A stretch of 64,000 bases of DNA, from positions 91,514-155,513 of the forward strand of contig NZ_LUKE01000004.1 in assembly GCF_001592735.1 (NCBI RefSeq), written 5' to 3'. Positions 1 through 64,000 of the stretch are shown here, piece by piece. A model generated the notes under the pieces. It was not told the DNA's origin. It saw only the letters and a program-made list of their open reading frames with translations, and did no database searches. The position numbers were made by a program, and so were the translations under genes. Origin of the DNA: Bdellovibrio bacteriovorus (GTDB lineage: Bacteria > Bdellovibrionota > Bdellovibrionia > Bdellovibrionales > Bdellovibrionaceae). Numbering within the stretch: position 1 is the first letter of the stretch; the number at the start of each line of letters is the position of its first letter.

Positions 1-101
1 AAGACACCTTCCAAACCCATCGTGTATTCAACCGCACTCAGCGATGCTACGTAGAGAGAAAATATCTTTTTTTAATAATCAGAGAAAACATTTTGAGGAA
101 A

Positions 102-215
102 TAGGGGCGGCGTTGATTTTAGCAAGAGCCACGATGGCGCGAACCACTGCCAGCGGCAGTGGCGACAACTGAGCCCGGAAGGCGTCCCCGGAGCAAGAGC
201 CTAAGCCCACCCCTA
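102..215. other. Candidate structured non-coding element
   Basis: This GC-rich stretch lies downstream of the first minus-strand gene. It contains a perfect 8-bp hairpin (CCACTGCC at 144-151, GGCAGTGG at 155-162, loop AGC). Outer arms at 102-111 and 205-215 could pair with about one mismatch and one bulge. The 10-mer agcaagagcc occurs twice, at 121-130 and 192-201. No T-run follows on either strand, so it is not a simple terminator. It does not match the SRP RNA, tmRNA, cobalamin or c-di-GMP-I riboswitch signatures I know. It could be a small RNA, a 3' UTR structure or an extragenic repeat. The strand is undetermined. Bases 1-101 show no supportable gene; a short plus-strand reading frame is open to the left edge until a stop at 52-54. 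Confidence 0.35.
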
Positions 216-230
216 AGGGAAAATCCGTCG

Positions 231-1994
231 CTAGAACTTCCAAGCAACGCCTAAATTAAGGCCGAGTTGTGGATCTTCTTTCTTAGCAGCTGGATCGTAC
301 TTGTAGCCATTCAGCGTGAATCCGTAAGAGGCATAGAAAGCTTCAGACATTTTCAAATAGCCCTTCGCGGTCACGAGGTAGGCAGAGCTTAATTTGAAAT
401 CATCGCCGCTAGAGCCAAATAAATAGTTGAATTTGAATTCGCTCCAGGTCATTAGTTTTTTTAGGACCTCCGTCGGAGGCGGCGTTAACCAGAAAAATCC
501 CAGTCCGTAAGCCGTGGCAGATACGCCGTCACCTTGGATCATTTGGATTGGCAGGCTTAAGCCCCAGGAGCCATCCACGAAATGCAGACCTTCTTGAGCT
601 CTCCATAGGATTTCGATATTATTGAAATCCACTTTGGCAAAGTCGTCGTTTTCGTTTAAGTGCTGACTTCTTTCTAAGCTTAAGCCCCAGTGAAAGCGGG
701 TGGCGTCAGAATTGATACCTAAGAAATTTTCAAACCACCACTGCAATTCTAATGAGCCAAACATCAATCCCGAGGGAGTGTTGTATTGACCAGACAGCTC
801 TAAGAAGAACGGTAAGCCGCGGTACATGTCGTAAGCGGCTAAATAACTATTTCCGGCGGCATCGACTTTCACATAGTGACGTGTCGATGCGCCGGACTCT
901 AGATCATTCATGATCCATTTTGTTTGATTGCCGCCCAAGCTTTCCACCGTGTCTTTGGTGTCCCCTGATGAAGACACCTGGACGCCAGCTGGGGCCACGA
1001 CCGTGGTCTCAACCGTTGAAGAATAAGTGCGCGGAGAAGTCGCAGAGGAAATCTGGGGACGGAACTTGGCTTTAGGTAATGAGCCTTTAATGTCAAAGTC
1101 TTGGCGTAACGGAATGCCACCATCCCCTTTTAAGTAAACTTGAGGGCGAGCTTTAGACAATGAAATTTGCCATTCGTTATCGCTGAGGCGGCGCACTCGT
1201 TTGTTATTCACGGGCTCGGCACCCGCTGCGGAAAGATTTAAACGAGTTCCGTCTTCGCTTTCGGTGATGTCTTTGAAGTCGACGGCTTTGATGCGCGTTT
1301 CAACTTCCAGCGTAGCGCCGCTGGCCATCTCGGCCGTGAAAGCGATGTCTTCATTGGCATTATTAAGATAGATCAAGCCCTGGTTACCAACAGTTTTACC
1401 GTTGATATTGATTTGCGCGACATTCTTTTGGGAAACGCGTGGGCGAATGTTCCATTCTTGGCCTTGTTTTTGTAATACCAGCTCTTCAGAGCAAAGATAC
1501 AATCTTGTGCCTTTGGTTTCGCGGAAGATACAGAATTTTAAAAACGGGAAGAACTTCATGTCTTCAAAAAGTGTCGTCGGAATTTCTGCCGTGTACGTGG
1601 CCATGTCCGTGCGGGTGGCATTTTCGTCATCACCAGAAGCTGCGGCTTGGGCGCGCAACTTACGCTGATCGACTTTAATGCTGAAAACGGCGATGCCGGA
1701 ATTATTTTTTATGGCCACTTCGCCATCGGCGATCAAACCTGCGGGCCAAGAAAAATGGGCTTTTTGGTAACCATGTTTAACTTCGTGATCGATATTCAGC
1801 GTGATCTTGGTGCTGTCGATAAGAATATCCCCTAAGCGCAATTGGGAATCGCTCATAAGGTTGTATTCAAAGCGCTGAGGCAGGATTTGCATATTGTTTT
1901 TTTCAGCCGGGAAGAACAAAGGCTTGCCGCGATTTTGTGCGGACGCAAAAACCGAGGCGAAAATCAAAGAGGCAAATACAAGGGGCTTCATCAT
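231..1994 (-). CDS. Secreted protein with probable outer-membrane barrel C-terminus
   Basis: This 587-residue protein starts with a signal peptide (hydrophobic core LVFASLIFASVFASAQ). No catalytic motif is visible. A middle region near residues 300-350 is rich in Ser, Thr and Val. The C-terminal 200 residues alternate polar and aromatic residues and end in ...GVAWKF, a terminal phenylalanine as in BAM-inserted outer-membrane barrels. I infer an exported envelope protein with a periplasmic beta-rich N-terminal part. The ATG overlaps the stop of the upstream P-loop gene (ATGA), so the two are probably co-transcribed. A second in-frame ATG follows directly (1991), so the start is uncertain by one codon. 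Family not recognised. Confidence 0.7.
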   Translation of the reverse strand: MMKPLVFASLIFASVFASAQNRGKPLFFPAEKNNMQILPQRFEYNLMSDSQLRLGDILIDSTKITLNIDHEVKHGYQKAHFSWPAGLIADGEVAIKNNSGIAVFSIKVDQRKLRAQAAASGDDENATRTDMATYTAEIPTTLFEDMKFFPFLKFCIFRETKGTRLYLCSEELVLQKQGQEWNIRPRVSQKNVAQININGKTVGNQGLIYLNNANEDIAFTAEMASGATLEVETRIKAVDFKDITESEDGTRLNLSAAGAEPVNNKRVRRLSDNEWQISLSKARPQVYLKGDGGIPLRQDFDIKGSLPKAKFRPQISSATSPRTYSSTVETTVVAPAGVQVSSSGDTKDTVESLGGNQTKWIMNDLESGASTRHYVKVDAAGNSYLAAYDMYRGLPFFLELSGQYNTPSGLMFGSLELQWWFENFLGINSDATRFHWGLSLERSQHLNENDDFAKVDFNNIEILWRAQEGLHFVDGSWGLSLPIQMIQGDGVSATAYGLGFFWLTPPPTEVLKKLMTWSEFKFNYLFGSSGDDFKLSSAYLVTAKGYLKMSEAFYASYGFTLNGYKYDPAAKKEDPQLGLNLGVAWKF

Positions 1995-2596
1995 GGCAGT
2001 AATTCCTTTTTAATTTCTTCGGCACTTTTGTGTGCCAGGATGGCGTTAATAACGGATAATGAAGTCGTCATTTTGGAAAGAAAGTCTTCATTGTGCGTGA
2101 TCACCACGCGACGAGGATGGCCGTCCCAAGCGCGTTTGATCTTGTCATTCAAATCCCAAGCTTCTTGAAAGCTTTCGGTACGGATGGGATTGGTGGTGTC
2201 GTAAAAATCAGAAGAGGCCGTGTCTAAGTGAATAACCCAATCGTAACGAGCCAGTTCCTCGGCGCGGGAAGAATTTAAAGTCTTAAAAAAATGCTCTTCA
2301 CTTTCGGGCCAATAAGCGACGCTATCTAAAGAACCTCGATCACAGACGATCAATTTTTTTTGGCTGACGACCGCGACCAAATCTTCAAGCTCGCGCTGCG
2401 TGTGGTAAATGGCGGTTTGGGCGTGAACAATGGCTTGAGCTTCTTTGTAACGAGGAAAGCCTCCACGATAAAGAATGCTGGCCGCTTCCGGAACCACCGC
2501 GCATTTTGACCCAAGCTCTTTTTTAAGGGCTTCAATTAAAGTTGTTTTGCCACCTGAGGGACCGCCGGTAATTGCTAATTTGACGAATGAATTCAT
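1991..2596 (-). CDS. P-loop NTPase, AAA_28/NadR-like kinase fold
   Basis: The 201-residue cytoplasmic protein has a Walker A motif GGPSGGKTT at residues 12-20 and a later LIVCDRG segment of the Walker B type, as in NadR-like and AAA_28 nucleotide kinases. The pattern around PEAAS and QRELEDL also fits that family, in which some members phosphorylate nucleosides or nicotinamide riboside. No fused second domain is present, and the substrate cannot be read from sequence. The gene ends inside the start codon of the secreted protein gene downstream, so the two are likely translationally coupled, although the functional link is obscure. The ATG at 2596 is the only start close to the P-loop. Confidence 0.75.
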   Translation of the reverse strand: MNSFVKLAITGGPSGGKTTLIEALKKELGSKCAVVPEAASILYRGGFPRYKEAQAIVHAQTAIYHTQRELEDLVAVVSQKKLIVCDRGSLDSVAYWPESEEHFFKTLNSSRAEELARYDWVIHLDTASSDFYDTTNPIRTESFQEAWDLNDKIKRAWDGHPRRVVITHNEDFLSKMTTSLSVINAILAHKSAEEIKKELLP

Positions 2597-2646
2597 GTAT
2601 AAAGAATCGCTATTTTGCCGGGTTCGGTCAAACTATAACGTTCTTT

Positions 2647-3789
2647 TTACAGGAGATAACGCAAGCGAAAAGCCAAGCGATAAATCGGGCGAAAAAGCCA
2701 AAAGGGACGACTGAAATCTTTTTCGCCGACGCGTTTAGAATCTTGAAGGTCCTTTGTCCATTGACCCAGCATATTTTGTAAACTTGCCGGATCTTTTAAC
2801 ACGGCTTCAACCTCTAAATCATGCAGGATACTGCGGTGATTTAAATTAAAAGATCCGATAAAGACCTCGTCATCAATGATCATGGTTTTGGCATGCAAGA
2901 TGGTCTTTTGATACTCGTAAATTGTAATCTTTTTTTGCAGCAGAAACCGCACGAGGTAAAAGGCCGCCCACTTGACCATGGGGACATCGGATTTTCCAGG
3001 AATAAGAATTTGCACATCAACCCCGCGCTGCGTGGCTTTTAAAAGCGCACGCAGCAAGGAGCGCTTGGGTAAAAAGTAAGCCGTGGTAATATAAATGCGG
3101 GATTGTGCTGTTCTCAATCGAACCAGTAAGTTGCGATACAAGCGGCGGCGCGAGCGTTGCGTGGTGTTTAAACGCAAAACATTTTCGAAAGGTTCTTCGC
3201 GCAAGCGCCAACGGCCCATCCATTGAGTCAGTCCTTTGACGTAAGTGCGTAAGTAACTGATCTGAAATGCTAAGACCAGGGCCTTAAGTGGCGGACCTTC
3301 AACCCACACGCCCGTGTCGCGCCAGGCGCGTTCGCCGCGGTATTTTACGCTGTGATCTTGAGTGAAGTTCAAGCTGCCTAGGTAAGCTCTTTTTTCGTCG
3401 ATGATGGTGACTTTGCGATGGGTGCGGCGATTCAGACTTTTATAAAAAAGTGAGTTGTTTAAAGAGTATTTAGAAAAAAGCTCTCGCGCCCACAAAAGGG
3501 GGTAAGGCAGTGGATGGAAAACGCGAAACTCGATCCCTAAGCGGGAACACATGCGATCCAAATCAGGAATATTATAATAAGCGCCAAAACCATCGACCAC
3601 GATTTTGACAGAAACGCCGCGCGCGCGGGCTTCACCGAGGGTATTTAAAATAAGTGTCGTTAACGGATCGATATTAAAAATATAGGATTCTATGGTAATG
3701 CTTTTGGTCGCTTGGCGAATATCGGCAAGCATACTTTCAAAGTATTCATCGCCAGAATAAAATATGCGAACATCGCTCCATGACTCCAT
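2647..3789 (-). CDS. Phospholipase D / cardiolipin synthase family protein
   Basis: The 380-residue protein has two complete HKD motifs: H124-K126-D131 and H299-K301-D306, each followed by a hydrophobic GSLNF or GSFNLN strand, as in PLD-superfamily cardiolipin synthases. These enzymes form a phosphohistidine intermediate and typically condense two phosphatidylglycerols to cardiolipin at the inner membrane. There is no N-terminal transmembrane pair as in ClsA, so it resembles the ClsB/ClsC soluble type and would bind the membrane peripherally. Other PLD activities cannot be excluded. The C-terminus is Arg-rich and aromatic (residues 360-380), which would suit membrane contact. It stands alone, with the P-loop gene 50 bases downstream on the same strand. 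Confidence 0.85.
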   Translation of the reverse strand: MESWSDVRIFYSGDEYFESMLADIRQATKSITIESYIFNIDPLTTLILNTLGEARARGVSVKIVVDGFGAYYNIPDLDRMCSRLGIEFRVFHPLPYPLLWARELFSKYSLNNSLFYKSLNRRTHRKVTIIDEKRAYLGSLNFTQDHSVKYRGERAWRDTGVWVEGPPLKALVLAFQISYLRTYVKGLTQWMGRWRLREEPFENVLRLNTTQRSRRRLYRNLLVRLRTAQSRIYITTAYFLPKRSLLRALLKATQRGVDVQILIPGKSDVPMVKWAAFYLVRFLLQKKITIYEYQKTILHAKTMIIDDEVFIGSFNLNHRSILHDLEVEAVLKDPASLQNMLGQWTKDLQDSKRVGEKDFSRPFWLFRPIYRLAFRLRYLL

Positions 3790-3860
3790 ATGTCGATTGT
3801 TGATGAAAATATTAAAAAAGTCGACAGCAAAGACTTGGGAAGGGCAAACTTAAGGGCACT

Positions 3861-4535
3861 ATGATTAGAATACTATTATCCGTAATTTTTTTAGTATCAT
3901 TCCACGCTGCGGCCGCCGTTCCTTCTAACAAAACGACGGTGATCTATTTTGGCCAAGCCAAAGCTGAAGAATTTGACTCCAAAATCAAACCACTTTTTGA
4001 CGATAAAGCTGGCTGCAAAAACTGTGAGTTGGTGAACTACACGCCCTACACCAAAGAGGGTGAGTTGGATACTGCGGCGTTGCAAGAACGCATTGATTCT
4101 TTGCCATCAAGCACAAGCTTCGTCTTTTTTGATTTCAACTTAAAATCCAACGAACAAACAAAGCCATTGATTGAAGCCATCAATAAAAGAGCCGATCTCG
4201 GTTTGGTTGTCGTCGGCAGTGCGGGCGTTCCCAAAGAAAATGAAGCTTCCGGTCCATTGAGCAAAACTATGTTGGGGCAAGTGCGTGGCGCTTTAATTAT
4301 CGGAGAATTAGGGGAAAGAGACCGCCTGATCCCAACCGGTTTTTATGGCCCTGAGATGCTCACAGCCCTTCGTCCACCAAAAGATATGATCGGCCAAGGG
4401 CACAGTCCTTTGATTTTTGCGGCAAACCTTGCCGACAAATGGAGTAAGCGTTCTCCGCAAGAGTGGTCGGAACATTTCCGTACCAAAAAAATGAAGACTC
4501 GCAAAATCTGGTTGGATTTAGGCGATTTGTTCTAA
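3861..4535 (+). CDS. Secreted protein of unknown function
   Basis: The 224-residue protein begins with a clear signal peptide (IRILLSVIFLVSFHAAAA, cleavage likely before VPSNK). The mature part alternates strands and helices: VIYFGQAK near the start, FVFFDFNLK and GLVVVGSAGV in the middle. This suggests an alpha/beta fold like a periplasmic binding or receiver-like domain. A CKNC pair near residue 52 could form a disulfide. No known family recognised. Its stop shares four bases (CTAA) with the stop of the convergent RNase Z-like gene, so no intergenic terminator can exist between them. Confidence 0.75.
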   Translation: MIRILLSVIFLVSFHAAAAVPSNKTTVIYFGQAKAEEFDSKIKPLFDDKAGCKNCELVNYTPYTKEGELDTAALQERIDSLPSSTSFVFFDFNLKSNEQTKPLIEAINKRADLGLVVVGSAGVPKENEASGPLSKTMLGQVRGALIIGELGERDRLIPTGFYGPEMLTALRPPKDMIGQGHSPLIFAANLADKWSKRSPQEWSEHFRTKKMKTRKIWLDLGDLF

Positions 4536-5401
4536 CGGCCTGGAAATAAAACAACACGATCTTGAAGCTCCAAAGGAATATGGCGCTTCAAGATGTCTTT
4601 AGCCATCTCTGTCGGGTAACGACTGGATACGTGGATGATGGCAATCTTCTCACTTTCGATTTCTTTTAAACGCGGTAAAAGTTCGTGAAAATGAATATGG
4701 CCCCAATTGCGGGCTTCTTGAATGGTCTTGCGCTCATCTAAATAAGTCGCCTCAACAAAAAGAATCTTCGACTTTTTAATCCAGTCTCGGCTGTCTAAAA
4801 ACTCAATTTGCGTGTCACCGGTAAAACTGACGGCCGGGATATGGTGAAACTCTTGAACCTCTTTGCCTTGACGGCGCAGATCCACGATCTGTCCTTGGCT
4901 TAAACCCGCATATTCGGTTTTTAGTTTTTTATGCATTTCAAAAACCGTGTAACCAAAAGATTCAATCCGGTGTGTGGTCGGGAAGGCTTTCACATAGGTT
5001 TGCGCATTGAGTGGAAACTCGTCATCGGCACTGACGCCGATAAATTCATACTTGTATTGATGGCCTTCGATTTCTTCCCAGATCTTCATGATGCGATCCA
5101 TGGGTTCCACCAAAGATTTCGGCATATAAAACTTAGCCGCGGGTTGTCCGGTCATGGCTTTTTGCGAAATGATATAAGGAATACCAGCGGCATGATCAAG
5201 ATGGCCGTGAGAGATAAAGAAATGCTTTAAGTTTAAAAGATACGGATATCCTTGAGCGACATCAAAGCTTAAAGACAGTTCCGGGATGGCAATCGCCGTG
5301 CGAATGCCCGACAGGGAAAGCCCGTGGAATTTATAGTTACCATGACTCCAAGTTACTCCGGCAACGACGGAGTGTTGGCTGTCGCCCGCCTGAACCGACA
5401 T
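4532..5401 (-). CDS. Metallo-beta-lactamase-fold hydrolase, RNase Z-like
   Basis: The 289-residue protein has the HxHxDH zinc motif (HGHLDH, residues 65-70) and further metal-ligand candidates in TTHRIESFG, SFTGDT and GHIHFHE, in the order seen in tRNase Z (ELAC) proteins. RNase Z removes 3' trailers from tRNA precursors. The exosite arm of canonical RNase Z is not obvious, so a related metallo-hydrolase remains possible. The ATG at 5401 was chosen because it lies one base after the upstream gene's stop; an upstream start at 5470 would overlap that gene by 68 bases. The spacing implies an operon with the reductase-like gene. Confidence 0.75.
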   Translation of the reverse strand: MSVQAGDSQHSVVAGVTWSHGNYKFHGLSLSGIRTAIAIPELSLSFDVAQGYPYLLNLKHFFISHGHLDHAAGIPYIISQKAMTGQPAAKFYMPKSLVEPMDRIMKIWEEIEGHQYKYEFIGVSADDEFPLNAQTYVKAFPTTHRIESFGYTVFEMHKKLKTEYAGLSQGQIVDLRRQGKEVQEFHHIPAVSFTGDTQIEFLDSRDWIKKSKILFVEATYLDERKTIQEARNWGHIHFHELLPRLKEIESEKIAIIHVSSRYPTEMAKDILKRHIPLELQDRVVLFPGR

Positions 5402-5402
5402 C

Positions 5403-6695
5403 TTACATGCTTCTTGCGACAAGGTCGTGACTGATCCAAGCAACCGGAGCTTTCGGCTTCCAAGAATCATGCAACATCACGTAACCGCAGGATTTGAAGA
5501 CGACTTCACTTAAAACCGCCGTGATCAGATGTTTCTGATCTTTGTGCAGTTCAAATAGGTGGTCTGAGCTTTTTAGCATATACTCCATTTGATCCTGGCG
5601 AGAGTGTTGAGGCCATTTTTCATAATTCGTAAACTCTAATGTCAGAGGATTTGTCAGGTAGTCATCGGTGAACTTGATGATCTCACTGAACGTCACTCCG
5701 TCTTTGAGTAAAGCTTGGCATTCATTCAAAACTTGTTCAGCATGTTTTTTATCACCGGCGTCTTTTTGAATAGCTGCAAGCAAAGGATAAAGTGACACTT
5801 CAACCCCTTGAAACACGGAGCTTGAGTTCGTTAAGATCTCTGGGCAGTTGTAAACGCAGCAATGCACGCCGGTTTTAAAGAACTCTTCAGAGATTTTTTC
5901 CAAAGCCATTTTCGCCCAGCCTTGGAAGTAACAAGTGTAAGTCTGCCATTTGTATTGGCCCTTAATATTCACTTCGGTGCCATGATATCCATAGGCCGTA
6001 TAAGAAACGTGACTGCCTGCGGACTCTAACTTTTTTCGCAAAGGGGCCGAAATTTCAATCAAATGGCGGAATGTATTGGCGGTGACTTCTTCAAAGTTAC
6101 GTAGGCACAGTTGACCAATTTGGGAATCTAATAAGCTTTGAGTGGGGATGTGGCGATCGCCCATGCCTTTAAAAGCACGGTTTAATAAAGGCATCAGGAT
6201 TTTCGTGCGCGGAACACCTCCCGCCATCAAATGAGCAAACAAAACATTCGCACCGGCCGGAATGTGCTTTTCTAATTCTTTGACGAACTGTTCAGTGTGT
6301 TTTTTGAAACGAGCCGTGCCACGGCTTTGTGATTCGTCAATAGACTTCCAGTTCAACTCCACCTTATCCCAATCAGACATTTTGATGTCTTTAAGCTGGT
6401 CGTTGGGGGTTTGACCGTGAGAATCCGGCTCCATATCAAAGCCGGCTTCCAAAGGAACATTGATAAATGGTTGTGGGATGTTCGCCGTTTCTTCGGCGTT
6501 CAAAGGACGAAGGCTGCCATCTTTTTCACGACGACCCACAGTGGCGCGCACCACAGTCATGCCACGGCGCTCAGCTTCTTCAACCAAACCGTTGGCATAA
6601 CCGCGAGAAAAAAGCTCACCAAATAAAACCAAAACATCGCCTTTTTTATAGGCACTTAAAGCGGGCTTTTCGCGGAGTGGAAAGAACTGCGTCAT
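5403..6695 (-). CDS. Uncharacterised enzyme, possibly FabMG-type enoyl-ACP reductase family
   Basis: The 430-residue cytoplasmic protein has an N-terminal strand-turn-helix (DVLVLFGELFSRGYANGLVE) that resembles a Rossmann nucleotide-binding start. Long helical regions and several conserved-looking Tyr and Lys residues follow in the middle (near YTAYGYHGTEV and GQYKWQ). I recall homologues in Bdellovibrio labelled enoyl-ACP reductase FabMG family, which would place it in fatty-acid elongation, but I cannot confirm this from sequence alone. The start at 6695 is supported by GAGGTG upstream of the ATG; a longer frame to 6764 has no ribosome-binding site. The stop is one base before the start of the RNase Z-like gene. 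Confidence 0.6.
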   Translation of the reverse strand: MTQFFPLREKPALSAYKKGDVLVLFGELFSRGYANGLVEEAERRGMTVVRATVGRREKDGSLRPLNAEETANIPQPFINVPLEAGFDMEPDSHGQTPNDQLKDIKMSDWDKVELNWKSIDESQSRGTARFKKHTEQFVKELEKHIPAGANVLFAHLMAGGVPRTKILMPLLNRAFKGMGDRHIPTQSLLDSQIGQLCLRNFEEVTANTFRHLIEISAPLRKKLESAGSHVSYTAYGYHGTEVNIKGQYKWQTYTCYFQGWAKMALEKISEEFFKTGVHCCVYNCPEILTNSSSVFQGVEVSLYPLLAAIQKDAGDKKHAEQVLNECQALLKDGVTFSEIIKFTDDYLTNPLTLEFTNYEKWPQHSRQDQMEYMLKSSDHLFELHKDQKHLITAVLSEVVFKSCGYVMLHDSWKPKAPVAWISHDLVARSM

Positions 6696-6815
6696 AATAC
6701 ACCTCATCAAAATGAAAGCACCTATAGTGGTCCGGCAAGAATGAGGCGTCAAGTTTGACTTCAAAATACGGCGGCGGGTAATGTATTTCGAGCCCGTTTT
6801 AGAGAGGATTTTTTG

Positions 6816-7568
6816 ATGCGTGTGGTTTCAATGGTGCCGTCTTGGACGGAGACCCTTTTAAAAGCAAATGTCAATGTTGTTGGCCGCACTCGTTTCTGTA
6901 TTCATCCGCCACAAAAAATCACCAATATCCCGATTGTCGGGGGGACCAAAGAAGTTTCCTGGGACCTTGTGATGGATCTTAAACCTGATCTGGTTCTTTT
7001 GGATCAAGAAGAAAATCCGTTAGAGATGGCTGAAGAGTGCCCGGTTCCGTATTTAGCCACCCACGTGTCGTCCCTAGATTCATTGCAAAAAGAGTTGGCT
7101 CGATTAGGGGAACATTTTGAAAATGCCAAGCTGATGGAGTTTTCAGTGGCCTGTCTGGATGTTTTAGAGGCACCGACTCCGTCATGGGATTTCGCTAAAA
7201 TTCCGGCCTTTCAAGAGTGGGTGCGTCCGGCCTCTAAAAATTATGAAAACGTCGCTTACATGATTTGGAAAAAACCGTGGATGAGTGTCAGTCGTGAAAC
7301 TTATATCGGTTCGGTTTTAGAAAAGCTGGGCGCAAAGGTTTTTGCGTTTCCCGAAGGGGATAAATATCCGGTTGTTGAAATTGAGGAATTGAAAGACTGC
7401 TTTTTCCTATTTTCTTCAGAGCCTTTTCCTTTTCAGAAAAAAATGGGCGAACTTAAAGCCATGGATTTAGAAGGGGCTGTTGTCGACGGAGAATCTTATT
7501 CGTGGTTTGGTGTGCGCAGTATTGAATTCCTGCGCCACCATTTGGGATTGCCACCGATTGTGTACTAG
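6816..7568 (+). CDS. BtuF-like helical-backbone metal/cobalamin-binding protein
   Basis: The 250-residue protein matches the periplasmic-binding fold of BtuF/FecB-type receptors: VVSMVPSWTETLL at the N-terminus, the KPDLVLLDQEENP segment, then a long backbone helix and a C-terminal lobe with WFGVRSIEFLRHHL. No signal peptide is visible, unlike true ABC-transporter receptors, so it may be cytoplasmic, as in other orphan members of this family. No permease or ATPase neighbours it. The ATG at 6816 follows AGAGAGGA with good spacing; a TTG one codon upstream is less likely. The stop overlaps that of the convergent large lipoprotein gene by four bases (CTAG). Confidence 0.75.
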   Translation: MRVVSMVPSWTETLLKANVNVVGRTRFCIHPPQKITNIPIVGGTKEVSWDLVMDLKPDLVLLDQEENPLEMAEECPVPYLATHVSSLDSLQKELARLGEHFENAKLMEFSVACLDVLEAPTPSWDFAKIPAFQEWVRPASKNYENVAYMIWKKPWMSVSRETYIGSVLEKLGAKVFAFPEGDKYPVVEIEELKDCFFLFSSEPFPFQKKMGELKAMDLEGAVVDGESYSWFGVRSIEFLRHHLGLPPIVY

Positions 7569-10500
7569 TTACGGTAAAGACCTGGATAGTTTGGACCGCG
7601 TGACTTAAACAAATTCTCAATGGACTTGGATTCCACGGTCACTTGATCGTTGATTTCCGTTCCCTTAACCTGACCGCGCAAAGCCGCGATAAAGCTGTTA
7701 AAGTCGTTGGTCGAACGAAGAGCGATAAAGAACTTACGATTGCGATCGTCGCCACTGTCTTGCTGACCGGTGCTACTCGTTTCTTGATTGATCAAGTAAT
7801 AGTTTTCCGTGATGTCGATCGGGGTAGTGCGATCTTCACCATCACACAGCCACAAACCACGAGTCACCGCGGTGGTGCGTTCTTGTTCCGACAAATTCGG
7901 ATTCACGAATTTAGAGTAATCCGTTTTTGGCAACCAGGCTGTTTTATCCTTGGCGAACAGAGCCGGGTTTAAACGAACCACCGCACACTGTTGATATTTA
8001 TTCACACGGATCTTGTAAGTATTGGTTTGCACCGTTAAAGATTTAACGCCATTTAAGGACATGGAATCACCCTCGGATTTAGAATCCGAAGTCGCCCAAG
8101 ACATCGTGTAACCGAAGTCGGTACCGACAGAGAATAAATCCAAAGCCTTTTTAGACATACCCACTTTCGTATTCCATGCCCAAGAACGAGTCGTGTAAGC
8201 CGAGTGAGTGGCCGCCATTGAAAAGCTTGTACCCACGGAATAACCTTGGTTCACGCCGCCCACATACTGAGAGCCGGCCACAGCCTTCACAAACATTTGG
8301 CGATCAATTTGGAAAAGAGATTTTGGATCTTTTTTCGCCGTGTGCATGCAGCTTAAACCGAAAGAGTCGATCAGGCCGTAATTCACGCCGCCTTTTTTGC
8401 CATACATCACGCGCCAATAGTCTTTGCTCCAGAACGCGCAAAGCTTTAAAGCTGTTTCAGTGGAGATCTGACCGGTGCTGATGATGTTTAATAGTTCCGC
8501 TTTAGTTAAAAGCTGTTTTTCAGCTAATTTAGTTCCCCCTAAAAGTTCCACCAGGGGAGTGTTGGTTTTAAACAGACTCATCTCGACGGCGTCGACATTG
8601 TTTTCTTTCATGAAAACATTTTGTTGGGCGCGAGTTGAAATTCTGTCTTGCAAAGCTTTCTGATCAACAAGACCTTGTTCCACCACTTTTTCGATGATGT
8701 TGCTGGTTGATGAGTTATTAATACCTTTGCCTTTTAATAACAGCTCGCTCATGACCGCACCATCCATGATACGCAAAGAGCGATTGGCATCATCCACATT
8801 CAGAATGATGGTGCCCACATACGTAGGGCTTTCTAAAGATGATTTTTTATCGATGGCCGAACTTAATGGCAATGAAGCATCTTTAAGTTTGATTTCTTCT
8901 TTTGTGACGGTCACCTTGCTGTCGTCAATAGGGTGGATTTCTACCAAGATGGTGTTGCGATTGCCCAAAGCTTTGAGGTCTTGGGTTTCGTAAGTTAAAT
9001 CCGTATTCACCTGACCACTTAAAACGTTCACAAATTTTTCTGCCGAAGCTACGTAGGTGTTTTGGTTGTTATCATAGTCTTGGTTTTTTACGATTGCCGT
9101 GCGCAAAAGGTAGACGCCATCACGCAAGCGCTCTGGATTGCTCCAACCATTTGAAAGGCTGGAGTACACAAGCATACGACCGTCCATTTTGAACTGGATT
9201 TTTTTGACCATGGTCATATTCAAGTTCGCATCAATTTTATAACGGTAGGAAACAGTATTATAGTTGAACCCGTCTAAGGCAATCTGGGTGCGAGGACGCT
9301 CTTCGGACTTACAGTCCAATGGTAATTTTTCTTTAGGATCGACGTAACGTAAATCACGTCCTAATGCATTTCCGTTTGTTTCCCAAGGATTTACCAAGAT
9401 GCCGATCTCTTCATTAACTCCTAGATCGGCATTTTGAAACTTGACCGAACCTTTTAAATAACGGTGGCAAGCAAAGTAATCAAAGCTGATGTTTTCTTCC
9501 CAGATAACACAAGAATTCACATCCGTCGTTTTTTCCACGGTCGTGGGAACTGCTGAAGAAGATGGATTGAATTTCGTGATCTTAAAGGTCTGAGCGCGCA
9601 CGGTTTTTTGATCTAAGCCGTGACGGAAGCAGGCTTTAATAGAGTAATAAATTTGTCGGCTCGACGTGTGCTCTTGGCCTACGCGCAGAAAATCGAAATC
9701 AAGTTTGGCGATTTGAATTTTTGGCTTCTGATAGATATCGGCTTCTAGGTCATTGGGGCGGTTGGCGTTTCTTAAAACGCGCACGGTTTCTTCGCCTTTT
9801 TTGCCGTCCGTGATGACGGGTGAGGCCACAGTTGGCTGTGACATGATTTCTGCAATATTAGCATTTATGAAGCTGTCTAATTTAAAATGAGGATTTTGCG
9901 AAACCAGCGGACTTAACTTTAAGAATCCGGTTCCTTTAAGGCCATCATACTCACTGATATAATAAACGCCCGCAAAGCCACTCATGCCTTGAGGCGCGCC
10001 GATCGGCTCAAGCTCTAAACCTAAGAAAAACTGACCACGCGTAGGCAGCGCGGGTAAAGACATCGGAGCTTTGACGCTTAAGTTTCCGTTGGTCATGGTC
10101 GCTTGGATATACTCAGTTTGGGCCATCAAACGACGGATCTCTTTGGTGGTCGTGTAAGCATGAATCAGTTTTAAGCGCGCACGGAAAGTTCCGGACGTTA
10201 GTGGGCGGCTGAAAAGATCGCCGTTCATTTTGCTTAGCTGTAGGTTAACTTTCGGGTGAACTTCAACCGAAACGACAATTTTATCCGCGGTGATTTTTTG
10301 TTCCGTGATAAAAAAGCGCCCCTCGTCAACTAAGAGCGGACGCACGATCGGGGTGTTTTCTTTCGAAAAACCCTTTAATGCTAAGGCGATGTCGGTTGAT
10401 TTATTTAATAGACGTGGAATTTCATTGCCGTCATTGGGGTTTAGGACCGGTGGTAAGTTTTCTCCGTGCGACCAGGGGTTGATCGCAAAAGAAACTTTTT

Positions 10501-10924
10501 GTTCCCCTTTGTGAAGCTTTGTTCCGCGGATCGTGCGCTCTAATAAGATATACTGAGAGTCAGATAAATAGTTGAAATTGATTTGTTCGGCCCACGTGAT
10601 GCAACCTTCTTTGTCGCTGGTAGCTTTGGTTTCATTTTCAACGATTTGGAATTCATGACCTTGGATGGCTTTATCGTAAGCCACATCCTTAAGGCAGGCC
10701 ACTAAGTTAAAGACTTTGGAAACGGGCAGAGCAAAGGTTCCTTGAACTTGAGTCTCAATGCCTTGAGATTTCTTAACGTCCGCCGTTGCTTTGAAAGTCG
10801 CAACAGAAGTGCCGCTTTTGCTGTTTTCAGGCTTTTCCTGGGGTGAAGGAAGGTTACAACCCACCAAAGAAACCGTCAGCAGCATATTCATTAAGATGAA
10901 ATTGAGGCTTTTAGATGTCAGCAT
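7565..10924 (-). CDS. Very large lipoprotein with internal duplication
   Basis: The 1119-residue protein has a lipobox LVGC with lipidated Cys23. Residues about 72-186 and 428-553 are related: each has an AC(L/F) start, a (G/S)C-I-W-(A/E)-E-x-I-x-F-x-Y block (107-119 and 471-483), an NPW (149-151 and 512-514) and a LALKGF or IALDGF end. It is therefore a tandem-domain protein. The last 300 residues contain Ser/Thr/aromatic strands (near GGVNQGYSVGTSFSMAATHS) resembling amphipathic beta-hairpins. Family not recognised. It is translated from an ATG inside the end of the porin-like gene (14-base overlap, GGAG upstream), so the two form one operon and probably one envelope complex. Confidence 0.75.
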   Translation of the reverse strand: MLTSKSLNFILMNMLLTVSLVGCNLPSPQEKPENSKSGTSVATFKATADVKKSQGIETQVQGTFALPVSKVFNLVACLKDVAYDKAIQGHEFQIVENETKATSDKEGCITWAEQINFNYLSDSQYILLERTIRGTKLHKGEQKVSFAINPWSHGENLPPVLNPNDGNEIPRLLNKSTDIALALKGFSKENTPIVRPLLVDEGRFFITEQKITADKIVVSVEVHPKVNLQLSKMNGDLFSRPLTSGTFRARLKLIHAYTTTKEIRRLMAQTEYIQATMTNGNLSVKAPMSLPALPTRGQFFLGLELEPIGAPQGMSGFAGVYYISEYDGLKGTGFLKLSPLVSQNPHFKLDSFINANIAEIMSQPTVASPVITDGKKGEETVRVLRNANRPNDLEADIYQKPKIQIAKLDFDFLRVGQEHTSSRQIYYSIKACFRHGLDQKTVRAQTFKITKFNPSSSAVPTTVEKTTDVNSCVIWEENISFDYFACHRYLKGSVKFQNADLGVNEEIGILVNPWETNGNALGRDLRYVDPKEKLPLDCKSEERPRTQIALDGFNYNTVSYRYKIDANLNMTMVKKIQFKMDGRMLVYSSLSNGWSNPERLRDGVYLLRTAIVKNQDYDNNQNTYVASAEKFVNVLSGQVNTDLTYETQDLKALGNRNTILVEIHPIDDSKVTVTKEEIKLKDASLPLSSAIDKKSSLESPTYVGTIILNVDDANRSLRIMDGAVMSELLLKGKGINNSSTSNIIEKVVEQGLVDQKALQDRISTRAQQNVFMKENNVDAVEMSLFKTNTPLVELLGGTKLAEKQLLTKAELLNIISTGQISTETALKLCAFWSKDYWRVMYGKKGGVNYGLIDSFGLSCMHTAKKDPKSLFQIDRQMFVKAVAGSQYVGGVNQGYSVGTSFSMAATHSAYTTRSWAWNTKVGMSKKALDLFSVGTDFGYTMSWATSDSKSEGDSMSLNGVKSLTVQTNTYKIRVNKYQQCAVVRLNPALFAKDKTAWLPKTDYSKFVNPNLSEQERTTAVTRGLWLCDGEDRTTPIDITENYYLINQETSSTGQQDSGDDRNRKFFIALRSTNDFNSFIAALRGQVKGTEINDQVTVESKSIENLFKSRGPNYPGLYRN

Positions 10925-12086
10925 AAGAAGTCTCCAATTTCAAAAATACTTTTTGATCTTTCGATTGAATTGAATTGATGAACATGACGTCAGATTCTTG
11001 ATACTCAACGCCCACGCGGAAGCCTTGCTTTTCAAAGTCCAAGAAGGTCTTAGCAAAGTATCCGTTGCGATTGGTTTCAAAGCGATTGGCATTAAAGTAA
11101 GACACCGCCGCCTCCGGAGCGATAGAGAAAATACCGCCAGTGATATCCAGGCTTAAACCTTTATTAAAGTAGATCTCGGCACCCGCGCCGTAAGTAGATC
11201 CCGAAGCAAATTCTGCGGCCGCTTTGGTGTTTGTGATGTATTGGGCTCCGCCGACGATATTTAGCCATGCCGTGACCGGGGCTTTAAAGTCAACTTTCGC
11301 CTCATAGCCTTCAAATTTGTTGGTAAAGGCATATTGTGCGTCAGAGATGGATTCAACTTCATTCCCCAAAAGACGCGAAGACTGCGCCACCGCAGATGGG
11401 AGGTTATTAAAGATGAAGTATCCACCGGTCATACGAAGATAAAGGTTTTTAGAGCCTTGCAAATTCACCTTTAAAGCAACGGTATTTAATGAAGGTGTAG
11501 GCTCAAGTTCGCGTGTGTTTGTGCTCAATGAGGTTGATGTCGGGATGGCGGTTTCAAATACAAAGGCCGAAAGCACAGTTCCGCGAGTCAAAAGAAGTTC
11601 GGCGCGTGCCGCAGGGAAAGCAATTTCATCGACAAGCAGGTCTGAGTGCAGATAAGTTTGATTTAAAGCGCCCGCAGAAATGCGTGTGATGGATAAGGGG
11701 CGATAAACCAAAGCGGCTTGAGTTAAAGAGATTTTGTTTTCGGGCTTATCAGCTCCGTCGACGGATTGAGTGGTGCCAGATTGAAGGCGTAAAGAGGGTT
11801 GAAGGTCGATAAGAAGGGTTGAGTGCAATTGGTATTTTGCTTTAAGGTCGGTTTTTAAAGCAAAGATTTTAGATTGGCTTTGCTCATCATGATAATCTTC
11901 GCCACTCATACGCAAACGCCACTCAGCAGAAAATTTCTTTTCCGCTGTCGCCGCTTTGGCATTTTGAGCCTCTTTGACCACCTCTTTGGCCACCTCTTTG
12001 ATAGAGGCGCTCGATTGACCCTGAGCCAGAGAAACTGAGCTCAGTATCAAAATGAGACAAAATGTGACGTATGCGATGCTCTTCAT
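10911..12086 (-). CDS. Porin-like outer-membrane protein, partner of the large lipoprotein
   Basis: The 391-residue protein has a signal peptide (AYVTFCLILILSSVSLAQGQ), then a short Ala/Lys/Glu-rich helix (about residues 25-50, KEVAKEVVKEAQNAKAAT). Alternating beta-strands follow (FSAEWRLRMSG, TLLIDLQPSLRL, NLYLRMTGGYF, GLSLDITGGIF, GFRVGVEYQ), as in beta-barrel proteins. The C-terminus is LKLETSYADI, so the classic final Phe is absent. The coiled N-terminal part may contact peptidoglycan or the partner lipoprotein. It overlaps the downstream lipoprotein gene by 14 bases. The family cannot be named, but the envelope location is well supported. Confidence 0.7.
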   Translation of the reverse strand: MKSIAYVTFCLILILSSVSLAQGQSSASIKEVAKEVVKEAQNAKAATAEKKFSAEWRLRMSGEDYHDEQSQSKIFALKTDLKAKYQLHSTLLIDLQPSLRLQSGTTQSVDGADKPENKISLTQAALVYRPLSITRISAGALNQTYLHSDLLVDEIAFPAARAELLLTRGTVLSAFVFETAIPTSTSLSTNTRELEPTPSLNTVALKVNLQGSKNLYLRMTGGYFIFNNLPSAVAQSSRLLGNEVESISDAQYAFTNKFEGYEAKVDFKAPVTAWLNIVGGAQYITNTKAAAEFASGSTYGAGAEIYFNKGLSLDITGGIFSIAPEAAVSYFNANRFETNRNGYFAKTFLDFEKQGFRVGVEYQESDVMFINSIQSKDQKVFLKLETSYADI

Positions 12087-12342
12087 TCGTACCCCGTTGC
12101 CTTTCCTTATATCAATATCTGTGCTCGAAACTGCAGGGTTGTATTGAAAGCAATTGGTTTTAAAGATAAGACTCTATACAGATGACATTTTAGGGCAGCC
12201 ACGCCCCATATCCATGAACTTAATCTGTATTAAAACCGAACGTTTGTGAGAGGATAGTTCATGAATTTTGAAGAAAAAATGCATTTGAAGATGCCATGGA
12301 TGTAACTGTTTTTAGGGCTCTTGCCCGGAGCATAATGAAAGC
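12087..12342. other. Divergent intergenic region with leader elements
   Basis: These 256 bases separate divergent genes and should hold both promoters. I could not find a convincing -35/-10 pair. The right half contains the micro-ORF at 12261-12305 and then a GGGC-TCTT-GCCC hairpin near 12313-12324, just before the solute-binding-protein start. Confidence 0.4.
12261..12305 (+). CDS. Possible 14-residue leader peptide
   Basis: An ATG at 12261 is preceded at ideal spacing by AGAGGA. It opens a frame of 14 codons (MNFEEKMHLKMPWM) ending in TAA at 12303-12305. The peptide is Met-rich (4 of 14) and is followed by a short GGGC/GCCC hairpin before the solute-binding-protein gene. The good ribosome-binding site is the only strong evidence. 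It could be a real leader peptide that couples translation to the next gene, or chance. Confidence 0.3.
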   Translation: MNFEEKMHLKMPWM

Positions 12343-13068
12343 ATGAAGAACGTGCTGGTGTTATTTTTTATCTTAGTGTTTTCACTTTCGTCCCAGGCAG
12401 AAAGTTGGAAGATTGCCACCTTAGAATGGCCCCCTTATGTCTGTTCAAAATGTTATAAAAACGGTGCGGCGGCAGACGCCCTGAGGGAGGCTTTGCAGAA
12501 AAAAGGCATCACTGTTGAATTCGTTTTTTACCCGTGGGTGCAAACGCGCAAAATGGCGGCGCGAAGATCTTTTGTGGGGTATTTCCCCGCTTGGAAAGAA
12601 GAAATTTTACCTGATTTCCAAGCGTCGGCCCCTTTGTTTTCTTCGCCCGTCAGCTTTATGGAGCGAAAAGAAAATCCCATGAAGTGGGAACAGCTTAAAG
12701 ACCTTAAAGGTAAAACCTTTGCGGTGACGGAAGGTTATGGCAACACGGCTGAATTCAATGCTTTGGTGAAAGATGGATCTTTTAAAACCGTGACGCTTTT
12801 AAGCGAAGAATCCACTATTCGACGTCTTATCGCGGGCAGTGTGGATGCGGTCCTCATCGATATGTTTGTGGGAACGTACTATTTGAAAAAGGTCTTTTCT
12901 TTACATCGAGACAAAATCCGCCTTAATCCTAAAGTTCTTGAAACAAAAGACCTGTATTTTGCTTTTAATGAAGCCAGCCTGCCTAAGGTGGAAGTTTTAA
13001 ATACGGCATTGATGCGACAAAGCTTTCAAGAATCCGTCGAACAATACGTCAAACAGCGAATGAAATAG
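12343..13068 (+). CDS. Periplasmic amino-acid-type solute-binding protein (SBP_bac_3)
   Basis: The 241-residue protein has a signal peptide (KNVLVLFFILVFSLSSQAES) and then the standard type-3 binding-protein pattern: WKIATLEWPPYV at the start of the mature form, LKDLKGKTFAVTEGYGN in the hinge region and GSVDAVLIDMFVGTYYL in lobe 2. A CSKC pair near residue 31 could make a disulfide. Such proteins bind polar amino acids or similar ligands, but no ABC permease or ATPase lies nearby. In predators, stand-alone copies are common and may be sensors. It is convergent with the Kdo transferase gene, 8 bases between stops. Confidence 0.85.
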   Translation: MKNVLVLFFILVFSLSSQAESWKIATLEWPPYVCSKCYKNGAAADALREALQKKGITVEFVFYPWVQTRKMAARRSFVGYFPAWKEEILPDFQASAPLFSSPVSFMERKENPMKWEQLKDLKGKTFAVTEGYGNTAEFNALVKDGSFKTVTLLSEESTIRRLIAGSVDAVLIDMFVGTYYLKKVFSLHRDKIRLNPKVLETKDLYFAFNEASLPKVEVLNTALMRQSFQESVEQYVKQRMK

Positions 13069-13076
13069 ATCTTGGA

Positions 13077-14372
13077 TTAAGACTCTAAGATCTTTTCAAT
13101 TGAAGCCATCACGCGCAAGGTTGACTTCTTATTCTTACCCACTTCTGAACGAATCTCTTCTTTGATATGAGGCCATTGTTGCTGCAGTTTTTTCATTCTT
13201 TGCAGTAAAACGACGACGTCCTCGGGGGAGTGTACGACCTGCACAATCATTCCCGATGAAAAGCTTTTCTTCTGGTAAAACAAAGCCTCGCGGTTGTTCT
13301 GGTGGTGAGGTCCGACCATCACCGGCAGCCCCGCCGCCAAAGCCTCCATCACGCTGTGGACTTGTTTTTTAAAGGAACCGCCGATAAAGGCCACATCCGC
13401 CCACGTGTAAAGCTCGGCTAAGATTCCAACCTGATCGATGATCAAAATCTCATCACCATGCCATTGCAGAGCTTTAGAGTAACGAACATGCTTTAAGCCG
13501 GCGCTGTCTAACTGGGCTTCAAGGCTTGTTAAATGCTCTTCGTGAGTTTCATGAGGTGCAATGATCGAACGTAAATAAAGTCCTTTTAGCTTAGCCAAAG
13601 CCGTCACTAAGACGGTTTCATCTTCCGGCCATGATGAACCGGCGATAAAGATAAAATCCTCAGGGCTTGGCATCAGCTCATTTTTTAAAGCGCGCGGATT
13701 TTCAAGGCGGTGAAAGACCTGATCAAAACGGGTATCGCCACTAACAACCACTGAGGTTTTTAAAGCCAAGGCATCTAAATTCTGAATGTCTTCAGCAGAA
13801 ACGCAGTGCACTTCATCTAAGAATCCCAAAGTGTGGCGGGTTAAAAAACGAGAAATCCCCTTCAGGCGCGAAGAGTTTTCCGCAAATGTCGCAGAAAACA
13901 GCATCATTGGGACTGAGTTTTTATGCGCCACTTCGGCTAAGACCGGCCACACATCCGTGCGGGAAAAAAGCAGCATGCGCGGATTCCAGCGCGAAATAAA
14001 ATGCTGAACTGAGCTTGAAAGGTCCCAAGGTAAAGAAGCCCAAACATCGACTTCAGGGATTTGCGCTAAGATTTTTTTAGCTGATGGCGAAGTGTAGGTG
14101 ACCAGCAAGGGGATTTCCGGAAAACGTTTTTTAAGTTCACGAATCACCGGACGAGCATATTCTATTTCACCACTGGCGGCATGGATCCAAATGGGCTGGC
14201 TGGCGCGGATTTGATCTTCGCTCAAAGAGGATTTGATATTTGTTAAAGAATGATTTTTATCCTCGATCATCTCGCGCAGCTTGCCACTTAAAAAAGGACG
14301 CAAGAGTTGCAGTAGTACATACACAATAGGAGCAAGAATGTATTTATAAATAAAAAACACAAAAGAACTCAT
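13077..14372 (-). CDS. waaA: 3-deoxy-D-manno-octulosonic acid (Kdo) transferase
   Basis: The 431-residue GT30 glycosyltransferase has an N-terminal hydrophobic anchor (residues about 7-30). IHAASGEIEYARP follows, with the conserved catalytic-base glutamate at E69, then FSRTDVWP, the VSGDTRFDQV segment and a C-terminal GGSFKKQVHSVMEALAAGLPVMVGPH donor-binding motif. It transfers Kdo from CMP-Kdo to lipid A precursor on the cytoplasmic face of the inner membrane. The length is close to E. coli WaaA (425). Its start overlaps the stop of the upstream heptosyltransferase-type gene by four bases, which makes an LPS inner-core operon. Confidence 0.92.
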   Translation of the reverse strand: MSSFVFFIYKYILAPIVYVLLQLLRPFLSGKLREMIEDKNHSLTNIKSSLSEDQIRASQPIWIHAASGEIEYARPVIRELKKRFPEIPLLVTYTSPSAKKILAQIPEVDVWASLPWDLSSSVQHFISRWNPRMLLFSRTDVWPVLAEVAHKNSVPMMLFSATFAENSSRLKGISRFLTRHTLGFLDEVHCVSAEDIQNLDALALKTSVVVSGDTRFDQVFHRLENPRALKNELMPSPEDFIFIAGSSWPEDETVLVTALAKLKGLYLRSIIAPHETHEEHLTSLEAQLDSAGLKHVRYSKALQWHGDEILIIDQVGILAELYTWADVAFIGGSFKKQVHSVMEALAAGLPVMVGPHHQNNREALFYQKKSFSSGMIVQVVHSPEDVVVLLQRMKKLQQQWPHIKEEIRSEVGKNKKSTLRVMASIEKILES

Positions 14373-15448
14373 AGGCCCGAATCTTTCAGTTGTCGTACAG
14401 AGTTAGAAACCATTTCTGGAGAGATATCGACAAGGCATTGATGAAATTTAAATTTATTGATGCAAGGTCCTTGACCGTGTTTGCTGCAAGGACGGCAAGG
14501 TAAATTGATTTCCATAATCTTCGTTGCGGGACGAGACGGAAAGCCAAACGGAGCGGGTCCCATGAGGGCCACGGCAGGCTTTCCCAGCTGCTCTGCCACA
14601 TGCAAAAGGCCGGTGTCGTTGGCTACTATCAGTTTTGATTCCGCCACCACGGCGGCACTGACTTGCATCGAACATTTTCCCGCTAAGTTTAAAACACGCT
14701 CGGGCGCGACCGCACGGATATCTTCGATAAACGAATCTTCGGGCCCCCCTAATAACACAAACTTGTCATCAGGGTGCAGTTCGATCAGCTTCATAAAATA
14801 ATCTTTAGGCCAGCGCTTTAAAAAATACGCCGCCGAAGGGGCTAATGCGATGGCATTTTTAAACTCGCCTAAAAGCTCGCGGGCTTTGGCACGATGGATG
14901 TCACTTGGAAAAAGCTGCGGGGCTGGGGGCGCCAGTTTTGAGACTCCCCAAGGTTGCAGAGGCTCTAAAAGATCGCGCTGACCTGAAAAAGGCATTTCAA
15001 ATTTATTAATACGAAAACGGAAAAGTAAAAATCTTTTCCAGCGACGGATCGATCGACGAATGAATTTTGCCCCCAGGCCTAAAAAACCCCACGGTCGCAA
15101 CGTCCAGACAACCAGGCGTGAGCGCATGTTGTTGTGAGCATCGTAAATATGCGTGAATTTTTCTCCGCGCATGGACATCGCCAGTTTTACAAGCTTCCAA
15201 GGTTTGTCTTTGCGATCAAAGGCCCAGACACGGTCAATGGCCGGGTGGTTTTCTAATAGCGGAGCCATATCCTTGCGAGTGATAAACTGGATTTCCGCCT
15301 CAGGATAGGTTTGTTTAATGCCCGCAGGAACGCTCAAAGTCTGAATCACGTCTCCATAGGCGGAAAAGCGAATGATTAAAAATTTAGCACTTTTAGGCGT
15401 CCGAACTAACATGCCTTCGAGCCTAACAAAGGCGCCGAAAAAGGTCAC
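14369..15448 (-). CDS. Glycosyltransferase family 9 (heptosyltransferase-type)
   Basis: The protein shows the GT9 pattern: FLIIRFSAYGDVIQTLSVPAGIKQTYP at the N-terminus (LPS heptosyltransferases have R-x-x-x-x-G-D), ALAPSAAYFLKRWPKDYF in the centre, and KLIVANDTGLLHVAEQLGKPAVALMGP in the donor-binding half. Such enzymes add ADP-heptose to Kdo2-lipid A. It sits directly upstream of the Kdo transferase gene, which supports a core-LPS role. The sugar specificity cannot be read. The C-terminal CRPCSKHGQGPCINKF segment holds three Cys residues, as in several GT9 proteins. Two starts are possible: GTG at 15448 (359 residues, no clear ribosome-binding site) or ATG at 15412 (347 residues). Confidence 0.85.
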   Translation of the reverse strand: MTFFGAFVRLEGMLVRTPKSAKFLIIRFSAYGDVIQTLSVPAGIKQTYPEAEIQFITRKDMAPLLENHPAIDRVWAFDRKDKPWKLVKLAMSMRGEKFTHIYDAHNNMRSRLVVWTLRPWGFLGLGAKFIRRSIRRWKRFLLFRFRINKFEMPFSGQRDLLEPLQPWGVSKLAPPAPQLFPSDIHRAKARELLGEFKNAIALAPSAAYFLKRWPKDYFMKLIELHPDDKFVLLGGPEDSFIEDIRAVAPERVLNLAGKCSMQVSAAVVAESKLIVANDTGLLHVAEQLGKPAVALMGPAPFGFPSRPATKIMEINLPCRPCSKHGQGPCINKFKFHQCLVDISPEMVSNSVRQLKDSGL

Positions 15449-15533
15449 TTGTTTAAAAGTTTTTAAGAGGCTGGGTCATAAAAGGCAGCTGGGTGGGTAC
15501 GACCCTTGAACGTTCAAGGGGGTGAGGAGGCCC

Positions 15534-16991
15534 ATGAATTATGAGGTCTTAAAACCCTTCTGGGGATCAATTAAATTCGTTTTGGCTGCAGGGTCCCTCC
15601 TTTTAGCGCCTCTGGGGGCCTTTTCGCAAGGCACGACGGCTTCGACAATGAAGCTTTCTACACCGCCACAGTTTAAACAGGCCGCTCCGGTGGCGGAATC
15701 TACGGCCGCTATTTCTAAAGTCCATACAGAGATGCGCCTTCTTTCGGATTCATTTATCAGTCCCGATTTTGAAGCCACCCAAAAAACCAGCTATCAATTT
15801 GTTGGAGCGCAATTAAGAACAGATCCCTTTGCCGATGAAGTTTTAAAAATGGATGTTTCGGGTGCGGTGGCCTTGGGCGCTCCGCTTTTAAATTATTTGA
15901 ATATCGCAGAACTTTACACGCAATCCCGCTTTGGAGATGACTCAACACTTTATATAGGTCGCAAGCGTATTAACTGGAATGAGATGGATGCGCGTTGGGA
16001 TTTGGGCGTGTGGGAGCCGTTATTTAAGTGGAATCCACTGTCTCCAGAACGCCAAGGACTTTCCGGTCTTTTTTGGCAAGTCGATCGTCCTTATTATACA
16101 ATGACTCTTTTTGGATCTCCTTTATACATTCCGGATCAAGGACCCAGTTTTGAAATTGAAAATGGCAGTTTTGTTAAGGGGAATCCGTGGTTCCGCCGTC
16201 CGCCTGATAGCATCCGCATTTGGCAAGAAGCAACGGGGATTGATTATCAATTTAAAAAACCTGATGAGACCCAAATCGTTTTGCAAAACTCTTTCGGTAT
16301 GAAGATCTCTGTTGGGGACCCACAAAGTTTGCGTGCGCAATTAAGCTATGCCTACAAACCTGCCAACCAATTGGCGATTGGTTATGAGGGCAATCTTGAT
16401 GTCGGCCAACTTAAAGGGGTCGTGGATTTACAACCTCAAGTCTTTTATCACTCATTAATGGGAGCTGATGTTAGCTATCGTATTCGCAATTTCCGTATGG
16501 GGATGAGCGGAACCTTAGATCGTCCCAGCAAAGATGAAATTTTCGAAGAAAAATGGACTCATCCTGTTTTCACCGATGCGACTTTGTTAAGTCCCTACAT
16601 GGAGTGGAGCAATGCCCGTTGGGGCGTAAGCGTTCAGCATTTAGAAATCTTCGGTGGAGAAGTGACCGAACAAGGGGAGCTGGCTAATCCCAATCGCGCG
16701 GCACTTATGACGCGTTATCCTTATCGTCAAGCCCAACAGATTGCGTTGATGACGAATTATGCATTTAAAAAGGATCGCCGCCTTATTTCTAAGCTCAGTT
16801 TGACTCACTCTGAAAAAAATGATTTTGACTTGATCCGTTTCAGCGCGCGTTTCCGTCTGTCGGGCCTATGGTCCCTGATGGGCGAAATGCAAATGGTGAA
16901 AGCGGGCCCTTTGACGGTTGAAAATCAAAACGAAATTGCTCAATTCGTAAATAATGATCGTCTGATGGTGGGAGTCGCTTATGTCTTTTAA
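15534..16991 (+). CDS. Outer-membrane beta-barrel protein of unknown role
   Basis: The 485-residue protein has a signal peptide with a long hydrophobic segment (FVLAAGSLLLAPLGAFSQG). Many amphipathic strands follow (STLYIGRKRINW, IVLQNSFGMKIS, FRMGMSGTLDRP, GLWSLMGEMQMV), and the protein ends in MVGVAYVF, a C-terminal Phe typical of BAM substrates. The pattern recalls DUF1302-like or porin proteins, but I cannot assign a family. The ATG at 15534 follows GAGGAGG closely; an upstream in-frame GTG at 15522 overlaps that site. Its last 11 bases overlap the start of the EF-hand lipoprotein gene, so the two are co-translated. Confidence 0.7.
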   Translation: MNYEVLKPFWGSIKFVLAAGSLLLAPLGAFSQGTTASTMKLSTPPQFKQAAPVAESTAAISKVHTEMRLLSDSFISPDFEATQKTSYQFVGAQLRTDPFADEVLKMDVSGAVALGAPLLNYLNIAELYTQSRFGDDSTLYIGRKRINWNEMDARWDLGVWEPLFKWNPLSPERQGLSGLFWQVDRPYYTMTLFGSPLYIPDQGPSFEIENGSFVKGNPWFRRPPDSIRIWQEATGIDYQFKKPDETQIVLQNSFGMKISVGDPQSLRAQLSYAYKPANQLAIGYEGNLDVGQLKGVVDLQPQVFYHSLMGADVSYRIRNFRMGMSGTLDRPSKDEIFEEKWTHPVFTDATLLSPYMEWSNARWGVSVQHLEIFGGEVTEQGELANPNRAALMTRYPYRQAQQIALMTNYAFKKDRRLISKLSLTHSEKNDFDLIRFSARFRLSGLWSLMGEMQMVKAGPLTVENQNEIAQFVNNDRLMVGVAYVF

Positions 16992-19275
16992 AGCGGTGAC
17001 TTCATTAGGCCTGTCGGCAATCTTAACTCTATCTACGGTGGGTTGCAGTGACTATTTGAAGGGTGAAAAACACAAACCCGAAGTGATCGAATTTTCAGAT
17101 GCTCGCTTTAAGTGTCTGCAGGATTTGCCCACGCAAATGAAGGCATTTTCTATCGGTGAAATCAGCCAAGCCGATATCGAAGGCGGTTTTGATTGCATGA
17201 GTGAGGCCTTAAAATACTTTAACAAAAAAACCTTTGGTTCGGTTGAAGGTGGCTACACGGTTGAAGAAATCCGTCGGTTCTTTGGGAAATATTTTTTAAA
17301 ACAAAACAATGTGACGGCCGAGTTTGCGAAGGAGTTGATGAAAATCAAACGCGCGCTTGTCGGCGGAACTGTTGAGCAGCTAAAAAAAGATGAAATCGCC
17401 GGGCTTATTGAGTTTTTGTCGGTCGTAAAAAAAGAAGCGATTTTATTAACTCCCCACATAAAAATTCTTTTAAATCAAACTCATCAGAAAAAAGCTGAAT
17501 GGGAACAGATTTCCATGGCGACAGAGCAGCTGCGCCGAAGTGCCAAGAAAATATTGGAAATCACGCAGATTGCAAAATCAGATTATTCATTCGAAGACGC
17601 GAAGAATGTTTTGGCCGGATTTGCGAAATTCATTAAGGGGGAAGAAACCTTTGCCCCTTACGAGCAATATGGAGAATGGGTGCCGGTAGTTGAAGCCGTT
17701 AAAAACATTCTTTTAGGCCGTCGCGCCAACTTTACGGGCCTCAGTCAATGGATGGACGCTTTGGATTCCTTTGTCGACGTGTATGAGTTGCTGTTGAAGT
17801 ATCACTACAACTTAAGTGATTTTGAATTTAATGACGCTCAGAAATTGCGTCAAATCAGTCAGTTCTTAAATAAAGCCATGAAGGTCATCGCCGAATCTCA
17901 TCAGATGAGAATCATCGGTTATATTCCGGTACAGGACCTAGATGCTTTGATTGATCAGGTTTTGCCTAAGACCCATTTAAATATTCAACCGGCTTCTGCT
18001 AAAAAAATGTATCGTGCGGTCTTGTTAAAAATGCTCGATCCCCAGCGCAAGGCTGATACGCGTGGATTTATCGGTTTAGAGCGCAAACACCTGGCGACTT
18101 TGCAGCGGGAATACAATGTATGGCGTTTGATTCAAAGCTTCGTAGATAACGTTCCATATCCAGAAAGCACCCAAGCCTTGTCACAAGAACAACTGGTATC
18201 GGCTTATAAATCTTTTGATAAAAACTTTGTGATTGAAAAAGGTCTGACGGAAGACCCTTTTGAGCAGCAGGCTTTGAAATGGGCCTGGGAAGACTATGGC
18301 TTGTTATTACAAAGTAAGATTCCAGTTATTTATAATAGCCAGGGTCAGATGTTTATTTCTTTAAACACCGCTAAGACCGGTCAGACTTGGAAGTCCTTAT
18401 CCAAGGCCAATTTAATGCGTGGTCTGTCGCGTATTTTGATGATTGGTTATGGTGACAACGTTGATAAAACCATGAGCCAGGCAGGCATTTCCAAAGAAGG
18501 ATTAAGCTCTTGGTATGATGACTTTAAAGAGTTTTTCTTGGATATCGGCGCTTTCGATCCACGCACGGGCAACTCGGGCGGGCGCAGCTTCCAAGAGGCC
18601 AACTTTTTTACTTTCAGTGGTAATGGAAATGAGACCATGGACCAAGCTGAAACTTATGAGTTTGTCAGCACGCTGTTTGCCGCCGGACTAGCGACATCAG
18701 AAGCTTTGCAATCGGGCCTGACGAAAGTGTGCGCGATGGAAACCAAAGATCTTTTCGGAAAAGCATTCTTGAAGCAGGACTGCTTCCAAAAAGAACTGAA
18801 AAACCGTTTTGACGTTTATTTTTCGAATGTTCCCGGGATGGCGGCCTATATTAAGTCTTTAAATGACAAACAATGGGCCGAGTTTTTTAATTATTTGTTG
18901 GCAACGTCGGCGACTCCGGACCAAAAAGCAGGCTTCATCGATACGGCGAATGTTCGTACCATGACGACCATTTTGCATTACGTAGAAAACCTGATGACCA
19001 TTTATGATGCGGACCAAAACCAAACTTTCTCGTTAGACGAGGTTTACGCCGCGGCACCCAGATTTATGTCATTCCTTAAAACGGTCAAACCGGGCACTCC
19101 CGACACCTTTTTGACGGAAGGTTTTGCGTATCTGGTGTTCAAAGGTGCCATTCCGGGACCGGCGGACCTGGTGGGATTCCAATTTACGAAGAAATCTCTG
19201 CCCGAAGCTTCGCGGATGAATATTTTGCGTATTTTCGGAGCCCTCAAGGATCAATTGAACAAGCCTCAAAAGTAA
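16981..19275 (+). CDS. Large helical lipoprotein with canonical EF-hand
   Basis: The 764-residue protein has a lipobox (LSTVGC) with Cys22 and is otherwise almost entirely helical. A perfect 12-residue calcium loop lies at residues 676-687: D676, D678, N680, T682, S684, E687. It is flanked by helices (NLMTIY before, VYAAAPRFMSFL after), so this is a genuine EF-hand. The rest does not match a family I know. Its location between two barrel genes, with an 11-base overlap upstream and a 14-base gap downstream, suggests an outer-membrane complex that may respond to calcium. Calcium binding is an inference from one loop. Confidence 0.75.
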   Translation: MSFKAVTSLGLSAILTLSTVGCSDYLKGEKHKPEVIEFSDARFKCLQDLPTQMKAFSIGEISQADIEGGFDCMSEALKYFNKKTFGSVEGGYTVEEIRRFFGKYFLKQNNVTAEFAKELMKIKRALVGGTVEQLKKDEIAGLIEFLSVVKKEAILLTPHIKILLNQTHQKKAEWEQISMATEQLRRSAKKILEITQIAKSDYSFEDAKNVLAGFAKFIKGEETFAPYEQYGEWVPVVEAVKNILLGRRANFTGLSQWMDALDSFVDVYELLLKYHYNLSDFEFNDAQKLRQISQFLNKAMKVIAESHQMRIIGYIPVQDLDALIDQVLPKTHLNIQPASAKKMYRAVLLKMLDPQRKADTRGFIGLERKHLATLQREYNVWRLIQSFVDNVPYPESTQALSQEQLVSAYKSFDKNFVIEKGLTEDPFEQQALKWAWEDYGLLLQSKIPVIYNSQGQMFISLNTAKTGQTWKSLSKANLMRGLSRILMIGYGDNVDKTMSQAGISKEGLSSWYDDFKEFFLDIGAFDPRTGNSGGRSFQEANFFTFSGNGNETMDQAETYEFVSTLFAAGLATSEALQSGLTKVCAMETKDLFGKAFLKQDCFQKELKNRFDVYFSNVPGMAAYIKSLNDKQWAEFFNYLLATSATPDQKAGFIDTANVRTMTTILHYVENLMTIYDADQNQTFSLDEVYAAAPRFMSFLKTVKPGTPDTFLTEGFAYLVFKGAIPGPADLVGFQFTKKSLPEASRMNILRIFGALKDQLNKPQK

Positions 19276-19289
19276 TATAAGGTCGACCC

Positions 19290-20363
19290 ATGACGCGTTT
19301 ATGGGTTCTTATAGGTTTCATTTTATTTTCTTTATCGGCTCAAGCTAATATTGATGATGAAGCGCCTATCATTTTGCGGGGGCCGGCTAATGATGGCGTT
19401 TCTCAGCAGAATCCTCGTGCTTCCGCCCGAGTCATCCAGCTTATTGATAATAAAACTTTAAAAGCGGTTTCGAATTTCAGCGATTGGCATATCGGCGAGG
19501 TCATTGTTTTAGAATCTCAAACCCCGGGTGTGGGGATTGTGGGCTTTGTTGAAGTGACGGGGATTGAAAACAAGCAAGATGGCACGTTCGAAATCATGTG
19601 CGAGCTTTTGCGCCAGTCTCGCACCAGCTTTATTCAGGTGGGCGATCAAATGACCCATTTGGATTTAAGCAGCGATAATGAACGCTACAAAGGCACCACG
19701 GATTTAATCATTAAAGAAGAAGGCAAAAAGATTTCCGCAAAATACCGCCCCCTTTTCACTCAAGGGATCACGGCCGGTGACACGGCTCAGACTTTGTGGA
19801 AAGACGAATACATGCTGACGTGGTTTGGTCAGGTTAATTACGGCGTGAAATCCTGGTTTACGGCTTCAACAATCGTCCCCGCTTTTTTTGCGGGGGCTCC
19901 GAATGCTTCTTTTAAGGCCAAACTTTACGATTCGGTTTCGAATGTTGTTTCTTCCGGTCTGTCTTACGCGAAAATCCCAAATCAAACTTCGTCTTCTTTG
20001 AATTTGAATATCTATTGGGACTCGATTTCTTCTGAAAGTACGATCTCACATACTTTTGTCAGTATCGCGCTTTACAGTTTTGATAATGCCGAAAATGCCA
20101 CGGTGATCAAGTCTTTGGGTACGAGCAGTTTGCAAAGTGGGTATGAGCTCATCTTAAGCAACTGGGATCGCGTTTTATTGGGGCCCAGTTATAACTTTGA
20201 AAGCAAGACGGTCGGTGGCTACTTGACGTACTTGAAAATTTGGGACCGTTTCCACTTAGGTGCATCTTTGACCTCGACAGATATTACGGAATTCACTCTT
20301 TTTCCTAGCGGTGACAATGCGAATGGTTACTTCGTTTCTTTTGATGCGTACTGGAGATTTTAG
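19290..20363 (+). CDS. Secreted protein with C-terminal barrel-like domain
   Basis: The 357-residue protein has a signal peptide (RLWVLIGFILFSLSAQA). A small beta-domain covers roughly residues 35-140 (DWHIGEVIVLESQTPGVGIV and similar), then a barrel-like region (residues 170-357) ends in SFDAYWRF with a terminal Phe. It is probably an outer-membrane protein with a periplasmic N-terminal domain. The start follows AAGG at normal spacing. It is third in the operon with the 485-residue barrel and the EF-hand lipoprotein, and its stop abuts the TTG start of the methyltransferase. Family not recognised. Confidence 0.7.
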   Translation: MTRLWVLIGFILFSLSAQANIDDEAPIILRGPANDGVSQQNPRASARVIQLIDNKTLKAVSNFSDWHIGEVIVLESQTPGVGIVGFVEVTGIENKQDGTFEIMCELLRQSRTSFIQVGDQMTHLDLSSDNERYKGTTDLIIKEEGKKISAKYRPLFTQGITAGDTAQTLWKDEYMLTWFGQVNYGVKSWFTASTIVPAFFAGAPNASFKAKLYDSVSNVVSSGLSYAKIPNQTSSSLNLNIYWDSISSESTISHTFVSIALYSFDNAENATVIKSLGTSSLQSGYELILSNWDRVLLGPSYNFESKTVGGYLTYLKIWDRFHLGASLTSTDITEFTLFPSGDNANGYFVSFDAYWRF

Positions 20364-21554
20364 TTGAACGCCTTCTTTGTTTCCACCGCGATGGGATTTG
20401 AAAAAACCGCTCTTCAAGAAATGAAAGAGATCTGGCCTTATTTATTAGGCAAGGATTCGCAAACCCACACCTTGCCATTTCCGGAAGTTGTGATTGTGCC
20501 AGGGGGCCTAGAATTTGAAACCGATATCTTTGCAGGGCTGCAGCTTAATTTCTTTCTAAAAACCGCCCATCGTGTGCTTTTACGGATGGCAAATTTTAAA
20601 ACCCGCGATCTGCCAAAATTCTATCAAAAATTTAAATCCCTGCCGTGGAGAGATTATCTTCATCACGGCAATGTGGAATTCGAAGTGGCCGCGCAAAAAA
20701 GCCGCGTGAACAATGAAAAACGTTTAGAAGACAGTGCCGGGTCCGCCCTTAAAGAACTCTTCGCCTCGGTCCCCGCGGGGACCGAACCCTGTGCGACGAT
20801 TTACATTCGCATGGAAGAAGATTATTGCACCATCAGTTTGGATTCTACGGGCGAGCACTTACACAAGCGCGGATGGTCCACATTAAAAGGCGAAGCCCCT
20901 TTACGTGAAACCATCGCGAGCTTTATGCTAAAAGAATTTATTGGCGAAACCACAACACCTTCAGAGCTGGCGCGGGTGACGTTGCTAGATCCCATGTGTG
21001 GCTCTGGGACTTTATTGTCCGAAGCGCGCACCCTCTGGACGGGGCAGTTTTCGCGTCCTTTTGCTTTTCAAAAATGGAAAAAGACGCCGAAGCTTTTTCA
21101 ATCCGAAAGTTTTTCTTTAAATTATCGCATGCCCACCACACCTTTGTTTGGAAAGCTGCGCGGCTTTGATTTGAACCCCGAAATGCTCGCCGTCGCGCGA
21201 ACAAACTTTGCCGAAGCAGAAAGTCAAATTGCCAAACACACGCGAGAGTCGTTGGTGAAGGCCGACTTTGCGGTGAAAACCCAAGACGCTTTAAAGAACA
21301 CCGAGGCATTCTCAGGTCCCTTGTGGATGATCTTGAATCCGCCTTACGGGGAGCGTCTGCCTCAAGCTTTGACAGAGGGTTTTAAGGGCTTAGCAAAAGA
21401 ACTGTGTTCTCTTTACAAACCTCAGCAAATCGGCTTCTTGTATCCGGAACGCGAGCCTCTTTCAGTGATTCCAGCGGGTTATAAGAAATCTAAAGAGATT
21501 AAAATCAATAACGGGGGCTTACGCTGCCTGTTTACTGTTTTAACATCCGTGTAA
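20364..21554 (+). CDS. THUMP-domain 23S rRNA methyltransferase (RlmL N-terminal type)
   Basis: The 396-residue protein has an N-terminal THUMP RNA-binding region (MNAFFVSTAMGFEKTALQEM to about residue 165). A Rossmann methyltransferase domain follows with the SAM motif LLDPMCGSGTLL and the NPPYGERL catalytic motif IV of N-methyltransferases acting on bases. It resembles the RlmL half of RlmKL, which makes m2G2445 in 23S rRNA; the RlmK half is absent. The start is TTG immediately after the preceding stop, with GGAG eight bases upstream, so translation is coupled to the envelope genes. This is an odd pairing of rRNA modification with outer-membrane proteins. Confidence 0.88.
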   Translation: MNAFFVSTAMGFEKTALQEMKEIWPYLLGKDSQTHTLPFPEVVIVPGGLEFETDIFAGLQLNFFLKTAHRVLLRMANFKTRDLPKFYQKFKSLPWRDYLHHGNVEFEVAAQKSRVNNEKRLEDSAGSALKELFASVPAGTEPCATIYIRMEEDYCTISLDSTGEHLHKRGWSTLKGEAPLRETIASFMLKEFIGETTTPSELARVTLLDPMCGSGTLLSEARTLWTGQFSRPFAFQKWKKTPKLFQSESFSLNYRMPTTPLFGKLRGFDLNPEMLAVARTNFAEAESQIAKHTRESLVKADFAVKTQDALKNTEAFSGPLWMILNPPYGERLPQALTEGFKGLAKELCSLYKPQQIGFLYPEREPLSVIPAGYKKSKEIKINNGGLRCLFTVLTSV

Positions 21555-21636
21555 ATTTTCAGGATTACGTCAGGAAATGTCAGTCAGCGGGAATCCTAGT
21601 GGAAGTTTCCGTCCTTTCCGGCTAGATTGCGGACCC

Positions 21637-22632
21637 ATGAAAACACAAAGTCTTCTGACCGCTCTTTTTCTTTCCTCGGCACTTTTAACCACGGCTTGTA
21701 CTCGCGACGTGAAGCTGGATACTTCCGGCGGTGGTCTTCGTACCAACAGCCGCAATGGTGGTAATAATGGCGCGGCCACGTCTTTCAACTTAAAAAGCTC
21801 GTTTTCGCTGGCGGCTTTCTTAGGTGAAAGACAAATCGAAGTGATTCAATTTATCAAAGTTGCGAGCGAAACTCTGGATGCTGGTAACAATAACTTCCGC
21901 GTTGAAAAACTGAATGCCGACGGCGCTGTTCATACCTATGGGGTGAGCACCGAAGTTAAAGACTTTGTCTATGAGGGTGCTGAAGGTTCTGTTAAATCGG
22001 GAGTTTCAAAAAAAATCGCTGTGGGCCTCTCATTTCAGGGTGGACAGTTAGAGGGTTTATCGGCAGAGGCGGACAAAATTTGTGAGAACAAAGGAAAAAT
22101 CTTTCCCTGCGTAATGCGATCAAATGCGGATGCCGTTGGTAAGGATAAGTACTACGTCAACTTGCAAGAGACTGTTTACAATGTCATCGTCGCGGTGGGC
22201 AGCTCACCGGACCAACTCACTGTCCGTTTCGTGACGGAAGGTAAGATCATCGGCAGTAAGTCTGCGGCTGAAAAACGCTCTGAACAAAATATTAAAATGC
22301 AAATGAACTTGGTGGTTGATCGCGCTTCTTTAAGCACGAACACGGTTAAAATCTTAAGCTCGGCAATCACTCTTGATTATCCGAATCAAAACGACAACAC
22401 CAAGGCCCCTTGGTTTGTTAAAATGGATGGTGCCAATCAAACGGTCATCTTAGATACGAACTGCAACCGATTGAATGGATCTGCAAGCTTTGTTTCTGAC
22501 CCGAAAAAACCAGCGACTGTCATGCTATTTAGCGATGACAGCGTGTCGATCCAAGGTAAAGACTGGAATAAAACTTTGGCTGAATGCGGTCAACGTCCGG
22601 TGGTGGATCTAAGCCGTTTGCAAGTTTACTAA
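21637..22632 (+). CDS. Lipoprotein of unknown function
   Basis: The 331-residue protein has a lipobox (LLTTAC, Cys21) followed by a Gly/Asn/Ser-rich linker (residues 30-48, GGGLRTNSRNGGNNGA), then a beta-rich globular domain with several Cys residues. The linker would hold the domain away from the membrane. I see no known motif. The ATG at 21637 was chosen over 21577 because it places the signal peptide at the N-terminus; the ribosome-binding site is weak. A strong terminator follows. Confidence 0.7.
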   Translation: MKTQSLLTALFLSSALLTTACTRDVKLDTSGGGLRTNSRNGGNNGAATSFNLKSSFSLAAFLGERQIEVIQFIKVASETLDAGNNNFRVEKLNADGAVHTYGVSTEVKDFVYEGAEGSVKSGVSKKIAVGLSFQGGQLEGLSAEADKICENKGKIFPCVMRSNADAVGKDKYYVNLQETVYNVIVAVGSSPDQLTVRFVTEGKIIGSKSAAEKRSEQNIKMQMNLVVDRASLSTNTVKILSSAITLDYPNQNDNTKAPWFVKMDGANQTVILDTNCNRLNGSASFVSDPKKPATVMLFSDDSVSIQGKDWNKTLAECGQRPVVDLSRLQVY

Positions 22633-22656
22633 GTTTAGAAAAAATAAATGAGAAAT

Positions 22657-22690
22657 AAAAAAAGCCGTGGAACCCACGGCTTTTTTTATT
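22657..22690. terminator. Bidirectional intrinsic terminator
   Basis: A perfect GCCGTGG/CCACGGC stem (22664-22670 and 22674-22680, loop AAC) has seven A before it and seven T after it. It therefore serves both the plus-strand lipoprotein gene and the convergent minus-strand gene ending at 22691. Confidence 0.9.
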
Positions 22691-23890
22691 TTAAGAACCA
22701 GATGACTTCTTCTTAGGAGTTTTGGCTTTCGGCGGTGTCGCTTTTTTTGCAGCAGGGGCGGCTTCTTCTTTCACCGGGGTCTTTGCCGGGCTTCGTTGCT
22801 TCAATCGAGAATATAACGGGAAGTGATCCGAAACCCCGGTTTGCGTTTCGCTGTCCCAGCGCTTCGGATATTTACCTTTTGAAAGGTGAACATCGTTATA
22901 ACGAATCACATCGATAGTTTCGGGAAGCAGCTTATAACTGCCTTTGCCGTCAGCCAGAAGGCCTTTGCTGAAGACTTGCACGTCTAAGAAAGACCAAGAT
23001 TTGCGGTAATTATGAGTGCCATCGCAGGACTTGCAACCGACGAAGTGAGAGATCGCCCCCACATGACCCAAGGTATTCGTCAGGATCTTTTTGCTCTCTT
23101 CTTCTTCATGTGTGACGTTCAGGTCTCCGCCTAAAACCACCATGGCATCAGGGCCTTTGGCTTTAATAAGCTCTGCCGCATAAGCCGCAATCTGTTCTCG
23201 CCAATAGCTTGGGTTTGATTGGGAAGGAAAGTGACCGACTAAAAATGTGATAGGATCGCCATTAGGGGCTTTTACGGTGACTTCCAGAATACGACGAGAT
23301 TTCTCCATCCACTCTTTGTCCTTGTCATTTTCCGGCTTCCAAGGGATGGGGTGCAGGACGGGCTTTCCCAGCAAGGGCAGTCGAGACAGAAAGGCCAAGT
23401 TAATGCCACGTTTATCCGGGCCATCGATAATGACTTGAGTCTTATAGTTGGCTTTTTCTAGCACCTTATTGAGCTGAGCTAAAACCACATCGCTTTCGAT
23501 CTCAATCAGCATCAGATTGTCAGGGCCATTGCCATCAACCCCTAAAACGACTTTGCCGATATTTTCTAATTTGGCATCTAAAGCGTCTTGAGTCCAATCG
23601 GTGCCTAGGCACTCGTTGCGACGGTAGGTGCTGTCGTTATTGTCTTCACAGGCCTTGCGTAAAGAGGCATCACGCTTTTTTAACGACAAGGGCAGATAAG
23701 TTTCGTCGTTGTGGCCCGGGGTTTTTACGGTGTCAAAAAGGTTTTCTACGTTAAAACTCATCACACTGATTTCGTCATCTGCCTTCGGTGGTAGCTGCCA
23801 CGTGGGCCTGTTGAAACTGACGGCACAACCGAGGGAAAACGCGAGTAAAACTGCTAAAGATAACTGTGAAATAAGTCGTAAATTTTTCAT
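22691..23890 (-). CDS. Endonuclease/exonuclease/phosphatase-family lipoprotein
   Basis: The 399-residue protein has a lipobox (AFSLGC, Cys22) and then the EEP fold: ISVMSFNVENLFDTV, LMLIEIESD, VVLGGDLNVTHEEE and the terminal SDHFPLYSRL catalytic His motif. EEP members are DNases, phosphodiesterases or phosphatases. Here the enzyme would act outside the cytoplasm, anchored to a membrane; prey DNA or nucleotide salvage is a plausible but unproven role. The C-terminal 35 residues are Lys, Pro and Ala-rich (KTPVKEEAAPAAKKATPPKA), an unusual basic tail. The ATG at 23890 gives the correct signal peptide; a longer frame to 23953 does not. Confidence 0.82.
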   Translation of the reverse strand: MKNLRLISQLSLAVLLAFSLGCAVSFNRPTWQLPPKADDEISVMSFNVENLFDTVKTPGHNDETYLPLSLKKRDASLRKACEDNNDSTYRRNECLGTDWTQDALDAKLENIGKVVLGVDGNGPDNLMLIEIESDVVLAQLNKVLEKANYKTQVIIDGPDKRGINLAFLSRLPLLGKPVLHPIPWKPENDKDKEWMEKSRRILEVTVKAPNGDPITFLVGHFPSQSNPSYWREQIAAYAAELIKAKGPDAMVVLGGDLNVTHEEEESKKILTNTLGHVGAISHFVGCKSCDGTHNYRKSWSFLDVQVFSKGLLADGKGSYKLLPETIDVIRYNDVHLSKGKYPKRWDSETQTGVSDHFPLYSRLKQRSPAKTPVKEEAAPAAKKATPPKAKTPKKKSSGS

Positions 23891-24034
23891 GGCGTCACCA
23901 TAGAGTGTTTGACGGTTCTTCTCAAGCTCAAAGAGTTTTAAGATTTGGTTCAAGGGGCGCTGCCAAAAGATTGGCTATTGCGTAGCACGCCGCATTATGG
24001 CATAACCTTCAGAACCTTTTCTCGAGGAGATTTC

Positions 24035-24928
24035 ATGAGCAAACGAATTTTGGCACTCGCTCTGACTGCGATGTTTGTAGCCCCTGCGACACACGCTGCG
24101 GTTTTAGATGGAGACGATGCCGTTGTTTCCAGCACTTCGGGAAAATTCAAAGACTGGTCTTTAAGTTTCTTCTCTTTGGCTTCTCGTCCGAACATGGAAG
24201 AAGGCAAGCCAGACCAAAAAGACCGTTCTATTTTTGCTTACAACTATCTTTCAACCAACTACAAAGTGGATTCAACGCAACGTTATTCACTGCGCGTGCC
24301 ATTTGGTTATACCAGCCCCGGTTACAACGAACGTGGTGAAAACAAGTCTGAAGAATTCCAAATGCAAGATGTGCATTTTGTTTATTCAAACTATGACTGG
24401 GGATATATCGGCGACGTCGATCTTTCTGGTAAAGTGAAATTCTATTTGCCGACTTCAAAATCGACGTTGGATAAGAAATCAATCGGCTATCTGAAGTTTG
24501 AAGGTTATGCTGATTACACAATCAGCCGTAATTGGTCGATTGCGTACATCGCCAAACCAGAAATCTATTTGCAGACGCAAACTTCGTACATCAATTCCAA
24601 CACCGGGCGAGCAAGCCGCACGGCGATTGCCGAGCTTGAACATTATGGTCAGCTTCAGTGGGACGTGCACAGCATGGTCAGCCTTCAGCTTAAAACGGGA
24701 TTTAACGAGCGTTGGGAAAACTCCTCCGCGGCGCAAAATCTGGATGGCCGTCACTACACTCAATTCGTGTACGGTGCTGCCGCTTGGATTCGTGTGCAAC
24801 GGGGTCTGATGTTTACGTTGGTGGTTGAAAACCAAACTGAAATCGGAACGATCCGTGGTGATAGCGCGAAATACGGCCTTCCCGAAAACACGGACTATCT
24901 TCTTCTAACGAATATCGCGATTCTTTAG
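24035..24928 (+). CDS. Secreted barrel-like protein
   Basis: The 297-residue protein has a signal peptide (KRILALALTAMFVAPATHAA). Alternating strands follow (QRYSLRVPFGY, DVDLSGKVKFYLP, MVSLQLKTGF, RGLMFTLVVENQTEIG), consistent with an outer-membrane beta-barrel. Family not recognised. The start at 24035 follows CGAGGAGA; the frame extends upstream to 23945 but would lose the N-terminal signal. The stop overlaps that of the pseudouridine synthase gene by four bases (TTAG). Confidence 0.68.
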   Translation: MSKRILALALTAMFVAPATHAAVLDGDDAVVSSTSGKFKDWSLSFFSLASRPNMEEGKPDQKDRSIFAYNYLSTNYKVDSTQRYSLRVPFGYTSPGYNERGENKSEEFQMQDVHFVYSNYDWGYIGDVDLSGKVKFYLPTSKSTLDKKSIGYLKFEGYADYTISRNWSIAYIAKPEIYLQTQTSYINSNTGRASRTAIAELEHYGQLQWDVHSMVSLQLKTGFNERWENSSAAQNLDGRHYTQFVYGAAAWIRVQRGLMFTLVVENQTEIGTIRGDSAKYGLPENTDYLLLTNIAIL

Positions 24929-25776
24929 ATCTTAAAGGCGAAGTTTTCGCCGCTCAAAGGATCTGTAAATTCTAATTCACATGCTTCCAGCTCAATGGCC
25001 TCTAAGTCATTGAGCTTTTTTGCGCCGTAAGCGTGATCATTTAAGATCGGGAAGCCTTCGCAAGATAACTGCGCGCGAATCTGATGCGTTCTTCCGGTCA
25101 GCAGTTGAATGCGCAGTTCGCTTACGCCCACAGAGACTTCTTTGACATCAAGAATTTCTAAAAGACATTCTTGGAAGCCTTCTTGAAAATGGCGCTGTAC
25201 TTTTTTAGGCGCGCGGGGTGAGGGCTCCATATAATGACGAAGCAGGCCGGGTTGAAGGCCCACGCCTTCCACGCGCGCGCGATACACCTTTTTCATCTCG
25301 CGTGAAATCAAAAGCTTATTAAAGGCTGATTGAAATTCTTGAGTGCGTGCATACACGATGAGTCCACGTGTGGGCACATCCAGGCGATGAGTCACGAAAA
25401 CTTCGCCGCCTAATTCGTTAGCTAAATAACTTTGCAAGTTTTCTTGAATGTTGTCGACGCTGGCATGAACGGGCAGGCTTGAAATCTTATTGACCACCAC
25501 AAAGTGCTCATTGATGAACAACATGCGTTCGCGCCATCTTCCGTCGTTGGCGACAAAACGTCGCGGCTTCGTGTGCACGCGCACATAGTCGCCTTCAGAA
25601 ACCGAGGAATTCTTATTAAGTCGTTCGTGGTTCAAATAAATAGAGCCCAGGTCTAGCAAAAATAAAACTTCGCTCGCTGACATTTCCAAAATGCCTACTA
25701 AAACATCAATAATCGGTCCCGACCGAGGGCTGATTATATGACGAACTCCGTATTCAAATCCTCTGGCACTCTGCAT
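24925..25776 (-). CDS. RluA-family RNA pseudouridine synthase
   Basis: The 283-residue protein has an N-terminal S4-like region (SEVLFLLDLGSIYLNHERLN) and the RluA catalytic domain with HRLDVPTRG at residues 130-138. D133 is the catalytic aspartate and LTGRTHQIRAQLSCEGFPIL is the conserved downstream motif. These enzymes isomerise uridine in rRNA or tRNA; the exact site cannot be assigned. Most RluA proteins have HRLDxxTSG, whereas here Arg replaces Ser. The start at 25776 is supported by AAGGA at good spacing; the ATG at 25806 has none. Confidence 0.85.
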   Translation of the reverse strand: MQSARGFEYGVRHIISPRSGPIIDVLVGILEMSASEVLFLLDLGSIYLNHERLNKNSSVSEGDYVRVHTKPRRFVANDGRWRERMLFINEHFVVVNKISSLPVHASVDNIQENLQSYLANELGGEVFVTHRLDVPTRGLIVYARTQEFQSAFNKLLISREMKKVYRARVEGVGLQPGLLRHYMEPSPRAPKKVQRHFQEGFQECLLEILDVKEVSVGVSELRIQLLTGRTHQIRAQLSCEGFPILNDHAYGAKKLNDLEAIELEACELEFTDPLSGENFAFKI

Positions 25777-25876
25777 ACTATCCTTGATGGTTATAAAACT
25801 ACACATAGCACGGTGTGGTAAGGGTGTTCAAGTGGGGTCCTTTCCCGCATAGTAAACCTTCTGGGAGAATTCAGTA

Positions 25877-26560
25877 TTGGAATTTGCTAACGAGCCCATT
25901 TTTCAGTGGATGTCACAATTTGCTTATCAGCCGATGACGGTGTACGCGGCGTTGGTGGGCATGATGATGCTCTCGGCGGTGGGTTTTCCGATTCCTGAAG
26001 AGCTCACACTTATTTCGGTCGGTATCTTGGCTTTCATGGGGGCTCATCCCCAACACTTCCCACCCCCGTATCCGGGGGCCCCTGTTGTCAGTGTTCATAC
26101 GGCTTCAATCATTGCCTTTACCGCCGTGGTGGGGGCCGACTTCCTGATCTATGTCATCGGTCGCGTCTTTGGCAGGAAGCTTCTTTATCATCCGCGTGTT
26201 CGTCGTTTCTTCCCCGAAGATATGATGAGACGGGTGGAAGAGTGGACTCATAAATACGGCGCTTACGCGTGCGGTATCTTCCGTTTTACTCCAGGCTTGC
26301 GCTTCCCAGGCCACTTGGCTTGCGGCATGCTTCAGTACCCCGCGTGGAAGTTCTTATTGATTGATGGTATTGCGGCATTAATCAGTGTGCCGACGCAGAT
26401 CTATTTGCTGGCCCATTATGGCGAACCTATCTTGACGAAACTGCGTCAGTTTAAGATCGTTTTGTTTTCGGTCATCGGTCTATTGATTATTTACTTCGTG
26501 ATTAAGAAGTTGCGCCAACGCTGGTTGCAACGTCGGGCGCAGAGATCTCAAGGTGTGTAA
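25877..26560 (+). CDS. DedA-family membrane protein
   Basis: The 227-residue protein has the DedA pattern. A GFPIPEELTLISVGILAFMG re-entrant segment near the N-terminus is followed by VVGADFLIYVIGRVFG, then FRFTPGLRFPGHLACGML with the conserved arginines, and C-terminal membrane helices. DedA proteins are inner-membrane flippase-like transporters linked to lipid carrier recycling and membrane homeostasis. The start is TTG at 25877, with GGGAG about eight bases upstream. A basic tail (KKLRQRWLQRRAQR) is cytoplasmic. A palindromic terminator follows. Confidence 0.88.
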   Translation: MEFANEPIFQWMSQFAYQPMTVYAALVGMMMLSAVGFPIPEELTLISVGILAFMGAHPQHFPPPYPGAPVVSVHTASIIAFTAVVGADFLIYVIGRVFGRKLLYHPRVRRFFPEDMMRRVEEWTHKYGAYACGIFRFTPGLRFPGHLACGMLQYPAWKFLLIDGIAALISVPTQIYLLAHYGEPILTKLRQFKIVLFSVIGLLIIYFVIKKLRQRWLQRRAQRSQGV

Positions 26561-26591
26561 GTAAAAAAAGCGCTTTAAGCGCTTTTTTTAC
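26561..26591. terminator. Bidirectional intrinsic terminator
   Basis: An almost perfect 31-base palindrome (GTAAAAAAAGCGCTT-T-AAGCGCTTTTTTTAC) has a GCGC core and A and T flanks. It ends the DedA transcript on the plus strand and, overlapping the last codons, the convergent gene ending at 26575. Confidence 0.85.
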
Positions 26592-27633
26592 CGAATATAT
26601 TTTCTTCCGTCAGTTCACAGCATAAATGCAAAGCCACTTGTTTACCGTGGTATTGGGGTTCGACGTCTTTCCAGAAGATTTTTTCGTAACCGTTTTGCAA
26701 GCCAAAAATTTCTTCGCGGATCTTAAATAGCAAGCCGGCAGGGGAACCCAACAACCAGTCCATTTGAACTAGGTAAAAGGCCTCTTCAAGCTCAATCGGA
26801 TTTAATGAAGCAATAAAGCTGGGTGGTAAGTTGTCTACCAAGTGACAAGCGTGGTGAGAATACTTATGGAAAGCTTTTTCCATAGGACCCACGAAAAGTT
26901 TTTCCACACGCCCTTCGGGCGTTTTAGGACCCGAAAAAGGTTGCGAGAACTTTTTGAAATTCCAGTAAAGTAAAGCATCATTCACCACGTACTCCGCGCG
27001 GGGCAAATAGTCCGTGATCGCATCAATACGCAGACCTTCGTGCGAATGATCTTCGACGTGGGCGTTGTGATCAACCGCCACCAGACTGCGCAAGTGATAA
27101 AGAAAAGAATAAAGCGTGTGCAGCTTATCCATGAATGGTTTAGAAAAATTTAAGCCGAAATTGTAAAGCAATGGACCACCGATTTTACCTTCAAACCACG
27201 CAAAAGTGTCTAGTAAGGGGCCAATAGCCGTCAGGTCTAAACCCCAAGGTTTCAATACGGTTTCAAATTGTTCGTTGAAATGATTTTCAAACTCTTTGCA
27301 GATTTCCGGATTCACAACGGCCAACTGCGTTTGCAAAGCACGCGTGCGTTGGTGAGAGCGCTCGTAAAGCTCGCAATGGGGTTCTAAGGCCTTCCACGCT
27401 TCCGTCGCAAAGTTATAATCCATATGAGGAGTGGCCACTGGGCTTTTGATGAAATGATTCAGCTTGATCATTGACAGAGCCGTCAATGCATCGGCCATGT
27501 ACTTAAATGGCTCAGAAGCTTGAAATTTTTTGTAACTCTCTTCTTGAGTCCAAAACTGAACTTTCAAAGGCTTCCAAGTTGTGCCCTTTTCCATAGTCAC
27601 ATCGTAACCCAAACGTAAGCTTTTGTGCTTCAT
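26575..27633 (-). CDS. Cytoplasmic protein of unknown function
   Basis: The 352-residue protein has no signal peptide or membrane segment. It is rich in His and aromatic residues (for example KYSHHACHLVDNLPP, VDHNAHVEDHSHEG), which may indicate metal binding, and is mainly helical. I do not recognise the family. The start at 27633 is supported by AAGGAG eight bases upstream; a longer frame to 27723 lacks one. The last codons lie within a palindromic terminator shared with dedA. No neighbour suggests a role. Confidence 0.7.
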   Translation of the reverse strand: MKHKSLRLGYDVTMEKGTTWKPLKVQFWTQEESYKKFQASEPFKYMADALTALSMIKLNHFIKSPVATPHMDYNFATEAWKALEPHCELYERSHQRTRALQTQLAVVNPEICKEFENHFNEQFETVLKPWGLDLTAIGPLLDTFAWFEGKIGGPLLYNFGLNFSKPFMDKLHTLYSFLYHLRSLVAVDHNAHVEDHSHEGLRIDAITDYLPRAEYVVNDALLYWNFKKFSQPFSGPKTPEGRVEKLFVGPMEKAFHKYSHHACHLVDNLPPSFIASLNPIELEEAFYLVQMDWLLGSPAGLLFKIREEIFGLQNGYEKIFWKDVEPQYHGKQVALHLCCELTEENIFGKKSA

Positions 27634-27764
27634 ACACACTCCTTGACGAGTTCTGATCGGTTTTTGTTTTCTATCCGTAAAGTCCTGAAACAGAATCGAG
27701 CTAGCTACAACGAGGAGTATCAATCAAATCAAGACCAAGATCGGTGTTTGGAACTGAGAGAGTC

Positions 27765-27772
27765 GCCGATAA
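27765..27772 (+). promoter_or_regulatory. Possible FliA-type -10 element
   Basis: The exact 8-mer GCCGATAA, the FliA (sigma-28) -10 consensus, lies 21 bases upstream of the ATG at 27794. No TAAA -35 is found at the expected 14-16 base spacing, so this is weak evidence. Confidence 0.2.
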
Positions 27773-27793
27773 ATAGGGGTGAGGGTGGAGAAT

Positions 27794-28195
27794 ATGACTG
27801 TAGCGCAATTGATCGACATGCTTAAGGGTAATAAGGAATTTATTGATAGTACTCCTTATGGCTACATAGAAATAGTTGGTGATAAACTTGGCCCTGTTGT
27901 TCGGTGTGAAGACTCTAGATCGCTTGATAGGTATATTAACTCAAGACTTAATGACCTGGACGTTGTAGTCATCCGAGAAGCTGATATAAAATCAAAGACG
28001 CTGTCTGTGGAAACGAATGGCTTTGGTCTTGTTCTCGATTACACCCTCACGGCTTTTTCGGTAGTTGAGTTTAGTATGCACGAAAAAGAAGCTAAAACCA
28101 CTGATGCAAGCTTAGACACCGCAAAGTCTTTTAACGCAGAGATGATCCACCTTTTTATTGATCAGAGTAAAGATAAGAAGAGACTTGTCTCATAA
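27794..28195 (+). CDS. Small orphan protein, probably acquired
   Basis: The 133-residue cytoplasmic protein is charged (many Asp, Lys, Glu), with no recognised motif; a hydrophobic strand FGLVLDYTLTAFSVVEFSM lies near residue 80. Codon use differs from its neighbours (several ATA, AGG and AGT codons), suggesting recent transfer. GGAG six bases upstream supports the ATG at 27794 over a GTG at 27779. Its 3' end overlaps the convergent orphan gene by 41 bases. Function unknown; a defence, immunity or regulatory role would be guesswork. Confidence 0.6.
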   Translation: MTVAQLIDMLKGNKEFIDSTPYGYIEIVGDKLGPVVRCEDSRSLDRYINSRLNDLDVVVIREADIKSKTLSVETNGFGLVLDYTLTAFSVVEFSMHEKEAKTTDASLDTAKSFNAEMIHLFIDQSKDKKRLVS

Positions 28196-28553
28196 ATTGC
28201 AAGAGAAAGTCTGCCGAATCTTTAAGATCGAAATCGAAGTTTTGAATGCGCCACTCCTCCTTTTTATTTTCAAAGGCGATAAGTGCAAAATTAATAACGG
28301 GATGAGCTTTACTCAGTGGTGAGATTTCGTTGGTCCATCGTCTGCCTGTTCCGAGTCGGTTAGTCAGCAGAATCAAAGGTTTCGCTTTGGGATTGTTCGT
28401 ATCAAAAACTCCGATGTACGGGATGTTGTTATTAGTCTTGGGGTCGCCAATGGCAAAAATCAATTCGATCGGAATATTAGATTTTGTCTGTTTAGCCATA
28501 TGCGCACGTAATTCATCGAAAAACTGTGTAGCTTGTATGTTATTTATGCTCAT
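28155..28553 (-). CDS. Small orphan protein with start in a hairpin
   Basis: The 132-residue protein has an alpha/beta pattern (IELIFAIGD, PYIGVFDTN, KPLILLTNRLG, PVINFALIAFENK), resembling a small enzyme or binding fold, but no known family. Its start codon lies in the 3' arm of an 8-bp hairpin whose loop holds the AGAG of the ribosome-binding site. An alternative in-frame ATG at 28571 lies in the other arm without a ribosome-binding site. It is convergent with the preceding orphan gene and overlaps it by 41 bases. The pair seems to be an islet between conserved genes. Confidence 0.6.
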   Translation of the reverse strand: MSINNIQATQFFDELRAHMAKQTKSNIPIELIFAIGDPKTNNNIPYIGVFDTNNPKAKPLILLTNRLGTGRRWTNEISPLSKAHPVINFALIAFENKKEEWRIQNFDFDLKDSADFLLQFMRQVSSYLYSDQ

Positions 28554-28571
28554 GCAGACCTCTGTCTGCAT
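28552..28571 (-). promoter_or_regulatory. Hairpin over ribosome-binding site and start codon
   Basis: The dyad ATGCAGAC-CTCT-GTCTGCAT (arms 28552-28559 and 28564-28571) is perfect over 8 bp. Read as minus-strand RNA, the loop is AGAG (part of the AGAGG Shine-Dalgarno) and the 3' arm contains most of the ATG of the 28553 gene. It could block or present the ribosome-binding site, or act as a DNA operator. Confidence 0.5.
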
Positions 28572-28696
28572 AAATGGCGCGAGGGTTCAAAATGATTAAA
28601 TTGCGTACAGAGGCGATGGCCGTCCGATGCGCGGGCACTTTTAAATTGCTCTCTAAGGTCTTTGAGATATTCTTCTCACTTATGGTGGGATTTGGA

Positions 28697-29476
28697 ATGT
28701 GGGTGGATGCCCATGGACATTTAGCAGACACTCGTTGGGACGGCCAGCAAGAACGAATCATTGCCGAGGCTCGCGCCAAAGGTATTCATTTTTTTATGCA
28801 AGGGGGCGTGGGACCCGAAGATTGGGATCGTCAACGCGCCTTGTGGCGAGAGCATTCTGATAACATCGGCCTGTGTTTTGGACTTCATCCTTACTGGGTC
28901 ATTGATCATGACGAAGACCAATGCGAAGAGGCGCTGGATATGTTGGCGGGGGCCCTTCCGGAAGCCATGGGGCTTGGGGAAATGGGTTTGGATTTTCGCC
29001 CCCATATTATGAAAGACTCTCAAGAACGTCAGATTTCCGTGTTTGAGCAACAGTTAGAGCTTGCCGGGATTTCGGGTAAACCCATGGTTTTGCATTTGGT
29101 GCAGGCTCATCAACAAAGTCTTAAAATCATGGATATCTGGGGGTTACCGACCCAACGAGGCCTGGTTCATTCTTTTAATGGCAGTTGGGGGAAGGCTCAG
29201 GATTTTATCAAGCGGGGATTGTTTCTTTCGGTGGGGGGACCCGTATGCCGTCCAGAGAACCAAAAGTTGCATCAAGCCGTCAAAGAGTTGCCGTTAGAAT
29301 GGCTTTTAATTGAAAGTGACAGCCCGGATCAAGGGGGGCCTATGTATAAAGGGCAACTGAATCCTCCTGAAAGCATTTGGGAGGTGGCAAGAACTATAGG
29401 CGAGCTGAAATCACTTGATCCTACAGAAATATTAGATATCACTACAGCGAACTTTCGCAGACTTTTTAAGCTGTAA
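28697..29476 (+). CDS. TatD-family metal-dependent hydrolase
   Basis: The 259-residue protein has the TatD pattern: VDAHGHLAD with H6 and H8 as metal ligands, a GLGEMGLDF metal-bridging Glu motif, LHLVQAHQQ and the C-terminal ESDSPDQGG Asp ligand. TatD proteins are 3'-5' DNases or phosphodiesterases involved in repair and oxidative stress. The size is typical (about 260). The ATG at 28697 was chosen because the family starts right at WVDAHGH; a frame open from 28574 adds an atypical segment. It lies upstream of tcdA with a 14-base gap, so these are probably co-transcribed. Confidence 0.87.
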   Translation: MWVDAHGHLADTRWDGQQERIIAEARAKGIHFFMQGGVGPEDWDRQRALWREHSDNIGLCFGLHPYWVIDHDEDQCEEALDMLAGALPEAMGLGEMGLDFRPHIMKDSQERQISVFEQQLELAGISGKPMVLHLVQAHQQSLKIMDIWGLPTQRGLVHSFNGSWGKAQDFIKRGLFLSVGGPVCRPENQKLHQAVKELPLEWLLIESDSPDQGGPMYKGQLNPPESIWEVARTIGELKSLDPTEILDITTANFRRLFKL

Positions 29477-29490
29477 TTCCGAGGACCTTG

Positions 29491-30402
29491 ATGGAAACAC
29501 CTGCTACCGAAAACATCTCCAATAATGCAACTTCTGCTTCTCTGAGCGCAACGGAACCGGTTCAACCGCCAGAAACACAATACGTTTTGCATCGCCGTTT
29601 TGATCGCATGGGGCGTTTGGTCGGCGACTCGGTGATGAGCAAGCTTTTTAATTCGCACGTGATGGTGATCGGTCTTGGGGGTGTGGGGTCTTGGGCCGCA
29701 GAATCTTTGGCGCGTTCAGGTGTGGGTAAAATCACCGTGATTGATTTTGACGAAGTTTGTATCACCAATGCCAATCGTCAGTTGCATGCTTTACAAGGTT
29801 TGGTCGGTAAGAAAAAAGCCGAAGTGATGGGCGAACGTTTGCGCAAAATCAACCCGCAAGCCACCATTCAAGTGATCCCTGAATTTTATAACGAAGAAAA
29901 TTCCGAAATGATGTTATCGCATAATCCAGATTTTATCGTGGATGCGATTGATAATATGACGGCGAAATGCCACTTGCTAGCTACTTGCCGCGCTAAGGGT
30001 ATCAAAGTGATTACTTCGGGTGGATCTGCGGCCAAGATGGATCCAACAAGAATCAAAATTACGGATTTAGGAAAAACTTTTGGAGATCCGATGGCGGCTT
30101 CGGTGCGTAAGATTTTGCGCCAAAAGCATGGGTTTACTGATAACAAAAATTTTGGCATCCCTTGCGTTTTTTCCGATGAAACACCTCGCTTGCCAGAAGA
30201 GCTTAAGTACGATAACGGCAATGGTTTTAAGTGCGTATGCCCTCAGAAAAGTGCGTTGCATGGTTGTGATAACCGCAACGTCATTCACGGAACCGCAAGC
30301 TTTGTGACGGGCTCGTTTGGTTTGTTCATGGCCTCTTATGTAGTTAATCAAATTTATGCCTCTGTGAAAACTCAAAACCAACTCACTCCAGAGGTGCAAT
30401 AA
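29491..30402 (+). CDS. tcdA: tRNA threonylcarbamoyladenosine dehydratase (TcdA/CsdL type)
   Basis: The 303-residue protein is an E1-like ThiF/MoeB family enzyme. VIGLGGVGSWAAESLARSGVG is the nucleotide-binding motif, VIDFDEVCITNANRQ the ATP-contacting region, and VDAIDNMTAKCHLL and PCVFSDE follow. TcdA adenylates and dehydrates t6A37 in tRNA to form cyclic t6A. The first 30 residues (Ser, Thr, Pro and Gln-rich) are an extra low-complexity extension. The start at 29491 follows GAGGA. The stop shares one base with the start of the 44-residue membrane protein gene (TAATG). Confidence 0.88.
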   Translation: METPATENISNNATSASLSATEPVQPPETQYVLHRRFDRMGRLVGDSVMSKLFNSHVMVIGLGGVGSWAAESLARSGVGKITVIDFDEVCITNANRQLHALQGLVGKKKAEVMGERLRKINPQATIQVIPEFYNEENSEMMLSHNPDFIVDAIDNMTAKCHLLATCRAKGIKVITSGGSAAKMDPTRIKITDLGKTFGDPMAASVRKILRQKHGFTDNKNFGIPCVFSDETPRLPEELKYDNGNGFKCVCPQKSALHGCDNRNVIHGTASFVTGSFGLFMASYVVNQIYASVKTQNQLTPEVQ

Positions 30403-30536
30403 TGATCGTGGCTGCTTGGTTTACCCTTGTTGGTTTAATTATCTTAGCGGGTTTCACACTTCTGGGATTGACGTTTGTGCATTGGTACAAAGAAAGTAAA
30501 CGCAAAGCCAAAGAATCCACTGACGCCGCTGTCTAA
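30402..30536 (+). CDS. 44-residue single-span membrane protein
   Basis: An ATG at 30402 overlaps the tcdA stop by one base (TAATG), and the frame runs 44 codons to TAA at 30534-30536. Residues 4-26 are one hydrophobic helix (AAWFTLVGLIILAGFTLLGL and on), followed by a basic, Lys-rich tail (HWYKESKRKAKESTD). This is a plausible small inner-membrane protein translated by coupling to tcdA, with GAGGTG upstream in the tcdA end. No recognised family. It is too short for usual gene-calling cut-offs. Confidence 0.55.
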   Translation: MIVAAWFTLVGLIILAGFTLLGLTFVHWYKESKRKAKESTDAAV

Positions 30537-30622
30537 AATAGCATCTCTGACTTGAGAGCTTTGCCCACTAAGGCTAAGCTTTATTAGGCCCGGCAAGGGC
30601 TTGCGAGGAAAGAGGTGTTTTT

Positions 30623-31678
30623 ATGAAATTGAAAATTCCTTATAAAGATAAGATCACATTAGGTTACTCGCTCATGCGCTCGGCTCACTTCGCGGCTCAG
30701 CAGTTCTCCTTGCCTTTTTTTGAGTTCTTAGCGACGGGAAAAACCGGACCGCGCAAATCCTTAGAAGCTCAACACATTAAGCGCCTTTATTCTGAACTTT
30801 TTCAGTTATTAAAAAAAGACAGTGAAAATATCGCACGCGGGCTTTATCCCTTGGATGTTTTAAAGCCGGAAAAAGCGGTTCGTCATTTTATGCGTTATCC
30901 GCGCCTTTTGGTTGATGGTTATCAGATTTCAAAACGTCGTGAACAGCGCAATCAGAATGATTTTGATCCAGAAGCGCAGGAGTTCTTAAAAGAACTGCCC
31001 GAATACTATCAGCGCAATTTCCATTTTCAAACGGGTGGGTATCTGACGAAAGATTCGGCAGAACTTTACGAGCATCAAGTGGAAATCTTATTTTCGGGCT
31101 CAGCGGATGCCATGCGCCGCTTGATCATTCCGTTAGCCAAAGAAGCTTACCCGGGTGATGGTGAGGGCTTGCACTTCTTAGAGGTCGCAGCTGGCACGGG
31201 AAGACTCACGCGCTTTATGAAGCTTGCCTACCCCAAGGCCAAGATCACTGTTTTGGATTTGAGTTATCCGTATCTAAAAAAGGCGCAAGACAATTTGAAA
31301 GAGTTTGAGCGCGTGGATTTCGTTCAAGGTGCGGCGGAAAGCCTGCCATTTCAAGAAGGCAAGTTTGACTTCATCTATTCTTGTTTCCTATTTCATGAGC
31401 TTCCCCTTGAGATCCGCCGCCAAGTGGTGGAGGAAAGTTTTCGAGTTCTTAAAGCCGGAGGCCACATGGGATTTGTCGACTCTGTGCAAAAAGAAGATGC
31501 TAAAGATCTGGATTGGGCCTTAGAGCAATTCCCAGTCGATTTTCATGAGCCTTTTTACAAGAACTATACGCAAAACCCCATGGAAGGTCTGATGCATTAC
31601 CGGGGTTTTTCGCATATCAAGAAAGATCAGGGATTTTTCGCCAAGGCTGTTCTGGGTCAAAAACCTTTGGACCATTAA
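30623..31678 (+). CDS. SAM-dependent class I methyltransferase
   Basis: The 351-residue protein has a C-terminal Rossmann methyltransferase (residues about 180-300): FLEVAAGTGRLTRFM is motif I, ITVLDLSYPYLKKA contains the acidic ligand, FDFIYSCFLFHELPLE follows, and VLKAGGHMGFVDSV is motif VI/VII. The N-terminal 170 residues are helical and basic with no known motif, so it is longer than simple UbiE-type methyltransferases. Substrate unknown. The start follows GAGG. The gene lies upstream of the deoxyhypusine-synthase homologue with a 75-base gap. Confidence 0.8.
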   Translation: MKLKIPYKDKITLGYSLMRSAHFAAQQFSLPFFEFLATGKTGPRKSLEAQHIKRLYSELFQLLKKDSENIARGLYPLDVLKPEKAVRHFMRYPRLLVDGYQISKRREQRNQNDFDPEAQEFLKELPEYYQRNFHFQTGGYLTKDSAELYEHQVEILFSGSADAMRRLIIPLAKEAYPGDGEGLHFLEVAAGTGRLTRFMKLAYPKAKITVLDLSYPYLKKAQDNLKEFERVDFVQGAAESLPFQEGKFDFIYSCFLFHELPLEIRRQVVEESFRVLKAGGHMGFVDSVQKEDAKDLDWALEQFPVDFHEPFYKNYTQNPMEGLMHYRGFSHIKKDQGFFAKAVLGQKPLDH

Positions 31679-31753
31679 AATCGCTTAAAAACTCCCTTGA
31701 GTTTCTGGCTAGAAGTGCTACTTTCCTGGCCTTTAAAGCAAGGAGCATTTGTC

Positions 31754-32725
31754 ATGGGACCTATTTCTCAGTTCATCGATCATCATTATCGTCATTTCAA
31801 CGCCGCAGCACTTAAAGACGCCGCTGTTGGTTACAAAAAACACATCGCGAACAACGGACAAATGTTAGTGACTTTGGCAGGTGCGATGTCGACGGCGGAA
31901 TTGGGACTTTCTTTGGCGGAAATGATTCGCGCGGGTAAAGTCCACGCGATTTCTTGCACAGGGGCGAACCTTGAAGAAGATGTATTTAACTTAGTGGCGC
32001 ACGATCACTACGAGCGCATCCCGAACTACCGTGATTTGACTCCGGCGGATGAACAAAAACTTTTGGAAAAGCACTTAAACCGCGTGACGGACACCTGCAT
32101 TCCAGAGCACGAAGCCATCCGTCGTATTGAAGGGGCCGTTCTTGAGTACTGGCAAGATGCTGACAAAAAAGGTGAGTCTTACTTCCCGCATGAATTCATG
32201 TACAAAATTCTTCTTTCTGGAAAATTAAAAGAACACTACCAGATCGATCCCAAAAATTCTTGGTTGTTAGCGGCGGCTGAAAAAAATCTTCCGATGGTTG
32301 TTCCGGGGTGGGAAGACTCCACTTTGGGTAATATCTTTGCTGGTTACTGCATTAAAGGGGAAATCAAAAAATCAACCACGGTTAAAGGTGGTATTGAGTA
32401 CATGAAAACGTGGGCCGAGTGGTATATGGGCGCTTCTAAAAAGAACCCGGTTGGCTTTTTCCAAATCGGTGGTGGTATCGCTGGCGATTTCCCAATCTGT
32501 GTCGTTCCAATGCTTGAACAAGACTTGGGTCATGAAGATGTTCCTTTATGGAGCTACTTTGCGCAAATTTCTGACTCTACAACTTCCTACGGTTCATACT
32601 CTGGAGCTATTCCAAATGAAAAGATCACTTGGGGTAAGCTAGCTCCAACAACGCCAAGCTACATCGTCGAATCAGACGCCACCATCTGTGCGCCATTGAT
32701 CTTCGGATACGTTCTTGGTTGGTAG
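31754..32725 (+). CDS. Deoxyhypusine synthase-like protein
   Basis: The 323-residue protein matches deoxyhypusine synthase: TLAGAMSTAELGLSLAEM, ISCTGANLEEDVFNL for NAD binding, FFQIGGGIAGDFP, SYSGAIPNEKITWGK with K295 at the place of the active-site lysine (human K329), and a C-terminal PLIFGYVLGW. Eukaryotic DHS modifies eIF5A with spermidine, but bacteria lack eIF5A. Some bacterial homologues instead make homospermidine from putrescine and spermidine, so polyamine synthesis is the more likely role. The start at 31754 follows AAGGAG. A terminator follows at 32785. Confidence 0.85.
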   Translation: MGPISQFIDHHYRHFNAAALKDAAVGYKKHIANNGQMLVTLAGAMSTAELGLSLAEMIRAGKVHAISCTGANLEEDVFNLVAHDHYERIPNYRDLTPADEQKLLEKHLNRVTDTCIPEHEAIRRIEGAVLEYWQDADKKGESYFPHEFMYKILLSGKLKEHYQIDPKNSWLLAAAEKNLPMVVPGWEDSTLGNIFAGYCIKGEIKKSTTVKGGIEYMKTWAEWYMGASKKNPVGFFQIGGGIAGDFPICVVPMLEQDLGHEDVPLWSYFAQISDSTTSYGSYSGAIPNEKITWGKLAPTTPSYIVESDATICAPLIFGYVLGW

Positions 32726-32729
32726 TGGC

Positions 32730-32741
32730 CTGCGGCCGCAG
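32730..32741. repeat. Perfect GC-rich palindrome
   Basis: CTGCGGCCGCAG reads the same on both strands and lies five bases after the stop of the deoxyhypusine-synthase-like gene. A second pair, GCGCGGACAGGCGCGC, follows close by. It may be an extragenic repeat or RNA hairpin; no second copy was seen in the window. Confidence 0.4.
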
Positions 32742-32784
32742 AGCTGGAGCGCGGACAGGCGCGCAAGCTGAAGCAGCACGTTCT

Positions 32785-32815
32785 AAAAAGGGTCTCATGC
32801 GAGACCCTTTTTTTT
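32785..32815. terminator. Bidirectional intrinsic terminator
   Basis: A stem GGGTCTC/GAGACCC (32790-32796 and 32801-32807, loop ATGC) is flanked by five A and at least eight T. It ends the deoxyhypusine-synthase-like transcript and, on the minus strand, the convergent XRE regulator gene. Confidence 0.9.
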
Positions 32816-33116
32816 ATTTCCCGCGTGGCGAAGCCGGGCGTAACACAATCTCATAGAGTCCGGCATTGAGCTCTTCTTGAAGCGAAGACTGAGGCAGCGA
32901 CGACGGAGCCGAAGCTCTTTTAGGTCTGCCGAAGAGTTCTTCCACCGATACATCCAAAAGATCGCAGATCTTAAACAGATGATCCATCTTGCGAGGCTGC
33001 TGTCCCGACAGCCAATGATAGAGAGTCTTAATGGGCACACCTGATTGCTGCGAAAGTGCGGCAACGCTCATTTTTCGGTCGGTCAGTAGACGACGTAAGT
33101 TATTTGCAAAGCTCAT
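32814..33116 (-). CDS. XRE-family helix-turn-helix regulator
   Basis: The 100-residue protein carries a helix-turn-helix in residues 15-55: MSVAALSQQSGVPIKTLYHW is the recognition region of the Cro/CI type. The tail after residue 60 is Ser, Pro and Arg-rich (PKRASAPSSLPQSSLQEEL) and could mediate partner contact. It is likely a repressor, and its target is unknown. The start at 33116 was chosen because the domain begins there; the frame open to 33140 adds eight residues. The upstream region contains TCTCAG-AG-CTGAGA (33181-33194), a possible operator. Confidence 0.85.
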   Translation of the reverse strand: MSFANNLRRLLTDRKMSVAALSQQSGVPIKTLYHWLSGQQPRKMDHLFKICDLLDVSVEELFGRPKRASAPSSLPQSSLQEELNAGLYEIVLRPASPRGK

Positions 33117-33416
33117 AGACGACCCTTTTGAACAAACCAAGATTTAGTTTTGAAAAAATCCTGAAGTTTATTAATAAAATTCTCAGAGCTGAGACAAATA
33201 CCTCATCACCGAGAAGAATTAGGTTTTATACGGGTATCATCGAGTGGCATTCGTCTAACAAACTCGACTACTAAGATATTTTTTTTGAACTTAATCACTT
33301 TTGTTTCGGCAACAAAAAAGCCTATGAGCCTTAAAGGCGCATTTAGTATTCAATCTGCCTGCAGCAAAATCAAGAAAGATCTTGATTTAGGCTCGGGAAC
33401 GAGAAAGCATTTCGTT
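33117..33416. other. Intergenic region between XRE and MOSC genes
   Basis: These 300 bases separate divergent genes. They contain the dyad TCTCAG-AG-CTGAGA at 33181-33194 (a possible operator), an eight-T run near 33279 and no clear coding sequence. The MOSC-gene frame could extend left to 33285, but the extension does not look like protein of that family. Confidence 0.4.
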
Positions 33417-34211
33417 ATGAAAGTTCAAGAGCTTCACATTTATCCGATCAAGTCGGCGCGCGGCCAAAAAGTAAAAAACTTTGAGATGACCGAGCAGGGC
33501 CCGGTCGGGGATCGCCAGTGGATGCTCATTGATGATAAGGGAAGTTTTCTTTCTCAAAGAGGCTTTCCGAAGATGGCGACCATTGAAACTTTCTATGAGC
33601 CCGAGGCCTTAACGGTAGGTTTGGGCAAAATGTTCTTTAAGATTTCCACCAAAAACAACTTTCAACGTAAAGCCACCGTGCAGGTGTGGAATGATTCCTT
33701 TGAAGCGGCCTTAGAGCCGGATCTTTACTCTCAAGGTATTGCCCAATATTTAGGAACTTCTTGTCGCCTTGTAAGATATGCGCCTTATTCTCAGCGCCGT
33801 GTGCGATCCAATGATGAAGGGAACTGGAGCCCCGAGGTTCGTTTTGCGGATGGTCGGCCTTTGCTTTTAACCAGCCAAAAAAGTCTGGAAGACTTAAATT
33901 CTCGACTTTCTGTGCCGGTCCCGATGAATCGTTTTCGTCCTAATATTGTCGTTGATGGGGCAAAAGCATATGAAGAAGATCAGTGGAAGAAAATTAAAAT
34001 CGGATCTGTGATTTTATCTCAACCCAAAGCCAGCATTCGCTGTGTAATTATAAACATCGATCAAACCACGGGTGAGTCGCGGGGGCCGGACCCCCTTAAG
34101 ACTTTGGCGAGTTATCGTCGTATTGAAAGAGGAGTCAGCTTTGGGGTCTTATGGATCCCGGAAAACACCGGGATTATTTCAGAAAACGATGCGGTGGAAG
34201 TTCTGGAATAG
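33417..34211 (+). CDS. MOSC domain protein (molybdenum-cofactor sulfurase C-terminal type)
   Basis: The 264-residue protein has a MOSC N-terminal beta-barrel (VQELHIYPIKSARGQKVKNF, QGPVGDRQWMLID) and the MOSC domain with MNRFRPNIVVDGAKAYEEDQW and the conserved cysteine in ASIRCVIINIDQTTGE. The same two-domain arrangement occurs in mARC/YcbX, which reduce N-hydroxylated bases with molybdenum cofactor. It lacks the C-terminal 2Fe-2S ferredoxin domain of YcbX. The start at 33417 fits the domain start; the ribosome-binding site is weak. Confidence 0.85.
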   Translation: MKVQELHIYPIKSARGQKVKNFEMTEQGPVGDRQWMLIDDKGSFLSQRGFPKMATIETFYEPEALTVGLGKMFFKISTKNNFQRKATVQVWNDSFEAALEPDLYSQGIAQYLGTSCRLVRYAPYSQRRVRSNDEGNWSPEVRFADGRPLLLTSQKSLEDLNSRLSVPVPMNRFRPNIVVDGAKAYEEDQWKKIKIGSVILSQPKASIRCVIINIDQTTGESRGPDPLKTLASYRRIERGVSFGVLWIPENTGIISENDAVEVLE

Positions 34212-34327
34212 CGCCGCGAATTGGTAGCTGTAAAATTCTTTAACAGATAAAATTTGCTTAACTCGTTAGCGGGCCCGGTCTGTAATGTGCAAGTCTTGTC
34301 CTGAACCCGAAGGTTTAAGGATGTATC

Positions 34328-36412
34328 ATGTTGAGACAAGCCGTTCTCATATTATTATTTGTCATCGTTGCTGTTAAGGCAGCCTTTGCCGCCGATTCTG
34401 AAAAAGGATTGTACCTGACCTTCGAACAACGAATGGCGATCAGCTATGCACTTTTAGCGCAAGGTGAATCCAGTGAAAAAAAGGCTGAAATCGTTCAACG
34501 GGGTAAAGACTATCTTAAAGGTATGTTAAGTCAGCCCATTGAAACCGTCGCGGTTAAAAGCTTCGCAGATTTTTTAAAAGCCATGCGTGGTGAATGGCCG
34601 AATACTCACAGCTTGGCTTTAGACGTTGAGATCTTAGAAAAAGCGGGACCTCGATCTATTAAAATGTTCACCTCCCAAAGTCCTCGCGTACAAAAACAAA
34701 TTGAAGACTACATGAAGTGGCAACAAGTGCAGCTGTTAAAAATGGCGGGCTCTGAAGGAGCGGCTATTGGTGAGGCAGCGAAAAGTTTTGGCGGTCTTTT
34801 AAAGACCATGGCTACAAATCCCATGGCGCAAAAATTAGCTGAAGGCTGGCTTTTGGATCAAAGTGAAGCCGTCCTGGCGGATCGAATGAAAGAATTAGAT
34901 CGCGTCGGTGAAAAAGTGGCGGAGTCAAGTTTTGCAAAACAGCAAGATCCCACCTCGCGCATTTTTATGCAAACTCTTCTTAGTGAATACTTTGCGCGAT
35001 TAAATCCTTCCTCTAAAAAATTAATCGTGAGTTCCTTCTTGGGTGGCGATTTGTTAATGGACGATATGAAAAAATTTGAACTGATGGTTCAAAGCAGTGG
35101 TCCGGCGTTGCAAAAACTTCTGCAAGTCGTGGCTCGTCAATCAAATCTTCCGCGTGAAGTCTTGGCGGTGTTTCGTCGCCTGGAAAGCTCTGTCAGCCCA
35201 GTTCCATGGGTTCTTGTTGATGAAATCGTGAAACAAGAAAAGAAAAACTATGACTTTTCTTATTTCGAAAAGAAACCTTTGGGCGTAGGAACAATGGCCC
35301 AAACTCATCGCGCAAAAATCAAAACTCGCGGTGAGCAGTCCGTGGTGCCGCGCTTTATTAAACCAGATATCGCCCTGCGTGTGGAAGAAGATCGCAAGAT
35401 CTTAAGCGAAATAGGTCGCATCTTGGATTCAAATCCTGACTTTATCCAAATGCAGGTGCCCAAAGTCAGTCCGGTTGTGGACGACATCATTAAAACGATC
35501 GTAGCTGAACTAGATCAAAACGCGACGATCGAACGTCAAAAACAAGCCAAAGTCTATGAACGCGTAGTTCCGTTTGTTTCGCCAGAATATAAATCTGAAC
35601 TTGAATTCCATGTTCCGAAGATCCACGAACCAAAAACCAAAGACTCAAAATTGATGGTTCAGGAGATGGTTTATGGCGATAAGTTAGATGCCGTAGCTGA
35701 AACTTATCAAGACGCGATTCCGGGTCTTAAAAAAGCTATCGTGGAAGCCATGGCTCGCACATGGGCGCAAGAAGCCTTGTTTGGATCGGGTTTTTATCAC
35801 TCGGATCTGCACCAAGGTAATTTTATGATTGACGTCAAAGAGCCGCGTATCATGGTCAATATCCTTGATTTTGGTATGGGCGGAACGATCTCTAGCGACA
35901 TGCAACGGCAAGTGATGGTTTTAGGTGTCGGGACCGACATCTTGAGTGCGGAATTAATTGCGCGCGCTTTCTGGGATCTAAGTAATAAGGCCAAAAATCA
36001 AATCAGCGAAAGTGATTTTAAAAAGGCCGTTGTACAAAAGGTAAATCTGATTGCCAAAGGTAAAGAGCCTAATATCAGCATGGAGTTATGGATGGCTTGG
36101 GCCTTAAACCGCAACTTGGCTTTGCCCTATGAATTTGTCAGCTTAAACCGTGGCATGGCCATCATGAATAAGCTTTTAGAAGACTCCGGCAGTGCTTTAG
36201 ATCTAACTAAGATCACCAAGTCCATCGCAAAAGAAAACCCACGCATCGTTTATAATAACTTGGTGGTGAAAGAGCGTCTTTCTGCCGAGGACCTTGTGCG
36301 TTTAGGGTGGAGCGAGATGAAAGCCATGTTCCAAAAAGAGCCACCTCGATTGCGCACCTTGGGAATGCCAAAAATACCGGCGCTAATTAAGTGCCAAGCC
36401 GTCTTTCAATAA
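34328..36412 (+). CDS. Exported ABC1/UbiB-like kinase-fold protein
   Basis: The 694-residue protein has a convincing signal peptide (RQAVLILLFVIVAVKAAFA, likely cut before AD) ahead of an ABC1/UbiB kinase-like domain. KPLGVGTMAQTHRAK corresponds to the Ala-rich loop, FIKPDIAL to the strand after the lysine, HSDLHQGNFMI to the catalytic HxDxHxGN segment and LDFGMGG to DFG. In place of the expected nucleotide-binding lysine (usual VAVKVQ) the sequence has VVPRF, with R342. UbiB proteins normally act in the cytoplasm on coenzyme Q or lipid metabolism; an exported form with Lys to Arg is unusual. Start follows AAGGA. Confidence 0.8.
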   Translation: MLRQAVLILLFVIVAVKAAFAADSEKGLYLTFEQRMAISYALLAQGESSEKKAEIVQRGKDYLKGMLSQPIETVAVKSFADFLKAMRGEWPNTHSLALDVEILEKAGPRSIKMFTSQSPRVQKQIEDYMKWQQVQLLKMAGSEGAAIGEAAKSFGGLLKTMATNPMAQKLAEGWLLDQSEAVLADRMKELDRVGEKVAESSFAKQQDPTSRIFMQTLLSEYFARLNPSSKKLIVSSFLGGDLLMDDMKKFELMVQSSGPALQKLLQVVARQSNLPREVLAVFRRLESSVSPVPWVLVDEIVKQEKKNYDFSYFEKKPLGVGTMAQTHRAKIKTRGEQSVVPRFIKPDIALRVEEDRKILSEIGRILDSNPDFIQMQVPKVSPVVDDIIKTIVAELDQNATIERQKQAKVYERVVPFVSPEYKSELEFHVPKIHEPKTKDSKLMVQEMVYGDKLDAVAETYQDAIPGLKKAIVEAMARTWAQEALFGSGFYHSDLHQGNFMIDVKEPRIMVNILDFGMGGTISSDMQRQVMVLGVGTDILSAELIARAFWDLSNKAKNQISESDFKKAVVQKVNLIAKGKEPNISMELWMAWALNRNLALPYEFVSLNRGMAIMNKLLEDSGSALDLTKITKSIAKENPRIVYNNLVVKERLSAEDLVRLGWSEMKAMFQKEPPRLRTLGMPKIPALIKCQAVFQ

Positions 36413-36433
36413 GGGAAATCTCATTTTGAGCCT

Positions 36434-36459
36434 TAAATAGACTAAGGAATAGCCGATAA
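36434..36459 (+). promoter_or_regulatory. FliA (sigma-28)-type promoter
   Basis: TAAA at 36434-36437 and GCCGATAA at 36452-36459 are separated by 14 bases, near the sigma-28 consensus TAAA-N15-GCCGATAA. The next gene starts at 36467, so the transcript would begin almost at its ATG and be leaderless. It suggests control with the flagellar or attack-phase regulon. Confidence 0.6.
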
Positions 36460-36466
36460 GTAGAAC

Positions 36467-39385
36467 ATGCGCGTTTCACCCGTGAGTTCTATTATTTACA
36501 AGTTTTTCTTAGTCTTCGGGCTTTTGCTCACGGGTTGTACTGAGCGCGCCATGCAAATTGAGTTTCTGGCGAAAAATATTCTTTCTTCCTATGAGTTCAA
36601 AGCGACCAATGCGATCAACGATACCGATATTCCGCCAGCAAACGATGTTGTTCCTTTTCAAGTTGAGTGTAGCAAGTCGGTGATCGATGCGGAAGTCTTC
36701 GATACCTCCACGCAAAGTTTTAAAAAACTCAAAGAGCTTGATACAAATGCAACATTTGATTGCGTTGAAAATCAAACAGCCAGCTTTTCATTAACGTATA
36801 GCCAAGTGGGGGCTGTTGCCAATCCGGTCGCGGCGGGTGATCAGCGGCGCAATATTCAAGTTCGCTTGACGGTCAAAAACCTCACGGGCGAGGTTAATAC
36901 CTATCAGAAAAACTTTTCGGCTTTTTTTGCGGCACCTGCCGTCACAATTCTCACGGCGAGTAATATCAATGCTTCAAGCGGCACGGGGGCGGCCGGTACA
37001 TCTTATAACGTGACCGGCACTTGTGATGTTCGTAGCGGCCATGTGACGGTGTCCATTCCTTTTGCCACCGCGCAGACGGTGAGTTGTTCAGCCAGTGGAA
37101 CTTACACTGCGGACCTAGTAACGACGGCGGCTTTGACGGACGGAACAGTGACTCTTTCGGTAAAGCACGCTTCAGGGGCTCCGTATTACGCTTATGGTTC
37201 GGCATCTAAGGACATCGTGATTGATCGCACCTTGCCTGCCTTGAGTATCACTTCGCCCACCTCAAGCGGCTATGTGACAAGTGCGGATGTTACAAACGGA
37301 AAGTACAGCGTTTCGGGAACTTGTGAAACGGGCCTGACGGTCACGGTGACATCAAACCCTACGGCTTCGGCCACCACTTCGTGTGTGAATGGTGCTTTTA
37401 CAGCCCTCATGGATGTGGTGCAAGGTTCTGTCAATTTAACTGCTTCGCAGACTGACAGTGCTGGTAACGTCGGCAGCTCGTCGCGCACTATTGGCGTTGA
37501 TACGATCGGCCCTGATGCTTTTACGATTTCAGGAATCCGGTCTTCGAATACGGACAGTTTTTCGGATCTCTCGGTTGATAACATTTTGACGGACACTTTG
37601 CCGCAAATTCATTATACGGCGGCGGCAGGGGCAGACAATGGTTATGAAATCAAGATTCGCCAAGTGGGTTCCTCGGGGGCTCTAGGGGCCGAAGTGTGTT
37701 CGCAAACGGCTTCAAATGTCGGTACTTCGGTGAATATGACAAATTGCACCTTGGCGATGTTGACCCAAGGAGCTACGTATCAGATTTATATCGTCGCCAA
37801 CGATCCTCACGGCAATAAAACATCAGCGTCAAATGATGGGTATCAGTTCACGGTCAATTACCCACTTCCGCGCCTCACTAACAACTTAACTTTTACCAAT
37901 ATTGCGGCGGGGGTCTATGCGCCTTTAGATACGGAGATAGGCATCGATCTTGTTTTTGATAGACCGGTTCGTATCACTTCCGGGACGCCCTATATCGTTC
38001 TAAACACTGTTTCCGGTGGCCGAACGATTGCCATGACTTCACTGAATGGGACTAATAAAAGAACAATCCGTTTTACCTATAAGGTCGCCGCGGGAGAGTT
38101 TGCAACACCGCTAAATTTTAAAACCTTGGCCATCACCGGTAATATCGTTGATGATAGAACGGGAATTTCAGCAAATCTGACTATTCCTTCGGGCCTGGTG
38201 GTGGCGGGGACGAATGCTTTCAATGTCGATACGGTAGCGCCGCCGTCGGTCACCAATCTTTCTTTATCCAGCGTTCGTCCATTTTATAATGAATCACCAA
38301 TTATTAATTTTACTGTTCCCGCAGACATCAACGGCAGTGCGCTGACGGTTCGTGTTGTCATCACAGGCTCAAATACCAATGCGACCTTTGGTGCCGTTTC
38401 CAGTGGAACACGGATGACGGGTCTTAACCTAGATCGGGGCTCGCTCTACACCGTGAACGTTTACACTATTGATCCCGCGGGCAACCTCAGTACCGCTGCA
38501 ACAAGCACCTTCACGTCGTTTGCTTGTCCTAATAATTTCCTTTACGTGTATGATGCGACTTATGCACCAACACCCTTTTGTATAGCACCCGTGGAAGCTC
38601 GCGGTCCCGTGACGGCTGTGCGCTTTGATTCCGGCTCTTACACGACCGCCCCGATTGAAGCGTCTTATAATCAAGCGACGCAAACAGGTTCAGGGTGTAA
38701 AAGCTTAAGCCCGGCCGCAAATTATGATTTACCAACACATGCGGAATGGAATGCGGTCGCTAATATTATTGCCAGTCGCGGCGATAACTGGATGCGCGGC
38801 ACGGTGGGCGGCTCACTGACGACAAACTATGTGTACCTAGGTGTGACTGGCGCCTCTTCGGGCAGTGGTGAGCCGATTGTGGTCGGCAGTCCTTGTTATC
38901 CGGGAACATGTGGATCGACTCCGGACCGACGCGTGCATTATTTGCCAGCGATTGGCAGTGGGGCGCTTCAGGAGCTGTGGGATTTTTCCGGCAATATGTA
39001 CGAGCTGCAAAAGGGAGCGGACACCACTCGCTATGAAACTTTAAATTACTCTGTGGGTAATCCTATCGCGGGCTTATTGCAAAACACCCATGGTGGAACA
39101 CAAAGCTGCTCCGTTTTAAGTCCGAATATTTTTCCGTATTACTGTGGATTTGGTTCGATTAACTTCAATTGTTCAGAGCTCAGCAACGTGGCGGCATGTT
39201 CGGGCACGCAGACAACCGTGGCGTATCCTTACATTTTGCGAGGCGGATCTAAAACATCTTCACGCAGTTATTCTCCGGAAGGCAATCAGCAAGTCAATAA
39301 TGCCGGGATCTTTGCCTCTTACCGAATGACGGATTCATCTTCAGTTCCTGCGTTGCAAGGCTTCCGTTGCGTTTATCATCCTTAA
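36467..39385 (+). CDS. Large lipoprotein with Ig-like repeats and FGE-like C-terminal domain
   Basis: The 972-residue protein has a lipobox (LLLTGC, Cys24). Several Ser/Thr/Gly-rich beta-sandwich repeats occupy residues about 170-690 (for example AAGTSYNVTGTCDVRSGHVT and KYSVSGTCETGLTVTVTS), of the bacterial Ig-like type. Residues about 700-972 resemble the formylglycine-generating enzyme fold: ELWDFSGNMYEL, YILRGGSK and GFRCV. It has many Cys residues and probably acts as a surface ligand or adhesin rather than a sulfatase activator. It has no Shine-Dalgarno, but a FliA-like promoter ends eight bases before its ATG. The stop overlaps that of matE by four bases. Confidence 0.75.
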   Translation: MRVSPVSSIIYKFFLVFGLLLTGCTERAMQIEFLAKNILSSYEFKATNAINDTDIPPANDVVPFQVECSKSVIDAEVFDTSTQSFKKLKELDTNATFDCVENQTASFSLTYSQVGAVANPVAAGDQRRNIQVRLTVKNLTGEVNTYQKNFSAFFAAPAVTILTASNINASSGTGAAGTSYNVTGTCDVRSGHVTVSIPFATAQTVSCSASGTYTADLVTTAALTDGTVTLSVKHASGAPYYAYGSASKDIVIDRTLPALSITSPTSSGYVTSADVTNGKYSVSGTCETGLTVTVTSNPTASATTSCVNGAFTALMDVVQGSVNLTASQTDSAGNVGSSSRTIGVDTIGPDAFTISGIRSSNTDSFSDLSVDNILTDTLPQIHYTAAAGADNGYEIKIRQVGSSGALGAEVCSQTASNVGTSVNMTNCTLAMLTQGATYQIYIVANDPHGNKTSASNDGYQFTVNYPLPRLTNNLTFTNIAAGVYAPLDTEIGIDLVFDRPVRITSGTPYIVLNTVSGGRTIAMTSLNGTNKRTIRFTYKVAAGEFATPLNFKTLAITGNIVDDRTGISANLTIPSGLVVAGTNAFNVDTVAPPSVTNLSLSSVRPFYNESPIINFTVPADINGSALTVRVVITGSNTNATFGAVSSGTRMTGLNLDRGSLYTVNVYTIDPAGNLSTAATSTFTSFACPNNFLYVYDATYAPTPFCIAPVEARGPVTAVRFDSGSYTTAPIEASYNQATQTGSGCKSLSPAANYDLPTHAEWNAVANIIASRGDNWMRGTVGGSLTTNYVYLGVTGASSGSGEPIVVGSPCYPGTCGSTPDRRVHYLPAIGSGALQELWDFSGNMYELQKGADTTRYETLNYSVGNPIAGLLQNTHGGTQSCSVLSPNIFPYYCGFGSINFNCSELSNVAACSGTQTTVAYPYILRGGSKTSSRSYSPEGNQQVNNAGIFASYRMTDSSSVPALQGFRCVYHP

Positions 39386-40725
39386 GGCTTTAAATAGCGA
39401 TTACTTAAAATATGAAATCTCAATGTCAGCAGACTGCTGGCGATGATCAGTGCGATCAGTAATCCGATCCAGACCCCCATGGGACCAACGCCCGCATGAA
39501 AGGCCAAAAAGTAACCCGTCGGTAAGCCGATAATCCAATACGCAAAAAAGGCGATAATGCCCGGAATCTGCGTATCACTCATGCCTCTTAAGGCCCCGAT
39601 GGAAACGGCTTGAATTCCGTCAAAGATTTGAAAAAGCGCTACGATAATGAATAAACCAGCCGCAATGGCGATGACATCGGGATCCGTGACATAAATTTTC
39701 GGCAAGTGCCAACGCAGGGACATAAACAAAACCCCGCACACGGCCATATAGGTGGCGCCAATTTTAATCGCCGTCATGCCGGCAAAGCGCGCTTGTCTGC
39801 GATCATCGCGCCCAATTTCATATCCCACGCGAATGCTGGCGGCAATGCCCACACCAATGGTCACTAAAAAAGTCATGCTGGCTAGCGAGATGGTGATTTG
39901 ATGAGCCGCCAAGGGGCTAGAACCAAACCATCCCATCATCACCGCCGCGGCGGAAAAGGCGCCGACTTCAAAAATATAAGTCATCCCTGTAGGAAGACCT
40001 AAGCGAATCAGGCTTTTGGTGAGATGGCGATCAAAGCGGTGCGACCATCTTTCGGTCAGATATTTTTTAAACATGGGATGGAAATGAACAAAGGCAATCA
40101 TGGCGAGGGCCATTAAGGTTCGGGCCATCAAGGTCGCCCAAGCGGCACCGTTGAGGCCTAATTTCGGAAAACCCCAGTAGCCATTAATTAAAACAAAGTT
40201 GCCTGCGATGTTAAACACAACGCCAAAAATCATCACCCCCATACCGACTTTGGTTTTTCCGATACCGTCGGTGAACTGCTTATAGGTTTGATAAAGGAGG
40301 CTGGGCAAAAGCGACCAGATGGTGATTTCAAAAAATGGAAGGGCCAGATCAATCACGTCCTTGGTTTGTCCCAAAAGATGCAGTTGGCTCATTAAGATGT
40401 AAAGAACGGCCACTAAAAAAGCACTTAAGCCCAAGGCAATTCCCACACTGTGATGAAGTAAAACTCCGCCCCGGGGATGATCTTCTTGGCCCTCAGCCTT
40501 AGCAATAAGCGCGGTGATCGGAGCTAAAACGCCAAAGGCAAAAATAAGAAATACAACAAAGACGCTGCCGGCAAACGCAGAAGCGCCTAAAGCCAAAGGG
40601 CCTAAGGAGCCGACCATAATGGTGTCTGCCAGAATAATCAGATTTTGGCCTAGCTGACCAACGATGATAGGGCCGGAAAGCTTCGCCAGAAGCCTTCCCT
40701 CATGCCAAAATTTAGACTGAGACAA
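39382..40725 (-). CDS. MATE-family multidrug efflux transporter
   Basis: The 447-residue protein has about twelve transmembrane helices and the MATE pattern: SGPIIVGQLGQNLIILADTIMVGSLGPLALGA near the N-terminus and GAWATLMARTLMALAMIAF in the middle. MATE proteins export cationic drugs and dyes in exchange for H+ or Na+. The start is TTG at 40725, overlapping the end of the Nfu gene by 14 bases, so it is co-transcribed with that gene. No ATG is suitably placed. The pairing with an Fe-S scaffold has no obvious meaning. Confidence 0.9.
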   Translation of the reverse strand: MSQSKFWHEGRLLAKLSGPIIVGQLGQNLIILADTIMVGSLGPLALGASAFAGSVFVVFLIFAFGVLAPITALIAKAEGQEDHPRGGVLLHHSVGIALGLSAFLVAVLYILMSQLHLLGQTKDVIDLALPFFEITIWSLLPSLLYQTYKQFTDGIGKTKVGMGVMIFGVVFNIAGNFVLINGYWGFPKLGLNGAAWATLMARTLMALAMIAFVHFHPMFKKYLTERWSHRFDRHLTKSLIRLGLPTGMTYIFEVGAFSAAAVMMGWFGSSPLAAHQITISLASMTFLVTIGVGIAASIRVGYEIGRDDRRQARFAGMTAIKIGATYMAVCGVLFMSLRWHLPKIYVTDPDVIAIAAGLFIIVALFQIFDGIQAVSIGALRGMSDTQIPGIIAFFAYWIIGLPTGYFLAFHAGVGPMGVWIGLLIALIIASSLLTLRFHILSNRYLKP

Positions 40726-41266
40726 CTTCTTTGATCTCGGCGAAAAGTTCTTTCATCCGTGTCTCAATACCTTCTTTTAAAGTGACTTGAGAACTGGGGC
40801 AGCCCGAGCAAGCGCCCTTCATGCGTACGAATAAAGTTCCGTCGACATATTTGTGAAACACGATATCGCCACCATCTAAGGCGACGACGGGACGGATTTC
40901 GCGATTAAGAACAGACTTAATATTGCGAACAATCGGTTCGTCATTGGCGTCGTCTTCCGGGCTTGAGACAAATTCAACAACCACGGGTTCTTCGTTATTT
41001 AAATGTTCTTGAATAAGACCGCTTAAAGGTTGAGCCAAAAGTTCCCAATCAACCCAGTCTTGTTTCGTGACGGTGATAAAGTCTGTTCCTATGTACACGG
41101 CGCTAGTCCAAGGGAAGCCAAAGATTTTTGAAGCTAAAGGAGAGCGCTCAGCGTCCTGAGCTGTAGGGCAATCAAAACCCTCATCAGCCACGTGGCGATG
41201 AAGCAAGAACTTCATTGTTGCGGGATTGGGAGTGGGTTCAAAACTGACGGCAGCAGTGGCGCTCAT
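40712..41266 (-). CDS. Fe-S cluster carrier/scaffold Nfu (Nfu_N + NifU domain)
   Basis: The 184-residue protein has an N-terminal Nfu_N domain (residues 1-90, with FEPTPNPATMKFLLHR) and a NifU C-terminal domain whose CSGC motif at residues 153-156 (C153, C156) binds a 4Fe-4S cluster at the dimer interface. This architecture matches mitochondrial/alphaproteobacterial Nfu rather than E. coli NfuA. It delivers clusters to apo-proteins in the cytoplasm. The start at 41266 follows AGAGG. A good -10 (TATACT) and -35 (TTGGCA) lie upstream. MATE follows in the same operon. Confidence 0.9.
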   Translation of the reverse strand: MSATAAVSFEPTPNPATMKFLLHRHVADEGFDCPTAQDAERSPLASKIFGFPWTSAVYIGTDFITVTKQDWVDWELLAQPLSGLIQEHLNNEEPVVVEFVSSPEDDANDEPIVRNIKSVLNREIRPVVALDGGDIVFHKYVDGTLFVRMKGACSGCPSSQVTLKEGIETRMKELFAEIKEVVSV

Positions 41267-41293
41267 AAAAACCTCTTTGGAATGAGTTGGCAC

Positions 41294-41320
41294 AGTATAT
41301 CACAGAGTACTTTCTGCCAA
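41294..41320 (-). promoter_or_regulatory. Possible sigma-70 promoter for the nfu operon
   Basis: On the minus strand, TTGGCA (41315-41320) and TATACT (41294-41299) are 15 bases apart, with a TGA just before the -10. The spacing is short but both hexamers are close to consensus. Confidence 0.45.
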
Positions 41321-41327
41321 GCTGCGC

Positions 41328-41356
41328 TTGCTTATCATTAGAAAAATAACTAATCT
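41328..41356 (+). promoter_or_regulatory. Likely sigma-70 promoter of the aldolase gene
   Basis: TTGCTT (41328-41333) and TAATCT (41351-41356) are separated by exactly 17 bases, which is the optimal spacing. The start point would be about 41363, giving a leader of about 84 bases. Confidence 0.55.
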
Positions 41357-41418
41357 TTCGGGCCGGAGGCCCCCGAACACAGGACCTGTGATTCGGAGCT
41401 AACGCAGTTCTATTCCGA
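41357..41418 (+). other. Three inverted repeats in the aldolase leader
   Basis: TTCGGGCC/GGCCCCCGAA (41357-41377), CACAG/CTGTG (41378-41390, with a GAC loop) and TCGGA/TCCGA (41393-41397 and 41414-41418) follow one another directly between the promoter and the aldolase ribosome-binding site. The first starts upstream of the expected start point, so it may be a DNA-level operator; the other two would be in the RNA. No known riboswitch class is recognised. Confidence 0.4.
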
Positions 41419-41446
41419 CATTATCAAAAAACAGGAGATATCCAAG

Positions 41447-42367
41447 ATGACGCCAAGAGTTAGAGAGATTTTAAGCTGGTACGGAGCCGACAACCCAGGA
41501 ACTTTAACGAATTTAGCTCGTATCATGAATCATGGACGCTTGGCGGGAACTGGAAAAATGGTCATTTTACCGGTGGACCAAGGTTTTGAACATGGACCGG
41601 CGCGTACTTTCGGGATGAATCCAGATGGGTACGATCCCGCTTACCATGTGCAATTGGCGATTGAGTCTGGTTGCAACGCTTACGCCGCTCCACTAGGTGC
41701 GCTTGAGGTGGTAGCACGTGATTTCGCGGGCGAAATTCCATTGATCTTAAAGATCAATAACTCGGACACTCTTTACGGAGATAAACGTCCTATTTCGGCA
41801 TTAACTTCTTACATCGACGACGCTCTTCGTTTGGGTTGCGTGGGTATTGGTTTTACGATCTATCCGGGATCCGGCGAAAGAAAGCACATGTATGAAGAAA
41901 TCGCAGAAGCCTCCCGCTTAGCTAAACAGGCCGGCCTTGTGGTCGTGATCTGGTCTTACGCGCGTGGTGAACAGATTTCTAAAGAAGGTGAGACAGCGAT
42001 TGACGTGATTTCATACGCAGCTCACATCGCTGCGCAATTAGGTGCTCACATCATTAAAGTGAAACCACCAAGTTCACACATTGAGCAACCAGCTGCAGCG
42101 AAAGTTTACCAAGAACAAGGTATCAAGGTGGCAACAATGGCAGATCGTATCCGCCACGTGGTGCAAGCTTGCTTTGCAGGTAAACGTATCGTGATCTTCT
42201 CGGGTGGTGATTCAAAAACAACCGACGTTCTTTTAAAAGAAGTTTCTGAATTGGCGCAAGGTGGAGGCTTTGGATCCATCATGGGACGTAATGCTTTCCA
42301 ACGTCCTAAGGCAGAATCTATCAAGCTTCTTCAAGACGTGATGGATACTTTCGCAGGTAAAAAATAA
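41447..42367 (+). CDS. Class I fructose-bisphosphate aldolase (FbaB/DhnA type)
   Basis: The 306-residue protein has ILPVDQGFEHGPARTFGMNP, LILKINNSDTLYGD and HIIKVKPPSSHI, the archaeal-type class I aldolase (DeoC/FbaB) pattern; the Schiff-base lysine is expected at or near K204. It cleaves fructose 1,6-bisphosphate to triose phosphates in glycolysis or runs the reverse in gluconeogenesis. The size fits FbaB-type (about 300). The start follows AGGAGATATCCAAG. The lysS gene is 24 bases downstream and probably in the same operon. Confidence 0.9.
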   Translation: MTPRVREILSWYGADNPGTLTNLARIMNHGRLAGTGKMVILPVDQGFEHGPARTFGMNPDGYDPAYHVQLAIESGCNAYAAPLGALEVVARDFAGEIPLILKINNSDTLYGDKRPISALTSYIDDALRLGCVGIGFTIYPGSGERKHMYEEIAEASRLAKQAGLVVVIWSYARGEQISKEGETAIDVISYAAHIAAQLGAHIIKVKPPSSHIEQPAAAKVYQEQGIKVATMADRIRHVVQACFAGKRIVIFSGGDSKTTDVLLKEVSELAQGGGFGSIMGRNAFQRPKAESIKLLQDVMDTFAGKK

Positions 42368-42391
42368 TTTTTTGGAGTCAAAAGAGTAAAG

Positions 42392-43870
42392 ATGAGCATT
42401 CAAGACAATCCCTTAAGAGCGGAAAAAAGAAAAAAGCTTCACGCCTTACGTGAAAAAGGCATCAACCCTTATCCTTATGTTTTTGAAAATAAGGCCAAGA
42501 TTGCCGAAGTCGTTAAGGAACACGCGGCAACTTTGCAAGCGGGTGAAAAGAAGCCGGAATTTGCGTATCGTATTGCGGGTCGTTTAATGACTTTGCGTAT
42601 GATGGGTAAAGCTTCGTTCTTTAACCTTCAAGATCAAACGGGATCTGTGCAGTGTTATGTGAAGACTGAAGAACTGTCCGAACAAGATCGCGCCGCCTTT
42701 GAGTTGATCGACTTAGGGGATATCGTCGGTATTGATGGTTTTGTCTTTAAATCTCAAAAAGGTGAGTTTTCAATTTACGTCAAATCTTTCCAAATTTTGA
42801 CGAAGTCGTTAGAACCTTTGCCAGAAAAATTCCATGGCGTGCAAGATATCGAAATCAAATACCGTCATCGTCATTTGGATTTGATGACGGATCCAGATTC
42901 GCGCAAGGTTTTTGAAACCCGTTCGAAAATCGTTAAAGAAGTGCGCAGATTTTTGGATGACCGCGGATTCATGGAAGTGGAAACGCCCACTTTGCAGCCA
43001 CTTTACGGAGGTGCTGCGGCCACTCCATTCACGACTCATCATAAAGCTTTGGATATGAAGCTTTACATGCGTATTTCACCAGAACTTTATTTAAAACGCC
43101 TGATCGTAGGTGGTTTTGAAAAAGTTTATGAAATTTCTAAAAACTTCCGTAACGAAGGGATTGATCGTACGCACAACCCCGAGTTCTCTTTATTAGAGTA
43201 CTACGAGGCGTACACGGACTATAATTATCAGATGAAGCAGTTTGAAGAAATCATTTCGACGATTGCTTTAAAAGTCACTGGCAGTATGAAGGTGACTTAC
43301 CAAGGAACAGAAATTGATTTTACTCCTCCTTGGCGACGTTTGACGGTGTTTGACGGTATCCGTGAATACGCAAAGATGGATCCCGATAAAGCAACAGATG
43401 ATGAAATCTTTGCGGCCCTTAAAAAACACGGAACAAAAGAAACAAAACCTTATCGCCGAGGCGAAATGTTGATGGAGCTTTTTGAGCTGACAGCTGAAGA
43501 GCATTTAATCCAACCCACATTCGTGATGGATCATCCGGTAGAAATCTCTCCGCTGACAAAAATTCACCGTCGCGATAAGCGTCTGGTTGAACGTTTTGAG
43601 CCTTTCGCGGCAGGCATGGAAATCGGTAATGCCTATTCAGAGCTGAATGATCCTGAAGATCAATTGGCTCGTCTGAAAGAACAAGAAGCGCAACGCGGTG
43701 AAGACGAAGAAGCCCACCCGATGGATGAAGATTTCATCCTGGCGATCGATGCCGGTATGCCGCCGACAGGCGGAGTCGGCATTGGGATTGAGCGTATCGT
43801 CATGTTAATGACGGATCGCCCCAGTATCCGGGACATCATTTTCTTCCCGACGATGAGAATCACGAAGTAG
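42392..43870 (+). CDS. lysS: Lysyl-tRNA synthetase, class II
   Basis: The 492-residue protein has an OB-fold anticodon-binding N-terminal domain (residues about 50-150, with GRLMTLRMMGKASFFNLQD) and a class II catalytic core. The motif 2 region is FEKVYEISKNFRNEGIDRTH and motif 3 is GGVGIGIERIVMLMTD near the C-terminus. It charges tRNA-Lys. The length is close to bacterial LysS (about 505). The gene follows the aldolase at 24 bases, and a terminator follows it. Confidence 0.95.
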   Translation: MSIQDNPLRAEKRKKLHALREKGINPYPYVFENKAKIAEVVKEHAATLQAGEKKPEFAYRIAGRLMTLRMMGKASFFNLQDQTGSVQCYVKTEELSEQDRAAFELIDLGDIVGIDGFVFKSQKGEFSIYVKSFQILTKSLEPLPEKFHGVQDIEIKYRHRHLDLMTDPDSRKVFETRSKIVKEVRRFLDDRGFMEVETPTLQPLYGGAAATPFTTHHKALDMKLYMRISPELYLKRLIVGGFEKVYEISKNFRNEGIDRTHNPEFSLLEYYEAYTDYNYQMKQFEEIISTIALKVTGSMKVTYQGTEIDFTPPWRRLTVFDGIREYAKMDPDKATDDEIFAALKKHGTKETKPYRRGEMLMELFELTAEEHLIQPTFVMDHPVEISPLTKIHRRDKRLVERFEPFAAGMEIGNAYSELNDPEDQLARLKEQEAQRGEDEEAHPMDEDFILAIDAGMPPTGGVGIGIERIVMLMTDRPSIRDIIFFPTMRITK

Positions 43871-43889
43871 TAAATTAAAAAAATGACTT

Positions 43890-43914
43890 AGGCCCGGTTG
43901 TATCGGGCCTTTTT
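43890..43914 (+). terminator. Intrinsic terminator after lysS
   Basis: Stem AGGCCCG/CGGGCCT (43890-43896 and 43904-43910, loop GTTGTAT), followed by TTTT, lies 20 bases after the lysS stop. Confidence 0.85.
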
Positions 43915-43928
43915 AATTGGAGAGTTTC

Positions 43929-44306
43929 ATGACTAAAATCTTTATGTCTATCTTAGTTTTCATCCTTCCTGGTGTTCTGATGGCCGCTCCGATTTCGGCG
44001 GAGAACGTAAAATGCACGGCGAAATATTTCGAGGTGCTGCCGGATGGGAATGCTCGCAAAGCAGAGTCCGTCTTAAAGGTCACTGACGATTCAACCGCTC
44101 ATCTATTGCTGGAGACCGAGCTTGAGGGGCGAGGTTATGTTTTTAATGGTCCCAAAAAGAATGGGCCTTACATGCTGACGATTTCTAAAGCCCCTGATTA
44201 TACTTTTGGTTCTAATACGACAGGGGAATTTTCAGCCGAAGGTCGTCTGCAGGTTTCCGTGGTCGAAGGAAATATCGTTCATAAATTAGAATGTTATCGC
44301 AGATAA
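43929..44306 (+). CDS. Small secreted protein
   Basis: The 125-residue protein has a signal peptide (TKIFMSILVFILPGVLMAAP). The beta-rich mature part has two Cys residues (VKCTAKYF and KLECYRR), likely a disulfide closing a compact barrel. Family not recognised. The start at 43929 follows GGAGAG; a TTG at 43917 is an unlikely alternative. It lies 58 bases after the lysS stop, beyond the terminator, and 20 bases before the rhodanese gene. Confidence 0.7.
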   Translation: MTKIFMSILVFILPGVLMAAPISAENVKCTAKYFEVLPDGNARKAESVLKVTDDSTAHLLLETELEGRGYVFNGPKKNGPYMLTISKAPDYTFGSNTTGEFSAEGRLQVSVVEGNIVHKLECYRR

Positions 44307-44326
44307 CTTAAGACCTGGAGGCGCGA

Positions 44327-45175
44327 GTGAATCCCAAATGCTTAATGTCTACGATGCTCTTTTTGGGTTTCCTTTTAGGATGCCAGGTGAAACCCACTAA
44401 AATCACAAACCAGGAGCCGGTGGTGGGGGAAGGTTCCTTTGCCGACTCTCTCATGAAAGATAAGCCTGTCATTTTGGATGTGAGACCAGCTTTTGAATTC
44501 AATCTTTCCCATGTTCCTGGGGCCATCAATGTTCGTTGGGAAGATTTCTCGCAACAAGATCCCAGATCTCGCGGACTTTTGGATAACGATCTTTTTTCTT
44601 TAGCTCGCCGTCTGTCGTTGGTGGGGATTGATCCTGACACTAAGGTTGTGGTTTTGGGTCAGGGACCTCAAGGCGCCGGTGAAGAAGGGCGTATCGCGTG
44701 GACATTAAAGGTTTTAGGAGTGCGTGATGTTTACACTTTGGTTCACAGCTCCTACCGTGCGATGAATCCCAAAGAAGAACCCCTGGTTCAAAACAAGCCG
44801 TATTGGAAACCCCAAGTTCAAGATAGTTTAATGATCTCATATAAAGAGTTTAAAAACCTGGCGGAAAAAGAGGACGTGGATACCGTGATCTTAGATGTGC
44901 GCTTGCCAGAAGAGTTTAAGCTGCGCAATATCTCGATGACTAAAAACGTGAAAGCCAAGCTTGAGTACTTAGAGTGGAAAGAATTCTTTGGCGATAAAGG
45001 TCTGCCTACCAAAAGCATCGAAGCAAAACTCACTGCCAAGGGTCTCTCCAAAGACACGCGCATTTTAGTTATCAGCAATCATGGCGTAAGATCAGGGGCT
45101 GCGACCTATGCGTTGCAATATTTGGGATACAAAAACGTGCGTAATTTTGCTGGAGGATATGAACAATGGAAGTAA
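44327..45175 (+). CDS. Tandem rhodanese-fold lipoprotein, apparently catalytically dead
   Basis: The 282-residue protein starts at GTG (44327, GGAGG upstream), with lipobox FLLGC (Cys19). It carries two rhodanese domains. The first (about 30-145) has VILDVRPAFEFNLSHVPGAINV, but the active loop is GQGPQGAGEEGR. The second (about 165-280) has VILDVRLPEEFKLRN, with loop SNHGVRSG. Neither loop has the catalytic Cys of sulfurtransferases, so it may bind or regulate instead. The thioesterase gene starts inside its last codons (10-base overlap). Confidence 0.8.
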   Translation: MNPKCLMSTMLFLGFLLGCQVKPTKITNQEPVVGEGSFADSLMKDKPVILDVRPAFEFNLSHVPGAINVRWEDFSQQDPRSRGLLDNDLFSLARRLSLVGIDPDTKVVVLGQGPQGAGEEGRIAWTLKVLGVRDVYTLVHSSYRAMNPKEEPLVQNKPYWKPQVQDSLMISYKEFKNLAEKEDVDTVILDVRLPEEFKLRNISMTKNVKAKLEYLEWKEFFGDKGLPTKSIEAKLTAKGLSKDTRILVISNHGVRSGAATYALQYLGYKNVRNFAGGYEQWK

Positions 45176-45618
45176 ACTCTCAAGATATTATCAACACGCT
45201 TAAAAAGAAGATCGCTCTTTATGAACATTTGGGAATTCAATCCGTCAATATTGAGCCTCATCGTGTCAGTTTTAAAGTTTCTTTAGCGAAAAATACGAAC
45301 CACAAAGGCACGGCGTTTGGGGGAAGTATTTATGCCGTCGCCGTCTTGGCATCTTACGCCATGGTGTTGACGGGATTAAAAGCACGTGGAATCCCCACGG
45401 AAGACATCGTTATCGCCAAAGGCGATATTCAATACATCGAACCGGTAGAGACCGATTTTGAAGTCGTCTGTGAGTTCCCCGACACTCGTTCGGAGCATGA
45501 CTTTTATGAAGAGCTTCGAGCCGCGGGCAAGGTGCGCGGCGCTTTACATTCTTACATATTGGCCGAGGGCGGTTCGCGGAAGGCTTCCCTTAAAGGTGTC
45601 TTCGTCGTTAAGTGCTGA
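45166..45618 (+). CDS. Hotdog-fold thioesterase (YiiD C-terminal type)
   Basis: The 150-residue protein shows the YiiD_C/hotdog pattern: [22 protein letters not shown]-like central helix ([10 protein letters not shown] near residue 44) and strands around it. The family is annotated as putative acyl-CoA or acyl-ACP thioesterase. No acetyltransferase domain precedes it. It is translated from inside the rhodanese gene and overlaps the 3' end of the hybrid-kinase gene on the other strand by 67 bases, so its last 22 codons lie opposite the kinase tail. Confidence 0.8.
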
Positions 45619-47690
45619 CTTAGAATTTCTAAAATCTCGCTTTTCTTAACGGGTTTAACGGCATATTGATCACAGCCCGCGGTGAGGCATCGCTGCAAGT
45701 CTTCAATCACTGCGGTGGCCGTTAAGGCGATAATCGGAGTGTGAGTCATCGCCGATTCTTCTTCCCAATGACGGATCACCTCCGTGGCTTTATATCCGGT
45801 CATGATCGGCATCTGCATATCCATAAAGACGAGATCAAATTTCTTTTCTTTAAATTTATCCGCGGCCTCCTGGCCATTGACCGCTTCGGTGCAATCAAAC
45901 GGCAGATTTTTAAGATAGTGAATCATCAGCACTCGGTTGTCTTCAGAGTCATCCACCAAAAGAATTTGAAAGCGCTTGTTTGGAAATTGCAAATGCCACT
46001 GCACGTGGGGCGCGACTTTTTTTTCTAAGTGGCTGGTTAAGTCCGGACGGTGAGGCAATAATATTCTAAAGGTGGTACCGCGACCTGAAAGACTTTTAAC
46101 TTCCATCACTCCGCCCATAATCTCGACTAAGTTTTTTGAAATCACTAAACCCAAGCCCGTACCGCCGTATTTGCGCGTGATTCCCGGATCGGCTTGAAAA
46201 AACGGAGAGAAAAGGCTGGACTGTTTTTCCCGGGGAATACCAATACCCGTGTCTTGAACTTCTAAGACCAATTGTGGTTTTTCTTCGTTACGAATCCCCA
46301 CGCGCACGCGCACGTCGCCTTCATTGGTGAACTTTAAGGCATTGCCAATCAGATTAAATAAAACCTGACGCAGACGGGTGGGGTCCCCCATTTGCAACAG
46401 GGGCACGTTGTCCTCGATGTAAAGTTCAAAGTGCAGACCTTTTTCTTCGGCTTTAATCTGTAAAATTTCAAAAACACTGCGCACGGTGCTGTGTAAATTA
46501 TAACTGACGTCCTCCACCGACAGAGCTTTGGCTTCGATTTTTGAAAAATCCAATAGATCGTTGATCAGGGCTTTTAGATTTTCGCCAGCATGGCTGAAAA
46601 GGGTCAAGTAGCGCTCTTGATCTTTAGAAAGGTGGGTTTCTTTTAAAAGTTCCAGCATTCCTAAAACCGAATTTAAGGGCGTGCGGATTTCGTGACTCAT
46701 TCGGGCTAAAAAATCAGACTTAGCTTGAGAGGCTTCTTCGGCTTGTTCTTTGGCACCTTTAAGGGCGATTTCGGTATCACGCAAACGATCTAACTTCTCT
46801 CCTAAGGTGGTGACGGCGGCCCCGGCCATCAACGAACAAATACTTAAAGTTAAAAGGGTGCCCGGCACTTGTAGGGAGAAGGGTTCGTTTTCCCAAGGAA
46901 GGTGTAACCAGTGAGGCAGACTGATTGAAATAGACATCACCCAGGTATTAATCAGAAGGGCGGCATACAGACCGTACAACGATGCCAGGGTTAAAATTGT
47001 GATACCGTAAATATACCAAGTTTGGCTAAACGGTAAAGAGACTCCTAAAACCAAAGTCGTCGCTAAGACGCCCACAATGATTAATTTCTCTTTTTCCAGA
47101 AGGCGGTCTAAGTGCAGTGGGGGATATTGTTCATAGCGGAATAGCGAGGCGGATTTTTTATATAACCACGGTGTTAAGATGATGAATGCCGGTGCGGCGA
47201 AATAAAGAGCGGCGGTCAAGTCAGCGACACTGGCGACCAGGGTGTTCCATAAAAAGAAGCGCTGGCTGGAAAGCCCGGTAAAAATATAAGTCGACTGTAA
47301 AAATAGATTGGCTAACAGTGTGGGCAGTAAGAATCCGTAAACGAAAAACAGCGTAATATGATTAGGTGTGGGCTGCCATTGATGGACATTTTTAAATCTT
47401 TCGCGCACAAGCATCCAGGCCACAAAGACTTGAAATACAGGTGCGAGGGCATAAACCGGGTAAAGATGCTGATCTGGAAAACGCAATAAAAATAAAGTCC
47501 CCAAAGCGTTGATGAATGTTGCGATCAAGACTCGCGGTCCCCACCATAGACACATCACCACGGCTAGCGGTGTCGCCAGATTGAGCCAATAAATATTTTC
47601 TCGAGTATTGATCGAGTAGCTCAGTAATGAAGCGGAAAAAAGAACAAGAAAGGGGGCGGCCCAAGTCCACCCAGGAAGCTGATTTTTCAT
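45552..47690 (-). CDS. MASE1-type hybrid sensor histidine kinase/response regulator
   Basis: The 712-residue protein has an N-terminal MASE1-like membrane sensor (about eight hydrophobic helices, residues 10-290), then a HisKA with [18 protein letters not shown] (H333 phosphorylated). A HATPase_c with the N, G1 and G2 boxes ([30 protein letters not shown]) and a C-terminal REC with D624 in FMDMQMP follow. It therefore runs a phosphorelay within one chain. Ligand unknown. The final 20 residues are opposite the thioesterase gene. ATG follows GGAAG. No cognate regulator adjoins it. Confidence 0.92.
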
Positions 47691-47751
47691 ACTTCCAGTT
47701 TAGATGAGTTTATCTTTTCTGACTAAACAGCTGCTTGATTTTTGCTAAAGG

Positions 47752-48228
47752 TCATTGGCGTAAGCCCAAGACCTGACCGTTGATGACCAAATATCCGTCG
47801 TCATGGGCCTTTTGCTTAGGGCTATGGTGCAGCCAGTGTAAAACCGCTTTTAGTGGAGAATAAGGGTCCACGATAAAATCCCCGCAGGCAATGATTTCGG
47901 CGCCGGGACCGTAGTCGGGTAAGGAGCCAAAGCTTGTGTTGTAAATCACCTCGATGCGGTCGTCCGAAGTTTCGGCGTCGCCGTCCAAGTCGACTTCAAA
48001 ATGCACGTGCCGTTGCCGATCTTCAATGACTTTGATCAATGTGCCTTTAATGAAACCGCGAGTTTTAAACTTCGGCTCCATTTGATCCCGATAATTCAGC
48101 AGCATATCCTGATTGAATTCTAAAGTTCTCTTTTTATCTTTGCAGGCGGGGTATCCCGCCGCCAAGCTCAATGAAGCGCTTAGTAAAATTCCAAAAATCA
48201 AAACAGCACGCATCTTAAAACCAATCAT
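47752..48228 (-). CDS. DUF3465-like secreted protein
   Basis: The 158-residue protein has a signal peptide (RAVLIFGILLSASLSLAAG). Its C-terminal pattern, CGDFIVDPYSPLKAVLHWLHH with SPKQKAHDDGYLVING, matches DUF3465 (CGDFxxxxxxP...HWTHHDPxxxHxDGW). The function of DUF3465 is unknown. The start could be 48228 or 48213; the second puts the signal peptide first. It overlaps the upstream diheme lipoprotein gene by up to 14 bases, so the two are co-transcribed. Confidence 0.75.
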   Translation of the reverse strand: MIGFKMRAVLIFGILLSASLSLAAGYPACKDKKRTLEFNQDMLLNYRDQMEPKFKTRGFIKGTLIKVIEDRQRHVHFEVDLDGDAETSDDRIEVIYNTSFGSLPDYGPGAEIIACGDFIVDPYSPLKAVLHWLHHSPKQKAHDDGYLVINGQVLGLRQ

Positions 48229-49003
48229 TTGGTGGGACGGATAAGATCCAACGTTTTAAGTAATCGACTTCGGGCTCTGTTAAAGCGGGAAGGCCAGATC
48301 GGACCGGTGGCATAAAGCGCTTATTAAGCCCGGGCACCACGACTTGGTATAGAACCGCTTTTTCAATAGTGGCATCAAGCAGTCCTTGTCCTTGAATTTC
48401 GCTCTCGGAGGTGAGATTCGTGCGAACCTTACCTTCTTCTTTGTCTTTGGCCTGAGGGGTATGGCAACGAAGACATTTCGGTTCTAAAATATATTTTTGC
48501 AAGTTTGCAAAATTCACTTCTAGATTTGCAAAGTCCACGGGCTCAGGTTTTGGAGTCGCTGTGGGCTTTGGTTCTGGCTGGGGTTGTGGGGCTGGCTCGG
48601 TTGTTTGATTGGCGCACGCAGTGAGCTCTTTGATTTTCGGCGAAGCACGTCCCACTTTTTGATCATCAAGCCAAGTGACTAAAATTTGTTTTTCACAGTC
48701 CGTCAAAGCCCGATACCCCTTTGAGGGCGGCGGCATCAGGCCGCTGCCGGAGGTGTTAATACGCGCTAAAATGTCGACTTGGTTGGCGATGACTTGATCC
48801 GCCGTTTTCGTGAATTCATGACACTGGGTGCAGGTTGATAAAGAGCTCTTTTTTACGATATCAAAAGTGATCAATTCATCGTTAGAAAAAGGTTTGATTT
48901 CGGGTAAGCCTGTGCCGGTCTTAAAAAGGCCCAGTTGCTCCATCGGGAAGCTGCAACCTAGAATTGTTAAAGTGGTCATCGAAATTAAAACAAGCTTTTT
49001 CAT
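48215..49003 (-). CDS. Diheme c-type cytochrome-like lipoprotein
   Basis: The 262-residue protein has a lipobox (LTILGC, Cys16). Two heme-c motifs, CTQCH (CxxCH) in the first half and CLRCH in the second, follow, each followed by helices as in cytochrome c. Between them lies a Pro/Glu/Thr linker (TTEPAPQPQPEPKPTATPKP). PPSKGYRALTDCEKQILVTW and MPPVRSGLPAL resemble cytochrome segments bearing the Met ligand. It would carry electrons at the outer or inner membrane periplasmic face. The start at 49003 was chosen for the lipoprotein signal; the frame runs to 49102. Confidence 0.8.
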   Translation of the reverse strand: MKKLVLISMTTLTILGCSFPMEQLGLFKTGTGLPEIKPFSNDELITFDIVKKSSLSTCTQCHEFTKTADQVIANQVDILARINTSGSGLMPPPSKGYRALTDCEKQILVTWLDDQKVGRASPKIKELTACANQTTEPAPQPQPEPKPTATPKPEPVDFANLEVNFANLQKYILEPKCLRCHTPQAKDKEEGKVRTNLTSESEIQGQGLLDATIEKAVLYQVVVPGLNKRFMPPVRSGLPALTEPEVDYLKRWILSVPPNDWF

Positions 49004-49216
49004 AAGGTGCTGTTTTATCAGAATTTCCCTGGCAGAATGTGGATTTTCCCAAAAATGTCTCTGGGCTTTGAAGTCTTTACTGAAGTGTTCGAAAGCTGAC
49101 ATGCCAAAGTGGCCAAATTTTGGACACTCCTTTGGAATTTTTATCGAGGCTCACAATCTTTGGGTTCGTGGCTAAAAATGTGCGATATGTTGCCGGCGAT
49201 TAAGAAGGAAATGTCT

Positions 49217-49552
49217 ATGAAAAATATTATTTTCACTCTGGCTCTTTTAACTTCATGGGGAGCTCAGGCTTTTGAGAATGAAGTCGTTTTAAAAACGATC
49301 CAGTGCAAAGGGGCGACTCTTGAAATGATCGTGACCGTGGTTAAGGATACTTATCCGGGGTCTGTGCCGACCGTGGGATGGATTGTTGAAGACACCGTGA
49401 CGGGTAAAAGAGCGCAATACATGGGCTATCTTTTCAGCGAAAACGGATTAAAAGAATTCCGTTCGACGGATATCGATAGCAGCGTGGAAGTTTCTGGTTC
49501 TTTATCGGTTCTTAAGTGGGCAGATAAAGAAGAAGCGCTTTTCTGTAAATAA
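49217..49552 (+). CDS. Small secreted protein
   Basis: The 111-residue protein has a signal peptide (KNIIFTLALLTSWGAQA). A beta-rich domain follows with Cys residues near both ends (TIQCKGATLEM and EALFCK), probably joined by a disulfide. It resembles in style the other small exported protein at 43929. Family unknown. The start at 49217 is preceded by AAGGA; an ATG at 49211 is in frame two codons earlier. The upstream region contains CCAAATTTTGG, a short dyad. Confidence 0.65.
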   Translation: MKNIIFTLALLTSWGAQAFENEVVLKTIQCKGATLEMIVTVVKDTYPGSVPTVGWIVEDTVTGKRAQYMGYLFSENGLKEFRSTDIDSSVEVSGSLSVLKWADKEEALFCK

Positions 49553-49564
49553 TCGCTGCGATTG

Positions 49565-49972
49565 TTATTTTGATTTTTTCAGAGGCTGATCTGGTTTTTT
49601 ATTTTTCAGAGGCTGAAAAATGCCACTGGAATCAGACGCCGGACGGCGCGGGGGAGTTAAGGCAGAGTTCACGCAACTCTGCCGATCGTCATCACCTTCG
49701 CTGTCTACGCATTTTTTAAGTGCCTGCAGGTTGATAGTTTTATCTTTCACTGATTCCCAACATTTCCAAAAAGCTTTGTCTTCTTTTTGCATATTGCAAA
49801 CAGAACCCGCATACCAATCGATATTTTCACTCGCGGCGCGAGATTGGCAAAGTTCAATTTCAGTTTGATCAAGAAAGCGAGAACAAAAAGACGCGGGATC
49901 CGAAGGCTCTAAAGCCAAGGCGATGACGGGAATCACAAAGATCGCTAAAAGCGAGCCGGCGATTCCGCTCAC
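49565..49972 (-). CDS. Small membrane-anchored or secreted protein
   Basis: The 135-residue protein begins at GTG (49972, overlapping the HD-GYP stop by GTGA, AAGGTGG upstream). Its N-terminal helix GIAGSLLAIFVIPVIALAL is a signal peptide or anchor. Five or more Cys residues follow (FCSRF, ELCQSR, VCNMQ, KCWES, KCVDS, SCVNS), likely disulfide-bonded. The C-terminus is Lys and Pro-rich. Family not recognised; coupling to HD-GYP suggests a partner role only by position. Confidence 0.65.
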   Translation of the reverse strand: MSGIAGSLLAIFVIPVIALALEPSDPASFCSRFLDQTEIELCQSRAASENIDWYAGSVCNMQKEDKAFWKCWESVKDKTINLQALKKCVDSEGDDDRQSCVNSALTPPRRPASDSSGIFQPLKNKKPDQPLKKSK

Positions 49973-50913
49973 GAAGCCACCTTGATTTTAAATAAAACAG
50001 AATACATCGCTTTTAACATGTCGGGATCATAACGGCCGGCCAATTTTTCTTTCATCATGGTGACCGCATCTAGCGGCGCCATCGGCACATTGTAAGAACG
50101 TTGCGTCGTCATGGCATCGTAAGTGTCTGTGATGGCCACGATGCGCGCAAACGGATGAATCTCGTCAGAGACGAGCTGTTGCGGGTATCCATTGCCTGAC
50201 CACGATTCATGATGTTCAAAACAAGCGGCTTTAATTGCGTCACTGATATTGGGGTGACCGTTTAAGATCACTAGGCCGTATTGGGGATGCATCTTCATTT
50301 GCTCCCACTCGGCATCGGTCAAGCCTCCTTTTTTGCAAAGGATGTCTAAGCTGACATTGCGTTTGCCGATGTCGTGGAAAAGAGCCCCCACGCCCAGTTC
50401 TTCTAAAGTTTTGGGATCATAGCCTAAGGCTTTGCCTAAGCCTAAAGAGTAAATGCTGACATCTAAAGAGTGATTGTAAGTGTAAAAATCGTGACCTGAA
50501 AGTGAGATCATAAATCCCATGGCTTCCGGCGCACTTTCCATCAAATCGATAAAATCTTTGATGATCGGACGAGAGTCATCTAAGGCTTTATTTACATCTG
50601 GATTTTCAAAAAGATCTTCCATTAATGCGACCGAAGACTCACGCAGGATTTTGGCTTTTTCAAAAGGATTGATCAGGTCGGAATTGATCTCTTCTTTAAC
50701 CCAATCTTGGTATTTCTGTTTATCAGCTACCAGGACAAAGAAAGAGTCGCCCGTATCGCGCATATGCATGGTTTTAATTTTGCCATCAGAAAGACGATCG
50801 CCCGCGCGTAGATAAACGATGTACTTTTGGTCGACATGCAGATAGACATCAAAAGTCGTCTGTTTGTCAGGGCGAATCGTACTTAAACGGATGCGAAAAT
50901 AATTGGGCGTCAT
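49969..50913 (-). CDS. HD-GYP-domain c-di-GMP phosphodiesterase-type protein
   Basis: The 314-residue protein has an N-terminal beta-domain (residues 1-75) and an HD-GYP domain. H148, H180-D181 (HDIGK with K184), H209, H234-H235 (FEHHESWSGNGYP) and D263 (TDTYDAM) make the metal site. The GYP triad is at 242-244. HD-GYP proteins cleave cyclic-di-GMP to pGpG or GMP, affecting motility and life-style switching. Unlike the noted Bdellovibrio variant lacking the GYP tyrosine, this one keeps it. It is followed in operon by the Cys-rich small protein. Confidence 0.9.
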   Translation of the reverse strand: MTPNYFRIRLSTIRPDKQTTFDVYLHVDQKYIVYLRAGDRLSDGKIKTMHMRDTGDSFFVLVADKQKYQDWVKEEINSDLINPFEKAKILRESSVALMEDLFENPDVNKALDDSRPIIKDFIDLMESAPEAMGFMISLSGHDFYTYNHSLDVSIYSLGLGKALGYDPKTLEELGVGALFHDIGKRNVSLDILCKKGGLTDAEWEQMKMHPQYGLVILNGHPNISDAIKAACFEHHESWSGNGYPQQLVSDEIHPFARIVAITDTYDAMTTQRSYNVPMAPLDAVTMMKEKLAGRYDPDMLKAMYSVLFKIKVAS

Positions 50914-50973
50914 ACCTAAAATTCTGACATGGATTCATTGACTTAGGAACAAATTCCGGAATAATCGAGAGCC

Positions 50974-53061
50974 ATGGCCCTTCGTCTAGACACGCAAATT
51001 CAGTACCTTAAAGGAGTCGGCCCCAAGCTGGGAGATCTCTTTACCAGGAAGGGGTTAAAGACTATTGGGGATCTCTTTGAGTTCTATCCTAGAGCCTATG
51101 AAGATCAGAGGGCGGCCCGCAATATCGCCAGTCTCAAAATGGATGATATTGTGAGTATTAAAGCTCAAGTTGTGACGGTTCACAGTATCAATATGGGTCG
51201 CAGCACGCGCAAGATGTATGATGTCGTGGTGAAGGATGCTTCCGGACAAATTCACTGCAAATTCTTCCGTGTGCCTTACAAGGGTTACTTTGAAAGATTT
51301 AAACCATACAAAGAAGTGCGTGTTGTTGGCAAAGTCACGGATTATCGCGGTCGCCTGGAGTTTCATCATCCTGATATTCGCGATATAGAGCCAGATGAAG
51401 AAACGCAAGACGCGCTTATTCCACTTTACACCGAAATTGAAGGTCTTGCGACCAACAAGATCATGAAAATGGTGCGCCAAGCTTTTTCTCAAATCGAAGA
51501 GTGGCCCGAAGAAGCTTTGCCCAAATGGATCATTGAAAAATACAAACTTTTACCACGCAAAGACGCCTTAAAAGAAATGCATTATCCGGATCCACAAAAA
51601 GCGGCTCAATATGCCGAGTTTAAAAGTTCCGCCCAAAAAAGAATCATTTTTGACGAATTCTTTTGGCTAGAGCTTTTCTTGGCATCAAAGAAAACCGGAT
51701 TTCAAAAAGAAGGCGCGCCCAAGATCTTAAATAAAGCAACCAAGCTAGCGGCTTTAGAAAAATCTTTGCCGTTTCAATTAACCAACGCGCAAAAAAGAGT
51801 TTTTGGTGAAATCCGTAAAGACCTAGAAAAATCTCACCCCATGCATCGCATGGTGCAAGGGGATGTGGGCAGCGGTAAGACGCTGGTCAGTTTTATGGCG
51901 GCGGCTTATGCATCAGAAAGCGGATTTCAGTCGTGCCTTATGGCGCCGACAGAAATTTTAGCTGAACAGCATTTTAAAAATGCTCAAAAAGTTTTAGAAC
52001 CTTTGGGTCTGCGCTTAGCACTTCTGGTGGGTAAATCCAAAGCGTCCGAACGCAAACAAGTCCTTGAGGCGTTGCATTCCGGAGAAATTGACTTGATCAT
52101 CGGCACCCATGCGTTGATTGAAGATGAAGTGATTTTTTCTAATTTGGGACTGGTCATTATCGATGAGCAACATCGTTTCGGGGTCGAACAGCGTGGAGTT
52201 TTAAAAAACAAAGGCAATTCGCCGCATTTTTTGGTTATGACCGCGACCCCCATCCCGCGGACTTTGGCGATGACGGTGTACGGGGACTTAGATGTTTCCA
52301 TTGTGGATGAGATGCCCCCGGGTCGTAGCCCTATTCAAACGCGCGCCACCTTTGAAAGTAAGCGTCCGCAAGCCCTGCAGTTTATGATGGAGCAAATCCA
52401 AAAAGGTCGCCAGGCATATATCGTCTATCCCCTGGTGGAAGAGAGCGAAAAAATTGATCTTAAAGATGCCGTCTCTGAATATGAAAAGCTCAAAGAACTT
52501 TATCCCAAAGTAAGCTTTGGTTTGTTGCACGGAAAAATGAAGCCGTCAGAAAAAGATCAAATCATGGATCAGTTTCGCCGCAATGAAATTCAAGTGCTAG
52601 TTTCAACCACGGTGATTGAAGTCGGAGTGGATGTTCCTAATGCCAATATCATGATCATCGAACACGCTGAAAGATTTGGACTTTCTCAACTTCATCAGCT
52701 GCGAGGACGCGTCGGGCGTGGAGAGCATAAAAGCTTTTGTATTCTGATCATGGGCTACGCAGTTTCCGAAGAAGGCAAAGAGCGCACGGCGATGATGGAA
52801 AAGACGTCAGATGGATTTAAGATCGCCGAATTTGACTTAGAAATGCGCGGACCTGGAGAGTTTATGGGGACCCGCCAAAGCGGTCTTTCTGGGTTTAAGA
52901 TGGCCAACCTTGTGCGTGATATGCAGACTTTGCAAGAGGCTCGCGAAGCGGCGTTTGAAGTTTTAAGAAGAGATCCAAAGCTTGCTTATTTAGAAAATCA
53001 AAACCTTAAAGCCGAGCTTTTGCGTGAGCATGGCCCGGCGGCCCTCGCCGGTATTGCTTAG
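50974..53061 (+). CDS. recG: ATP-dependent DNA helicase RecG
   Basis: The 695-residue protein has the wedge/OB domain (VSIKAQVVTVHSINMGR) and then a superfamily 2 helicase core: GDVGSGKT at residues 296-303 (K302), DEQH at 397-400, TATPIPRTLAMT, LHGKMK and the QLRGRVGRG motif. RecG reverses stalled replication forks and processes recombination junctions. The length is typical (about 690). It lies divergently from the HD-GYP gene. Its stop overlaps that of the downstream minus-strand gene by four bases (TTAG). Confidence 0.95.
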   Translation: MALRLDTQIQYLKGVGPKLGDLFTRKGLKTIGDLFEFYPRAYEDQRAARNIASLKMDDIVSIKAQVVTVHSINMGRSTRKMYDVVVKDASGQIHCKFFRVPYKGYFERFKPYKEVRVVGKVTDYRGRLEFHHPDIRDIEPDEETQDALIPLYTEIEGLATNKIMKMVRQAFSQIEEWPEEALPKWIIEKYKLLPRKDALKEMHYPDPQKAAQYAEFKSSAQKRIIFDEFFWLELFLASKKTGFQKEGAPKILNKATKLAALEKSLPFQLTNAQKRVFGEIRKDLEKSHPMHRMVQGDVGSGKTLVSFMAAAYASESGFQSCLMAPTEILAEQHFKNAQKVLEPLGLRLALLVGKSKASERKQVLEALHSGEIDLIIGTHALIEDEVIFSNLGLVIIDEQHRFGVEQRGVLKNKGNSPHFLVMTATPIPRTLAMTVYGDLDVSIVDEMPPGRSPIQTRATFESKRPQALQFMMEQIQKGRQAYIVYPLVEESEKIDLKDAVSEYEKLKELYPKVSFGLLHGKMKPSEKDQIMDQFRRNEIQVLVSTTVIEVGVDVPNANIMIIEHAERFGLSQLHQLRGRVGRGEHKSFCILIMGYAVSEEGKERTAMMEKTSDGFKIAEFDLEMRGPGEFMGTRQSGLSGFKMANLVRDMQTLQEAREAAFEVLRRDPKLAYLENQNLKAELLREHGPAALAGIA

Positions 53062-53525
53062 ATCGTCGGTGAATTCACTGTCCCTAGGTTGCAATCGGGG
53101 GTTTTGGCTTGCGCCTTAAAGATCGCATTTGAAAGCTCGGTTTGCAGACGGATCATTTTTTCTTTTAAAGCAAAGCTGGCTTTATCTTTAGGAACATCTC
53201 CCAAAGCGGCACTGTCCAAATCTAATTGCGACTCTTGTAAAAGATCTTGATTCACTTCGACATGAGCGACTTCGGAAAAATTTTCGAGGTTTTGTAAAAT
53301 GCGTTGTGTGCCGCGAATGGCTTTAAAAAACTGCTGTTCATTCTTCATGTGCGAAAAGTCGGCTTGGAATTTTTCAAAGCCCACCGACCATGTTTTATGA
53401 TCTTGAGCCAATCTTTCCATTTGAGAGCAGCGAATAGGGTCGTTGCTTTCAATGGAAGCAAAGGAAACTGAAGATACGCCGGAAAGTCCCAAGAGAATTG
53501 CGAAAGTTGTTACGAGGCTTTTCAT
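53058..53525 (-). CDS. Small secreted helical protein
   Basis: The 155-residue protein has a signal peptide (KSLVTTFAILLGLSGVSSVSFA). The helical mature region has one Cys near the start (IRCSQM) and one near the end (PDCNLG). It may form a coiled bundle. Family not recognised. The start is strongly supported by AAGGAGA. It converges with recG. Confidence 0.7.
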   Translation of the reverse strand: MKSLVTTFAILLGLSGVSSVSFASIESNDPIRCSQMERLAQDHKTWSVGFEKFQADFSHMKNEQQFFKAIRGTQRILQNLENFSEVAHVEVNQDLLQESQLDLDSAALGDVPKDKASFALKEKMIRLQTELSNAIFKAQAKTPDCNLGTVNSPTI

Positions 53526-53765
53526 AAGAATCTCCTTATTTAGATCGAGACACTTTATAACTTGAGCAAGCGCTGTGCCGCGCGGGACCCCCTTTTTTTA
53601 GACTTAAAAATCAAATAAATCCGTTCCGCCTTTTTAGGGCAGTCGCGTGTGGCGTGTTTGACGTCTCATTTTGGCTTTTGCCGCATTTGCCTTGCGTCAT
53701 TAGCGGTGTAAGTTGCTTTCCGGAGGAGCCCTGCCTTAGCATTTCGCCCGAAGGTGGAAGTCACT
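53526..53765. other. Divergent intergenic region
   Basis: These 240 bases lie upstream of two divergent secreted-protein genes. They contain a GC-rich CGCGCGGGACCCCC patch near 53580 followed by a T-run. I found no convincing promoter pair. Confidence 0.3.
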
Positions 53766-54827
53766 ATGAAATCACTTATTTTGGTGTTTGGTTCTCTCTT
53801 TGGATCTATTGCGACGGCGCAAGTCTCTCACCCTGGTGATGTGATTGTTCGTCATTCTTCAAATTGGCAATCACAGATTCCGGTGGCGGCTAAAAGCCTT
53901 GCCGATTGTCGTGCGAATATAAAAAACATCATCTGCTGGGTGGATCCTGGAGCTCCGGATGAAGATCAAAGCCAAGCTCCAGATCAACGTGCTTGTCTAG
54001 CTGGTGGAGAAAAATTCGCTTCTCACTTTGAAGGTCATTTTGATCGTTCTCCAGAATATATCCAAAATATGTACTGTCACTTAGATAAAATCTGGGTTGA
54101 AAAAGACTTTATCGCCACGGCATATGCCAGCCCCGTGATTGATGCTCAAGGGAACGTCACGGGTGGGGGCGTGGGAATTCGCCAAGAAGTTTTGGATTCA
54201 CCGATGACCTTTGATGCGTGGTTAAGTTGGAAAGAAGAAACCAGCTTCGGAGGTCCCTTAAAAACAACGGATCCCGGTTTAAATTTAATTAATTATAAAT
54301 CCAACCGTAACACGAAAGAGTTCTTTTTTGATTATGTCATGAACCATGAGTTCGGGCATCTGTTTGATTTTTCCAACAACCTTAACAAATTGAAGTGTGA
54401 AATTGTTAAAGATGAAAACGGAAATCCTCGCTATGAATGTCAAATGTTGCCTGGTGGGTGGGGCGATCTTGCCTGGATAGGGCCGTTTCAACCAAAGCCT
54501 GAAAACCATTACGCCTTTCGCGATAAGCTGTGTTTTTATTTTTGTGGCGGCAATCATATCGCCCCCGAAAATGCCGACGATCTTTTCTCGGGTCTCTTGA
54601 AAACCGGCTTCCATTCCACATATGCCTCTTCACATCCGATGGAGGATTGGGCGGAAGCTTTTGCTTTGACGATCGCGCATGATACTTTGGGTTTAAATTA
54701 TGGCCTGGCCATCGATGGATGGTATTTTGATCTCAGTCAGCATTTTTATTCTCCATTGATGGCGGATAAAAAGGACTATGTGAGAAAATTTATCGCGGGT
54801 CCCAAGAAGTATCCCGGGCAAAAATAG
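53766..54827 (+). CDS. Secreted zinc metalloprotease-like protein (HExxH)
   Basis: The 353-residue protein has a signal peptide (KSLILVFGSLFGSIATAQ) and a zincin active site H194-E195-F196-G197-H198. The likely third ligand is E297 (or E293) in EDWAEAF. The spacing of about 100 residues is that of gluzincins such as the ATLF-like (anthrax lethal factor-type) group. Several Cys residues suggest disulfides. It would act in the periplasm or medium, possibly on prey proteins. The start at 53766 follows GGTGGAAG; GTG at 53754 is less likely. No propeptide is obvious. Confidence 0.75.
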   Translation: MKSLILVFGSLFGSIATAQVSHPGDVIVRHSSNWQSQIPVAAKSLADCRANIKNIICWVDPGAPDEDQSQAPDQRACLAGGEKFASHFEGHFDRSPEYIQNMYCHLDKIWVEKDFIATAYASPVIDAQGNVTGGGVGIRQEVLDSPMTFDAWLSWKEETSFGGPLKTTDPGLNLINYKSNRNTKEFFFDYVMNHEFGHLFDFSNNLNKLKCEIVKDENGNPRYECQMLPGGWGDLAWIGPFQPKPENHYAFRDKLCFYFCGGNHIAPENADDLFSGLLKTGFHSTYASSHPMEDWAEAFALTIAHDTLGLNYGLAIDGWYFDLSQHFYSPLMADKKDYVRKFIAGPKKYPGQK

Positions 54828-54919
54828 TTGTTAAAAAACTTCTGACTTCGTCGAAATCGCGCTTGCGTCCATTGTCCGCATTTGTCATGCTTAAAGCATA
54901 GAACACAAGGATGTGGTCG

Positions 54920-55327
54920 ATGAATAAATTAGTTTCTCTGTCTTTCGCGACAGCGGTTTTCCTTTCAGGATTCGCAAGCGAGGCAGCTTCTCAATATAAA
55001 GTGAATTTACGCGTCAATCTTAAAGGGCAATCGCCGTTTTCGGTCAACACGGTGGCTAAGTCCGGTAAGAAAACTTTTATCAGTCAATTTTCTGACGACG
55101 GGCAAACCGAAACTTTAGTGTCTTTGGTGGCGCGTAAGTCCCAATCCCAAAGCAAAGACGGTTTGGCGATGGATGTGATAGTGACTCGCCGAGTCCGTGG
55201 CGAAGAAAAGATCTCAGAGCGAGCCCAAATCTTTGCTCCCGAAAATGAAGAGATGGAATTTGGCGTGAACTCTCGTGGTAAAGCGGCCGGAAATCTTTCG
55301 CTGGCTGTAATGGCGCATAGACTTTAA
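54920..55327 (+). CDS. Small secreted beta-rich protein
   Basis: The 135-residue protein has a signal peptide (NKLVSLSFATAVFLSGFASEAAS). A beta-pattern follows (YKVNLRVNLKG, FSVNTVAKSGKKTFIS, LVSLVARKSQS). Family not recognised. The start at 54920 follows AAGGA. Its position between the metalloprotease and the subtilase genes suggests a secreted cluster, though separate promoters are possible. Confidence 0.65.
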   Translation: MNKLVSLSFATAVFLSGFASEAASQYKVNLRVNLKGQSPFSVNTVAKSGKKTFISQFSDDGQTETLVSLVARKSQSQSKDGLAMDVIVTRRVRGEEKISERAQIFAPENEEMEFGVNSRGKAAGNLSLAVMAHRL

Positions 55328-55421
55328 AAAATAAATTACTTCGCTCGGTGCGACATGAATTTCTTCATTGATACCCGACTTCGGTCGTGATCTGATTTTT
55401 TCAATATCAGAGGGGGTATTA

Positions 55422-57557
55422 ATGAATCAACTGAGCAAGCACTTGATCACGTCCCTGGCGTCGATCACCGCTCTTTCTCTTTCAGCGCAAGCCGGAACAG
55501 TTTTAAAACTGAACGCGGGTGCGGTAAACACCGCACAGATCTCTAACATTCAAGGTGCGACATGGATGAACGATGTTCAGAAAACGGAATACATCGTGCA
55601 ATTCAAAAAAGCGATCACCGAAGGCGACAAAAAAGCTTTGCGTGCCGCAAAGTTTGAAATCTTTGGTTATCTTCCAGATGACGCTTTGGTGGTTCGTGGG
55701 TCTTTTGCTCAGTTGAGTCAATTCCAAGCATCGCAAAGTGGTGTACAAGCCGTTGTAAAATATGAAGGCGCTTACAAAGTGGCTAAAGACTTTGAAGCGG
55801 CTAGTGTGTTTAACAAAAACGCCGCCGTCAGCATTTTAGTTAAAACTTTTAAAGCCACAGATTCTGAAGCTGTCGCAGCAAAAATCGCTGCTTTAAATCC
55901 TCAAGTAACACTTCAAGTAGTGGATGGAAAATCAGTCATTGCTTTGGTTCCTCGTGGTTTGGTTTCCGCAGTCGCCGACATTTCAGGTGTTGAGCACGTG
56001 CAACCAACACCACAAATGGAATCATTCCATGTGGTGCTTGAAGAAGGTTCTTCGCAAGCAGGAACTCAAGCGGCAGGTGACTACACGGATTTGAAAGGTG
56101 ATGAAACCGGAACTTCCGTGATGAAATTTGACGCGGCTTGGGCTATGGGGTTCACGGGTCGTAACCAAATCGTATCTATGGCCGACACGGGTCTTGATTC
56201 AGGAAACATCAGCACAATGCATAAAGATTTCGGCGGAGCGGTGATCTCTGGTTACGCTTTCGGTCTTTGGGCAAAAACTTGGGAAGATCCAATGGGTCAC
56301 GGAACTCACGTTGCCGGATCAGTTTTGGGTCGCGGGACGGCGTCAAATGGCCTGCTTAAAGGCGGCGCTTACGATGCAAAAATGGTGGCCGAAGGCATGT
56401 GGTCACCCATGTTAAATAACTTAAGCGTTCCAAGCAAGTTGGGGGACCTTTTCACGAAGGCTTATGCGGACGGTGCTCGTCTGCACACCAACTCTTGGGG
56501 TGGTGCGCGTACTTTCGGTGCTTACGATGCTTTTGCAACTCAAGTCGATGAGTGGTCTTACGCCAATCCAGACATGTTAATCTTGTTCGCGGCTGGTAAC
56601 AGCGGTTCAGATAAAAACAAAGATGGCCGTATTGACGCTAACACGATGGCTTCTCCAGGAACGGCGAAAAACGTTTTGACGGTGGGCGCTTCTGAAAACG
56701 TCACAAAATCGGGTGGTATCCAAGTTCAGATCAATAAACTTCGTTCTGCCAAAGATGAATGGCCTGTGGATCCAATCAACAGCGACTACATCTCTAATAA
56801 CGAAAATGGTCTTGCGATGTTCTCGTCTCGGGGACCTACAGCCGATGGTCGTACGAAGCCAGATATCGTAGCTCCAGGAACAAATATCTTGAGCGTTCGT
56901 TCGCAAGTTAAAGGTGCTTCTGAGTTGTGGGGTGCTTACAACGCGGATTACGCTTGGTCTGGTGGGACGTCGATGGCAACACCATTGACCGCTGGTGCGG
57001 CCGCCGTGGCTCGCCAAGTTCTGCAAGAAAAAATCGGCATCGCGAATCCTTCTGCGGCTTTGATGAAAGCGACAATGATTCACACGGCGGTGGATATGTT
57101 CCCAGGTCAATTCGGTGAAATCGGTGCGGCTCGTGGTCAAGAGATCCTCACTCGTCGTCCAAATTCAGACGAAGGTTACGGCCGCGTAGACGTATCGGCG
57201 ATTGCAAACTTGGGTCCGCAAACGGTTTTCATCGACAACACAACCGGCGTTGCTCAAGGTGCTGAGGTGTCTTACCAAGTCACAGTAGGCAATAATGGCT
57301 CACTTTACGCAAACCTTGTTTGGACAGATGCTCCGGGTTCCTCAAATGCGGCCCTTGCGTTAGTAAATGATTTGGATTTGGTTTTGACGACTCCGTCGGG
57401 TCAGCAAATCAGTATGAACGATCACATCAACAATCTTGAGATGATTGAGCTTTCAAACCTTGCAGCGGGCACTTATAAGTTGTCTGTAAAAGGTAACAAG
57501 ATCCCTCAAGGTAAGAATGGTGCTCAAGCTTACGCCTTGGTGTATACGGCCAAATAA
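55422..57557 (+). CDS. Secreted subtilisin-family serine protease (S8)
   Basis: The 711-residue protein has a signal peptide (HLITSLASITALSLSAQA), an I9-like propeptide (residues about 40-205) and the S8 catalytic domain. D255 (MADTGLD), H293 (GHGTHVAG) and S517 (GGTSMATP) form the triad; AAGNSGS carries the oxyanion Asn. A C-terminal beta-domain (about 600-711) resembles the P-type domain. It is a general exported protease, a plausible prey-digesting enzyme. The start at 55422 follows AGAGGGGG. A terminator follows. Confidence 0.92.
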   Translation: MNQLSKHLITSLASITALSLSAQAGTVLKLNAGAVNTAQISNIQGATWMNDVQKTEYIVQFKKAITEGDKKALRAAKFEIFGYLPDDALVVRGSFAQLSQFQASQSGVQAVVKYEGAYKVAKDFEAASVFNKNAAVSILVKTFKATDSEAVAAKIAALNPQVTLQVVDGKSVIALVPRGLVSAVADISGVEHVQPTPQMESFHVVLEEGSSQAGTQAAGDYTDLKGDETGTSVMKFDAAWAMGFTGRNQIVSMADTGLDSGNISTMHKDFGGAVISGYAFGLWAKTWEDPMGHGTHVAGSVLGRGTASNGLLKGGAYDAKMVAEGMWSPMLNNLSVPSKLGDLFTKAYADGARLHTNSWGGARTFGAYDAFATQVDEWSYANPDMLILFAAGNSGSDKNKDGRIDANTMASPGTAKNVLTVGASENVTKSGGIQVQINKLRSAKDEWPVDPINSDYISNNENGLAMFSSRGPTADGRTKPDIVAPGTNILSVRSQVKGASELWGAYNADYAWSGGTSMATPLTAGAAAVARQVLQEKIGIANPSAALMKATMIHTAVDMFPGQFGEIGAARGQEILTRRPNSDEGYGRVDVSAIANLGPQTVFIDNTTGVAQGAEVSYQVTVGNNGSLYANLVWTDAPGSSNAALALVNDLDLVLTTPSGQQISMNDHINNLEMIELSNLAAGTYKLSVKGNKIPQGKNGAQAYALVYTAK

Positions 57558-57583
57558 GGCCTAAGTGCTTGAATTCATTTATC

Positions 57584-57612
57584 AAAGGCTCGGGGAAACC
57601 CGGGCCTTTTTA
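57584..57612 (+). terminator. Intrinsic terminator after subtilase gene
   Basis: Stem AGGCTCGGG/CCCGGGCCT with a GAAA loop (57586-57607, one G-T pair), followed by TTTTT, lies 27 bases after the stop. Confidence 0.85.
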
Positions 57613-57656
57613 TTTTGAATTTCCCTTGAAATCTTTTCCTTACGCGCCGCTCCCGT

Positions 57657-57685
57657 TTGATAACTCGCGTCAGATTTGATAGAAG
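57657..57685 (+). promoter_or_regulatory. Possible sigma-70 promoter of carD gene
   Basis: TTGATA (57657-57662) and TAGAAG (57680-57685) are 17 bases apart. The -10 is poor but the position, 42 bases upstream of the ATG, is suitable. Confidence 0.35.
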
Positions 57686-57727
57686 TATCGAGGTTGTTTC
57701 TCTGTCCAATTTCTGGGGAGGTCCTTG

Positions 57728-58222
57728 ATGCTAACGTTCTCTGTAGGCGATAACGCAGTTTATCCTGGCTATGGTGTCGTTAAAGTCGTTTCCATTGAAA
57801 CGAAAGAAATGTTGGGAACAAAAACCACATTTTATAACATGCAGCTAGTGGACACCGGCCTTAAAATCATGATTCCCACAACAAATGTTAAGTCAGCGGG
57901 CCTTCGTCCAATCATTTCTAAAACAGAAGCTTCTCGAGTGGTCTCGATCTTAAAAGAAAAAGACATCAAAATTGATAACCAAACTTGGAACCGTCGTTAC
58001 CGTGAATACATGGAAAAGATTAAAACGGGTTCGGTTTTTGAGATTGCTGAAGTTTTACGCGATTTATTCCTTTTGAAAGCCGATAAAGAGCTTTCGTTTG
58101 GCGAACGCAAGATGCTTGATTCGGCTCGCAGCCTTCTTTTAAAAGAGCTTACTTTGGCAACCAGCCAAGAAGAGCTTTTCAAAGAAGAAGAGGTCAAAGC
58201 CATCTTCGGAATCACCGGCTAA
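57728..58222 (+). CDS. CarD-family transcriptional regulator
   Basis: The 164-residue protein has the CarD/CdnL N-terminal Tudor-like RNA-polymerase-interacting domain (FSVGDNAVYPGYGVVKVV to about residue 70) and a C-terminal helical DNA-contact domain (WNRRYREYMEKIKTGSVFEI, SFGERKMLDSARSLLL). CdnL-type proteins bind RNAP beta and stabilise open complexes, often at rRNA and essential promoters. The start at 57728 follows GGGGAGG; an upstream TTG is less likely. A strong terminator separates it from gltX. Confidence 0.93.
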   Translation: MLTFSVGDNAVYPGYGVVKVVSIETKEMLGTKTTFYNMQLVDTGLKIMIPTTNVKSAGLRPIISKTEASRVVSILKEKDIKIDNQTWNRRYREYMEKIKTGSVFEIAEVLRDLFLLKADKELSFGERKMLDSARSLLLKELTLATSQEELFKEEEVKAIFGITG

Positions 58223-58259
58223 TCGCCATAGACGTCTGATAAAATTCATACTAAGTTAA

Positions 58260-58286
58260 AAGCCTGATTTCGATCAGGCTTTTTTA
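58260..58286 (+). terminator. Intrinsic terminator after carD gene
   Basis: Perfect stem AGCCTGAT/ATCAGGCT with the very stable TTCG tetraloop (58261-58280), preceded by AAAA and followed by TTTTTT, lies 38 bases after the stop. Confidence 0.95.
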
Positions 58287-58302
58287 TTTTCCGGAGCCCA
58301 TT

Positions 58303-59781
58303 ATGACCTCAAATTCTTCATCCGAAGTTCGCGTTCGCTTTGCGCCCTCTCCAACAGGCTACCTTCACGTTGGTGGAGCAAGAACCGCCCTTTACAATTA
58401 CCTTTTCGCAAAAAAAAATGGCGGCAAGTTTATCTTGCGCATTGAAGATACCGATGAGGCTCGTTCGACCGAAGAATCCTTGCGTGGGGTCGTGGATGAC
58501 CTTGTTTGGTTGGGCTTAAACTGGGATGAAGGTGTTGATCCCGTCACGTTAAAAGACGTGGGCCCTTATGGTCCTTATCGTCAAAGTGAGCGCTTAGATA
58601 TTTACAAAAAATACGCCGATCAACTGCTAAAAGACGGCAAGGCTTATTACTGCTTTTTGACGGATGAAGACATTGAAAAGCAACGCGAAGCCAACAAAGC
58701 TCAAGGCAACTTCCATGTGAACTCACCTTACCAAGATTGGTCTTTAGAAAAAGCTTTAGAGCACATTAAAGCCGGCAACAACGCGGTCGTTCGTTTTAAA
58801 ACCAAAGGTTTGCAAAAGGATTATATCTTGCACGACCTCGTTCGCGGGGAAGTCAAATTTCCGTCAGACATGGTCGGCGATTTCGTACTTCTTCGCTCTG
58901 GGGGGATGCCCGTTTACAACTTCTGCTGCGTGGTGGATGATTACCTAATGAAAATGAGCCATGTCTTCCGTGCCGAAGAACATCTGCCAAATACTTTGCG
59001 TCAGTTAATGATCTATCAAGGTTTGGGTTGGCAGGCGCCACAATTCGGTCACATTTCCTTGATCTTAGATGAAGACCGTCAAAAGTTATCCAAAAGAAAA
59101 GGTGCCGTGGCTTGCGGTATCTTAAAAGAAGAAGGTTACCTGAATTCCGCGGTATTAAATTACGTGGCGTTATTGGGTTGGTCGCATCCGGAAGAAAAAG
59201 AAATTCTTTCCGTGGACGACATGATCAAAGCTTTTGATATCAGCCGTTTAAATCCGTCCGGTGCGATCTTTGACCGGGTGAAGTTTAAATGGATGAATTC
59301 CGTTCATCTGCGAGCTCTGCCAAGTGCAGAGCTTTGGAAGCAGGTAGAGCCGTTCTTAAAAAAAGAAAAATTGAATCTGCCTAATGATCCTGCTTGGCAG
59401 CAGAAATCGGTGGAAGTTTTTAAAGTCGCTATGGAGACCCTTGCGGATGCGGTGGCTTTATATCGCCCGATTGACGACAGCGCTTATCAAATCTTGCCAG
59501 AGTCGGATGAAACTTTGAAATGGGAGCCAACAAAAGCAGTTTTGACGGCTTGGCGCGATTTGATCGCGGCTCATCCGACCGATTATTTGACCGAAGAAGA
59601 GTTTTTAAAAGTTCAAGACATGGTGAAAGATAAAACGGGTGCTAAGGGGAAAAACCTTTTCATGCCGATTCGTGTGGCCGTGATCGGCAAACCGCACGGA
59701 ACAGAGTTAAAAATCTTAGTTCCCTTGATTAAGAAATCGTCTTTGATTGCGCGTGCAGAGCAAGCGCTGGCGAAAACGTAA
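58303..59781 (+). CDS. gltX: Glutamyl-tRNA synthetase, class I
   Basis: The 492-residue protein has the class I signatures: FAPSPTGYLHVGGARTALYN with HVGG at residues 22-25, RQKLSKRKG with K261-R265 and the N-terminal Rossmann core. The C-terminal domain after about residue 330 is helical, as in the discriminating/nondiscriminating bacterial GluRS. It charges tRNA-Glu; in organisms without GlnRS it can also charge tRNA-Gln. The start is preceded by GGAG; the stop is 12 bases before cysS, so the two are in one operon. Confidence 0.95.
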   Translation: MTSNSSSEVRVRFAPSPTGYLHVGGARTALYNYLFAKKNGGKFILRIEDTDEARSTEESLRGVVDDLVWLGLNWDEGVDPVTLKDVGPYGPYRQSERLDIYKKYADQLLKDGKAYYCFLTDEDIEKQREANKAQGNFHVNSPYQDWSLEKALEHIKAGNNAVVRFKTKGLQKDYILHDLVRGEVKFPSDMVGDFVLLRSGGMPVYNFCCVVDDYLMKMSHVFRAEEHLPNTLRQLMIYQGLGWQAPQFGHISLILDEDRQKLSKRKGAVACGILKEEGYLNSAVLNYVALLGWSHPEEKEILSVDDMIKAFDISRLNPSGAIFDRVKFKWMNSVHLRALPSAELWKQVEPFLKKEKLNLPNDPAWQQKSVEVFKVAMETLADAVALYRPIDDSAYQILPESDETLKWEPTKAVLTAWRDLIAAHPTDYLTEEEFLKVQDMVKDKTGAKGKNLFMPIRVAVIGKPHGTELKILVPLIKKSSLIARAEQALAKT

Positions 59782-59793
59782 AGGATTTTAAAC

Positions 59794-61245
59794 ATGTCAC
59801 TAAAGATCTACAACACCCTGACTCGTAAAACTGAAGAGTTTGTGCCGTTAAAGCCAGGACACGTGACGATGTATGTCTGCGGTCCGACGGTTTACGATTT
59901 TTTGCACATCGGGAATTTTCGTGGTGTGGTGTTCTTTAATCTTTTGCGCAACTGGCTTGAACATTCGGGCTTCACTGTCAAGTACGCCCTGAACTTCACC
60001 GACGTGGATGATAAAATCATCACGCGTGCCAATGAGCGTGGTATGGCTGCTGGCGACTTAGCGGAAAAATACATCGCCGAATACAAAACTGATTTTAAAA
60101 ACTTAGGTCTTCGTCCACACGACATGAACCCTAAGGTCACCGAAAGTATGGATAACATCGTGGCGATGGTGGCAGACCTTATCGGCAAGAAAAAAGCCTA
60201 TGAAGTCCAAGGGGACGTGAATTATGCCATCGATTCTTTTGCGGGCTATGGGAAACTGAGTGGGCGTCATACCGAAGACCAACAAGCCGGCAATCGCATC
60301 GATGTCGATGATCGCAAGCGCAATCCTTTTGATTTTGCACTTTGGAAATCGGCAAAACCGGGCGAAGTTTCTTGGCCATCTCCTTGGGGGCCGGGGCGTC
60401 CGGGATGGCATATTGAATGTTCCGCGATGATCCAAAAAATCTTTGGTGATCAGATTGATATCCATGGTGGTGGGATGGATTTACTGTTCCCGCATCATGA
60501 AAATGAAATTGCGCAAAGTGAAGGCTGCTCGGGCAAACAGTTCGTTAAATACTGGGTGCATTGGAATATGCTGAACTTTGGTTCACAAAAAATGTCTAAG
60601 TCTTTAGGTAATATCATCTCGATGCGCGAATTCTTAGAGATGTATAATGCGGAAATCTATAAATGGATGATCTTGTCGGTCCACTATCGCACGGTCAGTG
60701 ATTTTAGTGACGCGGCGGTGGATCGTGCGGTGTCAGGATTGGCGCGCGTGTATTCTTCAATGGCCGCAGCGCAGACTTATTTAACGGCCGATGTTAAAGC
60801 TGGGGACCCGGCGTTTGATAAAATCACCGGCGAGGCTTGGACGAAAATTGAAACGGCGATGAATGATGACTTCGGCACGCCCGAGGCTTTTGCTTCCATG
60901 TTTGAGGTGATTCGTCAGTTTAACAACCAAGTCCGTCGTGGTTTAAAGGCAAACCCCACCTTGCAGGCAAAATCTTATTCATTCATGCAGTTTATGAATA
61001 AATTTGGCGCGATGTTGTCTTTGTTCCAAGAGCCCGCTCAAGAGTTTTTGATCAAGCTTGATGATATGCTTCTTAAAAAACTAAACATCGAACGCTCGGT
61101 CGTGGATGCTTTGGTTGCCGAACGCACCAAGGTTCGCGAAGCCAAGGATTTTGCCAAATCCGATGAATATCGCGATAAGCTAGTGAATATGGGTATCAGT
61201 GTCAGTGACTCTGCCACGGGGACGCATTGGGAAGTCACTAAATAA
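59794..61245 (+). CDS. cysS: Cysteinyl-tRNA synthetase, class I
   Basis: The 483-residue protein has CGPTVYDFLHIGNFRG with C29 and HIGN at 38-41, and QKMSKSLG with KMSKS at residues 266-270. The zinc-binding residues include C29 and the WHIECSAM and HHENEIAQSE segments. It charges tRNA-Cys. The size and order of motifs are standard. It follows gltX by 12 bases; the convergent small secreted gene starts one base after its stop on the other strand. Confidence 0.95.
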   Translation: MSLKIYNTLTRKTEEFVPLKPGHVTMYVCGPTVYDFLHIGNFRGVVFFNLLRNWLEHSGFTVKYALNFTDVDDKIITRANERGMAAGDLAEKYIAEYKTDFKNLGLRPHDMNPKVTESMDNIVAMVADLIGKKKAYEVQGDVNYAIDSFAGYGKLSGRHTEDQQAGNRIDVDDRKRNPFDFALWKSAKPGEVSWPSPWGPGRPGWHIECSAMIQKIFGDQIDIHGGGMDLLFPHHENEIAQSEGCSGKQFVKYWVHWNMLNFGSQKMSKSLGNIISMREFLEMYNAEIYKWMILSVHYRTVSDFSDAAVDRAVSGLARVYSSMAAAQTYLTADVKAGDPAFDKITGEAWTKIETAMNDDFGTPEAFASMFEVIRQFNNQVRRGLKANPTLQAKSYSFMQFMNKFGAMLSLFQEPAQEFLIKLDDMLLKKLNIERSVVDALVAERTKVREAKDFAKSDEYRDKLVNMGISVSDSATGTHWEVTK

Positions 61246-61246
61246 T

Positions 61247-61735
61247 TTAAAGATCCCGGGCAATTGCATTTAAGTCCGGGGTTTCGACCTCGGCACTGTC
61301 ACGTGTATTTCGGCTAACAACGCCAAAAGGGATATCTCCCCACCATTTGTCCACGGTCATGCCGCTAGCCGTTTGCGTGGTCAATTTGCAGGTTTGATAT
61401 TTACCGATAGAAGTTGCTACGTCTTCTAATTTTCCGCCTTGATCAAGGCAGCCAGAGATCATTTTTTTATGTTTTTCTGGGGAATAAAGGTCTGCGGTTT
61501 CAATAAATTCGGTGGTGATTTTGTCACCCACGCTTGCCACGTACTTCACACGCCATTTTTTGGTGGCTTCGTCATAGCTAACAACTTCTTTCGTGATATG
61601 GACGGGCGAAGAATCGCCGCTTTTTAACTGTAACGAACCCTTCCATTGAACTTTATCTCCGATGCGTGGATAAGCTTGTGCGAAAGAAGTTAAAAGAGTC
61701 GCAGCCGCTAAGATCCAAAAAAAATGTTTTAGCAT
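61247..61735 (-). CDS. Small secreted protein
   Basis: The 162-residue protein has a signal peptide (LKHFFWILAAATLLTSFAQAY). The beta-rich mature protein (KVQWKGSLQLKSG, KEVVSYDEATKKWRVKYV) has two Cys residues. Family not recognised. The start at 61735 follows GGAGG; a longer frame reaches 61759. It converges with cysS with one base between stops. Confidence 0.68.
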   Translation of the reverse strand: MLKHFFWILAAATLLTSFAQAYPRIGDKVQWKGSLQLKSGDSSPVHITKEVVSYDEATKKWRVKYVASVGDKITTEFIETADLYSPEKHKKMISGCLDQGGKLEDVATSIGKYQTCKLTTQTASGMTVDKWWGDIPFGVVSRNTRDSAEVETPDLNAIARDL

Positions 61736-61839
61736 AAACGAGCCTCCCGCGTGCTTCATTTAAGCGTGGCACAGTCTTGCGCAAAAATCCTGAGGCTTTG
61801 GGGAAAGACTGTGATCATACAAAGATAACTTTTGACGAA

Positions 61840-64000
61840 CTACAATGGTGTCAAAACGAGTTCGTGGGTTTTTGCGTTTTGGATGTCTTTATCGTCCATC
61901 AACTGGTCACGATATTCGCCTTTAAGGAAAAGCTGGACTTGGTCTGCTCGGAAGGGGGAAAGGATGTGACCGGAAATTCCTATGGGGTTCACCCCGAAGC
62001 TTTTTTCTGGATGAGCCATGTCAATAATTCGGCGCGTGGAGGCGCCCGCCGTGACCTTAAAGTCAGCTCCCGCAAAAGACCAATATTTGTTGTTATTAAT
62101 TTCGTTATACGCCCCCGGGGCCGGGTAGGGGCCGACGTTAAATATTTTATCTAAGGGCTTCATACGACCTAGGGGGTGATAAAATTCAATGGTGTGCAGT
62201 TCTCCCCAGACTGGAATTCGCGGGAATTGTGCCATCATATCGCGAAAGGCTTGGGTCACAGTTTGGCTGCGATTTATTTCTTCAAACCACGCAGAGTCGG
62301 CATTAAAAAGAATTCTTTTAAACGCGGTCCAAGGGGCCGCGCCCATAAGATAAATGTCTCTTTCGGCTTGCGTGAGGTCTTTTAAGATCACGCGCATGGC
62401 GCTCGCACACCAAAGATGAAAGATCGCCGCCCCTTGGGAGTCGATATTTGAATGCAGGTCCCAGCTTTTGAAGGCTGAGATCACGTCTTTGTATTCTTCT
62501 TGTTCTTCGGCGTTCAGTTTAAGTTCTTCTAATAAAATTCCGCGGATCGAAGCGGCGTTGCTATTAAAGTTCAAGCTTTGTATTTTTTTAAACTCTTCGG
62601 CGGACCAGATTTGTTTTTCGGCTAAAAGTTTAGTGATGGTTTGGAAGCGGTCCTCAGGTTGCCAATCGCCTCTGATGCCGGCGGGAAAAGAATCAGGACG
62701 CGAGTTTGCCGTGATGATGACACCACTTGCGGGATTGACCTGATGGGGATGTTCTTTCCATGGCAAGACTTTGATATATTCATCATTGCCGCTAGCACCA
62801 TCTAAAATAAGATCTGAGTTTGGGTTTTTCTTAAGTGCAATATCGCCAATCATCCACCAAGCAATGTTTTCGGCATCCGCGTACATGACGTTCAGGCCCG
62901 GGGCAGTGACACGCTGTAAAGGCTTTTCAAATTCGGCCATCGTTTTTGCTTCGGCCATGTTGCGCACGGTTTGAATCAAGTCATTGGTTTTAGAATGAAA
63001 GGCCCATTTCAGACTCAGATCTTTGGTTTCAAGGGAGTGATTCATGACCGGACCGTGAGGTGTTTCAATCATATCTAAGACGACATCCGGCTCGTTTTTT
63101 ACTTTTATAATCTCTTGCCATTCTTCATAAGCTTGCGGCTTGCCTTTAAACACGACGGTCTTATTTTTAAGATCTAAGGTCTCGTGATAAAGATCCATGT
63201 CATCCACTACGGACATCGTAAATCCCCAAGCATGGTGACGAGTGTGGCCTAGGACTGCAAAAGGAATGAGGGGCAGGTAATGGCCGTACAATTCAAATTC
63301 CGGGGTTTGAATATGCGCTTCCACCCAAATAGAAGGATTGGAAAATCCAATGTGAGGGTCATTGGCGAAAATACTTTTCCCTGATGCCGACCTGAAAGGA
63401 GCGATCAACCAAGAATTGGACCCTTCAAAGTGAGGCAAATTTAAAAAATCAATCTGCGCCAGGGCCGTTTCAACGCGGGCGTTGACTTTGGCCGTTGTTT
63501 TCGCGTCATGGTTTAACATGTCAGCACGCAAAGCTTGGAATTTTTCCGGTGATAGTTTTTTAGAAAGTTCGGTCATGAGCGGATCGGCCTTTAAGGCGAT
63601 ACCGAAAACATAAGACATGTGTCCGGCTAAGATATACGCATCCATCGGGACAAACTCTTCGGGCTTCATTCCTAAAAGCGCAAATTCATAAGGCGGCTTT
63701 TGAGTGCGCACGTACTGGTTGATGCCGTCAAAGTAAGCTTCCATCTCTTTCCAGATCTGCTCATCGAATTGATGGGTGTCTTTAAGGTGCTGAACAATGC
63801 GCTCGGCCGAACGGCGAAGCATCAAACTGCGATAAAGTTTATCCGAGGGCAGGGCGACGTTGCCGAAAATTTCTGACAGGCGACCTTGGGTCAGGCGTCG
63901 AGATAATTCCATCTGAAAAAGTCGCTCGCTGGCCATCACAAAACCCAAAGCTCGCAAGGCGTCTAGCTTAGATTCGGCTTTGATATGCGGAATTCCGTGG
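61840..64000 (-). CDS. Penicillin-acylase-family Ntn hydrolase, 5' end outside window
   Basis: The frame runs uncut to the right edge. Beyond the TTG at 63957 it reads HGIPHIKAESKLDALRALGF, the conserved N-terminal segment of this family, so the true start lies further right. The Ntn nucleophile is the Ser in HFEG-SNSW (codon at 63418-63420), after which the precursor is cut into two chains. The downstream ANDPHIGF, HAWGFTM and MNHSLETKDLSLKW segments are also typical. The family includes penicillin G acylase and N-acyl-homoserine-lactone acylases, so quorum-signal or amide hydrolysis is possible. Usually exported; the signal is not visible. Confidence 0.88.
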   Translation of the reverse strand, partial: HGIPHIKAESKLDALRALGFVMASERLFQMELSRRLTQGRLSEIFGNVALPSDKLYRSLMLRRSAERIVQHLKDTHQFDEQIWKEMEAYFDGINQYVRTQKPPYEFALLGMKPEEFVPMDAYILAGHMSYVFGIALKADPLMTELSKKLSPEKFQALRADMLNHDAKTTAKVNARVETALAQIDFLNLPHFEGSNSWLIAPFRSASGKSIFANDPHIGFSNPSIWVEAHIQTPEFELYGHYLPLIPFAVLGHTRHHAWGFTMSVVDDMDLYHETLDLKNKTVVFKGKPQAYEEWQEIIKVKNEPDVVLDMIETPHGPVMNHSLETKDLSLKWAFHSKTNDLIQTVRNMAEAKTMAEFEKPLQRVTAPGLNVMYADAENIAWWMIGDIALKKNPNSDLILDGASGNDEYIKVLPWKEHPHQVNPASGVIITANSRPDSFPAGIRGDWQPEDRFQTITKLLAEKQIWSAEEFKKIQSLNFNSNAASIRGILLEELKLNAEEQEEYKDVISAFKSWDLHSNIDSQGAAIFHLWCASAMRVILKDLTQAERDIYLMGAAPWTAFKRILFNADSAWFEEINRSQTVTQAFRDMMAQFPRIPVWGELHTIEFYHPLGRMKPLDKIFNVGPYPAPGAYNEINNNKYWSFAGADFKVTAGASTRRIIDMAHPEKSFGVNPIGISGHILSPFRADQVQLFLKGEYRDQLMDDKDIQNAKTHELVLTPL

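Follow-up and report, generated by a model that had tools for sequence, protein, structure and literature searches.

A UbiB-fold clade of Bdellovibrionota with a predicted export signal, arginine at the beta-3 lysine position and a C-terminal cysteine tail

A Lys-to-Arg change often abolishes kinase catalysis. The beta-3 lysine is described as the residue with the highest conservation in protein-kinase-like folds and, otherwise, as absolutely needed for catalysis (PMC4718504). In COQ8A, a member of the UbiB family, this lysine is paired with E411 of helix C, and the exchange A339G was shown to convert the preference for ADP into a preference for ATP and to allow autophosphorylation (PMC4718504). 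An arginine can occupy the beta-3 position in a nucleotide-binding protein, as observed for KSR2, in which it lies near the Asp of the DFG motif with helix C out and ATP bound (PMC4718504). For Bdellovibrio, export of effectors is expected and the routes are open (PMC10225642; PMC2797640), and a recent review regards the access of the predator to the cytoplasmic contents of its prey as a question that is still open (PMC10225642).

The open reading frame described here encodes a UbiB/ABC1-like protein of 694 aa with a predicted export signal (34328..36412, + strand, of the window, i.e., of the whole stretch of 64,000 nucleotides that was analyzed). It is part of a Bdellovibrio-like genome of 3.93 Mb in nine contigs, which contains two further ABC1 genes, encoding the canonical UbiB L001 (576 aa) and L002 (475 aa). 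It is close to established that this protein and its relatives form a conserved Bdellovibrionota clade of UbiB fold, with a signal-peptide-like start, Arg and Thr in place of Lys and Glu and a C-terminal Cys tail, called R-clade in the following. In the open-licence literature, a description was found neither for an exported bacterial UbiB nor for a C-terminal CxxVF tag. A clade that swaps the beta-3 Lys together with its Glu partner and keeps the other catalytic residues represents a natural experiment on nucleotide use in UbiB proteins and also informs on what the UbiB family does when not making quinones.

A UbiB fold with a set of changes in the active site

Residues 285-530 match the Pfam family ABC1 (PF03109) with 91.6 bits (cut-off 22.9), and both the HSDLHQGN motif of the catalytic loop (residues 491-498; 35798..35821, +) and the DFG motif (residues 514-516, with D514 and G516 invariant; 35867..35875, +) are present, as was proposed in the initial annotation with an ABC1-type domain carrying intact motifs. 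The score for TIGR01982, the UbiB equivalog of ubiquinone synthesis, is 102.8 bits with a cut-off of 487.55. Searching the PDB by sequence with the 694-aa protein alone as query resulted in no match, COQ8A/B were matched weakly with a family profile, and a plasmid search returned general AarF/UbiB matches and nothing closer. In an AlphaFold2 model built from 24 sequences (pLDDT 85, pTM 0.80), residues 245-641 are predicted to form a UbiB fold with KxGQ-type helices. This part best matches COQ8A (4PED; VIA-align Z 18.0/17.9, 3.8 A, 338 residues), followed by the mycobacterial UbiB proteins (Z 13-15) and RIO kinases (about 12). The UbiB fold is preceded by a mostly helical domain of residues 24-243 (34397..35056, +; model pLDDT 83), for which Foldseek found no match with E under 1 in the PDB, and it is followed by a C-terminus of which the last 24 residues have a pLDDT under 50.

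Comparing structure and alignment with COQ8/UbiB confirmed not only the fold but also the earlier observation of an arginine at the usual nucleotide-binding lysine position, as R342 (codon CGC; 35351..35353, +) falls into the VAIK-lysine column of every alignment. At the helix-C Glu position, equivalent to COQ8A E411, T400 is found (35525..35527, +), i.e., the pair of beta-3 Lys and helix-C Glu is absent from the 694-aa protein. Moreover, KLLQ (residues 263-266; 35114..35125, +) replaces the KxGQ motif of UbiB, the Gly being replaced in all R-clade members with K263 and Q266 invariant, and a GVGT loop (residues 319-322; 35282..35293, +) replaces the Ala-rich loop AAAS of UbiB with G321 at the position of COQ8A A339.

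These changes are characteristic of the clade. Those beyond R342, like the C-terminal tail, do not appear in the initial annotation. Position 342 is Arg in 34 of the 35 R-clade members, and Lys was found in each of the 69 UbiB proteins of canonical or intermediate type that were compared; in an alignment spanning many phyla, with about 100 distinct ABC1 proteins, Arg is restricted to the R-clade (with Gly in L032) and all others have Lys. The helix-C Glu column contains Thr in the R-clade except in the divergent members L032 and L033, and Glu in those K-type proteins in which the helix-C region is well aligned. In 27 aligned orthologues, R342, K345, T400, G319, G321, T322, K263, Q266, E394, D493, N498, D514 and R608 are invariant. 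The codon for R342 varies among the same orthologues (CGT 13, CGC 9, CGG 3, CGA 1, AGG 1), and invariance of the residue alongside synonymous variation of its codon rules out a decaying copy of the gene. Judged from these alignments, the conservation of R342 is far beyond chance. The earlier reading would have to be given up if the lysine were conserved at another position; such a lysine was looked for, and K345 is invariant. A relocated, WNK-like lysine at K345 was rejected because many canonical UbiB proteins, e.g., L061 and L077 with KVIKPGI, have Lys in both columns, i.e., they keep the catalytic lysine next to it. The sole clade member without Arg, L032:790-3126 (+), has Gly at position 342 and Lys in the Thr400 column, and it also contains an EF-hand-like insert (NQNRDGTLGFSEF).

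The loss of the helix-C Glu and the Lys-to-Arg change together would fit a KSR2-like mode of nucleotide binding, and by analogy an arginine at position 342 does not rule out ATP binding, with which it is compatible in KSR2. Since the metal-binding and catalytic-loop residues are kept, nucleotide binding is most likely retained. Alternatively, the protein might be a pseudokinase scaffold that no longer binds nucleotide, its Arg and Thr locking the fold in a closed, structural state for extracytoplasmic protein-protein contacts. This would be in line with the absence of the Lys as well as the Glu of the salt bridge and with L032, in which even the Arg is missing and HxDxHxGN is kept. However, the invariance of D493, N498, D514, the GxGT loop and R608 is more than a scaffold needs and KSR2 combines such an Arg with ATP binding, making a pure scaffold unlikely.

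Predicted export, distribution and genomic context

The protein starts with MLRQAVLILLFVIVAVKAAFA followed by AD, which is signal-peptide-like according to hydrophobicity and AxA rules (residues 1-21, with the putative site between AFA and AD; 34328..34390, +). This rule-based prediction fits the cleavable-looking signal peptide of the initial annotation, and such a start is conserved in almost all relatives with a complete N-terminus. A scripted signal-peptide rule was positive for 32 of 35 R-clade proteins compared to 8 of 69 K-type UbiB proteins, with most of these eight calls at internal starts. Most K-type proteins possess a C-terminal hydrophobic pair and typically lack a signal peptide, whereas the R-clade shows the reverse: the 694-aa protein contains no hydrophobic 19-mer beyond residue 60, and the C-terminal transmembrane hairpin of UbiB, which is kept in most K-type proteins including L001, is lost. 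Independent support for export comes from the relative L044, which has a lipobox (LLAAC), while the presence of K/R after the h-region in several R-clade members counts against it. From these sequence features, we infer that the protein is exported by Sec and cut by signal peptidase. As hydrophobicity by itself does not distinguish signal peptides from anchors, and as the N-terminal stretch is a helix in the AlphaFold model, the protein might also be an ordinary membrane-attached UbiB protein with an uncleaved N-terminal anchor and a cytoplasmic kinase domain. Such a topology is highly improbable in view of the positive n-region, short h-region and AxA-type site of most relatives, the lipobox of L044 and the fact that canonical UbiB proteins are anchored at the opposite end. 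As the R-clade protein is under selection and looks exported, it presumably does something outside the cytoplasm. This part of the earlier proposal stands, backed by the export-like start, the conserved Lys-to-Arg change and the signs of selection, whereas the example given for it, lipid handling, is not supported as stated, being drawn by analogy from Cqd1/Cqd2, the yeast UbiB proteins on the intermembrane-space side.

In a maximum-likelihood tree, all 35 R-type proteins lie on one side of one branch (SH-aLRT 99). They are confined to Bdellovibrionota, the named relatives belonging to Bdellovibrio and other Bdellovibrionota. In a search of the family, a clear orthologue was detected in 21 of the 24 genus genomes, counting that of the window, and in about ten genomes of other genera; a search of the class detected one in 42 of 144 genomes, all within the same order. 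The tree neighbors of the R-clade are three proteins from Oligoflexia (L051, L050) and Elusimicrobia (L045), which have KxxQ but keep the beta-3 Lys, and two of which demonstrably keep the helix-C Glu; the deeper placement in the ABC1 tree is unsure due to long branches. L045 and L051 have signal-peptide-like starts, suggesting that exported UbiB-like proteins may extend beyond Bdellovibrionota.

An operon partner was searched for in 16 neighborhoods, which share no constant neighbor; a MOSC gene recurs in six and an MFS-like transporter in five of these loci. The gene just downstream of the UbiB-like gene in the window (36467-39385, +) encodes a long protein that starts with a lipobox-like sequence (LLLTGC) and contains Ig-like/Fn3 domains; 4 of 16 other loci likewise have it in the vicinity of their UbiB-like gene. 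The window furthermore contains a gene of the deoxyhypusine synthase family (31697-32725, +; PF01916, 136.9 bits), here in a bacterium.

The C-terminal cysteine tail and its possible destination

The disordered C-terminal tail (residues 671-694; 36338..36409, +) ends with IKCQAVFQ, and C689 therein is the only Cys of the mature 694-aa protein. In the R-clade, the tail mostly has the form [RKS]C[EQ]x[VI]F and its Cys is usually the sole one of the mature chain. This Cys is located 5-12 positions from the end in all 34 proteins with a complete C-terminus, i.e., in 34 of 35 members overall, the remaining one being truncated at the end of its contig, and the strict tag is present in 29 of 35 R-clade members compared to 0 of 69 K-type UbiB proteins.

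The 694-aa protein belongs to a group of proteins defined by a signal peptide and C..[VIL][FL] within the last 12 residues. Scanning 2.46 Mb of this genome, or about 63% of it, revealed C..[VIL][FL] near the C-terminus in 8 of 703 signal-peptide proteins vs. 2 of 1433 others (Fisher p 0.003, a value that is flattering because the UbiB-like family and one Fic protein had already been seen when the motif was defined). When the final 15 residues of each signal-peptide protein were shuffled, 1.6 tags were obtained on average and eight were never reached in 1000 rounds, and among the signal-peptide proteins in flanks from other phyla 0 of 66 carry the tag. The eight tagged proteins are the 694-aa UbiB-like protein and seven mutually unrelated signal-peptide proteins, and no similarity beyond the tail was found among the tagged proteins of the genome.

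SelO is a kinase-fold AMPylase family. One tagged protein is SelO-like (L242:7935-9812 (-), equal to C1:1767935-1769812; tail GGSCRSVFAG), with 26 bits for PF02696 (cut-off 22.8) and a match to SelO in the PDB with E 0.004. Another is a Fic protein of 1318 aa (L173:14925-18878 (-), equal to C1:394925-398878; tail AMCRNVFAI), which is present in 1 of 66 genomes and has no relative among the 65 other genomes of the family; an ART-like stretch (YGPGVYMAE) was seen in it by eye. A further one matches Amidoligase_2 with 64.8 bits. Four of the eight have no Pfam match above the cut-off, and of these, by motif only, one is SelO-like, one amidoligase-like and one transglutaminase-like. Signal-peptide amidoligase proteins with a tail tag are encoded at L261:13508-14635 (-), at L277:1423-3882 (+), there together with an R2K ATP-grasp domain, and, amidoligase-like by motif only, at L158:12585-13793 (-). 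Two adjacent signal-peptide genes (L186:13929-15584 and 15588-17141 (-); the pair C1:653929/655588) are both tail-tagged. This pair recurs side by side only in G002 and G037, which belong to other genera, with 52-62% identity, and looks like a mobile or selectively kept unit. In the product of its first gene, SelO/kinase-like motifs were noticed by eye (NHNKDNFGI...DFGEA); a similarity of C1:653929 to the SelO-like protein C1:1767935 was supported by neither BLAST nor PDB search. At least one of the tagged proteins, C1:655588, is not readily recognizable as an ATP enzyme, which counts against a reading of the group as ATP enzymes. In other genomes, selected homologues end with CEKVFN (L277), RCEAVLAH (L280), SCKQVFKK (L282) and RCDAIF (L283), and those in L285 and L286 are without the tag. 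The SelO-like and amidoligase proteins were found in two genomes each. Most of the tagged genes are thus rare, with the exception of the UbiB-like gene, which is common in the genus as a housekeeping gene would be; this wide spread counts against a tag leading to prey.

In Gram-negative bacteria, the periplasm is generally regarded as free of ATP. ATP-needing enzymes exported by Sec would be a paradox if they were kept there, and the shared tag suggests a common onward destination, for which the prey cell is an obvious candidate in a predator. The explanation favored here, held tentatively, is that the protein is exported under a shared C-terminal tag, possibly towards the prey, where ATP exists, as an atypical nucleotide-binding enzyme of kinase fold. 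A UbiB-derived protein would be exported by Sec and then cut by signal peptidase, having lost the old membrane hairpin and gained a helical N-terminal domain. As the alignments show, its active site has been rebuilt as a set, with Arg for Lys, Thr for Glu, GxGT for the Ala-rich loop and KxxQ for KxGQ, and it most likely still binds nucleotide in a KSR2-like manner with the Arg near the DFG Asp. The CxxVF tail would act as a sorting tag by which enzymes reach the cell surface or the prey. The role of the protein at its destination might, speculatively, be that of an atypical kinase, a nucleotidyl transferase or an ATPase, with either a lipid or a protein as its target. The earlier assumption of a kinase fold in a place where ATP is scarce presupposes that the protein stays in the predator periplasm, while the tag points to another destination.

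The main rival to a tag leading to prey is a function in lipid or quinone handling in the predator's own envelope, which is possible by analogy but rather unlikely. The protein would then stay in the predator periplasm and, like Cqd1/Cqd2, move or sense quinones or phospholipids, and the Cys of the tail would anchor it or link it to a partner. Yeast UbiB proteins on the topologically equivalent face affect phospholipids as well as the distribution of CoQ (PMC8346625, PMC10214851). The broad conservation of the UbiB-like gene in the genus and the member L044 with a lipobox also fit this explanation. However, Cqd1 and Cqd2 depend on their kinase-like residues and ATP should be lacking in the periplasm, the 16 loci are without a conserved lipid or quinone gene neighbor, and the same tail is found on Fic, SelO-like and amidoligase proteins, none of which are lipid proteins.

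In its broadest form, the preferred explanation would make the CxxVF tail an undescribed sorting or secretion signal of Bdellovibrionota, which takes enzymes exported by Sec, for the most part nucleotide-dependent ones (kinase folds of UbiB-like and SelO-like type, Fic proteins and amidoligases), to the surface or into prey, with the Arg-for-Lys UbiB variant as its most conserved client, reshaped for this purpose. This generalization, drawn from sequence patterns, is doubtful. If the tail is a sorting signal, it would provide a means to search by sequence for the proteins that leave the Bdellovibrio cell.

Comparison with known systems

The MYXO-CTERM sorting tag is, like the tail described here, a bacterial C-terminal tag with an invariant Cys (PMC11980579). 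MYXO-CTERM consists of three parts, its Cys motif being followed by further segments, whereas here only 4-11 residues come after the Cys and none of these stretches is a membrane span. The mycobacterial proteins Rv3197 and MSMEG_1954 share the UbiB fold, and crystal structures with ADP or AMPPNP are reported for them; unlike COQ8A, they match the model more weakly (Z 13-15). KSR2 resembles the R-clade in having Arg for the beta-3 Lys with the catalytic Asp, the Asn and DFG kept (PMC4718504), but it belongs to the eukaryotic protein-kinase family and is a cytosolic scaffold. Yeast Cqd1/Cqd2, which face the intermembrane space, likewise have a UbiB kinase-like domain on a non-cytoplasmic membrane face (PMC8346625, PMC10214851). 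They are however integral inner-membrane proteins whose function depends on kinase-like residues, and for Cqd1 it was shown that the change E330A abolished function (PMC10214851).

Closest are the UbiB/COQ8 proteins themselves, e.g., human COQ8A (4PED) and the organism's own L001. Shared with them are the fold over residues 245-641, the KxGQ-type N-terminal helices, HxDxHxGN, DFG and the alpha-F Arg, with R608 taken as the position of COQ8A R611. In contrast to them, the protein described here has R342, T400, GVGT, KxxQ, a predicted signal peptide and an extra N-terminal domain, and at its C-terminus the membrane hairpin is absent and a Cys tag is present.
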